Source of the DNA: a virus
Reading direction: 5' to 3' (one strand)
Length of the DNA stretch: 36,927 nucleotides
IMG/VR virus record: IMGVR_UViG_3300030333_001113
Coordinates: 1-36,927 of that record
Part shown: positions 1-36,927 of the stretch, in pieces
Position numbering within the stretch: position 1 is the stretch's first letter
How the letters are laid out: each line of letters begins with the position of its first letter
Made by a program: the position numbers and the translations under genes
The notes under the pieces: generated by a model
What the model was told of the DNA's origin: nothing
What the model saw: the letters and a program-made list of their open reading frames with translations, nothing else
Databases searched by the model: none

Positions 1-453
1 GTCGCTTATGTAAACGCTATCGAGCGTGGAAAGGCGAAGACAATAGAAAACGTGACGGCGCTTGTGCAGTCGCTGCCGCCGCAGCTTTACAATTTATTCT
101 CATTTGGCACTCAAAACAAAATACAGCTGCCCGGCGATGATGAAACTGATTTGCGCAAGAAAAAACAGAAGAATGACGAATTCATCAGTGATACCCAAAC
201 CAAAATGCTTCGGTATCTTAGAAACCAGATTTCTGGCATCGAGGCTAAATACGATCTCGAAATAGATGGCGCTCTACCGACTCCCGAAGATGCAATACCT
301 TCTGATCGCATGACGCCGCAACAGCTCGGCGAACAGCAGCGTTTGAAAGATAAAGAAAAACGCCTAACGAAAAAAGATCGCATGACAGTGCGGCAGTTGT
401 TCACCTTAGAACGTCGCATAGAGCAAATTATCACGACGTTAAAAAAAGCGGCA
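1..453 (+). repeat. left copy of the diverged terminal repeat
   Basis: Bases 1-453 align with 36460-36927. The first 80 or so bases are almost identical, followed by a variable part (about 85-340) with in-frame gaps totalling 15 nt, then a nearly identical end. Both copies encode the same part of one protein in the same frame. This looks like overlap of two strain variants at the closure of a circular contig, rather than an exact packaging repeat. Confidence 0.85.
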
Positions 454-534
454 GATGACGGTTACGTTGATCCGCGAAATTTAGACGGCGGCGGCGATAA
501 CTCCCAAAGCCCAAACGAAAATAGAGGCAACTGA
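1..534 (+). CDS. internal virion protein, C-terminal part (5' end lies at 34993-36459 across the window junction)
   Basis: The reading frame is open from base 1, so the gene is truncated on the left. The same frame begins at 34993 and runs off the right edge. If the ends are joined, the protein has about 667 residues, the size expected for a T7 gp15-like internal (ejection) protein. The visible part is very hydrophilic and charged, with long helical, coiled-coil-like stretches (for example RMTPQQLGEQQRLKDKEKRL) and a Gly/Asn/Asp-rich tail. The stop TGA at 532-534 shares its last base with the ATG of the next gene. An apparent GTG start at 52 is only an internal codon. The role is inferred from position between a gp14-like gene and the large gp16-like gene; no enzymatic motif is visible. 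Confidence 0.75.
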   Translation, partial: VAYVNAIERGKAKTIENVTALVQSLPPQLYNLFSFGTQNKIQLPGDDETDLRKKKQKNDEFISDTQTKMLRYLRNQISGIEAKYDLEIDGALPTPEDAIPSDRMTPQQLGEQQRLKDKEKRLTKKDRMTVRQLFTLERRIEQIITTLKKAADDGYVDPRNLDGGGDNSQSPNENRGN

Positions 535-1898
535 TGATTATCGGTTCGACATCGATGATGGAGAGCAACCCGTATGCTCCCGAAAAGCCGCAGTCGCTTA
601 CTGATAAAATGGCCGAGAACGAAGAGCGTCGTGAGTTCATGCAGAGCAGAGTTGCGCAACAGCTTCACGAAGCGGAGATCGATCCAGAGATCGCTTTTGG
701 CCTCGATGCGCCACCGATAGGCATCGATGAAATGTCCTATACGGATAGCACGCTGGAAAGCGACGGCAACTGGTACGAGGCCAGCAAGATCGTACACGAC
801 TATCGTGAAAAGATTAACGCGTATGATGATCGACCGGCTGATCTGCGCGATAGAACGCTTTCTATTCTTGCTGGTCCGGTTGACCCGAGTGGTGCAGCGA
901 TGACAGATCGCAAACGTGCGATGGCGCATGATGCCAATGAGATATCAGAATACGGTATCGAGTACGCCGGGTATCTAACGCACAATTTTACAGGCAGCAC
1001 GATAGAATTTTCTAAAGCTGATGAGATGCCGCAAGAGGTGGCGTTGGCGACAGCGGCGCTGTTGGAAATGTATGACCGGACGCCTGACGTTTCTTGGCCC
1101 GGCACGTTTCGGTTTTTGAAGAACGCCGCTATCGATCCGCCGAATGCGGTCGGTCTCGGTAATTTGAAGATTGTCGGTGAATTGATAAAAGCTGGCGGCA
1201 AGGGCGCAATGAAAAAGCGTCTCATGCAAATTGCTCTTGGCTCTAGTGTAATCGGTGCGGAAGGCTCTGCCTATGCCGCTTGGTCCGACTATGTGCAACA
1301 GCGCATGCGGTTTCAGCCGCCGTCTGATGACGAGCTGCGTGACATGGATTACCCTGGGGAAGAACGCACGTTTCAGCCAGACTATGACAGCATAGGCCAA
1401 AGCGCCGCGCTGGGTTACGCGTTGGGGTCAGGTTTGACGGCTGCAGCTACACAAGCGCGTCCTGTTGTCGGCGCAGCGCGCGACGCTTTCAATCGGGCTG
1501 TATATGGCGACTTGGACGGCGGCGCGGTATTGCGCAGCGGCATTGGCCCGACTGATAAAATTGGTTTAGACGAAAACCAACCTTCAGCGACTGTCGATAC
1601 GCGCAGAATTGGCGACGTTATTGAAATAAGCAGAATAACAACGCCGGAAGAGTTGCGAGGCCAAGGTTTTGCAGAACAAAAATTATTAGAGCTTATAAAG
1701 CAAGCTGACGCAGAAAACGTGTCGCTGGCGCTCACACCGAGTGATGCATTTGGTGCAAATAAATCTCGTCTTTCCAAATGGTATAAACGGCATGGATTTG
1801 TGCCCAATAAAGGCCGAAATAAAAACTTTACGACAAAAGAGGCTTTGATCAGACCGCCGTCTTCGCAAGGCGATTTATTTACAGAGCCAACAGAATAA
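534..1898 (+). CDS. internal virion protein with C-terminal GNAT-like acetyltransferase domain
   Basis: The 454-residue product starts at an ATG that overlaps the preceding stop (TGATG) and has AGAGGC just upstream. The first ~330 residues are not recognisable: acidic, helical, with an Ala/Gly-rich segment near residue 285-315 (SAALGYALGSGLTAAATQAR). The last ~110 residues look like a GNAT fold: a strand (VIEISRITTPEELR), the acetyl-CoA-binding-like RGQGFAEQKLLELIKQA, and the late helix/strand KSRLSKWYKRHGFVPN. The gene sits between two ejection-protein genes, so the product is probably packaged and injected. What it might acetylate is unknown. The GNAT call rests on motif pattern only. Confidence 0.6.
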   Translation: MIIGSTSMMESNPYAPEKPQSLTDKMAENEERREFMQSRVAQQLHEAEIDPEIAFGLDAPPIGIDEMSYTDSTLESDGNWYEASKIVHDYREKINAYDDRPADLRDRTLSILAGPVDPSGAAMTDRKRAMAHDANEISEYGIEYAGYLTHNFTGSTIEFSKADEMPQEVALATAALLEMYDRTPDVSWPGTFRFLKNAAIDPPNAVGLGNLKIVGELIKAGGKGAMKKRLMQIALGSSVIGAEGSAYAAWSDYVQQRMRFQPPSDDELRDMDYPGEERTFQPDYDSIGQSAALGYALGSGLTAAATQARPVVGAARDAFNRAVYGDLDGGAVLRSGIGPTDKIGLDENQPSATVDTRRIGDVIEISRITTPEELRGQGFAEQKLLELIKQADAENVSLALTPSDAFGANKSRLSKWYKRHGFVPNKGRNKNFTTKEALIRPPSSQGDLFTEPTE

Positions 1899-1920
1899 AC
1901 GAACAACACACGAACTTAAC

Positions 1921-1946
1921 AAGGCGTTTTTTTAGACGCCTTTTTT
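1921..1946 (+). terminator. rho-independent terminator
   Basis: AAGGCGT (1921-1927) and ACGCCTT (1936-1942) form a 7-bp stem with an 8-nt loop, followed by six T (1941-1946). It lies only 12 nt upstream of the next start codon, so it separates the two internal-protein genes or attenuates expression of the large one. Confidence 0.8.
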
Positions 1947-1958
1947 ATTGGGTACAGC

Positions 1959-4900
1959 ATGCAAACACCGCGCATAAATTTGCCAAGCAAGGCGATGTCG
2001 ATGACAGAAGAGGAAATCCTCACGCTGGACGACGACGCAACAGATACGCCTATGGAAGAGGTGCAGGTCGCTGGCATGGGTCCACTAACCGAGCAAGCGC
2101 GAGGTGCGCTGCGTCGGCTTGGCTTGCTCCCCGCGCCAGAAGACACCGGCATTGGTTCATCGCTCACGACCGAGTTAGGTCGCGCGCGCCTCAAAGCGCG
2201 AGAGCTGGAGAAACGCGAGGCCGAGTTGTCGGAGACGATTGCCGGACAGACGCAGGTGCGCGGTGCGCGTGGTATTGGTGGCGGTCAAGCGGAGATCACC
2301 GACGAAGGTTTAGTGCCGTTACCGCGTTACAAAGTAAGTGAAACCGAAACAGGCTTTATTGTGCTGGATGAGGCAGACGGCACTGTCTTGGATATCTTCG
2401 AGACACAAGCCGAGGCTGCGGCGTTCGTTACGAACAGGACAACGCTGTCACGATCAGGACCGCCAGAGCCTACTATCACGCCCGACGCCGACGATGCGGT
2501 GCCACCGGAACAGCTCGATCCTGATGCCGGTATGGATCAAGAGAACCTTTTTGAGAGAACGCAAGCAGAAGGCAAATATGATCAGCATACCGAGATCGAT
2601 CTCGGCGACGATCAACTGAATACGCTGCTCGAAAATCGCCTTAACAATCCAAAGCTGCAAGCTGGCGTGCTTGGTGGCATACGCATGGTCGGCGAAGCCG
2701 GTGATGACAAGGTTCCGGATGAAGGCAACATCCGAAACCTGATCGGCGAAATGGCGAGGCAGATTCAAGGGCAACTGCCGAAGCAGCTGACCGAGCCGCT
2801 GCGCAACGAGCAGCTGCGGGACATGGCAGACCTTGTCGGCATGGACTCGGCACAACTTGCGAAACGCATGCGCAACGGTTTCCAGATCGACCCAAAGAAT
2901 CCCGGCGCGCTGGCGGCACACGTCGTTGCCGCAAAAGACCTGCTTGTCAGCGAGGTAAAAAAGCTCGACCAATTAGCTGATGCTGCCGGACCCGGCGCAA
3001 CCCTTATGGCAAAACTCGAATGGAAGCAGCAGGCAAATCTAGTCGCCAACTTGCAAGCGATGTACAAGGGCGCGCAAACGGATATCGCTCGCGCCCTGGC
3101 TGCGTTGCGCATACCGAACCGCGATGATGCAGCTCTGCTAGAGCGCGACTTCGCGCGGCTCGTCGAAGACATTGGCGGCGAGAAAACACTCGACGAACAG
3201 ATTGAAAGCTACAAGGCAATCGGTGCGGACGAGCTACACAAAAAGCTCAAGTATGCGCGCGGCGCGTCATTCATAAATCGCGCATTCAGTGCGGCGCATG
3301 AAATGTGGATCAATTCGATCCTGTCCGGTTATTGGACGCATGTGAAAAACATCGCTGGCGGTCTCAGCGCGATCTTGGCTGACGACATGGTGCTGGCTTA
3401 TTCAGCAGTCAGGCAATCGCTTGATGTCGGTGCGCAGCGGCAAATCGCTGGGCAGCAGGCAGACGTGACGTTCGGCGATGTTAAGGCGCGTCTCTATGGT
3501 CAACTAATGGCGTTCCAAGAAGCCTTTTCCGAGGCAGGCACACGCTTTGTTACACGCCAAGAAATATACGGCACGTCGAAGATCGAGAACCTTGGCACAA
3601 TTGTGAATCCGAGCTTTGCTGGCAGAACGATATCCGAGCAAGGTGATGCGTTCAGTGGGTCGGGACTTGGTTTAAGCGGTGGCCTCGCGACGCTCGCTGA
3701 CGTGCTTGGCACTGTTGCTACAGGCGCTCGATGGTCTACGCGTGCGCTGGTTGCAGAAGACACGTTTATGAAGGTGCTGGCATATCGCGGCTCGCTTTAT
3801 GAGCAAGCGTATCGTGAGGCAAGAACGCGCGGCAAGGAAGGCGATGATCTGTCCACGTTTATTGCTAACTTCATACATAATCCGCCAGAGAAAGCTATCG
3901 AAGAGGCCAAAGACTTAGCGCGCTATGTCACGCTGCAGACTGACATGGACGGCCAGCTTGCTGATCTGCAGAAGTTTCTACGCAAGACGCCGCTGATGCG
4001 CTGGATTGTTCCGTTCTACAAGACGCCGACAAATGCGCTGTTGTGGATCGTCGACCACAGCCCAGCAGCTCCGCTAACAAAACGATATCAGGACGACATG
4101 CTTGCTGGCGGCGCGCGAGCAGCGCAGGCGCGCAGTCGAATACAGGTCGGCACGGTGGCGTTCGGCGCAGCTATTACGGCGATGGCAAATGGAAAATGCG
4201 TCGGCGGTATAAGTTCCGACAAAGACGTGCGTGCGACTTATGAGAACCAAGGCATCTTGCCTTACACTTGCAAGATTGGCGACTACTGGATTCCGATGAA
4301 TACTTTTGAACCAGTCAGCTCGATTCTTATGCTTGTCGCTGACGTTTATGAAACGCTGTCTCATCCGTCGATGAAAGGCAAAGATTACGATGAACTCATA
4401 GGCGGCGCAATCGGCGCGATAGGGTATTCATTCACGCAAAAATCGTTTCTGGTAGGTCTGCAGAAATTTACGAAGGCAATTGGTGATCCAACCAGTTACG
4501 GCGAGCGATTAATCGGAAACTATGGCCGCAGTATGATACCGCAATCGGGCGCGCTGAATGAAATTCGCCGGTTAAACGATGACATTAAGCGGTTTCGATA
4601 TGATTACTTGGACGGCTTGATGGATCGCTTGCCGGGCTTGTCTACGAAGCTGCCTGCCGAGCGTGACTATTGGGGCCGCAAATCGACATTGCATCGCGCG
4701 TATTCGCCGCACAAGCCGAACAGAATAGACATTGAGTTTGGCCGGTTGGCGTATGGACCGGAGCCGCATCCGAATGGCTATGGTTTTGAGTTTAACCCAG
4801 ACGAGCGCGATTTCTTCAAACAACGTGCCGGACAGCTTTCAAAGCAGTTTATGGAAGAGTTCATGGACGGCAAAAGAAGCGCGGGCAAAGTCGAAGACTT

Positions 4901-5123
4901 TCGTCGTCACCAAGCGATGAGCATGCGCTCCAGTGGCGAATTTAAACAGAAAATCGACAAAGAACTGCGGCAGGCGTTTGCCGAACTAGCGCATGACGCG
5001 CAAGAGGAAGCGCATGAAGACGTTAAGGAAAGGTTCCCTGGCTACATCAAAGCCATGGAAGACCAAGAAGACTTTGAGATGAAGCAAACGGAAATATACA
5101 TGAAACGTCTAGGAATTGACTGA
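1959..5123 (+). CDS. large internal virion (DNA ejection) protein, T7 gp16-like in position
   Basis: A 1054-residue protein, the largest in the genome. The N-terminal ~250 residues are acidic and low-complexity. The middle is helical, with hydrophobic stretches such as WINSILSGYWTHVKNIAGGL (about residues 448-467). Around residue 670-690 it has LRKTPLMRWIVPFYKTPTNA, a Pro-Phe-x-x-Thr-Pro motif I associate with large ejection proteins of short-tailed phages. I see no N-terminal lytic transglycosylase motif, unlike T7 gp16. The ATG at 1959 has poor ribosome binding; ATG 2001, preceded by AAGG, would shorten it by 14 residues and is a real alternative. The stop overlaps the tail fibre start (TGATG). 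Confidence 0.7.
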   Translation: MQTPRINLPSKAMSMTEEEILTLDDDATDTPMEEVQVAGMGPLTEQARGALRRLGLLPAPEDTGIGSSLTTELGRARLKARELEKREAELSETIAGQTQVRGARGIGGGQAEITDEGLVPLPRYKVSETETGFIVLDEADGTVLDIFETQAEAAAFVTNRTTLSRSGPPEPTITPDADDAVPPEQLDPDAGMDQENLFERTQAEGKYDQHTEIDLGDDQLNTLLENRLNNPKLQAGVLGGIRMVGEAGDDKVPDEGNIRNLIGEMARQIQGQLPKQLTEPLRNEQLRDMADLVGMDSAQLAKRMRNGFQIDPKNPGALAAHVVAAKDLLVSEVKKLDQLADAAGPGATLMAKLEWKQQANLVANLQAMYKGAQTDIARALAALRIPNRDDAALLERDFARLVEDIGGEKTLDEQIESYKAIGADELHKKLKYARGASFINRAFSAAHEMWINSILSGYWTHVKNIAGGLSAILADDMVLAYSAVRQSLDVGAQRQIAGQQADVTFGDVKARLYGQLMAFQEAFSEAGTRFVTRQEIYGTSKIENLGTIVNPSFAGRTISEQGDAFSGSGLGLSGGLATLADVLGTVATGARWSTRALVAEDTFMKVLAYRGSLYEQAYREARTRGKEGDDLSTFIANFIHNPPEKAIEEAKDLARYVTLQTDMDGQLADLQKFLRKTPLMRWIVPFYKTPTNALLWIVDHSPAAPLTKRYQDDMLAGGARAAQARSRIQVGTVAFGAAITAMANGKCVGGISSDKDVRATYENQGILPYTCKIGDYWIPMNTFEPVSSILMLVADVYETLSHPSMKGKDYDELIGGAIGAIGYSFTQKSFLVGLQKFTKAIGDPTSYGERLIGNYGRSMIPQSGALNEIRRLNDDIKRFRYDYLDGLMDRLPGLSTKLPAERDYWGRKSTLHRAYSPHKPNRIDIEFGRLAYGPEPHPNGYGFEFNPDERDFFKQRAGQLSKQFMEEFMDGKRSAGKVEDFRRHQAMSMRSSGEFKQKIDKELRQAFAELAHDAQEEAHEDVKERFPGYIKAMEDQEDFEMKQTEIYMKRLGID

Positions 5124-6325
5124 TGACGGTATCGACAACGACGATCAAAAATAGCTACTCGGGCAACGGCAGCACGACTGCGTTCAGCTACACGTTCAAG
5201 GTCTTCGCCAGCTCCGAGGTAAAAGTCATCGTGCGCACCGACAGCACGGGTGCGGAAAGCGTGCGTGCCGAAGGCAGCGGCTCGACGAACTACGCGGTGA
5301 CCGGCGTCGGTGAAGCTGGTGGCGGCACAGTGACGTTTGTCACAGCTCCAGCGAGCGGCGAGACGGTCGTCATCTTACGTGACACGGCACTCACGCAGGC
5401 GACTGACTATCAACCAGCTGATCCGTTCCCGGCAGAGTCACACGAAGACGCACTCGATAAGCTGACGCATATCACGCAAGAGATTCAAGAAGAGCTGGAT
5501 CGCTCGTTCAAGGTCTCACGAACAAACGCAATCACCACGCCAGAGTTCGTCGACAGCGCGTCAACGCGAGCGTCTAAGCTGCTCGGCTTCAGCTCCGACG
5601 GCAACACTCTGCAAGCGACAACCGGACGCGTCAGTACGGTCAGCGTGAGCAACGTGGCGGTTTCTGGCGGCGCTTCACAAGCGGCGACCGTTAGTTTCAA
5701 CGATACGACTGGTGCCCTGGCTTTGGGTATCCCCGTGGGATCGACCGGGGCAACTGGCGCAACGGGCGCGGCTGGTGTGTTTTCAGAAATTGCCAGCCAA
5801 GCCGAAGCTGAAGGCGGCACAAATAACGTCAAGGGCATGACGGCCTTGCGGGTCAAGCAAGCTGTCGATAGCTACGGGTTGCTCGCCTCAAACAATCTGA
5901 GCGACGTGACGGCATCGACAGCAAGATCAAACTTGGGCTTGGTGATCGGCACGAATGTGCAAGCGTTTGATGCGGATACGCTCAAAGCGGACACTGCCGA
6001 TGAATTGACCGCAGGCTATAGCAGTGCGGCAGAGGACGCGGGCACCAAAAGCAGCGGTACTTTCACGCCTTCACCGGACGGCGGCAACTTTCAGCATTTC
6101 GTAAACGGAGGCGCGCACACGCTGGGCGTGCCAGCAAAAAATTGCGCGATGGTGTTGCTTATGAAGAACAACTCTAGCGCCGGAACGCTGACAACGAGCG
6201 GCTATACAAAGGTAGACGGTGACGATCTCAGCACGACAAATGGCGACGAGTTCTTCCTGTACATCACAAGATATAACGATGGTTCTACGTCGTTCAGTGC
6301 GCTTACCGTGAAGGCGCTGCAATGA
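5123..6325 (+). CDS. tail fibre protein with T7 gp17-like N-terminal domain
   Basis: Residues 1-140 match the T7 tail fibre N-terminal (tail-attachment) family: STTTIKNSYSGNGSTTAFSY, then a beta-rich part, then PFPAESHEDALDKLTHITQE and EELDRSFKVS, which leads into the shaft. A short collagen-like GSTGATGATGAAG run near residue 207-219 marks a trimeric stalk. The last ~100 residues are beta-rich. At 400 residues it is shorter than T7 gp17, so it may be an adaptor or short fibre carrying the larger protein encoded next. It overlaps its neighbours at both ends, which implies translational coupling. It would act on the virion surface in host recognition. Confidence 0.85.
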   Translation: MTVSTTTIKNSYSGNGSTTAFSYTFKVFASSEVKVIVRTDSTGAESVRAEGSGSTNYAVTGVGEAGGGTVTFVTAPASGETVVILRDTALTQATDYQPADPFPAESHEDALDKLTHITQEIQEELDRSFKVSRTNAITTPEFVDSASTRASKLLGFSSDGNTLQATTGRVSTVSVSNVAVSGGASQAATVSFNDTTGALALGIPVGSTGATGATGAAGVFSEIASQAEAEGGTNNVKGMTALRVKQAVDSYGLLASNNLSDVTASTARSNLGLVIGTNVQAFDADTLKADTADELTAGYSSAAEDAGTKSSGTFTPSPDGGNFQHFVNGGAHTLGVPAKNCAMVLLMKNNSSAGTLTTSGYTKVDGDDLSTTNGDEFFLYITRYNDGSTSFSALTVKALQ

Positions 6326-8718
6326 GTCTTATACCTATTGTGCAAGGCGGTCACAGTACCGCGTCGGATTTTGATACCACGCTTATCGGCAATTCAGTGT
6401 GGTTTGACGGAAGTGCCGATGAATTGACGAGAAGCACGACAAGTCACAGTTCGACTGAAGTTGTCATGGCGTGTTGGTTCCAATTCACAAATTTGGCGGC
6501 ATCAAATAAAGGGCTAATGGGCCTTGGCACCGGAACAAGCGGCTCAAACAATTCTGGTCTGTGGTTCAGTACCGACAACGGTGCGAACACGGTCTATTTT
6601 TATGCGAACGGGCAAGCGGCATACACCACACAAGTTCTTCGGGACATAGGCTGGTATCACATCCTCGGAAGTTGGAAGTTGGACGAGTCGGGCACTGCCA
6701 AAGGCAAACTGTTTATAAATGGGTCAGAAGTAACCAGTTTTTCCTCTGACGGAAGAGGTAGCTGGGGGACCAGCTTTAACAGTACGGCAACTCAATCAGT
6801 CGGCAGTGCTTTCGACACGACGATGTTCCCCGGTTATATCGCCCAGCCAATTATGTTAGATGGTCAATCAATACAGGGCGGTGATGTAGCGATCACAGAT
6901 TTCGTTGATACATTCACATTTGGGGCAAACGGTTCTCAAATTATTCCAAAGAAAAATGTTGCTGCATTAGCAGGCGCTGCTGGTGGAAACAGTTTTTGCC
7001 TAGATTTTGCCAATAGCGGCGATCTCGGAAATGACGTCAGCGGAAATAACAAAGACCTCACGACTAGCATGGGAACGGACCATCAGTCGAGCAACACGCC
7101 GAGCTTAGTCTACCCGACGCTCAACCCGCTCGCACAAAACTCAACAGGTGTAACACTGTCAGAGGGCAATTTAGGTGTCGCACGGTCGTCATCGTCACAA
7201 GGCGTTGTTCCGGCGACAATGGGGATGACGAGCGGAAAATTTTATTGCGAAGTGACGATCAACGATTCCTCAAATTTTGTGGTTGGTCTTGTTGAGGGAC
7301 AACTTCTCTCAACGGCTAACCGTTATCTAGGTCAAGACTCGAACACCTACGGTTATGATGCTGGCGGCCAAAAGGTCACTGGCGGAAGCTACTCAAGCTA
7401 CGGAACTTCGTACACTTCGGGAGATGTAGTCAGCATTATTTTCGACGCCGACGCCGGTAAGTTATTTTTCGGGAAAGACGGCACGGTACAAAATAGTGGC
7501 AACCCGGTTGACGGTACGAATTTCGCTTTTGAAAATCTTACAAACGGCCCCTACTTTTTTGCCGCTTCGGTAGAAAATGTTTCTTCGGCAAATGTCTTTA
7601 ATTTTGGAACGTCGTCTTTCGCGCACACACCGCCGACTGGGTTCGTTGCGCTTAACAGCGCAAACCTCACCGCACCGACGCACTTTGGCTGCGACTATTT
7701 CACGCCGGTAAAATACACTGGCAACGGCACTGCAATCGGTTCCGGTGGCAAAGCAGTCACGGGTGCAAATCTTCAGCCCGATTTCGTCTGGATAAAAAAC
7801 CGAGACGCTTCCGACAGTCACGCTCTGTACGACGTTGTTAGAGGAACGACAAAGCAAGCTGAAACAGACACCACTGCAATCGAGACCACGGAAGCGGAGG
7901 GTCTAAGCACCTTTGGCTCCGATGGCTTCACGGTCGGCAGCTTAGCCGAAGTCAACACCTCTTCCGAAGACTTTATCTCTTGGAACTTTAAGGCAGGCGG
8001 TAGCGCATCATCAAATGGCAGCGGGTCAATTACAAGTTCCGTCTCTGCCGCCGCGCCGGGTCACTTTTCAATCGTATCTTGGACAGGTAACACCACTGCC
8101 GGTGCTACCGTCGGGCATGGGCTGGGCGGTACACCGGAATTTATTATTGGGATTGCACGCAATGAGTCCGGCGAAAATAAGCCCGTTTATCACAAATTCA
8201 TGACAGCAGATACCGACCATTTGAAGATTAACGAGAACAACGCTCAAGGCACGGCTGGCACGACTATTTGGGATGTATCTGCTATGTCGTCAACGGTCAT
8301 TGGACTCGGCGCAGCAGCTCAGTCCAACAGCACAAATGGCATGATTGCTTTCTGTTTCCGATCTGTGCCGGGTGTGTGCAAAGTAGGCAGCTATGTCGGC
8401 AACGGCAACGCAGATGGACCCTACGTCGTTACGGGGTTCACGCCTAGCTGGGTTATGGTCAAGCCCATTGGTGCTTCGAATCCTTGGACAATAACGGATA
8501 CCGCTCGCGATCCAGTTAATGCAACGACTCGTCGTTTGCACCCAAACCTTAATCAAGCTGAAGAGACTGATTCACTCACTTGTGGCGATATTTTGGCCGA
8601 TGGTTTTAAGGTGCGCGCGTCGCATGGCAACGTGAATCAAAGTGGTATTAGCTTTTTATATGTCGCTCTCAGCCAGATAGCTGGCAACGGCACCCTGCCG
8701 CCCATACTAGGAAGGTAG
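6322..8718 (+). CDS. receptor-binding/tail protein with LamG-like and SPRY-like domains
   Basis: This 798-residue protein begins inside the previous stop (ATGA). In order, it shows a concanavalin/LamG-like domain (about residues 20-200: VWFDGSADELTRSTTS, WYHILGSWKLDESGTAKGKL); a SPRY-like domain (about 290-440: SGKFYCEVTINDSSNFVVGL, GDVVSIIFDADAGKLFFGKD, PYFFAASVE); and a C-terminal domain starting near 465 with QPDFVWIKNRDASDSHALYD and SWTGNTTAGATVGHGLGGTP. I recognise that last region as a DUF found in tail proteins of marine phages. Lectin-like folds suit glycan or surface binding, so host recognition is the likely role. Domain limits are approximate. Confidence 0.8.
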   Translation: MSLIPIVQGGHSTASDFDTTLIGNSVWFDGSADELTRSTTSHSSTEVVMACWFQFTNLAASNKGLMGLGTGTSGSNNSGLWFSTDNGANTVYFYANGQAAYTTQVLRDIGWYHILGSWKLDESGTAKGKLFINGSEVTSFSSDGRGSWGTSFNSTATQSVGSAFDTTMFPGYIAQPIMLDGQSIQGGDVAITDFVDTFTFGANGSQIIPKKNVAALAGAAGGNSFCLDFANSGDLGNDVSGNNKDLTTSMGTDHQSSNTPSLVYPTLNPLAQNSTGVTLSEGNLGVARSSSSQGVVPATMGMTSGKFYCEVTINDSSNFVVGLVEGQLLSTANRYLGQDSNTYGYDAGGQKVTGGSYSSYGTSYTSGDVVSIIFDADAGKLFFGKDGTVQNSGNPVDGTNFAFENLTNGPYFFAASVENVSSANVFNFGTSSFAHTPPTGFVALNSANLTAPTHFGCDYFTPVKYTGNGTAIGSGGKAVTGANLQPDFVWIKNRDASDSHALYDVVRGTTKQAETDTTAIETTEAEGLSTFGSDGFTVGSLAEVNTSSEDFISWNFKAGGSASSNGSGSITSSVSAAAPGHFSIVSWTGNTTAGATVGHGLGGTPEFIIGIARNESGENKPVYHKFMTADTDHLKINENNAQGTAGTTIWDVSAMSSTVIGLGAAAQSNSTNGMIAFCFRSVPGVCKVGSYVGNGNADGPYVVTGFTPSWVMVKPIGASNPWTITDTARDPVNATTRRLHPNLNQAEETDSLTCGDILADGFKVRASHGNVNQSGISFLYVALSQIAGNGTLPPILGR

Positions 8719-8724
8719 TTACAA

Positions 8725-9363
8725 ATGATAGCACTCGAAAACGACGGCAACGTCACGTACCAAGGATCATGGACGCGCCGCTTACAGGAAATGACCGGCC
8801 TCGTCGGCAACAAACAGCCGCCGCTACCGCATCCGACTGCTGCTGGCACCTTGCGCGCTGTCGAATACGTCAAACCCTCGTTGCTCGCGTATCAAACTGA
8901 TGGCGCGGAAAGCGGAGAGCTTGACGGCGATGTTTGGAAAATTACCGTAGCAGCGAAAGATTTGTCGCTCGATCAATCGAAGGCGCAGGCTCTGAATGAA
9001 ATTGCGGTCACGCGCTTCGACGTGGAAACTGGCGGCGTGATCGTTGCGGGCAAGTATTACAGCACCGATAGGGATAGTCAGTCTGCGATAGCACGCGCAT
9101 CTGGTACGGTTAGCTGGAAATGTAATTCCACGGTGACGCGCAAAATTGATGACGTTGACACTGTGTGCGTTGGCTCTGCCGAATTTGCTAACAGCGACAT
9201 GGATGCCGTAGGCACCGCAGTCACCGCGCACGTTGCAGCGTGCTATGCCCGCGAGGCCGAGTTGATGACAGCCATCAACGCAGCCGACAGCGTGTCGGCG
9301 TTGCGGTCAATTGACCTGACGAGCGGCTGGGCGTCGGTGCCGCCGCCTGACCCTGGATTATGA
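8725..9363 (+). CDS. tail-associated protein with DUF4376-like domain
   Basis: A 212-residue product with good ribosome binding (GGAAGG, 8725 ATG). Residues ~75-205 follow the DUF4376 pattern: paired basic/acidic start (QALNEIAVTRFDVETGGVIV), AGKYYSTDRDSQSAIARASG, a central W, and a helical end with HVAACYAREAELMTAINAAD and the closing SIDLTSGW. The family is common next to tail fibre genes, where it may help fibre assembly or sit on the fibre; the exact role is unknown. It overlaps the next start by 4 nt. Confidence 0.65.
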   Translation: MIALENDGNVTYQGSWTRRLQEMTGLVGNKQPPLPHPTAAGTLRAVEYVKPSLLAYQTDGAESGELDGDVWKITVAAKDLSLDQSKAQALNEIAVTRFDVETGGVIVAGKYYSTDRDSQSAIARASGTVSWKCNSTVTRKIDDVDTVCVGSAEFANSDMDAVGTAVTAHVAACYAREAELMTAINAADSVSALRSIDLTSGWASVPPPDPGL

Positions 9364-9671
9364 AACTCATGATCGCAGCCGCTTTAACAGCGGCTTTTTT
9401 TCTGCCTGCGCATGCCGCCGAGTTTAAGATCGCGCCGCCGCAAAACGTGGCGCGCCTTACTTTGCCTTGCTGGCAAAGCAAACAAGTAACCGAAGCGTTT
9501 CGTCGCGCTGAGTTCGACGCTGTTGTGCAAGGGCTGCTAATCAAAAAGACAGACCCGACGCGTTCGCTAATGACGGTATGGCTGCATCACATGACCGGGC
9601 GCGGAGCTGTCGTCATATCGCACCCGAGCGGCGAAGAGTGTATCGCTTTGGTCGTCGATGAGGCGCAGTGA
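9360..9671 (+). CDS. small exported protein with signal peptide, unknown function
   Basis: The 103-residue product starts at ATG 9360 inside the previous stop. The first ~20 residues are a classical signal peptide (MKLMIAAALTAAFFLPAHAA, cleavage likely after AHA). The mature part of ~84 residues has two Cys (LPCWQSK and SGEECIALVV) that could form a disulfide in the periplasm. It lies between tail and lysis genes, so a periplasmic role in lysis or superinfection exclusion is possible but not shown. Unusually, an intrinsic terminator is embedded in the signal-peptide codons (9377-9401). A fortuitous ORF is not excluded, although the signal peptide, Cys spacing and 4-nt overlaps on both sides favour a real gene. 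Confidence 0.6.
   Translation: MKLMIAAALTAAFFLPAHAAEFKIAPPQNVARLTLPCWQSKQVTEAFRRAEFDAVVQGLLIKKTDPTRSLMTVWLHHMTGRGAVVISHPSGEECIALVVDEAQ
9377..9401 (+). terminator. rho-independent terminator inside the 5' end of the exported-protein gene
   Basis: AGCCGCT (9377-9383), loop TTAAC, AGCGGCT (9389-9395), then seven T (9395-9401): a perfect 7-bp stem with a long T run. It would end the tail operon just after the start codon of the overlapping gene, reducing entry into the lysis region. Confidence 0.8.
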
Positions 9672-10057
9672 GCGTCATTGTCGGACAAGCTGGTGAGCAT
9701 CTTTGCGCCGCAGTCTTGTTTGAAATGGGAGTGCAATGCGCAGTATGCCCGACGCCGGGCATGGACTTGGTCGCCTTCGACCACAAACGCGTCTGGCGCA
9801 TCGAGGTTAAAACGACGACGAGAATATATCCGTCTGACAAGGTTTGCTACGCGTTCAACACGTCGCGCGGTAACTCAAAAAAGAAACGACTGAACGCTAC
9901 AACATGCGATGTTCTGGCGTTGGTTGCGTTGCCAAAAAGGCGTGTGATTTTCCGCAACATCAAAACGGTCACAAGCAAGGTCACGCGCTTGTCATCGAAA
10001 AAGTTTATCGAAGGTTGTGAACTGGAGAGCTGGAAAGCAGCGACGACATGGACCTGA
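9668..10057 (+). CDS. PD-(D/E)XK endonuclease, Holliday-junction-resolvase-like
   Basis: The 129-residue protein starts at GTG 9668, overlapping the previous TGA (GTGA). Catalytic pattern: Glu10 in GQAGEHLCAAVLFEMG, Asp33 in PTPGMDLVAF, then Glu46-x-Lys48 in WRIEVKTTTR. This is the layout of small archaeal-Hjc-like/PDDEXK endonucleases. It probably cuts branched or foreign DNA. Its place in the tail/lysis region, away from the recombination operon, is odd. A second, unrelated nuclease of the same superfamily lies at 20909-21442. Confidence 0.75.
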   Translation: MSVIVGQAGEHLCAAVLFEMGVQCAVCPTPGMDLVAFDHKRVWRIEVKTTTRIYPSDKVCYAFNTSRGNSKKKRLNATTCDVLALVALPKRRVIFRNIKTVTSKVTRLSSKKFIEGCELESWKAATTWT

Positions 10058-10347
10058 TCAGTGCCCACTGGGATCAAATACTTTTGCTTGGCGCTATCGT
10101 TTTTCACGCCGCGCGAAGCTATGCGCTTTTGAGCGAGGCGCAAAAAGATATTAAGCAACTGCAGGACGAGCTGCTTAGATATACCAAATGGACTCAGCAT
10201 CAGGCTGAAGACATCGTCAAGCTCGGCAACAATGCGGACATCGTAAAACTCCGCGCCGAAATGGACGTCGTAAACAAACAGATTACGAGCATGTGGGAAT
10301 TTATGAACTCGTTGCGCGACCGATTCAACGGTCACGGCAAGCACTGA
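10048..10347 (+). CDS. small membrane protein with coiled coil, lysis region
   Basis: A 99-residue product overlapping the nuclease gene by 10 nt. One probable N-terminal membrane span (about residues 9-28, ILLLGAIVFHAARSYALL) is followed by a long heptad-like helix (SEAQKDIKQLQDELLRYTKW through VVNKQITSMWEFMNSLRDRF). Topology resembles an inner-membrane spanin or a single-span holin/pinholin-type protein. A clear spanin pair exists downstream, so I leave the function open: lysis-associated membrane protein. Confidence 0.6.
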   Translation: MDLISAHWDQILLLGAIVFHAARSYALLSEAQKDIKQLQDELLRYTKWTQHQAEDIVKLGNNADIVKLRAEMDVVNKQITSMWEFMNSLRDRFNGHGKH

Positions 10348-10485
10348 CTCAAAAACGGGTCTCTGAGAAGCCCACAGATGCGCGCTGGCGCATTGCTTTA
10401 ATACGTCACAAGCAAATGACAGCAAAACGCACAGACGGCGCTTAAAACGGCGTTAGCGTGCATGCACCAAATTTGAAGGCAAAAC
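10348..10485 (+). other. 138-nt intergenic leader of the endolysin gene
   Basis: No gene seen. It holds a 6-bp hairpin (ATGCGC-GCTG-GCGCAT, near 10378-10393) without a T run, and a good ribosome-binding site (GAAGG) seven nt before the endolysin ATG. No convincing promoter. Confidence 0.4.
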
Positions 10486-10863
10486 ATGATCGATAATTGG
10501 GATCGCTACCCGAACTTTGCGCGTGACGAGTTCGCATGCTCGCATTGCGGCGATGAAGAGATGAACGCGGAGTTCATGCAGGCGCTGCAAGAGCTGCGGA
10601 TCGCGTTCGGCAAGCCAATAACTATCACATCTGGATACCGTTGTCCGTCGCATCCGATAGAGGCGCGCAAAGCGCGCCCTGGCTCGCATGCATCAGGGCG
10701 CGCTGCGGATATCGGGATCAGTCGCGGCGACGCCGTGCAGCTGTTGCGACTTGCTCTGCTCGATGGCCGCTTCACAGGTTTCGGCGTGCAGCAGAAATCT
10801 GGCGGCAGGTTCATACATCTCGACACATTAACCACCAACAGACCAATGATCTGGTCGTACTGA
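10486..10863 (+). CDS. endolysin, M15-family zinc D-Ala-D-Ala carboxypeptidase/endopeptidase
   Basis: A 125-residue peptidase M15 (VanY/M15_3-like) protein. Zinc ligands are visible: His68 and Asp75 in GSHASGRAADI (the SxHxxGxAxD motif) and His111 in FIHLDT. The N-terminal WDRYPNFARDEFACSHCGDE and ITSGYRCPSHP are typical of phage members. It hydrolyses peptide cross-bridges of peptidoglycan at lysis. There is no signal peptide or membrane span, so it needs the holin encoded immediately downstream. GAAGG lies 7 nt before the ATG. Confidence 0.93.
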   Translation: MIDNWDRYPNFARDEFACSHCGDEEMNAEFMQALQELRIAFGKPITITSGYRCPSHPIEARKARPGSHASGRAADIGISRGDAVQLLRLALLDGRFTGFGVQQKSGGRFIHLDTLTTNRPMIWSY

Positions 10864-10874
10864 AAGGACAGAAA

Positions 10875-11057
10875 ATGGCACTTGTGCAAATTCTACTGCA
10901 GAGACTTCGCGAACCGTCGACCATGGCCGGGCTTGCTGGCTTGCTCGCCGCTGTCGGCATTTCGATCCCCGGCGAAATGGTGACGCAGATTACAGTCGTC
11001 ATCGGTGGCATTGCAGGCATTGCCTCGATGATGATGAAAGAGAAAGGCGATCAGTGA
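10875..11057 (+). CDS. holin, two membrane spans
   Basis: A 60-residue protein starting at ATG 10875 behind AAAGGACAG. A longer frame open to the left overlaps the endolysin and is spurious. Two hydrophobic segments (about 17-32, MAGLAGLLAAVGISIP; 36-54, VTQITVVIGGIAGIASMM) are joined by a short GEM turn, with a charged N-terminus and KEKGDQ end. Size, topology and position between endolysin and spanin genes fit a class II holin that permeabilises the inner membrane. Confidence 0.8.
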   Translation: MALVQILLQRLREPSTMAGLAGLLAAVGISIPGEMVTQITVVIGGIAGIASMMMKEKGDQ

Positions 11058-11245
11058 GTGCTTGGACGATTGTACTCGGATGCGCAGCGGTTGCCGCAGC
11101 CGCCGCTGCCGCCTTCTTCTTGGCGCGGTCACATGCTAAAGCGAAGCGAGTTGAAGACGCCGCGCGCGCTCAAGATCGCATTCGGCGTGTTGCTTCTCGC
11201 GATCTGCCTAGCACCGCTCGGCGGCTGCGTAACTCCCGCTTTTAG
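11054..11245 (+). CDS. probable inner-membrane spanin (Rz-like)
   Basis: A 63-residue product with a GTG start overlapping the holin stop (GTGA). It has an N-terminal membrane span (SAWTIVLGCAAVAAAAAAAF) and a strongly basic, helical remainder. The lipoprotein frame at 11133 starts within it and continues beyond it, the nested Rz/Rz1 arrangement. It is shorter than most Rz proteins. Its partner would be the outer-membrane lipoprotein; together they disrupt the outer membrane. Confidence 0.6.
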   Translation: MSAWTIVLGCAAVAAAAAAAFFLARSHAKAKRVEDAARAQDRIRRVASRDLPSTARRLRNSRF

Positions 11246-11504
11246 TGCGGCATCTGCAGTCGCTGGCACGGCGTCGGCGTACTTCGATTACAAGACGAGC
11301 GAAGCTGCCGAGCCTATCGTCGTCGCGCCGGATGTCGTCGATTACACGGCGGCGGTGCAGGACCGCGCAGCTGATGAATTAGATCGGCTCGGCACGCCAT
11401 GTCCGGCAGATACGGTGATCGCCGACTGCTCTGCGGTGGCGCGGTTCGTCCTCGATTACGGGCGCATGCGTGAACAAGTCAGAGCGGTGCGCGAAACAGA
11501 TTAA
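11133..11504 (+). CDS. probable outer-membrane spanin lipoprotein (Rz1-like)
   Basis: A 123-residue frame starting at ATG 11133 inside the Rz-like gene in another frame. It has a basic N-terminus (MLKRSELKTPRALK), a hydrophobic core (FGVLLLAICLAPLGGC) and a lipobox LGGC, so lipidation of the Cys is expected. The mature ~94 residues carry two more Cys and a helical end (ADELDRLGTPCPADTVIADC). It is longer than lambda Rz1, so another phage lipoprotein is possible. A GTG at 11058 in the same frame would add 25 residues that spoil the signal peptide. The stop is followed at once by an inverted repeat. Confidence 0.65.
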   Translation: MLKRSELKTPRALKIAFGVLLLAICLAPLGGCVTPAFSAASAVAGTASAYFDYKTSEAAEPIVVAPDVVDYTAAVQDRAADELDRLGTPCPADTVIADCSAVARFVLDYGRMREQVRAVRETD

Positions 11505-11536
11505 TCTGTTACGTGACGAAACAACCACGTAACAGA
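11505..11536 (+). repeat. 11-bp inverted repeat after the lysis genes (possible integrase/regulatory site)
   Basis: TCTGTTACGTG (11505-11515) and CACGTAACAGA (11526-11536) are perfect inverted repeats around a 10-nt spacer. No T run follows, so this is not a standard terminator. Its right arm is part of the direct repeat also found at 11762-11776, which suggests a protein-binding site in the attP region. Confidence 0.7.
11520..11534 (+). repeat. direct repeat, copy 1, likely integrase arm-type site
   Basis: AACAACCACGTAACA is repeated exactly at 11762-11776, 242 bp away, on the other side of the tRNA-derived core. The arrangement is that of P and P' arm sites of tyrosine integrases. Confidence 0.6.
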
Positions 11537-11637
11537 AATAGGCGTTTGTACTATTGTTTTTGACAAGGTAGGGTATGGATAATGGGTAGCTAAGTAACTG
11601 TTTTATATTGTTTTGCGTTGTTTTCTGTGGCGCTTTC

Positions 11638-11687
11638 TCCGGTTTACACCCGGAAGGTCGGGAGTTCGAGTCTCTCATCGCCCACCA
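11638..11687 (+). other. attP: attP core: 3' half of a tRNA-Val(TAC) gene
   Basis: The segment reads as a tRNA from the anticodon arm to the CCA end: stem TCCGG/CCGGA with loop TTTACAC (anticodon TAC, valine), variable loop AGGTC, T-arm GGGAG-TTCGAGT-CTCTC, acceptor strand ATCGCCC, discriminator A, CCA. No D-arm or 5' acceptor strand precedes it, so it is not a working tRNA gene here. Such 3' tRNA fragments beside an integrase gene are typical attachment sites: integration would rebuild the host tRNA. The exact crossover limits cannot be seen. Confidence 0.88.
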
Positions 11688-11726
11688 TATAAACAACAAA
11701 CAAAAACAACAACTTAAAGCAAAATG

Positions 11727-11752
11727 AGCCGCCCATTACGGGCGGCTTTTTT
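11727..11752 (+). terminator. rho-independent terminator between attP core and integrase
   Basis: AGCCGCCC (11727-11734), loop ATTAC, GGGCGGCT (11740-11747), then TTTTTT: a strong 8-bp stem. It would stop late/lysis transcription, and in a prophage host tRNA transcription, before the integrase. Confidence 0.88.
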
Positions 11753-11761
11753 GCGTTGCGT

Positions 11762-11776
11762 AACAACCACGTAACA
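11762..11776 (+). repeat. direct repeat, copy 2, likely integrase arm-type site
   Basis: Exact second copy of the 15-mer at 11520-11534. It overlaps a further CGTAACA at 11759-11765, giving two tandem half-sites. Confidence 0.6.
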
Positions 11777-11838
11777 AAATCACGCCGTTTGAAAGATACG
11801 ATTGTCAGGTAAATCGCAAAAAACCTGACGGTCAGCTA

Positions 11839-11867
11839 TTGTGAATGTTACTCACAGTACGTATATT
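11839..11867 (+). promoter_or_regulatory. integrase promoter with embedded operator
   Basis: TTGTGA (-35, 11839-11844), 17-bp spacer, TATATT (-10, 11862-11867). The spacer is almost filled by TGTTACTCACAGTACGT (11846-11862), which resembles the palindrome at 17900-17916 and the site at 17984-18000. A protein bound here would block RNA polymerase, so the integrase is probably under immunity control. Confidence 0.65.
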
Positions 11868-11944
11868 CGTATTGTGAAAGATGAGGCGACAGCCGCTGGA
11901 ACGACTATCGCCTCTGTGTTTGTCAGATAAATTGGAGAATCTAA

Positions 11945-12037
11945 ATGACGAGTTTACTTACCACACTTTTCGAGGCGTTGCTATTCACAGCAACGCTCGC
12001 CGTCTTGCTCTTCATCGCCATCGCGTTAGGAGCTTGA
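11945..12037 (+). CDS. 30-residue membrane peptide upstream of integrase
   Basis: ATG 11945 is preceded by GGAG (11934-11937) with 7-nt spacing, an excellent ribosome-binding site. The 30 residues are almost wholly hydrophobic, with the segment ALLFTATLAVLLFIAIALGA forming one membrane span, and contain a single acidic residue. The stop lies 2 nt before the integrase ATG, and the integrase Shine-Dalgarno (AGGAG, 12028-12032) is inside this gene, so translation may be coupled. Function unknown: superinfection-exclusion peptide or leader peptide are guesses. A leader serving only to position ribosomes cannot be excluded. Confidence 0.55.
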   Translation: MTSLLTTLFEALLFTATLAVLLFIAIALGA

Positions 12038-12039
12038 TC

Positions 12040-13227
12040 ATGGACATCAAAGTCAAAGGGCCGGTCAAGTCGCGCAAGTCGAAAGGCTGGGCAAGCTATT
12101 ACATCTCTACGCGCCACAGCAAGATCAGCAAAGTCAACGGCAAAGGCGAGGTCATCTGGTTTCACACGCTCGCCGAGGCGCAAGCCAAGGCAGACGAGCT
12201 GAACGCTGCGCAGCATACCGGCGGCGTTGTTACGCGCGGCGAGGCTGGCACGTTGCAGGCGACCGTCGACTTGTTTATCGATGCCACTAAGAAGCGCGTT
12301 GCCAAACGCACTATGGGCGAGAAGTGCAAAAAGAATTACGTCAAAGCAGCGACTGATTGGCTCGACTGGCTTGGCGCCGACACAAAGACTTGCGACATCA
12401 CGCCGAACGACATCAACGCCGCATTGGATGCAACGACGCTGTCGCACAAAACAAAGAAAGAAAAGTTAGCTACGCTGCAAGACCTTCTCGACGTTGCGCG
12501 CGATCAGAAGTGGACATCGAACGACAATGTAGCGAAAGCTGTCACGCTGCTGCAGCCGCACCACGTCACAGAAGAAGAGGCTATCGAGGAAGATATCGAT
12601 GCGTTTGACATGGACGCGATGCGCAAACTGATCAACAAAGCGCATGCTCGCGATAAGGTAAATCATAAAAACGGTGCATGGTCAGAAGGTCTCGCTCTGT
12701 CGTTCGCACTACAAACAGGCCTACGCTTTGGCGAGCAAGCCGCGCTGCGGTGGTCAGCTGTCGACTTTGACAAGCGTACCGTCAGAGTTTTGACGGCGCT
12801 GCGCGACGCGCCAGACGGCGGCAAAGAAATCGGTCAGACAAAAACGAAAAAGGGCAAACGCGTTGTGCAGCTGTCAAAACCGTTAGTCGCCGAATTGCGC
12901 GCTTGGAAGATGCGGTCGCCGTTTAGCAGCGACCAAGACTTCGTGTTTCCAACGCGTGCCGGGCGTTTTCAAAGCTCCAGCAATAATTGGCGCAACCGCG
13001 TTCTGCACCCATTGTGCGACGCTGTCGGAATTGACCGCATTACGTGGCACCACTGCAGGCACTTCTATGCGTCGTTGCTGCTCGCGAATTACGGCAACGA
13101 TTGGAACAAAATTGCTGATCGCATGGGTCATGCAAAAGCGGACTTTACCAGAAGTCAGTATGGTCACTGGATTGAATCAGACGAAGACGACGACACCGAC
13201 GAAATCGGTGATGCACTCTGGAGTTAG
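12040..13227 (+). CDS. int: tyrosine recombinase (phage integrase)
   Basis: 395 residues from ATG 12040, chosen because AGGAG precedes it at 8 nt. The frame stays open to 11881, but that extension overlaps the promoter leader and the small membrane gene. It has an arm/core-binding N-terminal half and a catalytic domain with Arg229 (QTGLRFGEQAAL), a basic loop KTKKGKR (about 268-274), His337-x-x-Arg340 (WHHCRHFYASL), His364 (RMGHAKADFT) and nucleophile Tyr374 (RSQYGHWI). All catalytic positions are present. It inserts the phage at the host tRNA-Val gene through the adjacent attP. Transcription starts at the repressible promoter at 11839. No separate, certain excisionase is visible; the small DNA-binding protein at 14590-14802 is a candidate. 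Confidence 0.96.
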   Translation: MDIKVKGPVKSRKSKGWASYYISTRHSKISKVNGKGEVIWFHTLAEAQAKADELNAAQHTGGVVTRGEAGTLQATVDLFIDATKKRVAKRTMGEKCKKNYVKAATDWLDWLGADTKTCDITPNDINAALDATTLSHKTKKEKLATLQDLLDVARDQKWTSNDNVAKAVTLLQPHHVTEEEAIEEDIDAFDMDAMRKLINKAHARDKVNHKNGAWSEGLALSFALQTGLRFGEQAALRWSAVDFDKRTVRVLTALRDAPDGGKEIGQTKTKKGKRVVQLSKPLVAELRAWKMRSPFSSDQDFVFPTRAGRFQSSSNNWRNRVLHPLCDAVGIDRITWHHCRHFYASLLLANYGNDWNKIADRMGHAKADFTRSQYGHWIESDEDDDTDEIGDALWS

Positions 13228-13267
13228 GGTGCATCGAAATACCCTAATTAGATTCACCTACAGCAAT

Positions 13268-13297
13268 GCGGTCAGCGAGAGCTGGCCGCTTTTCTTT
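13268..13297 (+). terminator. rho-independent terminator of the integrase, overlapping the methyltransferase 3' end
   Basis: GCGGTCAGC (13268-13276), loop GAGA, GCTGGCCGC (13281-13289), then TTTTCTTT: a 9-bp stem with one G.T pair. The same bases, read on the minus strand, encode the last residues and stop of the methyltransferase, so two convergent units share the site. Confidence 0.85.
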
Positions 13298-13991
13298 GTG
13301 CCATGATTGCCAAGCCAAAACGATAAGGTATTTCTGGGACGACCGAGTTGCCGAGCGCCTTTATTCGGTCCAGCCCATTGGGTACATCATCAACTGTTCG
13401 TAGAACCGGGGATTCAGTCGCCAGCCAACGAAGCCCAGTCGGGCCAAGATGACAGGAATGCTGCCATCCTTTCGGACGGCTTGGCTGGGCGGCATCGTTG
13501 CATTCTTGTGATCCTGCGCGGTCGGAGTAGGCCAACGTCCATGTCCGCAATCGCTGGTGAGCCGCGCCAACGGCATCAGCCGGTATAACGTAAGTCCTGA
13601 CCCGGTAGCCGTTCGATACAAGGTCACGTTCAACTCGTTCAGCGGTTCCTGTTGTGACATTGCCAAGAACATTTTCTCGTAGCACGTAAACAGGTCTATG
13701 TCGTTCGATCTGTCGGAGCGCGTGCGGCCACATGCTGTCACCGTCTCTGCCTGCATTGGCGATGCTGTCCTGCTGGCAGGGATCGCCGCTTGTGATGATG
13801 TCGACATCGCCGTCGTGTCGCATTGTTCTGGCGTCCGGGTAGATCGGGACGCCGGGCCAGTGTTTCCCCAGGACGCGCTGGCAGAATCGATCTGACTCGC
13901 AGAATCCGACTGCTCGAAAAGGTCCGGCTGCTTCGAGGCCAAGCGTCATGCCTCCGATGCCGCTGAAAAGGTCAAGGACGCGAATACTCAT
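13272..13991 (-). CDS. DNA (cytosine-5) methyltransferase
   Basis: 239 residues. C5-methyltransferase motifs in order: I (DLFSGIGGMTLGLEAAG, AdoMet binding, residues 7-23), II-like acidic CESDRF, IV with catalytic Pro71-Cys72-Gln73 (SGDPCQQDS), VI (RENV, 105-108), VIII (QRLR, 146-149), X (ALGNSVVPEI). The region between VIII and X is short, so the target-recognition domain is small. No cognate restriction gene is adjacent, making this a solitary phage methyltransferase that may protect phage DNA from host restriction or alter regulation. It is the last gene of the leftward operon and overlaps the gene before it by 20 nt. Confidence 0.93.
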   Translation of the reverse strand: MSIRVLDLFSGIGGMTLGLEAAGPFRAVGFCESDRFCQRVLGKHWPGVPIYPDARTMRHDGDVDIITSGDPCQQDSIANAGRDGDSMWPHALRQIERHRPVYVLRENVLGNVTTGTAERVERDLVSNGYRVRTYVIPADAVGAAHQRLRTWTLAYSDRAGSQECNDAAQPSRPKGWQHSCHLGPTGLRWLATESPVLRTVDDVPNGLDRIKALGNSVVPEIPYRFGLAIMAQRKAASSR

Positions 13992-14220
13992 CGCGATCTA
14001 ACGCAGCCTGCGCTTCTGCGCGCTGCGCATAGTACCCGCTCTCGCGGCTGTAGGGTCCACACAGGCGACAGCTGTAGCCGATGTAGTACCCGGCGGCAGA
14101 CATCAGCACCTGCGGCCCTGCGTTCTCACAGATCGCCTTGTCGCATTTAAGCGGTGCGCCGGTTGCTATCGTCTCGCCGGGCAGTGTCATGGCTTTTCCA
14201 ATTTGCTCTAAAACATTCAT
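13972..14220 (-). CDS. small protein with zinc-ribbon-like cysteines
   Basis: 82 residues. Two Cys pairs, CDKAIC (about 26-31) and CRLC (about 51-54), are spaced as in small zinc ribbons. The N-terminal third is helical. No family recognised. It overlaps the methyltransferase start by 20 nt and the previous gene end by 74 nt, as usual in this compact operon. Confidence 0.55.
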   Translation of the reverse strand: MNVLEQIGKAMTLPGETIATGAPLKCDKAICENAGPQVLMSAAGYYIGYSCRLCGPYSRESGYYAQRAEAQAALDRDEYSRP

Positions 14221-14344
14221 CTATGTGCAGCAGCTGACCGAGTCCGTTGATGACCCAGTCGTTATCGCTGACAGGCTTGCCGCACCAAAAACATGGCCGC
14301 GACGGCACCTGTGCAGGCGGCGATTTATTCCAGCGTTTCTTCAT
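14147..14344 (-). CDS. small protein with Cys/His zinc-binding motif
   Basis: 65 residues with CFWCGKPV (Cys18, Cys21) and HIDECF (His40, Cys44), a CxxC...HxxxC pattern suggesting a treble-clef or ribbon metal site. The basic N-terminus (MKKRWNK) suggests nucleic-acid contact. Its last 74 nt overlap the next gene in another frame, which lowers certainty that both are translated. Function unknown. Confidence 0.5.
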   Translation of the reverse strand: MKKRWNKSPPAQVPSRPCFWCGKPVSDNDWVINGLGQLLHIDECFRANWKSHDTARRDDSNRRTA

Positions 14345-14606
14345 CGTCTTGCAACGCGGCTGCGATTGCTGCCCAGCCGATCAGATCATCATAATCATCG
14401 CCGTTCGGTTCGCCGCCGGAACACATGCGACTGACTTTTTGCAGGCAATTCAACAGAGCAACCTGCGTCGGAGTAACAGGACAACCGAGATATCGCTGCC
14501 AGAATACGCTTGTGTTCAACATGTTGACACGCCAGTTGCCGTGATACTGGTCGCGCTGTTCAATGATCGCAGCTGCGTCGCGCAGTTTTTCAGCTGGTGA
14601 GGTCAT
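14325..14606 (-). CDS. DUF6378-like phage protein
   Basis: 93 residues from ATG 14606 (a TTG one codon upstream is possible). It resembles the short phage family with a nucleotide-pyrophosphohydrolase-like helical core: an N-terminal AAAIIEQRDQYHG, then PVTPTQVALLNCLQKVSRM and a C-terminal DDYDDLIGWAAIAAA. The biochemical role of that family is unknown. It overlaps both neighbours in the leftward operon. Confidence 0.55.
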   Translation of the reverse strand: MTSPAEKLRDAAAIIEQRDQYHGNWRVNMLNTSVFWQRYLGCPVTPTQVALLNCLQKVSRMCSGGEPNGDDYDDLIGWAAIAAALQDDEETLE

Positions 14607-14802
14607 CAATCACCGCTCGCGGAATGTAATAACGACGACCGACGCGCACGAAGTCTATCTCGTTACGCTTAACCATGCCGCGCAATCGTATGTTTGCACT
14701 CTCAGACGCGCGCACGCGGTCGTCTTGACCGCGCACGCCGCCGAAGAGGATCGCCGCCGCTTCCGGCAGCGTCAGCAATGCAGGCTGCTCAGACTCAGAC
14801 AT
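14590..14802 (-). CDS. small DNA-binding protein, excisionase/MerR-like helix-turn-helix
   Basis: 70 residues from ATG 14802. The upstream gene ends in ATGTCTGA, an 8-nt overlap that suggests reinitiation; a longer in-frame extension to 15021 lies wholly within that gene and is rejected. LTLPEAAAILFGG resembles the first helices of excisionase-type winged helices, and VRVGRRYYIPRAVIDDL is the typical wing plus final helix (GRRYYIPRAVI). It could be the excisionase (Xis), but it sits 2.6 kb from int, so another regulator is equally possible. Confidence 0.6.
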   Translation of the reverse strand: MSESEQPALLTLPEAAAILFGGVRGQDDRVRASESANIRLRGMVKRNEIDFVRVGRRYYIPRAVIDDLTS

Positions 14803-15040
14803 CGAAACCGCTGGAGCTGCTTGCGTCGTCTTGCTCGACCACTTGGATGTCGATGCTGATGTTGCCTGTGTCGCTGTATTGCCACGCAGCGATCTTGTAC
14901 GTTCCGGGCTGCAGCGTTTGTTCAATCTGAAACTTGCCGTTTGACCACGGCGGCGCGCCTTTCTCCATAGGCATACCGTTTTGAAAACGGTCGGCGTTTT
15001 TGAAAAGATTAGTGCGCGCAACGCTTGTGTATTTAGCCAT
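14795..15040 (-). CDS. hypothetical protein in the recombination operon
   Basis: 81 residues from ATG 15040 behind AAGGAAC. A beta-rich core (KFQIEQTLQPGTYKIAAWQY, then GNISIDIQVVEQDD) and an acidic Ser-rich tail (DDASSSSGFDV). The acidic C-terminus and small beta core recall single-stranded DNA-binding proteins, and it directly follows the ERF gene, but I cannot see a defining OB-fold motif. Function left open. Confidence 0.55.
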   Translation of the reverse strand: MAKYTSVARTNLFKNADRFQNGMPMEKGAPPWSNGKFQIEQTLQPGTYKIAAWQYSDTGNISIDIQVVEQDDASSSSGFDV

Positions 15041-15689
15041 TATTGAGTTCCTTTTTGCGGTTTTGAAATGCTGCCGACAGAGCTTTGTGTGCGTCGGGTT
15101 CGTCTGTTTCGAGACGGTCGAGCGTCTCACTGTTTACCGTTGCCCAGCTGCGCAGCTCGGCGGTGTTCCGGATGCGACCGATGTTTGCCTTCGCGTCGTT
15201 GCTCCACGCGATCAGGTCTTCGCGCTCGTCAGATTTGTCGAACGGTATGTCGTCGCTGACGACAGGGACCGGCGTCGGCTTCGCCTTCGGCGGTGCAGTT
15301 GGTGCCGATGCTATCTCTGCGTCGTCATCTGGATCGCCGACAAGGCCGAGGATTGCCAGCAAGCCGTATCGACGTGCGTAGCTGATCGCGCTGCCGAGCT
15401 TCTGCATGTTATCTGCGCCGACGAGGCTGATGCCTTCGTCTTCCATAAAGCCGCCGCTTTCGTGCAACAGTCGTGTGACGAGACGGTCACCGCCGTTTGA
15501 AGACGGCATGACAAACTGCATCAAAACAAGACCATGACGAGCAAGCGCCGGTCGCACCGTATCGAGACAGCTTTTGAGCGTCGCGTACCTGTTCTTAAAA
15601 TGCGGATTGCGCGCATCCATGTGAGGGTCTTCCAGCTCGCTGATCGCTCCAACGAGTGCGGCAGCGATGTTTGTGTCGTAGTCCGACAT
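15033..15689 (-). CDS. erf: ERF-family single-strand annealing protein
   Basis: 218 residues from ATG 15689, which shares its A with the previous stop (TGATG); a GTG one codon upstream is possible. ERF family signature: PHFKNRYATLKSCLDTVRPA, ARHGLVLMQF, then SAISYARRYGLLAILGLVGD (about residues 100-120), followed by a Pro-rich linker and a variable C-terminal domain. It coats single-stranded DNA and anneals complementary strands. Partner exonuclease: the gene at 15871-16794. Together they form a Red-like recombination module. Confidence 0.92.
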   Translation of the reverse strand: MSDYDTNIAAALVGAISELEDPHMDARNPHFKNRYATLKSCLDTVRPALARHGLVLMQFVMPSSNGGDRLVTRLLHESGGFMEDEGISLVGADNMQKLGSAISYARRYGLLAILGLVGDPDDDAEIASAPTAPPKAKPTPVPVVSDDIPFDKSDEREDLIAWSNDAKANIGRIRNTAELRSWATVNSETLDRLETDEPDAHKALSAAFQNRKKELNNG

Positions 15690-15874
15690 CACTGCAGCCT
15701 GCCAAGCAACGCGCGCAACGTGTTAGCTGTGCGGATATGACCGTGTGCGATTTGCAGATCGCCGGTTAGCGCAGCGTAGTCGTTGCCATATTCAAGACGT
15801 TGGCTTTCATGTTCGCACCAGTCGATTTCGCGTTGCAGAAATCCTGCAACGATAGCTTTCTCTTCCTTCGTCAT
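15689..15874 (-). CDS. small protein between exonuclease and ERF genes
   Basis: 61 residues from ATG 15874, overlapping the exonuclease stop. Almost entirely helical (EEKAIVAGFLQREIDWCEHE, then HIRTANTLRALLGRL). No family recognised. It may be an accessory of the recombination pair. A longer frame to 16069 overlaps the exonuclease and lacks support. Confidence 0.5.
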   Translation of the reverse strand: MTKEEKAIVAGFLQREIDWCEHESQRLEYGNDYAALTGDLQIAHGHIRTANTLRALLGRLQ

Positions 15875-16794
15875 TTGAAGATTCTCCGTGCAAGTTCGAG
15901 GTATTCCGGTGGCTTGTCGCGCCACATGAAATGGCTGAAGTCCGGCGACAAAAACGCAAACAAGTCGTCGAGGTCTTCCGCACGTTTCATCAGGTGTTCG
16001 CGCGAACGCGCGATCCGGCACATGCGCTCTAGGGCGCGGGCCATAGCAGCGTCGCCGAGCGCATCGCAACTATCACAATCAAACACGCGATAGCCTGCAG
16101 GCGTTGCGTACACCAGCTTGACCGGCACATGCTGCTCTTGCCGGTGCAACCACGCACGATAGAGTGCGACCTGCATCACATGCTCCGGTCGCGGCGCTGT
16201 CGGCAGCGACGGCATGCGGAAGCCCTGCTTTGTGTCCGCAGGCGACGGCCAACTCGTCTTCAACTCGATGACTGCACCGGCTTCAAGATCGATCTGTCCG
16301 ATAAAGTCCAGCTCAACGCCGTCGAACTGCATCGAGACCCAGCGACCGTCATCGATACGGTTCGCGCCTTTCGTCGCTTCCAGGGTGCCTGCCAGCAGGT
16401 TCTGGCAGACAAGCTCGAAGAACGTGCCGGATACCTCCGGCGCGCCAGCGTCTTTTTCTTCTTTGGATTGCTTGACCGTGTAGACGTAGTCGCGGATCAG
16501 CGAATGCTTCTCGCGGTCGTTCTCGATATGCGCGGGAGATTCGTGTTCGTCGAACTCTCCGAGCGCAGATCGGAACGCATTCTGCCATGGTTCGTTGTGG
16601 ACTGTAGCAAGGTTCACCGCCGTCTCAGCGGCTCGACCGCCAGCCATAGCAGCATTGCCCGGCCACCGCATGTTGCGGGGCCGAGCTATGCACTTCTCAA
16701 AGAATTCTAGATCGTCCGGGCGGCCACATCCGCTAGGGGAGTGTGCGTCAAAATTAAACCGTGCCGCCCATTCGGGTACAAAATCAAAAGCCAT
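15871..16794 (-). CDS. RecB/Cas4-like PD-(D/E)XK exonuclease of the recombination module
   Basis: 307 residues. Catalytic core: Asp169 in FIGQIDLE, Glu177-x-Lys179 in VIELKTSW, and the QxxLY-like Gln208...Tyr212 in HVMQVALYRAW, all in the order seen in RecB-type nucleases (PDDEXK_1). The N-terminal GNAAMAGGRAAETAV resembles the DNA-end-binding helix of YqaJ/Cas4-like enzymes. It would resect DNA ends to make single strands for the ERF protein. The start ATG follows GGTGAT and a small hairpin (ACCGT-ATCT-ACGGT). It is separated by 36 nt from the repressor gene, the only clear gap in this operon. Confidence 0.85.
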   Translation of the reverse strand: MAFDFVPEWAARFNFDAHSPSGCGRPDDLEFFEKCIARPRNMRWPGNAAMAGGRAAETAVNLATVHNEPWQNAFRSALGEFDEHESPAHIENDREKHSLIRDYVYTVKQSKEEKDAGAPEVSGTFFELVCQNLLAGTLEATKGANRIDDGRWVSMQFDGVELDFIGQIDLEAGAVIELKTSWPSPADTKQGFRMPSLPTAPRPEHVMQVALYRAWLHRQEQHVPVKLVYATPAGYRVFDCDSCDALGDAAMARALERMCRIARSREHLMKRAEDLDDLFAFLSPDFSHFMWRDKPPEYLELARRIFK

Positions 16795-16830
16795 ATCACC
16801 GTAGATACGGTAATACGATCTGCCAGTAAA

Positions 16831-17202
16831 TTACTTTTTTACGCTTTCCACGATATCCACATCTTCAACAACGCGTTCGCGCGCGCTGATTTTCACCGGC
16901 GAGCGATATGGTTCGTCGTCTGCGGCGTCGTGTTCACCACGTATGACGACACGGTCGCCCGGTCGGACGGTAACTTCAATTGCTGCCTTGTCGCTGTCGC
17001 CGAACACGACGCTGTCGAGCGTCACGCCTAAGATGTCACAGATGTCAAGCAGCTGATCGATCTTCGGCATGACCTCTCCGCGCTCGTATCGCCGGTATGC
17101 CTGCCCTGATGAGCCGAGCCTTCTGCCTAACTCATCAGCTGCCATACCGTAGTTTTCACGCGCTTGCCTCAAGCGTTGTCCAAACTCTTTATTTTTGATC
17201 AC
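16831..17202 (-). CDS. XRE-family repressor-like regulator
   Basis: 123 residues from GTG 17202, chosen because GGGGAG lies 7 nt upstream and the HTH starts at once; the frame is open to 17343, but that part overlaps the upstream gene. Residues ~5-62 are an XRE/Cro-CI helix-turn-helix: FGQRLRQARENYGMAADELG, RRLGSSGQAYRRYERGEVMP, KIDQLLDICDILGVTLDSVV. The C-terminal ~55 residues are short, beta-rich (VTVRPGDRVVIRG) and acidic. They lack the Ser-Lys peptidase of LexA-type repressors, so RecA-dependent self-cleavage is not expected. Likely candidate for the immunity repressor. Confidence 0.8.
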   Translation of the reverse strand: MIKNKEFGQRLRQARENYGMAADELGRRLGSSGQAYRRYERGEVMPKIDQLLDICDILGVTLDSVVFGDSDKAAIEVTVRPGDRVVIRGEHDAADDEPYRSPVKISARERVVEDVDIVESVKK

Positions 17203-17881
17203 GTAGCTTCTCCCCGTTTTTACGCTCAAGCGGCGCGGTAATTGGCAACCAATACGTCGAATGCGCTTCGCCTTCCGACGCGTTCCATGCCGTCGCCATG
17301 TTTTTGTGATGAGTGGTTGCAAATTTTTGCATCGCGTTGGCAAAGAACATGATCATTTCGATCATATAATAGCCGAGCTTTCTTGTGCATCGCAGCTCGC
17401 CGTCGACTTCTTCAATCAACTTCATGTCAATGAGGACATCAACGCAATCGTCGTTTGACTTGTTCGTAAGCGCATTCAGTTGCGCGCCGATCATTCCGAG
17501 GAATCCGCTGACATGTGTGCGCGTCAGCTTTCTACGATTTATGTACGCGCAAAACGCGTATTGGCAGATTCTCGGCAAGCGACCGTCTGTCAGGAATCGT
17601 AAATAAATGTCTACGTGGGTCTCGTATGAACACGGTGACCTTGCCAGCAGCACAGGTGCCAGCATTCCATAATCTCGACAATCTTGCTCTGACATATCGG
17701 CAACGTATTTTGTCGACTTGCCTGACGGTGATATGTCGCCTCGACTGAACCAGTCACGACATGCTTCGAGAAGCAATTCGTTCTCCAACGGATCGATCAT
17801 TTCTTGTTTTGGAAACAAGTTGACGACGTTACTGATGCGTTCCGTTCCAGAATTTAAACGTGTCTGCTTTCTTTTATTCAT
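17189..17881 (-). CDS. first gene of the leftward early operon, unknown function
   Basis: 230 residues from ATG 17881, behind CAGGGAATC; the frame extends to 17947, but this would place the operator inside the gene. No known domain. The N-terminus is basic (MNKRKQTRLNSG), the middle helical, and a possible winged-helix part (DDCVDVLIDMKLIEEVDGEL) precedes a helical end. It overlaps the repressor start by 14 nt and is transcribed from the operator-controlled promoter, so it could be a lysogeny regulator or antirepressor partner. That is inference only. Confidence 0.6.
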   Translation of the reverse strand: MNKRKQTRLNSGTERISNVVNLFPKQEMIDPLENELLLEACRDWFSRGDISPSGKSTKYVADMSEQDCRDYGMLAPVLLARSPCSYETHVDIYLRFLTDGRLPRICQYAFCAYINRRKLTRTHVSGFLGMIGAQLNALTNKSNDDCVDVLIDMKLIEEVDGELRCTRKLGYYMIEMIMFFANAMQKFATTHHKNMATAWNASEGEAHSTYWLPITAPLERKNGEKLRDQK

Positions 17882-17899
17882 CGTTTTGATTCCCTGTGA

Positions 17900-17916
17900 T
17901 GTTACTCTCAGTAACA
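17900..17916. promoter_or_regulatory. operator: perfect 17-bp palindrome
   Basis: TGTTACT-CTC-AGTAACA, a 7-3-7 palindrome, covers the predicted start of leftward transcription. Related sites occur at 11846-11862 and 17984-18000 with the same 17-bp length. Confidence 0.7.
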
Positions 17917-17917
17917 A

Positions 17918-17947
17918 ATGATATGCGCGCGTTCGCAAGAATTGCAA
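17918..17947 (-). promoter_or_regulatory. leftward early promoter (repressor operon)
   Basis: On the minus strand TTGCAA (17947-17942) and TATCAT (17923-17918) are separated by 18 nt. The transcript would begin near 17911, inside the palindromic operator, so bound repressor would block initiation. Confidence 0.55.
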
Positions 17948-17976
17948 ACGCTAAAATGCAGGCGTGTTAGATTTTA

Positions 17977-18006
17977 TTGACGGCGTTACCAATAGTACGT
18001 TATTAC
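17977..18006 (+). promoter_or_regulatory. rightward early promoter with embedded operator
   Basis: TTGACG (-35, 17977-17982) and TTATTA/TATTAC (-10, 18000-18006), with CGTTACCAATAGTACGT (17984-18000) filling the spacer. The operator starts one base after the -35 box, exactly as in the integrase promoter. The -10 ends only about 9 nt before the Cro-like ATG, so that mRNA may be nearly leaderless. Confidence 0.6.
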
Positions 18007-18014
18007 GATTTGGT

Positions 18015-18215
18015 ATGAACTTTAGAGACTTCATATCACAGACAGAACGAACTCACGATCAGATTGCACAACAGCTCGGCTGCAGCCGAGCAACTATCAC
18101 GTCAATTGCAATAGGCCGGCGCAAACCATCGCTGTCGCTTTGCCGTCGCATTTTGATCTGCAGTGGCGGTCAGGTGACAGCTGACGAGCTGATCGCGGAG
18201 TTTGGCAGTGACTGA
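18015..18215 (+). CDS. Cro-like helix-turn-helix protein
   Basis: 66 residues from ATG 18015. The frame is open to 17964, but that start would include the promoter. The whole protein is one HTH domain: MNFRDFISQTERTHDQIAQQ, LGCSRATITSIAIGRRKPSL, SLCRRILICSGGQVTADELI, which fits small Cro/YdaS-type regulators. There is no Shine-Dalgarno; with the -10 box ending at 18006 it is probably translated from a leaderless transcript. It is the first gene of the rightward operon, divergent from the repressor, as expected for a lytic switch protein. Confidence 0.78.
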   Translation: MNFRDFISQTERTHDQIAQQLGCSRATITSIAIGRRKPSLSLCRRILICSGGQVTADELIAEFGSD

Positions 18216-18588
18216 ATACGAGTTGCATCTGCAGATCATCGATTTTCTGCAGGCACGCTTGCCAGCTGGCTCGGTCATTCATCACAGCCCGAACGAGGGC
18301 AATCACAAAATTCAATACCGCATGAAGCAGAAGCGCATGGGCGTGCGGGCAGGCTGGCCCGACTTAGAGATTTTTGTGAGCAAAACATGGTGGCGTCCAG
18401 GGCAACCTTGGTCGCCGATCTTTATTGAAATCAAAACAAAGACCGGGCGTTTATCCGGCAATCAAAGGCAAGTCCAAGAGGAGCTGAAAGCGGCTGGCTG
18501 TCACGTAACAACAGTCAAGTCAGTCGAAGATGTCGAGGTGTTCATCAACACAATTCTGGAGAATCAAAATGGACAACGAAGCATTTGA
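18208..18588 (+). CDS. VRR-NUC domain nuclease
   Basis: 126 residues from GTG 18208 (GGAG 7 nt upstream; overlaps the Cro-like stop). VRR-NUC pattern: GWPDLEIF (Pro51-Asp52), then Glu74-x-Lys76 in IFIEIKTKTGRLSGNQRQVQ with Gln88, the usual D...ExK...Q order. Phage stand-alone VRR-NUC proteins act on branched or flap DNA. It sits in the replication operon just before the DnaA-like gene. Confidence 0.88.
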   Translation: MTEYELHLQIIDFLQARLPAGSVIHHSPNEGNHKIQYRMKQKRMGVRAGWPDLEIFVSKTWWRPGQPWSPIFIEIKTKTGRLSGNQRQVQEELKAAGCHVTTVKSVEDVEVFINTILENQNGQRSI

Positions 18589-18922
18589 GATCGAGGTCAG
18601 AGCAATGCGCGATCTCGAAACCAAATACCCTTTCAAGGTCGCCGACATGCTGACGGCGGTGCGCAAATACGAAAACATCGAACCGACTGCATTGTTCTCG
18701 CTCGGTCGGCGCGCATCGATGGTCATGTGGCGATGGCGCATATTTTATCTTGCTTACCATGATCTCGGCATGTCGCTCACGCAGGTCGGTCGACTGATGA
18801 AGCGCGATCACTCGACCGTGCTGCACGGCCTGCGGAAGTACGACGCCGACGCTGACATCGTCGAGCTGGATCGCATTCGCTTTCTTGCCAAGCTTTGTGC
18901 GAAGGACCGGCAATGCGCGTGA
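18569..18922 (+). CDS. stand-alone DnaA domain IV-like DNA-binding protein
   Basis: 117 residues from ATG 18569 with GGAG 7 nt upstream. The second half matches the DNA-binding domain of bacterial DnaA: RRASMVMWRWRIFYLAYHDL, GMSLTQVGRLMKRDHSTVLH, GLRKY, including the diagnostic RDHSTV signature that contacts DnaA boxes. There is no AAA+ ATPase. Two perfect DnaA boxes lie 1.2 kb downstream in the same operon, so the protein may recruit or compete with host DnaA at a phage origin, or act as a regulator. The N-terminal half is helical and unassigned. Confidence 0.82.
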   Translation: MDNEAFEIEVRAMRDLETKYPFKVADMLTAVRKYENIEPTALFSLGRRASMVMWRWRIFYLAYHDLGMSLTQVGRLMKRDHSTVLHGLRKYDADADIVELDRIRFLAKLCAKDRQCA

Positions 18923-19227
18923 TCATTGAAAGTCCATATGCAGGCGTCGACCTCGATCTCAATGTCGAGTACGCACGTCGGTGCCTGCAGGACAGTCTGA
19001 ATCGCGGCGAAGCGCCATTTGCTAGTCATTTGCTGTACACGCAAGTGTTGGACGACACCGTCAAAGATGAGCGGCGGCTCGGCATGTCACGGGCGCTGTC
19101 ATGGTACGAGAGTGCGGACATGATCTGCGTCTACATGGATCGCGGCATATCTGCAGGCATGCGGTTCGGCATTTCGTATGCCCGGCAGCTTGGCATGCCG
19201 AGAGAGAACAGGTGGCTAGACAAATGA
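18913..19227 (+). CDS. DUF7768-like protein (deoxyribosyltransferase-like fold)
   Basis: 104 residues from ATG 18913. Recognisable pattern: MRVIIESPYAG at the start, EYARRCLQDSLNRGEAPFAS, HLLYTQVLDD, ERRLGMSRAL, and YMDRGISAGMRFGISYARQL near the end. This small phage family resembles nucleoside 2-deoxyribosyltransferase/Rossmann-like proteins; its substrate is not known. It overlaps the DnaA-like gene by 10 nt and the PP-loop gene by 4 nt. Confidence 0.7.
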   Translation: MRVIIESPYAGVDLDLNVEYARRCLQDSLNRGEAPFASHLLYTQVLDDTVKDERRLGMSRALSWYESADMICVYMDRGISAGMRFGISYARQLGMPRENRWLDK

Positions 19228-20030
19228 TCAATATCATCTCCTTAGGCGCGGGCGTGCAATCTAGCGTTATGGCGCTGATGGCAGCGCGCGGCGAGTTAGA
19301 GCCGATGCCAGAATGCGCAATTTTCGCTGATACCGGCGACGAACCCAGAGAGGTTTACGATTGGTTGAACTTTTTACACGATCAATTGCCGTTTCCAATT
19401 CATACAGTGAGAGGTCGGTTTAAGCGCCTTTCAGATGAGTTTACTCACATTACAAAATCAAAAAACGGCAATTATTATCAATCAGCCACGCCACCGGCTT
19501 TCGTTTTTGGCAATTCGAAAGACTCAGGTATGCTGCGGCGCGACTGCACAACGTCGTACAAAATACGACCAATACAAAAATTTGTGCGTAACGTGCTGAA
19601 GGAAAATAACGAAAAAAAAGCACTCGTGTGGTTAGGAATTAGCACCGATGAGGCGGTGCGAATAAAACCGTCGCGCGTCAATTACATCGAAAACACTTGG
19701 CCGCTAATCGACGCACGAATGTCGCGTTCTGATTGTTTTGGATTCATGGAGCGAAACGGATATCCCAGACCGCCGAGGTCGGCATGCGTGTACTGCCCGT
19801 TTAAGTCAGACATGGAATGGCAACATCTGAAAGATAACGCACCTGACGATTTTGCAGAGGCCGTGCGCATTGAAAAAAATTTCCACGACGGTCTCAAAAA
19901 AACAACACGTTTTAAAAATGCCGAGGCTTATTTTCACAAAAGTGGACAGCCTCTTAATCAAGTTGAGTTCGTAGATGAGCGCCAGCCTGACCTGTTTAAC
20001 AACGACTGCGAAGGTCTATGTGGCGTATGA
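19224..20030 (+). CDS. PP-loop ATP pyrophosphatase, PAPS-reductase-like
   Basis: 268 residues from ATG 19224 (ATGA overlap); a longer frame to 19101 lies over the previous gene. The N-terminal IISLGAGVQSSVMALMAARG is a PP-loop-like ATP-binding motif, followed by CAIFADTGDEPREVYDWLNF, as in the phosphoadenosine phosphosulfate reductase family. Cys108 in RDCTTSYKIRP and Cys188-x-x-Cys191 in ACVYCPFKSDMEW resemble three-Cys Fe-S-binding layouts of tRNA/DNA thiolation enzymes. Phage members have no settled function. Sulfur or nucleotide modification of phage DNA is a possibility, but no DndA/C/D/E partners are present. Confidence 0.75.
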   Translation: MINIISLGAGVQSSVMALMAARGELEPMPECAIFADTGDEPREVYDWLNFLHDQLPFPIHTVRGRFKRLSDEFTHITKSKNGNYYQSATPPAFVFGNSKDSGMLRRDCTTSYKIRPIQKFVRNVLKENNEKKALVWLGISTDEAVRIKPSRVNYIENTWPLIDARMSRSDCFGFMERNGYPRPPRSACVYCPFKSDMEWQHLKDNAPDDFAEAVRIEKNFHDGLKKTTRFKNAEAYFHKSGQPLNQVEFVDERQPDLFNNDCEGLCGV

Positions 20031-20590
20031 TCAGTTTCGATGCCTTCATTGTGCTGCAATGCATGTCAGTCGGAGACGACTGGCGTGCAGCAGCTGCGGC
20101 GCGTGGTGTGCTGGATATCGACGAAAAACTCGATGAATTGATGCGCGCCGGGGCTGTGGATAAGTCTGTGGATAACTTTTCTGGCACAGAGTTTGCTATT
20201 ACTAAGCTTACTAAAGATAAGCTTAGTACACAGCTTAGTAAGTCTAACTGTGTTAATCAGTGTACTAAGATAAATAAACATAAAAATAATTATATTAATA
20301 CTAAGTACTCTGATAACAGCACTGAGTTAATCAGTAGAACTGATAACACTGATTACTCAGATAAACTTAGTACACTGATAACTCGCAACACGAAGATGTC
20401 GAACCCGGCGTATCGCGCTGTGGTCAACGGCGACATGCCGAGCCGCGTGGATCGCGCGGCGCAGGTCTACGCCGAGCAGCTGTCTGCCGTAGATCGACCA
20501 GTCTTTTGGAAACAATATGAAATGTTAAGTGAGAATGAACGCACCGAGTTCAATCGACATGCTGCACGACTGGCTTATCGAGGCAGCTGA
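20027..20590 (+). CDS. replication-region protein whose gene contains the probable origin
   Basis: 187 residues from ATG 20027, which overlaps the previous stop (ATGA); ATG 20018 would add three. N-terminal ~50 residues are helical (DDWRAAAAARGVLDIDEKLD). Residues ~58-120 are low-complexity, rich in Ser/Thr/Asn/Lys, and coincide with an AT-rich repeat array at DNA level. The C-terminal ~60 residues are again ordered (AAQVYAEQLSAVDRPVFWKQ). Genes with an internal origin, such as lambda O, usually encode the initiator, and I infer the same here. No known domain is visible. Confidence 0.6.
   Translation: MISFDAFIVLQCMSVGDDWRAAAAARGVLDIDEKLDELMRAGAVDKSVDNFSGTEFAITKLTKDKLSTQLSKSNCVNQCTKINKHKNNYINTKYSDNSTELISRTDNTDYSDKLSTLITRNTKMSNPAYRAVVNGDMPSRVDRAAQVYAEQLSAVDRPVFWKQYEMLSENERTEFNRHAARLAYRGS
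20155..20382. other. ori: putative phage replication origin (DnaA boxes plus AT-rich repeats)
   Basis: Two perfect DnaA boxes TGTGGATAA (20155-20163 and 20167-20175) form a 12-bp tandem repeat. Downstream is a strongly AT-rich stretch with six exact copies of TACTAAG/CTTAGTA (20200, 20222, 20234, 20263, 20299, 20366), three of CTGATAAC (20310, 20340, 20375), two of GTTAATCAG (20252, 20326), and an inverted repeat ACTAAGCTT/AAGCTTAGT (20201-20209, 20219-20227). Boxes next to an easily melted, iterated segment is the standard design of a DnaA-dependent origin. Confidence 0.72.
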
Positions 20591-20927
20591 GACAGAGCGC
20601 CGACTGCCTGCAGCCCTGCCGAGGTATCGGGGCAGCTGGTGGCCGGAAGCTCTGCCCGAGTGGCTATCGTATCCCGACGAAATTGCGTGGGTCAGATTAG
20701 GCTCCGCCACGTCGGAACAGGTGACCAGATACGACACCATTGCCAAGCAAATGATCAACGTACAGATCGATGATCGTCGGTTGCTATGGGCAGTCGCTCA
20801 TGCCGGTGCGTTCAGACGGCGTGGGCCGTCCTGGGCGAAGGTCGCAAGATACATGCACTGCGACCGGCGCACCGCTAAGAAACGCTATGAGGAGGCATTG
20901 ATTCATCTATGGTACGCGTGGAGCTAA
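20535..20927 (+). CDS. DUF6362-like phage protein
   Basis: 130 residues from ATG 20535 (GTG 20529 or ATG 20559 are alternatives; none has a strong ribosome-binding site). Family-like features: DMLHDWLIEAAETERRLPAA at the start, a WP-containing loop (RGSWWPEALPEWL), and the C-terminal RRGPSWAKVARYMHCDRRTA followed by KKRYEEALIHL, which looks like a helix-turn-helix. It is common in phage replication regions; role unknown, perhaps regulatory. It overlaps the next gene by 19 nt. Confidence 0.62.
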   Translation: MNAPSSIDMLHDWLIEAAETERRLPAALPRYRGSWWPEALPEWLSYPDEIAWVRLGSATSEQVTRYDTIAKQMINVQIDDRRLLWAVAHAGAFRRRGPSWAKVARYMHCDRRTAKKRYEEALIHLWYAWS

Positions 20928-21442
20928 CGCCGACTGAGTTGCTCATGGGTCATACGATTGGCACGATGAGACAGGCCGCATTGCAACTATCACGTAACGT
21001 CAGATATGACGCGCACATCATGGGCGCGCGCGGCGAGATCGCGGTAGCGAAGGCGCTCAACGTGTACTGGGACAGCTCGGTCAATTCGTTCAAGTCTCGT
21101 GGTGACGTTGGTGACATCGAGGTGCGAACGACGACGTATGTGCCACCGCAGAGCTGTTCGCTGTATGTGACAGATCGCGACCATGATGATCGACGGTTCG
21201 TGCTGGTGAGCCAGATCGACGACGCAACGTATCAGCTAAACGGCTGGGCAAGTGGCAGCGATGTAAAGAAGCGCGGTGTTTACGAAAGCAAGGCAGCAGG
21301 CAAGCCGTCAGCGTACTGGCTACGCTATGACCAGCTGCACGACATGGATGATATGTCGGAATACAAGTATTTGTGGCAGGAAAACGCACGGAATGAGGCG
21401 CGTGCGCTGTATGTTAAGTTGCTGAAACAACGCAACATCTAG
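20909..21442 (+). CDS. PD-(D/E)XK nuclease-like protein
   Basis: 177 residues. The pattern MGARGEIAVAKALNVYW (Glu43) followed by SRGDVGDIEVRTTTY (Asp69, Glu71-x-Arg73) matches the fold of small PD-(D/E)XK nucleases/resolvases, with Arg in place of the usual Lys. That change may lower activity or reflect a subfamily; activity is therefore uncertain. The rest (KYLWQENARNEARALYVKLL) is helical. Last gene of the early operon, followed by a DnaA box and a terminator. Confidence 0.65.
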   Translation: MVRVELTPTELLMGHTIGTMRQAALQLSRNVRYDAHIMGARGEIAVAKALNVYWDSSVNSFKSRGDVGDIEVRTTTYVPPQSCSLYVTDRDHDDRRFVLVSQIDDATYQLNGWASGSDVKKRGVYESKAAGKPSAYWLRYDQLHDMDDMSEYKYLWQENARNEARALYVKLLKQRNI

Positions 21443-21445
21443 TGG

Positions 21446-21454
21446 TTATCCACA
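21446..21454. promoter_or_regulatory. third perfect DnaA box
   Basis: TTATCCACA just after the stop of the nuclease gene, opposite in orientation to the two boxes at 20155-20175 and 1.3 kb away. It could be an outer DnaA-binding site or regulate the late region. Confidence 0.5.
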
Positions 21455-21557
21455 GATAAGTTACAAGGGGATGTATCCAATGTACCGAAAAAGCGGTATA
21501 TTTTCTTAGCTTTGGCGTTATGTCACTGCTCCCTGAGATTCTCCGTTTCTTCCCTTG

Positions 21558-21590
21558 CCCCGGTCGCACCTCACGACCGGGGTTCTCTTT
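21558..21590 (+). terminator. early-operon terminator / hairpin that sequesters the terS ribosome-binding site
   Basis: CCCCGGTCG (21558-21566), loop CACCTCA, CGACCGGGG (21574-21582), tail TTCTCTTT: a very stable 9-bp stem with a T-rich tail. The GGGG at 21579-21582 is the only Shine-Dalgarno-like sequence before the terminase ATG at 21594 and lies in the stem, so it may also limit translation. Confidence 0.7.
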
Positions 21591-21593
21591 GCC

Positions 21594-22085
21594 ATGACGA
21601 AAACAAAGAAACCAAGCACACGAATCACGACGGCGGTGATGCGCCGAATCTGCGACGAACTCGCTGTCGGCAAATCACTGCGCTCGATCTGCGACAACGA
21701 CGACACGTTGCCAGACTGGTCGCCTGTCTTGCGCAAGATACAGCGCGACGACGAAATGTACGACATGTACAGCAAGGCGCGGGCGGTCGGCGCAGAGTTT
21801 CTCATGGATGAAATGTTCGACTTAGCGCGCAAGCCGTTGGATGACGTTGAGCGTCACCTTGCCAACGCCGAGGTGCAAAGACGCAGAGTTCACATCGACA
21901 CGCTGAAGTGGGTCTTTGCGCGGATGCGGCCATGGGACGTGCGGCATCGCAAGGAAGACGTGCCAGAGGACAACGGCGGCGTGATCAAGCTGACCTGGGG
22001 CGGCGGACAAGATCACAGCCAAGCAGAGAAGCCATCAGCAGACATCATCAAGCTTGTGAAAGGTGACAGCGATGCCAGCAAGTAA
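21594..22085 (+). CDS. terS: terminase small subunit
   Basis: 163 residues from ATG 21594; an upstream in-frame TTG at 21555 would put the hairpin in the gene. N-terminal helix-turn-helix: STRITTAVMRRICDELAVGK, SLRSICDNDDTLPDWSPVLR, then YSKARAVGAEFLMDEMFDLA and VHIDTLKWVFARMRPWDVRH, the layout of phage small terminase proteins that bind the packaging site. The acidic C-terminus would contact the large subunit. It is separated from terL by five small genes and an intergenic stretch, rather than adjacent. Confidence 0.87.
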   Translation: MTKTKKPSTRITTAVMRRICDELAVGKSLRSICDNDDTLPDWSPVLRKIQRDDEMYDMYSKARAVGAEFLMDEMFDLARKPLDDVERHLANAEVQRRRVHIDTLKWVFARMRPWDVRHRKEDVPEDNGGVIKLTWGGGQDHSQAEKPSADIIKLVKGDSDASK

Positions 22086-22161
22086 GTACGGCATGAAGAA
22101 GAAGACGAAGAAGGCAGCGGCAAAGCCGAAGAAGATGCGCAAGGTGAGGCGCAGCTACTGA
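22072..22161 (+). CDS. 29-residue very basic peptide
   Basis: ATG 22072 overlaps the end of terS; AAAGGTGA (about 22059-22066) is a good ribosome-binding site. The product begins MPASKYGMKKKTKKAAAKPK; about 13 of its 29 residues are Lys or Arg. It probably binds nucleic acid. The stop overlaps the next ATG (TGATG). First of a run of small basic genes. Confidence 0.55.
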   Translation: MPASKYGMKKKTKKAAAKPKKMRKVRRSY

Positions 22162-22346
22162 TGGCTAAACGTCCCGGCCTATACGCAAACATCCATGCCA
22201 AGCGAAAGCGCGTAGCTGCAAGCAAAGGCAAGAAGCGCATGCGGCGCAAAGGCGAGAAAGGCGCGCCGACTGACGCGCAGTTCGCAGCGGCTGCAAAGAC
22301 AGCCAAGCGCAACAGGAGACGCGGCAAAGGCTTGCTGCGTGGCTAA
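22161..22346 (+). CDS. small basic phage protein, DUF6321-like N-terminal part
   Basis: 61 residues. The pattern KRPGLYANIHAKRKRVAASK, then KGAPTDAQFAAAAKTAKRNR, is one I recognise from widespread short phage proteins. In others it seems fused to the part encoded next, so the family may be split here. Highly basic; DNA binding or packaging role inferred. It overlaps neighbours on both sides. Confidence 0.65.
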   Translation: MAKRPGLYANIHAKRKRVAASKGKKRMRRKGEKGAPTDAQFAAAAKTAKRNRRRGKGLLRG

Positions 22347-22623
22347 AGCGATACGCCGCACGACTGGCAAAGGCGGCAATTATCGTAAGACGAAAGCTGG
22401 CGCAGGCATGACGCAGAAAGGCGTCGCCGCGTATCGTCGAGCTAACCCTGGAAGCAAGCTGAAGACAGCTGTGACCGGCAAGGTGAAGAAAGGCAGCGCC
22501 GCAGCCAAGCGACGCAAGAGTTACTGCGCACGATCTGCAGGGCAGCTGAAGCGCAGCTCGGCAAAGACACGCAACGATCCGAACAGCAGGATTAGGCAAG
22601 CACGCAGACGCTGGAAGTGCTGA
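22339..22623 (+). CDS. small basic phage protein, DUF6321-like C-terminal part
   Basis: 94 residues from GTG 22339, overlapping the previous stop by 8 nt. Contains TTGKGGNYRKTKAGAGMTQK, GVAAYRRANPGSKLKTAVTG and KVKKGSAAAKRRKSYCARSA, typical of this phage/bacterial family of basic proteins. Very Lys/Arg-rich with two Cys. Unknown role, likely nucleic-acid binding. The stop is coupled to the HNH-like gene (TGATG). Confidence 0.65.
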   Translation: MAKAIRRTTGKGGNYRKTKAGAGMTQKGVAAYRRANPGSKLKTAVTGKVKKGSAAAKRRKSYCARSAGQLKRSSAKTRNDPNSRIRQARRRWKC

Positions 22624-22838
22624 TGAAGCGCAATTACCGCAAGGAATACGACAGCTACCATGCCAAGCCAGCACAGCGCAGGCGACGCAGCAGCAGGAAC
22701 AAAGCTCGGCGTAAGATGGCTGGCGCGGGTGCAAAGCTGCTCGGTCTCGATGTTGATCACCGTGACGGCAATCCGATGAACAACAAGCGCAGCAACCTGC
22801 GCGCAGTGAGCAAGGCGAAGAACAGGTCAAGACGATGA
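22623..22838 (+). CDS. small HNH-like protein
   Basis: 71 residues from ATG 22623. An Arg-rich first half (RRRRSSRNKARRK) is followed by LDVDHRDGNPMNNKRSNLRA, which matches the Asp-His...Asn-Asn...Asn-Leu-Arg core of HNH endonucleases. The CxxC zinc knuckles of larger HNH enzymes are absent. HNH proteins beside terminase genes can assist packaging cleavage. In a phage with group I introns, a free-standing homing role is a second option. Confidence 0.7.
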   Translation: MKRNYRKEYDSYHAKPAQRRRRSSRNKARRKMAGAGAKLLGLDVDHRDGNPMNNKRSNLRAVSKAKNRSRR

Positions 22839-23005
22839 GACGCGTTGAAGCAGCACAGCTTGCCAAGCCGATCTGGCGGCAGAGACGCAAGCCGTCAGGT
22901 AAGGTTTATACGCGGAAAGGTAAGTGCGGCTGTGGTGGTGATGCGTGTGTGTGCAACACACGGCACGGCGTCAGCGGCACGCGCGAGTTCGGTCAGTATT
23001 ACTGA
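22835..23005 (+). CDS. 56-residue Cys-rich basic protein
   Basis: ATG 22835 overlaps the previous stop (ATGA). The basic first half (MRRVEAAQLAKPIWRQRRKP) is followed by a cysteine cluster KCGCGGDACVCNTRHG, four Cys and one His within 15 residues, a likely zinc site. No family recognised. Last of the five tiny genes between terS and terL. Confidence 0.55.
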   Translation: MRRVEAAQLAKPIWRQRRKPSGKVYTRKGKCGCGGDACVCNTRHGVSGTREFGQYY

Positions 23006-23218
23006 CCTATCGATGGTCAGCAGAGGGCATACCCCGGCGTTCTTTTAGAATTTGTTACGTCGCTGTTACGCAGCACGACGCAGCCCTTGGCTACCAAGCG
23101 GTGACCGTCAGGTTGCGCACCTGATTGCCCCGGTCGGCGGTGTTGTTTTCTCGTTTTGGCAAGGCCCCGTATACCCCGAAACGTGGGGCGCGGCTGTAGT
23201 AGCGTATATAGACAATCA
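23006..23218 (+). other. intergenic region before the terL pair
   Basis: 213 nt without a convincing gene. It contains TGTTACG twice (23053-23059, 23064-23070, an 11-bp period), a 6-bp hairpin GCCCCG/TGGGGC (about 23164-23189), and a TATATA (23205-23210) that could be a -10 box but lacks a good -35. It might hold the packaging site or a promoter; neither can be shown. Confidence 0.35.
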
Positions 23219-23401
23219 ATGGAGCCACAAACACACATGTACACGCCGCTCTTCTCCGCATGGACCCGCACGTCGCCGGAAGGCGACACGGTCCTCATGC
23301 TTGCGGTAGAAGGCTTTGCGGACGTGCTGGAAGCCCGCATATGGCTTTCTGAGTTCGTAGGTCCGCACCTCGCTGAAGAGCTGCAGGAGACCATGCATTG
23401 A
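23219..23401 (+). CDS. small protein immediately upstream of terL
   Basis: 60 residues from ATG 23219; ATG 23237 is an alternative and neither has a good ribosome-binding site. The C-terminal part VLEARIWLSEFVGPHLAEEL is helical and acidic. No family recognised. Its stop overlaps the TTG start of terL (TTGA), so it is probably co-translated with it. Confidence 0.5.
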   Translation: MEPQTHMYTPLFSAWTRTSPEGDTVLMLAVEGFADVLEARIWLSEFVGPHLAEELQETMH

Positions 23402-24732
23402 GCCGTAAGGCCGCGAAAGCGGATAGCGTAATCGAGATACCGTACACGCCGCGTCCGCTGCAGCAGCTGCTGCACGAACAGGTATCGCAGCACCGTTGGT
23501 CGGTGCTTGTGTGCCATCGTCGTTTCGGCAAAACGGTGTTAGCGATAAATCATCTGCTGCGTGACGCGATATTATGTCCGCGACAAAATGCTCGGTTCTT
23601 CTACGTCGCTCCGACAAGAGTTCAAGCCAAGGCCGTTGCATGGGACTACGCGAAAGAATTTGCACGCAAGATACCCGGCGTGCGTTTCAACGAGACTGAG
23701 CTGCGCTGCGATCTGCCGAACGGCGCAAGACTGCAGCTGGTCGGCGGTGAGGAGCCGGATCGACTTCGCGGAATATACGCGGACGGTATCGTCGTCGATG
23801 AGGTCGCGACCATGCCGGAACGCGTGTTTCCAGAAATTCTGCGACCTGCCTTGGCGGATCGCAACACGGCGGAATGCCCGACGTATTGCATTTTTATCGG
23901 CACGCCTGCAGGCCACAACGCTTTTTATGATTATTGGGAATTGGCCGGTCACGAAGACGGCTGGTATCGCTCGATGCTCAAGGCAAGCGATACGAAAATT
24001 TTACCGGAGGAAGAGCTAGACGCGGCTGCGGCCTCGATGACGGCAGAGCAGTACGACCAGGAATTTGAGTGTAGTTTTATCGCTGCAGTACCCGGTTCGA
24101 TTTTTGGTAAGGAACTGCAGGCAATCGAAGAAGAAGGCCAGATCACGAAGGTGCCATACGATCCGGCGCACCGCGTCGACACGTTTTTCGATCTGGGTAT
24201 AGGCGACGCGACAGCGATCTGGTTTACCCAGAAAATCGGTCGCGCGATCCACGTCATCGACTACGAAGAAGAGCGCAACGAAGGCTTGCCGTTCTATGCC
24301 CGGCTGCTCGACGACAAAGGTTACCTGTACGGAACGCATCATGCGCCGCATGACATCGAGGTCCGCGAAATGTCGACCGGCAGATCGCGTCGCGAGGCGG
24401 CATATGATTTAGGAATAAATTTTCGTGTGTTGCCGAAGCTGCCGTTAGAGGACGGCATTCACGCCGCGAAAATGCTGATACCGCGATGCTGGTTTGACGC
24501 AGACAACTGCCACGACGGCTTGGAAGCTCTGCGTTATTACCACAGAAAATACGACGAAAAGAATCGCACGTTTCGCACCAGCGTTGTCCACGACTGGGCA
24601 AGCCATGGTGCCGACGCGTTTCGCTATGCCGCGATAGGCATACGAGATTTCGATCCGAGTTCGACGCCGCCGCAGATCATGGCAGCGGCGAAGTACAATC
24701 CACTGCAAAGCCAAGTACAGGCAGTTCTGTAA
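23398..24732 (+). CDS. terL: terminase large subunit (packaging ATPase/nuclease)
   Basis: 444 residues. ATPase domain: Walker A-like CHRRFGKT (39-46), Walker B IVVDE (131-135), and the coupling motif in FIGTPAGHN (167-173). C-terminal RNase H-like nuclease: Asp265 and Asp270 in FFDLGIGD, HDIEV (318-322) and the late acidic GADAFRYAAIG. The start is TTG 23398: AGGAG lies 8 nt upstream, it overlaps the previous stop, and no ATG occurs in this frame before the Walker B motif. It cuts and pumps DNA into the procapsid through the portal. Confidence 0.96.
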   Translation: MSRKAAKADSVIEIPYTPRPLQQLLHEQVSQHRWSVLVCHRRFGKTVLAINHLLRDAILCPRQNARFFYVAPTRVQAKAVAWDYAKEFARKIPGVRFNETELRCDLPNGARLQLVGGEEPDRLRGIYADGIVVDEVATMPERVFPEILRPALADRNTAECPTYCIFIGTPAGHNAFYDYWELAGHEDGWYRSMLKASDTKILPEEELDAAAASMTAEQYDQEFECSFIAAVPGSIFGKELQAIEEEGQITKVPYDPAHRVDTFFDLGIGDATAIWFTQKIGRAIHVIDYEEERNEGLPFYARLLDDKGYLYGTHHAPHDIEVREMSTGRSRREAAYDLGINFRVLPKLPLEDGIHAAKMLIPRCWFDADNCHDGLEALRYYHRKYDEKNRTFRTSVVHDWASHGADAFRYAAIGIRDFDPSSTPPQIMAAAKYNPLQSQVQAVL

Positions 24733-24959
24733 TGTCTTTTTTGATGCCGAAAATTCCTTCGCCGCCGCCGTTACCTCCGATTCCTCCGCCGCCACCAGCG
24801 CCGCCGATCAAGCCTGTCGAGGCGTCAGAGACGGATCGCGAGGAAGATCGCCAGCGTCGCAAGCGCGGTATTAGCAGCACGATATTGACCGGGCCGCGTG
24901 GTCTTACGACCGAGGAATCTGTCAGTCCGACAACGCCGAACCTGTTGGCAGGAGATTAA
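24732..24959 (+). CDS. proline-rich small protein A
   Basis: 75 residues; ATG overlaps the terL stop (TAATG). The N-terminus MPKIPSPPPLPPIPPPPPAP is almost all proline, then a charged RREEDRQRRKRG-type helix, then ISSTILTGPRGL and an end LLAGD. Similar tiny proteins are often found before portal genes in podoviruses, but no function is known. The next gene is its paralogue. Confidence 0.6.
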   Translation: MSFLMPKIPSPPPLPPIPPPPPAPPIKPVEASETDREEDRQRRKRGISSTILTGPRGLTTEESVSPTTPNLLAGD

Positions 24960-24960
24960 C

Positions 24961-25206
24961 ATGGGTAGTGTTTTCAGCGCGCCAAGTCCGGCACCCGCGC
25001 CGCCGCCACCGCCGCCAGTGCAGCCGAAACCGGCTGTGCAGCCGCGTGCCGCGATCCGCGAGGCCGACACTGACAAGCCAAAGCCAAAGACGCGTCGCCG
25101 TGCTGGTGCAGGCGGCGGCGGTGCAAGTTTGACCGGCACGATCTTGACTGGCGGTTATGACGGTATGGACAGCACGCCCGGTCGTAAAAGTCTGTTAGGT
25201 GACTAA
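24961..25206 (+). CDS. proline-rich small protein B, paralogue of A
   Basis: 81 residues from ATG 24961; AGGAG lies just upstream (about 24949-24953). Same plan as protein A: Pro-rich start (SPAPAPPPPPPVQPKPAVQP), basic middle (KTRRRAGAGG), TGTILTGGYDG and LLGD at the end. The shared ILTG...LL-x-GD ending indicates tandem duplication. Perhaps minor structural or assembly peptides. Confidence 0.6.
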   Translation: MGSVFSAPSPAPAPPPPPPVQPKPAVQPRAAIREADTDKPKPKTRRRAGAGGGGASLTGTILTGGYDGMDSTPGRKSLLGD

Positions 25207-25424
25207 TGGGCGCGCCACTTCATGCCCGCAAAGCACTTTTTATTCCCTATTTAGACCAGACAGGCGTGCCGGATTCTAAACGGCCTGCAGGGTTTAAAAG
25301 TGCAAAAAGCACAACTCTTGGCGGCGGCGGTGCGGCGTCGAAATCACAGCCGCGCAATGTTGTATCGGCGCGCAGTGAAGAGCCGAAAACAATTCTTAGA
25401 CGAGGTGTAAAAAACAGTGGCTGA
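25206..25424 (+). CDS. small hypothetical protein before portal
   Basis: 72 residues from an ATG overlapping the previous TAA. Gly/Ser-rich middle (STTLGGGGAASKSQPRN) and basic end. It ends 8 nt inside the portal gene. Unknown; its position suggests the same late assembly set. Confidence 0.5.
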   Translation: MGAPLHARKALFIPYLDQTGVPDSKRPAGFKSAKSTTLGGGGAASKSQPRNVVSARSEEPKTILRRGVKNSG

Positions 25425-27084
25425 AGCAGACCCACGCGCTGTCATATTGCTACGACGCCTGTCGAAGCTGGAGCAGCAACGCTCGACCTGGGAGTCGCAT
25501 TGGCAGGAGCTGGCCGACTATATGCGGCCACGCAAAGCCGACATTGTCATCACGTCGGAGACGCCGGGCAGAAAACGAACCGAACAGATATTTGACGGCA
25601 CTGCAGTGCGTGCCGCTGAGATGCTGTCTGCGAGCTTGCATGGCATGCTGACCAATATGTCGACATCTTGGTTCAGCTTGCGCTATCGCGATCCGCAGCT
25701 GCAATTAGACGACGAGGCGCGTGAATGGCTGCTATCTGCCGAAGACGCAATGTATACGGCTTTTCATAGGTCGAATTTTCAAGAGCAGATTCAGGAGTTA
25801 TATGACGACCTCGTCGTGTTTGGCACAGCGACCATGATGATCGAGCCTGACGACGTTAATAACTTCCGGTTTAGCACGCGTCATATCGCAGAGATTTATG
25901 TCGCCGAAAATGCATTGGGCCGCATCGATACGGTCTATCGCAAGTTCAAGATGACCGCACGCGCGGCTATCGATCAGTTCGGCGAAGCGGAAGTCAGTGA
26001 CCGCATCAAGCATACCGAGCAGCGCGATCCCTATGAAATGGTCGACATTGTTCATGTCGTGCAGCCGCGCAGCGACCGCGATCCAGCGAAGATCAATCGC
26101 ACGAATAAACCTTTTGCGTCGTTCTATCTTGATCGCGAAGACAATCAGGTTTTGTCGGAAAGCGGTTATGACGAATTTCCGTATGTCTGTCCGCGCTGGT
26201 TGAAAAGCTCGACCGAGCTTGGCTATGGAAGAAGCTGTGGAATGACTGCGCTCGCAGATACGAAAGTATTGAATCGCATGTCCGAGGTAAATTTACGGGC
26301 GGCGCAAAAACAGACTGACCCGCCGCTCATGGTGCCGGACGACGGTTTCATGTTGCCAATCCGCGTCGTACCCGGCGGTCTTAATTTTTATCGATCCGGT
26401 ACGCGTGACAGGCTGGAGCCGCTGCAGATCGGCAGCAACACGCCGGTCGCGCTTAACATGGAAGAGCAGCGCCGTCAGGCGGTGCGCAGCGCGTTCTATG
26501 TCGATCACCTGCAACTAGCACCTGTGCCAAACGAAACGGCGACCGCCGTGTTGCAACGCACCGAAACCAGCATGCGCCTTCTCGGCCCGGTTCTCGGTCG
26601 CCTGCAGTCTGAGCTGCTACAGCCGATGATATCGCGCTGCTGGTCGATCATGTCGAAGCAGGAAGCGTTCCCGCAGCCGCCAGAGTTCTTGCAGGGCACA
26701 GGCGACATCGAGATCGAGTACGTTTCACCGCTGGCCCGCGCGCAGCGCAAAGGCGACGCGCAGTCGCTGGTGCAACTCATGGAGTTCATGCAGCCCTTGA
26801 TGGCAATCGATCCCGGCATTGCCGATTACCTCGACATGGACGGCATGGCACAGCATCTGATCAAGACGCTGTCGATACCGGCGACGATTGTGCGTGGCGA
26901 GCAAGAGGTATTGGGCAAGCGTGACGAGCGTGCCGCGCAACAGGCGCAGCAGGCAGAGATGCAGGAAGCGATGCAGATGGCGCAGGCTGCAGGCAAGGCA
27001 GCGCCGATGGTGAAGGCCGTCGACGATGCAACGATGAACCAGCTGCCTGCTGAAGTGCCTGCAGACGCGATAGAAGCCGCATGA
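25417..27084 (+). CDS. portal (head-tail connector) protein, T7 gp8-like
   Basis: 555 residues from GTG 25417. Head-tail connector family features: an N-terminal RRLSKLEQQRSTWESHWQEL and ADYMRPRK, the FDGTAVRAAEMLSASLHGML helix, then WFSLRYRDP, YDDLVVFGTATMMIEP, and a C-terminal helical, Gln/Ala-rich crown (AAQQAQQAEMQEAMQMAQAA). The length matches T7-type portals (~535). It forms the dodecameric ring for DNA passage and tail attachment. Confidence 0.95.
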   Translation: MAEADPRAVILLRRLSKLEQQRSTWESHWQELADYMRPRKADIVITSETPGRKRTEQIFDGTAVRAAEMLSASLHGMLTNMSTSWFSLRYRDPQLQLDDEAREWLLSAEDAMYTAFHRSNFQEQIQELYDDLVVFGTATMMIEPDDVNNFRFSTRHIAEIYVAENALGRIDTVYRKFKMTARAAIDQFGEAEVSDRIKHTEQRDPYEMVDIVHVVQPRSDRDPAKINRTNKPFASFYLDREDNQVLSESGYDEFPYVCPRWLKSSTELGYGRSCGMTALADTKVLNRMSEVNLRAAQKQTDPPLMVPDDGFMLPIRVVPGGLNFYRSGTRDRLEPLQIGSNTPVALNMEEQRRQAVRSAFYVDHLQLAPVPNETATAVLQRTETSMRLLGPVLGRLQSELLQPMISRCWSIMSKQEAFPQPPEFLQGTGDIEIEYVSPLARAQRKGDAQSLVQLMEFMQPLMAIDPGIADYLDMDGMAQHLIKTLSIPATIVRGEQEVLGKRDERAAQQAQQAEMQEAMQMAQAAGKAAPMVKAVDDATMNQLPAEVPADAIEAA

Positions 27085-27308
27085 CGCCGCAAGAGTTACG
27101 ACAGACATACAAGACGCTGTTCAACACCGACGACGGTCAGATCGTCTTGGAAGACCTGCGCACGCGCTTCCATGGCGATCAGCCGACGTTTAGCAGCGAC
27201 GCTTTGGAGATGGCATATCTCGAAGGCCAGCGCAGCGTCATTTTGATTATCAAGAACATGATGAAAGACCTCGATCACAACATAATGGAGATGATGAACG
27301 ATGAGTGA
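27081..27308 (+). CDS. Bbp19-like phage protein
   Basis: 75 residues overlapping the portal stop by 4 nt. Pattern: LRQTYKTLFNTDDGQIVLED, LRTRFHG, and YLEGQRSVILIIKNMM fits the short Bbp19-like family found between portal and scaffold genes. The function of the family is unknown. It overlaps the scaffold start by 8 nt. Confidence 0.7.
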   Translation: MTPQELRQTYKTLFNTDDGQIVLEDLRTRFHGDQPTFSSDALEMAYLEGQRSVILIIKNMMKDLDHNIMEMMNDE

Positions 27309-28152
27309 AATGCTCGCTGGTGAGCAGGTAGCGGAGGTCGCCGATACGGCGGTAGCCACGTCTGACGAAGCGGCAGTCGCAGCTGATTGGAAAGCTGCGC
27401 TCCCTGATGATTTGAGAGAACATCCAAGCATTGCAGGCATGCAGGACGTGGCATCGCTTGCGAAAAGCATGGTGCATGCGCAAAGCATGGTCGGTGCCGA
27501 CAAGATTGCGGTGCCGGGCAAATGGGCAGACGACGAAGACTGGAGCCAAGTATACGACAAGCTCGGTCGACCGGCGTCAGCTGAAGACTACGGTTTGCAA
27601 TTCGAGGTGCCGGACGGCGAGGCTGACCCGGCACTGACCGGCTGGTTTGCAGAGACGGCGCACAAGATCGGTCTGAACACGAAGCAGGCGCAGCAGCTCG
27701 CCGACTCTTACATTGAGTTGACCGGCGGCATGGGTCAGCCGGAAGTCGATCTGGAAGCGGCGAAGGCAGATGCGACTGCGGAATTGCGTCAGGAATATGG
27801 TGCAGCGTTCGATGACCGTCTCGGCAAAGGTAACAATTTTCTCGGCGAGTTCGGTGCGGACGGCCTGATGGAATTGCGGCTGCAAGATGGCACGCCGCTG
27901 ATGAATCATCCGGCTTTTATTCGCACCGTGGTCAACGCCGCGCAGTACATCCATGAGAGCGTCAGCGAGGACAAGCTGATCGGCGACAAGGACAGCAATG
28001 TCGTGACGCCGGGCGAGGCGCAGAAGCAGCTCGAAGAGGTGATGCGTCCCGACAGTCCTTACTGGGATGCGCGACATCCGCAGCACGATGTCTACGTGCA
28101 GCGCGCGCTTTCGATACAAGAGATGATTCATCCAGACCTGGATGATGAATAG
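27301..28152 (+). CDS. capsid assembly scaffold protein
   Basis: 283 residues, acidic, mostly helical and without Cys, with an Ala/Glu-rich N-terminus, DWKAALPDDLREHPSIAGMQ, SLAKSMVHAQSMVGADKIAV, PASAEDYGLQF and a long central helix. This order is typical of T7-like scaffolds (gp9 position: after portal, before capsid). The C-terminal YVQRALSIQEMIHPDLDD would bind the capsid protein. It guides procapsid assembly and leaves before DNA packaging. Confidence 0.88.
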   Translation: MSEMLAGEQVAEVADTAVATSDEAAVAADWKAALPDDLREHPSIAGMQDVASLAKSMVHAQSMVGADKIAVPGKWADDEDWSQVYDKLGRPASAEDYGLQFEVPDGEADPALTGWFAETAHKIGLNTKQAQQLADSYIELTGGMGQPEVDLEAAKADATAELRQEYGAAFDDRLGKGNNFLGEFGADGLMELRLQDGTPLMNHPAFIRTVVNAAQYIHESVSEDKLIGDKDSNVVTPGEAQKQLEEVMRPDSPYWDARHPQHDVYVQRALSIQEMIHPDLDDE

Positions 28153-28301
28153 CGACTGAACGGATCAGGCCGACAAGCGAAAGCCCGGCCTGCAAAGCAA
28201 AGTCGTTGACGACAAAGCCGTGGATAACCGAGAGGCCCACGCAATAGGCCCGTGCAAACGGATAACCGCTGATCTGAAAACTTCAACTGATGGAGGCTGA
28301 T

Positions 28302-29856
28302 TTGTCGACACAAATCACTGTGGCCTTTTCTCAGCAGTTCAGCACAAATGTCCAGTTGCTGAGCCAGCAGAAAGGCTCACTGCTTCGCCGTGCAGTCAGC
28401 GAAGAATCAATTGTCGGAGAGAAAGCGTTCTTTGATCAAATTGGTTCGGCGACTGCGCAGAAGCGCACAACACGACACGGTGATACACCGTTAGCTTTAG
28501 CGGCTTGATGCGGCGACGCATCTCGAAAACCGGGTGAACTCAAAGGAAGTCTGGCAACAGATAATTTTGAGCCAAGCCGACGAAAGTCGGAAGGTGCAAC
28601 GACCATCGAGAAATCGAGTAGAGCCAAGCGGCTCGAAGCGCCCGGCGTCTTAATAGACGGTGACATGGTCTGATCTGCATGGCGACATGCAGCAGCGAAA
28701 GCGGTGCAAGACTAGCGACCTTGCGCGAACATTATGTAAGTGAAACGCCGCACTCGCGGCGCATGGTTACCATGGATCACTACGAGTACGCGGATTTGAT
28801 CGACGATCCCGATAAAATCCAAATGCTCATCGATCCTACGTCCACTTATGCAAACGCAGCCGCGTTCGCTATCGGGCGTGCCATGGACGACGCCATCATC
28901 GATGCCGCACTTGGTTCGGCTTCGACGGGTAAGGCAGGCAGCACCTCTACGGCGTTGCCAGCTGGTCAAAAGGTTGCTGTCGGTTCACCGGCTGCTGGCC
29001 TTTCTATCGCTAAACTGGTCGAAGCGAAAAAGATTCTCGACCAGAACTCGGTTGACCCAAGTATCAAGCGATACATTGCGGTTCATCCAGAGCAGATCGA
29101 AGACCTGCTCAACTCGACGACTGTCACTTCTAGCGATTTCAATACGGTAGCTTTTGCCTAACTGATCGGCGACGGTCAGCTGAAAACGGGTCAAATTCGG
29201 GGAAGCCTGTAAAATGGTAATCCCGAGCCAAGCCGCATTGCGGAAGGTGTAGAGACTTGACGGCCCGCGTCTCTAGTAGACGAAGAGAAAGTCCAGACCA
29301 CAAACAGCGGAAGCTGGCGGCGAAAGCCGTAGCTGGTACGGAAGGCGCTAGTACAAGGTGACATTAACACGTTCTTGGGATTTGAGTTCATTACCTCAAC
29401 CCGCTTGAACGTCGATAGCTCAAGCCACCGCAAGGTGTTTGCTTGGGCCGAAGACGGCATCAAGCTGGCGGTCGGTAAAGACCTCAAGACCGAGATTGGC
29501 CCACGAGCAGACAAGAGCTACAGCACGCAAGTTTATGTGTGTGCTTCCTTCGGAGCGACCCGTAAATCCATGCGGCCTAGTGCGGCGACGCATTAGTGAA
29601 AACTCGGTGAACTCAGAGGAACTCTCGCAAGAGACAATTCTGAGCCAAGCCAGCGCAAGCTGGAAGGTGCAACGATCATCCAGAAATGGAGTAGGCATCA
29701 AGTGATGCCGAAGCGCCGAGCGTCTCACAGAGACGGTGATATGATCTGAACTGCACGGTGACGTGCAGCAGCGCAAGCGATCTTGGTCTAACGAACCAAG
29801 GTGAACACAAAGTGATGGAAGAAGACAAAGTAGTTCAAATTCTGTGCAGCGAGTAA
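28302..29856 (+). CDS. major capsid protein, interrupted by three group I introns
   Basis: Spliced reading: join(28302..28491, 28737..29148, 29341..29563, 29815..29856), 867 nt, 288 residues and stop. TTG 28302 is preferred over ATG 28290 because GGAGG (28292-28296) precedes it at 5 nt and the product then starts STQITVAFSQQFSTNVQLLS, as in T7-like capsid proteins. Across the joins the protein reads continuously: HGDTPL-SETPHSRRMV, SDFNTV-KALVQGDINTF, FGATR-MEEDKVV, ending QILCSE. Unspliced, the frame stops 17 nt into intron 1. A gene finder without introns would report three fragments and miss the last 13-residue exon. There is 149 nt of 5' untranslated sequence after the scaffold stop, with hairpins but no clear promoter. 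Confidence 0.9.
28492..28736 (+). ncRNA. group I intron 1 (245 nt) in the capsid gene
   Basis: The exon ends in U (28491) and the intron in G (28736). P1: exon CCGU pairs with guide GCGG (28500-28503) in one continuous hairpin CCGUUAGCUUUAGCGG, with the expected U.G pair. P2: GATGCG-GCGA-CGCATC. P3: CCGGG (28530-28534) with CCCGG (28641-28645). Q-like TTTTGAGCCAAG. P6: CCGAC-GAAA-GTCGG. R-like GGTGCAACGACCAT with P7 strand GACCAT (28601-28606) pairing ATGGTC (28665-28670). Two extra hairpins between P7 and P3' (TCGA-GAAA-TCGA, GAGCC-AAGC-GGCTC) suggest subgroup IA. P8: CGTCT-TAAT-AGACG. P9: CTGCATG-GCGA-CATGCAG. No open reading frame for an endonuclease. Confidence 0.9.
29149..29340 (+). ncRNA. 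group I intron 2 (192 nt), different subtype
   Basis: The exon ends ACGGU (29148); the intron ends in G (29340). Frame demands this join: GT|G AAG GCG. P1 is short: exon GGU with GCC (29156-29158), including the U.G pair. P2: CTGATCG-GCGA-CGGTCAG. P4/Q: TTCGGG with AATCCCGAGCCAAGC, a near-consensus Q element. P6: CCGC-ATT-GCGG. R: GGTGTAGAGACTTGA; S: AGAGAAAGTCC; P7 GACTT/AAGTC. P3: CGGG/CCCG. P8: CGTCT-CTAGT-AGACG. P9-type hairpins CAGC-GGAA-GCTG and CGGC-GAAA-GCCG. It lacks the extra P7.1/P7.2 hairpins of introns 1 and 3, so it is not their recent copy. Confidence 0.87.
29564..29814 (+). ncRNA. group I intron 3 (251 nt), paralogue of intron 1
   Basis: The exon ends CCGU (29563), guide GCGG at 29572-29575, and the intron ends in G (29814) before exon ATGGAAGAAG. 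P3: CTCGG (29603-29607) with CCGAG (29716-29720). P7: GATCAT (29674-29679) with ATGATC (29741-29746). Other stems: TCCA-GAAA-TGGA, GGCATC-AAGT-GATGCC, CGTCT-CACAG-AGACG, CTGCACG-GTGA-CGTGCAG, CTTGGT...ACCAAG. Most stems differ in sequence from intron 1 but stay paired, which is strong support for a working structure. Confidence 0.9.
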
Positions 29857-29866
29857 GGAGGTAATC

Positions 29867-30370
29867 ATGGCTAATGTGAATCAAGACCTGGTCACGAACT
29901 TCCTTGCCGATCCGCATGCGATGAACCCGGTTCATCAACTCGGCGGTCGGATGCGTGTCGCCAGCGGCACCATTGCTCTCGCGGCAGGAGACCTGTCTGC
30001 AAGCGACACGGTCATGCTGTGTCCGCTGCCGACGAACGCGTCGGTCGTCTCGATCAAGTTGTTTAACGACGACTTGGACAGCGGTACGACCAATACGTGC
30101 GATGTCGGTCTCTACTCTGCCGATGGCGAGGTTACCGCAATCGATGACGACGCTTATGCGTCGGCGATCACAGACCTTCGGGCTGCTGTGACGACCGGCA
30201 CTGAGGTCGCCTTCGAGGCGCGTAACATCAACACCATGGGTCAGAAGGTCTGGGAAGACGCTGGTCAGTCCAGCGATCCCGGCGGTCACTACCTGCTCGG
30301 ACTTGTTTTCGACGCAGCCGGTGACACAGCGGGCGATCTGTCGTTCGTGGTGACCTACGTGGTCGACTAA
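29867..30370 (+). CDS. probable capsid decoration/minor head protein
   Basis: 167 residues behind AAGGAGGT, the strongest ribosome-binding site seen in the window; its TAAGGAGG overlaps the capsid stop. Begins MANVNQDLVTNFLADPHAMN, then a beta-rich body (MRVASGTIALAAGDLSASDT, VMLCPLPTNASVVSIKLFND, TTNTCDVGLYSADGEV) and an end LSFVVTYVVD. The beta-rich fold, strong translation and place directly after the capsid gene suggest a decoration or head-completion protein. No named family is certain. Confidence 0.7.
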   Translation: MANVNQDLVTNFLADPHAMNPVHQLGGRMRVASGTIALAAGDLSASDTVMLCPLPTNASVVSIKLFNDDLDSGTTNTCDVGLYSADGEVTAIDDDAYASAITDLRAAVTTGTEVAFEARNINTMGQKVWEDAGQSSDPGGHYLLGLVFDAAGDTAGDLSFVVTYVVD

Positions 30371-30378
30371 GGAAATCA

Positions 30379-30407
30379 GCGGGGAGCTGGCGATTGCGGC
30401 TCCCCGC
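30379..30407 (+). terminator. hairpin, possible terminator after the head genes
   Basis: GCGGGGAGC (30379-30387) and GCTCCCCGC (30399-30407) make a perfect 9-bp stem with an 11-nt loop. The tail ATCCCTTT is only weakly T-rich, so it may act as a partial terminator or an mRNA stabiliser protecting capsid transcripts. Confidence 0.6.
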
Positions 30408-30415
30408 ATCCCTTT

Positions 30416-30835
30416 ATGCGCGAGTTAGTTAAATACGCTTTGACCGAAAGCGAAGCGGAGACGATCCGCACGGTCACAATGATGCAGTTCGATCATCCGT
30501 TGGTCGAACGCATGGTCGACATAATGAAATTGCACGCACCGGACGCGGCGGTCACGCCAAAGTCGTATGTGCGTGTTGAGTCAAAAGCAGACGGTCACGA
30601 CTGGCACTGCGACACCGGAAACATGGGTCACATGAAATGGTGCGCTTACAGCGGCAGCGTTTTGCTTACAGATGATTTTGTCGGCGGCGACTTTGAGTTT
30701 GAAGACGGCACGAAGCACAGACATTACCTCGATCTGCTGATGTTTAGCAGCGACGAAAAACACCGCGTGCTGCCACACGGCGGCGGTGATCGCATGGCAC
30801 TGTTATTATTTTTGGGACGCGAAAATGGCGAGTGA
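30416..30835 (+). CDS. 2-oxoglutarate/Fe(II) oxygenase (prolyl-hydroxylase-like)
   Basis: 139 residues. Double-stranded beta-helix signature: iron ligands His64-x-Asp66 in DWHCDTGN and His116 in DEKHRVLP, 2-oxoglutarate-binding Arg126 in GGGDRMALLLFLG, and the typical VGGDFEFEDG loop before them. Such phage enzymes hydroxylate proteins, nucleobases or small molecules; the substrate here is unknown. Its location between head and tail genes suggests late expression, perhaps modification of a virion protein. It has no clear ribosome-binding site and follows a strong hairpin, so expression may be low. It overlaps the next gene by 11 nt. Confidence 0.82.
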   Translation: MRELVKYALTESEAETIRTVTMMQFDHPLVERMVDIMKLHAPDAAVTPKSYVRVESKADGHDWHCDTGNMGHMKWCAYSGSVLLTDDFVGGDFEFEDGTKHRHYLDLLMFSSDEKHRVLPHGGGDRMALLLFLGRENGE

Positions 30836-31415
30836 AGTCGACATTATCAATTCCGCGCTGAACATGATCGGCGCGTCGAACATCATCAGCCGCAGCGAAG
30901 ACAGCAAGTCGGCGCGTGTGACGAACCAGCGTTTCGATTACGTTCGTGACGCCGTGCTGCGTGCGCACCCATGGAACTGTGCGGTGACACGCCGCGCGCT
31001 CGCACCGGACAGCGATACGCCTGCGTTCGACTGGTCGTATCAGTTCACCTTGCCGACTGATCCATATTGCCTGCGCGTACTTCGTCTTGATTACCTCGAT
31101 GTCGAGTTCCGCGTCGAAGGCCGCAAGATCGTCACTGACGAATCTACGATCAATCTGATTTATGTCGCGCGGGTCACTGATACGAACGAATGGGATCAGC
31201 TGCTCATCGAAGCTATCGCCGCGCGTCTGGCAGCTGATGTCAGCTTCACCTTGTCGCAGTCAACATCGCTCACGCAGAACATGTTTGCGCTTTATGAGAG
31301 CAAACTCAAAGAAGCGCGCTTCGTCGATGCGACTGAAGGCACGCCGGGTGCGGTGCTTGGCGTCGCGGCCAGCGGCGCACTTCAGGCCGATTACTTCACG
31401 GATGCTCGGCTCTAA
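30825..31415 (+). CDS. tail tubular protein A, T7 gp11-like
   Basis: 196 residues from ATG 30825; the frame is open to 30786, but MASEVDIINSALNMIGASNI is the normal start of this family. Further family features: NQRFDYVRDAVLRAHPWNCA, then YQFTLPTDPYCLRVLRLD and the helix ARLAADVSFTLSQS. It forms the upper ring of the short tail below the portal (gatekeeper). The stop overlaps the next ATG. Confidence 0.92.
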   Translation: MASEVDIINSALNMIGASNIISRSEDSKSARVTNQRFDYVRDAVLRAHPWNCAVTRRALAPDSDTPAFDWSYQFTLPTDPYCLRVLRLDYLDVEFRVEGRKIVTDESTINLIYVARVTDTNEWDQLLIEAIAARLAADVSFTLSQSTSLTQNMFALYESKLKEARFVDATEGTPGAVLGVAASGALQADYFTDARL

Positions 31416-34021
31416 TGGCGAAAGCGACTTTCGCATTTAGTAACTTTACGGCAGGCCGTCTGTCGAAACGTCTCGGCGGTCGTACTGACTTGTCGAAGTA
31501 TTACAACGGCTGCAGCGAGCTGGAAAACTTTATCGTGCATGCGCACGGTGGCGTATCTCGCCGCCCTGGCACGCGCTTCATCGCGGAAGTGAAAAGCAGC
31601 AGTGCAAGCACACGCTTGGTGCGGTTCCAGTTTTCGGTGACGCAGGCGTATGTCTTGGAATTCGGCAACAATTATTTTCGCATCTATAAGGACGGCGGTC
31701 AGATCACCAGCGGATCGCCAGCGACGGCTGTCGAGGTCACGACGACTTACACGACGGCGCAGCTGTTCGATCTCAAGTTCGCGCAGTCTGCCGACGTGAT
31801 GTATGTCGTGCATCAAGATCATCCGGTGCGCAAGATTAGCCGCACCAGCGACACGGCTTGGACGATTACCGACGTTGAATTCAAACGTGGTCCGTTTATG
31901 GACACGAATTCGACAACGACAACACTGACGGCAAACGCGCGCACAGGTTCATCGATCACAATCTCGGCGAGTGCCGTCACCGGCATCAACAACAACACTG
32001 GCTTTCAGTCGACCGATGTCGGTCGCTACGTGAAGCTGCATCACGGCTATGCTGAGATAACGGCGGTCGGCAGCACGACGAGCGTTACAGCGACCGCACT
32101 GGAGAACGATGACTTTATTGCAGAGCTGGAGCCGGTATACGCAAGCAATACGATAAGTTTTAAGGAAGGCGACCCAGACGCGACCGGACTTGAACACAAC
32201 GACCGAATCTTGGACAGCGACAAGCAGTTTCTGAAACAAGGTTTCAAAGACGGCATGGAGATCACGATCTCCGGTACAACGTCGAATAACAAAGACGTGC
32301 TAATCGTGAAGGTCACGGAAGACACGCTCGTCATATCGCCGTCTGATGATCTTGCCGACGAGGCAGCAGACAGCGGCCACACGTTGTCCGGCAAGCTGGT
32401 CGCCGATGATAAATTCGCGCTCGGCGCGTTTAGCACGACGACAGGCTTTCCAAGCTGCGTCGCGTTCTACGAAGAGCGCCTGACCTTTGCCGCGACGACG
32501 GCGCAGCCGCAGACGCTGTTCTTCTCGGTCGGCGGCAGCTTTGAGGACTTCGCCAGCGGCGACAAAGACGACAGCGCGCTGACATACACAATCGGGTCGA
32601 ACGAGATCAATGTGATCCGCTACCTGTCGTCATCGAGGTCTCTGCTCGTTGGCACGCAGGCGTCGGAATTTGCGGTACGTGCGTCTGGCACTGACGAGCC
32701 GATCACACCGACGAACGCGCAGATCAAGCAACAAAGCGCGCATGGCAGCAGCGATGTCGAGCCGGTCAAAGTCGGCCACACGGTTTTGTTCGTGCAGCGT
32801 GCTGGTCGCAAGGTCCGCGAGCTGACCTACAACTTCAATAGCGATACCTATATCGCGCCGGACATGTCGATCCTAGCTGAAGACATTACCGAAACCGGCA
32901 TTGTCGACATGACGTATCAGCAGGAGCCGGACAGCGTTGTCTGGTGCGCGCTGACAGACGGCAGCATGGCGTGCATGACATATCAACGCGAAGAGAAAGT
33001 CGTCGGCTGGCACAAGCACAAGATCGGCGGCATCAGCGGTAACTGCACGGTGACCGTGACCGACTTTGCAAACATCGCGGTCGGTACGAAATTGGTTTTG
33101 ACAAAGTCAGACGGCACGACGGTTACCTTTACCAGCGAAGCGGCTGGATCATCGTCACCGAGCAGCTCGCTCGGTTTCAGACCAAACACCAATAACGACA
33201 CAACTGCCGACAACATTCAGGCGGCGATCAACGCGCACGCAGATTTTACCGTGGCAAACCCTGCGGCAAACGTCCTGACGATCTACGAGACGACGCGAGC
33301 CGGTGCCGGTTTCTTGTCGATCACGTCGACCGACGAGGTGCGGCTTGCGGTTACAGATCAAAGTCACGCGCTTGTCGAGAGCGTTGTGTCGATACCGTCA
33401 TCGTCAGAAGACGAAGTCTATATGATTGTACAGCGCACGATAAACGGCGCGACAAAACGCTATGTCGAATACATGAAGAATTTTGATTTTGGCACTGACG
33501 TGTCAGATGCGTTCTTCACCGACTGCGGACTGTCTTACAGCGGATCCGCTGCCACGTCACTATCGGGTCTTTCGCACCTCGAAGGCGAGCCGGTCGTTAT
33601 CCTGGAAGAGGGCAGCACGCATCCAGATCGACAGGTGAGCAGCGGTGCAATCTCGCTGTCACGTTCGACGACAAAAGCGCATGTCGGTTTGAAAAACGAA
33701 TCTACGCTGACGACGATGCGTCTCGAAGCTGGAAGCACAGACGGCACGGCGCAGGGCAAGATCAAGCGCATCGATGAGGTCACAGTGCGTTTCTTTCGCA
33801 CGGTCAACGCGCAGGTCGGCGGCGATACATCGACGCTCGACCGCATACCGTTTCGATCTGGTGCCGACGCCATGGATGTCGCCATACCGTTGTTTGACGG
33901 CGACAAGGAAATCGAGTTTCCAAGCGGCTTCGATCAGGATTCGTTTGTTGTGGTCAGGCAAGATTTACCGCTGCCGATGACGGTGATTGCCGCCTTCGCG
34001 AGAGTGCAGACGTTTGATTAA
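31415..34021 (+). CDS. tail tubular protein B, T7 gp12-like nozzle
   Basis: 868 residues. The N-terminus matches the family: FSNFTAGRLSKRLGGRTDLS, KYYNGCSELENFIVHAHGGV, SRRPGTRFIAEV. Later LTFAATTAQPQTLFFSVGGS, FEDF, and STHPDRQVSSG followed by beta-rich repeats are typical. Around residues 545-650 there is an extra, beta-rich insert (NCTVTVTDFANIAVGTKLVL, NIQAAINAHADFT), absent from T7 gp12 as far as I know, which explains some of the greater length. It builds the hexameric tail nozzle. Confidence 0.92.
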   Translation: MAKATFAFSNFTAGRLSKRLGGRTDLSKYYNGCSELENFIVHAHGGVSRRPGTRFIAEVKSSSASTRLVRFQFSVTQAYVLEFGNNYFRIYKDGGQITSGSPATAVEVTTTYTTAQLFDLKFAQSADVMYVVHQDHPVRKISRTSDTAWTITDVEFKRGPFMDTNSTTTTLTANARTGSSITISASAVTGINNNTGFQSTDVGRYVKLHHGYAEITAVGSTTSVTATALENDDFIAELEPVYASNTISFKEGDPDATGLEHNDRILDSDKQFLKQGFKDGMEITISGTTSNNKDVLIVKVTEDTLVISPSDDLADEAADSGHTLSGKLVADDKFALGAFSTTTGFPSCVAFYEERLTFAATTAQPQTLFFSVGGSFEDFASGDKDDSALTYTIGSNEINVIRYLSSSRSLLVGTQASEFAVRASGTDEPITPTNAQIKQQSAHGSSDVEPVKVGHTVLFVQRAGRKVRELTYNFNSDTYIAPDMSILAEDITETGIVDMTYQQEPDSVVWCALTDGSMACMTYQREEKVVGWHKHKIGGISGNCTVTVTDFANIAVGTKLVLTKSDGTTVTFTSEAAGSSSPSSSLGFRPNTNNDTTADNIQAAINAHADFTVANPAANVLTIYETTRAGAGFLSITSTDEVRLAVTDQSHALVESVVSIPSSSEDEVYMIVQRTINGATKRYVEYMKNFDFGTDVSDAFFTDCGLSYSGSAATSLSGLSHLEGEPVVILEEGSTHPDRQVSSGAISLSRSTTKAHVGLKNESTLTTMRLEAGSTDGTAQGKIKRIDEVTVRFFRTVNAQVGGDTSTLDRIPFRSGADAMDVAIPLFDGDKEIEFPSGFDQDSFVVVRQDLPLPMTVIAAFARVQTFD

Positions 34022-34466
34022 GATCATTGATTTTGTCGCCGGTCACGCCGAAGACCTGATCGAGCAGGGCCGTCGTGACTTTGGGTCGCTCGCCGATGCC
34101 GACACAACCATGAAACCATATTTCGACACGGTCGCGGCACAGCCGGGCATGGCCTACAGCATGATCGACGACGGTCACCTGATCACGTCAGCGGGTATCT
34201 ACAAGGTCTGGGACGGCGTGGGCGAGGCGTGGCTGCTGCCGAGCAGCCGCTTGCTGGCAAAGCCGCGCAAAGCGGTGAAAGCGGTACGGTCGTTCCTCGA
34301 TGAGGTTAGCGAGCGCGAGGGCTTTCGACGTGTGCAGGCGACCACGCATGCAGACTTCACGCGCGGTCGTCGTTTTCTTGAATGGCTCGGTTTTCAAAAC
34401 GAAGGCGTGCTGCGGGGCTACGGACCTGACGGCGCTGATCATATTATCTATGCGAGGGTACGTTAA
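34014..34466 (+). CDS. GNAT-like protein in the internal-protein region (T7 gp13 position)
   Basis: 150 residues from TTG 34014, overlapping the previous stop by 8 nt; the frame is open to 33987. GNAT-like layout: start IKIIDFVAGHAEDLIEQGRR, central MAYSMIDDGHLITSAGIYKV, GEAWLLPSS, a helix AVRSFLDEVSEREGFRRVQA, and the closing RFLEWLGFQNEGVLRGYGPD. This class of small acetyltransferase-like proteins commonly follows the tail nozzle gene in T7-like phages. The catalytic role is unproven. Confidence 0.7.
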   Translation: MIKIIDFVAGHAEDLIEQGRRDFGSLADADTTMKPYFDTVAAQPGMAYSMIDDGHLITSAGIYKVWDGVGEAWLLPSSRLLAKPRKAVKAVRSFLDEVSEREGFRRVQATTHADFTRGRRFLEWLGFQNEGVLRGYGPDGADHIIYARVR

Positions 34467-34993
34467 TGGAACCAAGTACTGCATTAGCTGGCGGCTCGAT
34501 TGGCCTGCAAGCGTTCGGCATGATGTACCAGAAGCGCGCTGCAAAAGCCGCAGCCGCTGCGCAGCAACGCGTCGCAGAATATAACGCTAAGATATCCGAG
34601 CGAAACGCCAAAGCTGCAGAGATACGCGCGGACTTCAGCAAGCTGGTCAGCGAGATCGACATCGTCGACTTCCGTGACGACTTCGAGCGGCTGAACGCCG
34701 CTGTCGGCGCACGCTATCGAGCTGCAGGTTTCCGCAGCGATACCGGCACGCCGCGTGAAATACAGATCGCTAATGCGCGCGAGGCAGACGAGGAAATACA
34801 GGTGCGCCGCATGAACGCAGACGCGCAGGCGCTCGCGCTACGCGAGCAAGGCGTGAATGAAAGGCTGCGTGCAAATCTGTTCCGCAACCAAGGTCAACTT
34901 GCGATACAGACCGGCGCGATCCGCGCACAGACGGCAATGATCCAAGGCATGCAGAACATGGCACGTACCGGATACATGCTGGCAGGCGCGTAA
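34466..34993 (+). CDS. internal virion protein, T7 gp14-like
   Basis: 175 residues. Typical layout: an N-terminal membrane-like segment (ALAGGSIGLQAFGMMY), then a long helix rich in Ala/Arg/Glu (RAAKAAAAAQQRVAEYNAKI, SERNAKAAEIRADFSKLV), and a hydrophobic helical end (MIQGMQNMARTGYMLAGA). In T7 the equivalent protein forms the outer-membrane pore of the DNA-ejection conduit. The stop TAA shares its last A with the next ATG. Confidence 0.8.
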   Translation: MEPSTALAGGSIGLQAFGMMYQKRAAKAAAAAQQRVAEYNAKISERNAKAAEIRADFSKLVSEIDIVDFRDDFERLNAAVGARYRAAGFRSDTGTPREIQIANAREADEEIQVRRMNADAQALALREQGVNERLRANLFRNQGQLAIQTGAIRAQTAMIQGMQNMARTGYMLAGA

Positions 34994-36927
34994 TGAAGAT
35001 ACCGTTATATCGAAGACAGACGCAGATGACGCGCGACAGCGGTGCGCGACCGTTGTCTGCCTTTGCATCGCCGAGTGATTATGCTGCGCCAGCAAATGCT
35101 GCATTTGAGTTGGGCGGCGCGATTGCCGGTGCCGGTCGTGCGCTTGGCGATATTGCCGTCACTGAAGCAAAGCAGGAAAACGCGACGCTGCAGGCAGCTG
35201 AAGAAGCTAAATTTGCGGACTTTGTTTTTAAAACGCAGCAAGAGGCGTTGACCGGGCCAGTCGGTCAGTCACAAAAAGTGCCAGCAAATCCAAACTTGCC
35301 TTCGGACTATCCAAATGCGCTGCGGCTCATGGTCGACGGTCCAGCCGAAACACAGCAACAACACGTATCCCGTGTGCAACGGTCATTAGCTAACGAGATA
35401 AGCAGGCAAGCCGCGCGCATACCGGACAGAGATGTGCGCCGTCGTTTCACAGCATCTGCGCAGGCGACAATGCGGTCGGCGCTGCCCGGTCTTAGCGCAA
35501 CGTATCGCACGCGTTATCTGGATCGCCATCGCGCCACAATGAATCAATCAGATGTCTCGATGCGTCGGCACGTTGGCACATTGAAGGGTTTGCCGAGGCA
35601 GCAGCAGATCAATAAGCACGTCGATAGAATACGCCAAGACGGTGCAAACCAATTCGAGACAGAAGTAAACATCAATGCGCGCGTGCAGAAGTTTCTGTCA
35701 GGCACCGACCAAGATTTAGTCAGGCAGGAAATCGTTTCTATCGAACGTATGGACGATAGCCAGCAAGAAAGAGCTTATGACAATTTATTCATAAGGCTAA
35801 ACGACAACGCGCAGTTCAGAAATTTAGAACAAGACGACCGCATCAAGCTGCAGAAGTTCGTAGCCAATCAAAGCGAACGCGCTGGCACTAGCTACGCAAA
35901 CCGTATTAGCACGGAAACCGCGCGCAACGAAAAAGTGAGGAAAGACACACAGCTCGCAACCTACGAAAGCTTGCAAAAACGAATACTGGATTATCGACAG
36001 TATGTTTTAAGTGACGGCCAAGGCACTCCGGTTAACCCTGTTACAGAAGCAGACATTAGCGGTCTGCGTTCAGTCACAAAACCGATGCGTGACAGCTTGC
36101 GCAAGATGATGCGCGGCGAGGATACGATCTACAATCCGAAGCTGTATAAAGACCTGCTCGATCAAGTCGATGAAGCTGTTACAGACGAAGACCTGGAGGC
36201 GATACGTGAAGACGTTACCGATTATAATTTGGACGGCCAGCTCGGCGGTTTGGCAGCGCAGGAAATACGAAAACAGATCGATGGTTTAAAAACGAAAACG
36301 CCTGACGCGTTAGAGCGAAAGCGATATAGGAATGCTTTGAAGCAGGCACTAGGTGCTAACGCAACGCGCTTTCAATCAAGTCGTACCGACGAAACGCTGC
36401 GCGAGGCTGAGATTATTAACTTTTATAACGATCAATTGCAGCGCGGCGTTTTGCCCGGCGTCGCTTATGTAAACGCTATCGAGCGTGGAAAGGCGAAGAC
36501 AATAGAAAACGTGACGGCGCTTGTGCAGTCGCTGCCGCCGAAGCTTTACAATTTATTTAAATTTGGAAAAAACAACAAAATACAGCTGCCCGGCGATGAC
36601 AAAAAAACAGAACCAGAGCAGAGAGCGGCCAATGACAAATTTATAAATGACGTACAAACCGAAATGCTCAAGTATCTGAGAAATCAGATTTCTGGCATCG
36701 AGGCTAAATACGATCTCGAAATAGACGGCGTTACCGATACTCAACAAGGCATAGAATTTACTGAAGGCGTGGACTCTCGTCGCATGACGCCGCAGCAGCT
36801 CGGCGAACAACAGCGTTTGGAAGATAAAGAAAAACGCATAACGAAAAAAGATCGCATGACAGTGCGGCAGTTGTTCACCTTAGAACGTCGCATAGAGCAA
36901 ATTATCACGACGTTAAAAAAAGCGGCA
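34993..36927 (+). CDS. internal virion protein, N-terminal part (continues at base 1)
   Basis: The frame starts at ATG 34993 and is open to the last base (645 codons seen), so the 3' end is missing. It re-enters as the gene ending at 534. It begins MKIPLYRRQTQMTRDSGARP, then Ala/Gly-rich FELGGAIAGAGRALGDIAVT and a very long helical body rich in Gln/Arg/Glu, typical of T7 gp15-like ejection proteins. No stop was found on reading this frame. It is coupled to the gp14-like gene by TAATG. Confidence 0.8.
   Translation, partial: MKIPLYRRQTQMTRDSGARPLSAFASPSDYAAPANAAFELGGAIAGAGRALGDIAVTEAKQENATLQAAEEAKFADFVFKTQQEALTGPVGQSQKVPANPNLPSDYPNALRLMVDGPAETQQQHVSRVQRSLANEISRQAARIPDRDVRRRFTASAQATMRSALPGLSATYRTRYLDRHRATMNQSDVSMRRHVGTLKGLPRQQQINKHVDRIRQDGANQFETEVNINARVQKFLSGTDQDLVRQEIVSIERMDDSQQERAYDNLFIRLNDNAQFRNLEQDDRIKLQKFVANQSERAGTSYANRISTETARNEKVRKDTQLATYESLQKRILDYRQYVLSDGQGTPVNPVTEADISGLRSVTKPMRDSLRKMMRGEDTIYNPKLYKDLLDQVDEAVTDEDLEAIREDVTDYNLDGQLGGLAAQEIRKQIDGLKTKTPDALERKRYRNALKQALGANATRFQSSRTDETLREAEIINFYNDQLQRGVLPGVAYVNAIERGKAKTIENVTALVQSLPPKLYNLFKFGKNNKIQLPGDDKKTEPEQRAANDKFINDVQTEMLKYLRNQISGIEAKYDLEIDGVTDTQQGIEFTEGVDSRRMTPQQLGEQQRLEDKEKRITKKDRMTVRQLFTLERRIEQIITTLKKAA
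36460..36927 (+). repeat. right copy of the diverged terminal repeat
   Basis: 468 nt matching 1-453. Differences cluster in the middle and are in frame: for example, the left copy reads FSFGTQNKIQLPGDDETDLR where the right copy reads FKFGKNNKIQLPGDDKKTEP, and the acidic loop after EIDG differs in length. Both ends of the repeat are almost identical. Confidence 0.85.

Follow-up and report, generated by a model that had tools for sequence, protein, structure and literature searches.

Organization of the capsid locus

The window, meaning the whole stretch of DNA analyzed here, is the 36,927-base IMG/VR virus record IMGVR_UViG_3300030333_001113, a metagenome assembly representing an uncultured, probably marine phage that is known from assemblies alone. 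Profile searches of the window revealed a T7-like order of the virion genes together with a tyrosine integrase, and the phage is a podovirus of the HTVC010P type. A capsid frame broken by stop codons sits between a scaffold-type gene (27301–28152) and position 29867, on the plus strand, which also carries the other capsid-region features and the HNH_3 gene described below. The product of the upstream gene matches PHROG 3742, and its position suggests a scaffolding or capsid-assembly role. Excision of 28492–28736, 29149–29340, and 29564–29814 yields a single open frame of 288 amino acids, extending from a TTG at 28302 to a stop codon at 29856. The removed lengths of 245, 192, and 251 nt are exactly those with which the initial annotation had rejoined the frame, and all three segments follow a U and end in a G, as it had described. 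A spliced protein-to-DNA aligner, operating without an RNA model, returned the same three borders; its scores favor a T at the exon end and a G at the intron end, and the junctions in the intronless alleles described below are independent of that reward.

Exon 1 (28302–28491) begins with the TTG and ends in ...ACACCGU, exon 2 (28737–29148) is delimited by frame restoration and the spliced aligner, exon 3 (29341–29563) ends in ...ACCCGU, and exon 4 (29815–29856) reads MEEDKVVQILCSE before the stop codon. Judged from alignments, the TTG at 28302 is most likely the gene start: it aligns with an ATG in one relative (L062), and another relative (L004) has a start identical to that of the window. 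The spliced product matches PF19821 (Phage_capsid_2; E = 3.2e-94) and the major head protein family PHROG 3437 (E = 4.4e-94), both over the full length, and is approximately 62% identical to the capsids of HTVC010P-kind Pelagibacter phages. The protein had been called T7-like, a description that did not hold: no profile match to the T7 gp10 family was obtained for the spliced capsid, for which PF19821 was the sole Pfam match and PHROGs 3437 and 267 were the PHROG matches.

Group I features of the intervening segments

When searched at E values up to 1, the Rfam group I intron model RF00028 matches the three capsid segments and nothing else in the window. Introns 1 and 3 score 66.3 bits (E = 7.5e-15) and 60.6 bits (E = 3.9e-13), respectively. 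The Rfam check proposed by the initial annotation thus detected all three segments, although intron 2, at 42.7 bits (E = 9e-8), falls below the curated cut-off of 50 bits; several introns of relatives at the same site score 52–72 bits. For group II introns, domain V and the Rfam models related to it gave no match in the window at E values up to 1. The combination of RF00028 matches, U...G borders, and frame restoration is far beyond chance. A terminal G and in-frame exon joining are found in all three introns of the window and in all 44 introns mapped in relatives.

The three introns differ in position and architecture. Intron 1 (28492–28736; 245 nt) interrupts the gene in phase 1 at site 64, intron 2 (29149–29340; 192 nt) in phase 2 at site 201, and intron 3 (29564–29814; 251 nt) in phase 0 at site 275, with sites numbered by capsid residue. 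In the P1 helix of intron 1 (28488–28503), CCGU of the 5' exon pairs with the guide GCGG. The P1 of intron 3 (29560–29575) joins the same target, CCGU, to a GCGG guide, while that of intron 2 (29146–29158) pairs GGU with GCC. Each of the three P1 helices places a U·G pair at the splice site.

Covariation was evaluated in 22 introns of the intron 1/3 type and 13 of the intron 2 type, covering P1 to P9 and the P3/P7 pseudoknot. In the former set, 95.8% of the cells are paired, versus 35–36% when the partner is slid by 1–3 columns, and changes on both sides occur in 52 of 68 pairs. The latter set shows 98.1% paired cells, with both-side changes in 23 of 48 pairs. In the two sets, 21 of 22 and 13 of 13 introns, respectively, retain the splice-site U·G, and the P1 pairs adjoining it covary in the IA-like set, that is, the introns of the intron 1/3 type. 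The P3–P9 core with its P3/P7 pseudoknot is present in both sets, and both P7 and P3 covary. The group I identity proposed in the initial annotation is supported by the Rfam model, by the P1–P9 elements and their covariation in these 22 and 13 relatives, and by natural alleles in which each insert is missing and the joint is clean. Fold energies gave z values of −4.2 and −4.6 for introns 1 and 3 and −1.6, which is not exceptional, for intron 2; since this measure is weak for intron 2, covariation was used as the main evidence. In-frame stop codons lie 13–33 nt from each 5' border in the window. Of 35 distinct introns, 34 have such an early stop after the 5' border; because the other frames often show one too (40 of 70), no claim is based on this feature.

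Two covarying hairpins, P7.1 and P7.2, lie between P7 and P3 in introns 1 and 3 and are missing from intron 2. Introns 1 and 3 thus belong to an IA-like subgroup by the P7.1/P7.2 criterion; they are each other's closest kin (75% identical) and are sisters. Intron 2 is from another subgroup, presumably the tRNA-intron type IC3, and may resemble the Azoarcus and cyanobacterial tRNA introns.

Judged from these sequence features, the three segments almost certainly self-splice from the capsid message. The guide would pair with the last three or four bases of the preceding exon, setting the U·G at the splice site, and a guanosine bound in P7 would attack the 5' splice bond. The freed exon would then attack after the terminal G, thereby joining the exons. 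Production of the full-length capsid protein would require three such splicing events.

Capsid alleles with zero to four introns

Alleles lacking some or all of the introns provide the joints directly. The L004 capsid, 98% identical to that of the window at the amino acid level, contains no introns and is joined exactly at the predicted sites. Near the site-64 joint, the L004 sequence equals that of the window on either side, so that intron 1 constitutes an exact 245-bp difference. Single-intron alleles, with intron 1 alone (L026 and L027) or intron 2 alone (L040 and L050), are likewise joined at the predicted bases. More alleles were found through exon 2 alone, which avoids missing multi-intron genes, and through the intron pattern. 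Reading-frame mapping in 24 further relatives located 44 introns of 188–269 nt at ten sites, corresponding to residues 43, 50, 52, 60, 64, 65, 84, 106, 201, and 275, with a maximum of four introns in one gene (L166). Another record, L171, carries a three-intron capsid gene identical to that of the window. When these records were searched in full with the RNA model, the intron count of each record equaled that from the reading frames; the two methods, whose inputs differ, agree. The 350 kb covered, which include some incomplete records, contained no intron other than those in the capsid gene. In no relative examined are the intervening segments retained as peptide; the initial annotation had named such retention as refuting evidence, and none of the refuting results it listed appeared.

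Probable transfer within a site and appearance at new sites

The site-64 introns of L164, L092, L131, and L140 are identical at 247 of 247 positions, while the exon third positions of L140 agree with those of the other three at only 57–66%. Identity is highest in the surroundings of the intron. Over the full set of allele pairs, a common intron goes with synonymous identity that is 0.15 higher within ten codons, relative to the remainder of the gene, an effect equaled in none of 2,000 label shuffles, which only partly allow for relatedness. Alleles with a common intron thus also have tracts of flanking exon in common. Transfer between phage lineages at a given site is therefore most likely to occur by DNA recombination that carries the flanking exon along. 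The short, endonuclease-free introns would pass from allele to allele through homologous recombination, with the adjoining exon dragged along. Among the genes of the window is one for an Erf-like annealing protein.

The relationships among sites were analyzed in an intron tree built with the P1 columns removed. The introns cluster by site, with one group per site; site 64 is sister to site 275 (support 100/98), and sites 50, 52, and 106 fall together (support 96/92). Sister sites have a common guide target of 4–5 nt (CCGU for 64 and 275; CGGCU for 50, 52, and 106) and no other evident likeness in their flanks. A site-level permutation of guide target against the intron tree gave P = 0.086, which is weak and at most suggestive. 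New sites would be seeded by sister introns that recognize a common 4–5-nt target, a pattern that fits RNA-guided reverse splicing.

For these moves between sites, reverse splicing of the excised RNA, directed by the 4–5-nt guide and followed by reverse transcription and recombination, is a serious candidate that we put somewhat short of probable. It would suit introns of 188–269 nt, none of which holds an endonuclease, and it would explain why the sister introns at 64/275 and 50/52/106 share a guide target (CCGU and GGCU, respectively) and no further flank similarity, a criterion that has also been applied to fungal rDNA introns (PMC1299323). However, the guide match may instead act as a survival filter: insertions that misfit the guide would fail to splice and disappear, so that a shared target is not proof of reverse splicing. 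The site-level permutation result also counsels caution. The broader picture of an endonuclease-free intron swarm that colonizes the capsid gene through reverse splicing and then spreads by recombination, giving rise to alleles with zero to four introns, is advanced here as tentative and less likely than not.

The other route is ordinary homing, in which a nuclease encoded apart from the introns would act on them in trans and new sites would arise through rare ectopic repair. The introns themselves contain no endonuclease gene and have no room for one, as their 188–269 nt accommodate only the ribozyme core. A small, free-standing HNH_3 protein of 73 residues (22617–22838), encoded before the terminase gene, is the sole homing-nuclease-like gene found in the window. 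GIY-YIG and LAGLIDADG_1 gave no match in 22 records. A PD-(D/E)XK-like ORF at 9668 and another at 20909 were considered as nuclease candidates and set aside, as neither showed a meaningful Pfam match. Service in trans would account for the co-conversion tracts around shared introns, which resemble break repair, and some pelagiphages have HNH_3 kin next to their scaffold and capsid genes. However, plain recombination could yield the same tracts, and the sister sites share 4–5 nt only. Furthermore, neither G019 (37 kb) nor G015 (26 kb), both of which carry introns, has the HNH_3 gene, and the intronless G031 does; among the records searched, it occurs in only four intron-bearing records and in one intronless record. 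The presence of HNH_3 does not track the introns, and no consistent link between them is observed. We consider a nuclease acting in trans possible but rather doubtful.

Selection on the exons and conservation of the guide targets

Between the window-type and L004 exons, dN is 0.032 and dS is 0.45, and the same combination of low replacement and high synonymous change is seen between alleles with or without introns. The spliced exons are under strong purifying selection, and the protein is in use. This result bears on the reading that the gene is a decayed capsid pseudogene or that the interruptions are assembly errors, which might be entertained for a metagenome assembly whose frame is broken by stops. 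Such a reading is very improbable in view of the purifying selection on the exons, the identical three-intron gene in L171, and the precise, structured, and covarying nature of the inserts. Inteins and programmed frameshifting can also interrupt phage genes, but either has a negligible chance here, where in-frame stops lie 13–33 nt from each 5' border in the window and the segments show RNA covariation and no long open frame.

The exon targets of the introns are conserved where the introns are present. At site 64, the guide-pairing CCGU is found in all ten intron-bearing alleles, and at site 201, CGGU is found in all 14 alleles with the short intron. Among the intronless alleles (97 distinct), the codons at these sites vary widely, with CGGU at site 201 in eight. 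An IA-like intron of another kind occupies the exact site 201 in L150 (2914–3162), where the exon target is CCGU and not CGGU. Such guide-target conservation would be expected from selection for splicing or from transfer of the introns along with their flanks.

Taken as a whole, the account in which group I introns of the capsid gene self-splice, spread within a site by recombination, and reach new sites through seeding by sister introns has, in our estimation, a probability of about 95%.

Comparison with known intron systems

The initial annotation had presented three introns in one phage gene as unusual. The three introns are real, but the rarity is less than claimed, since Twort orf142, Bastillevirinae genes, and even a crAss-like capsid gene are precedents for multi-intron phage genes. 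Twort orf142 is, to our knowledge, not a capsid gene. As described by Yutin et al. 2021 (PMC7886860), the major capsid gene of the crAss-like Zeta phage cMAG OLRF01000054 is divided into five fragments by four spacers, three of which contain group I intron domains. Those introns, in a large gut phage, were recognized through their endonuclease domains (PMC7886860), whereas the window introns are 190–250 nt long, free of endonucleases, and located in a small podovirus for which intronless and single-intron alleles exist. According to later accounts (PMC6669764, PMC11878797) of the work of Landthaler & Shub (1999), orf142 of Staphylococcus phage Twort, a Gram-positive myovirus, resembles the window gene in containing three group I introns, and exon skipping has been reported there. 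The DNA polymerase and terminase genes of Bastillevirinae are split by two or three introns each, most of them of the IA type, with splicing seen in cDNA; in contrast to the present set, these introns average 802 nt, are interrupted by a nuclease gene in 32 of 45 cases, and are not in capsid genes (PMC11878797). The interruption of the capsid gene of mycobacteriophage LittleE was proven by RT-PCR, and the 265-nt tail intron of BAKA lacks a nuclease; both are single introns in their genes, and that of LittleE contains a nuclease gene (PMC3706429). Endonuclease-free group I introns at several sites in one gene are known from fungal rDNA, where reverse splicing has been argued and sister introns share just 4–8 nt of the 5' exon, a pattern like that of the window type (PMC1299323). 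The fungal case concerns rRNA, whereas the phage case concerns a protein gene with co-conversion at the population level.

An intron like intron 2 of the window is present in Pelagibacter phage HTVC120P (MH598807). It comprises 197 nt (19609–19805) within the capsid gene, which was deposited as two CDS (gp29 and gp30) with no intron annotated; when spliced in silico, the capsid is intact and reads ...FPVMGRTVAAYH.... This capsid is of the T7 gp10 type, in contrast to the PF19821 capsid of the window. The uncultured Autographiviridae KM23-C739 (KT997847) has the same kind of intron at approximately 22100–22290; its capsid gene is likewise T7-type but is interrupted at a different position, and here too the capsid was deposited as two CDS, and a small HNH-like ORF follows the scaffold gene. 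No papers on introns in PF19821-type or pelagiphage capsids were found in the open-access literature. What is new here is an endonuclease-free set that occupies ten sites, mixes two intron types, and occurs in graded alleles.

Significance and accompanying genes

Judged from the sequence, phages with genomes of approximately 37 kb appear to need up to four ribozymes to make their most abundant protein. With alleles carrying zero to four short, nuclease-free introns, these phages provide a test system for site gain without an endonuclease, and they allow tests of the cost of introns and of why the capsid gene alone is hit. Since the capsid of a cultured pelagiphage was deposited as two genes, such phages may be overlooked or divided in surveys that rely on capsid genes.

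Several further genes accompany the capsid region in the window. A 2OG-Fe(II) oxygenase-like gene (30416–30835; PHROG 61, E = 1.2e-5) lies soon after it. Elsewhere, a small ORF (18530–18922) encodes the C-terminal DNA-binding domain of DnaA (PF08299) and adjoins a VRR-NUC gene, and an auxiliary gene resembling phosphoadenosine phosphosulfate reductase is located at 19101–20030. A scan for hosts returned mostly metagenome bins together with one 245-kb alphaproteobacterial contig (L176). This contig contains an intronless relative of the capsid (48%) and may represent a prophage, which gives a hint of the host class.
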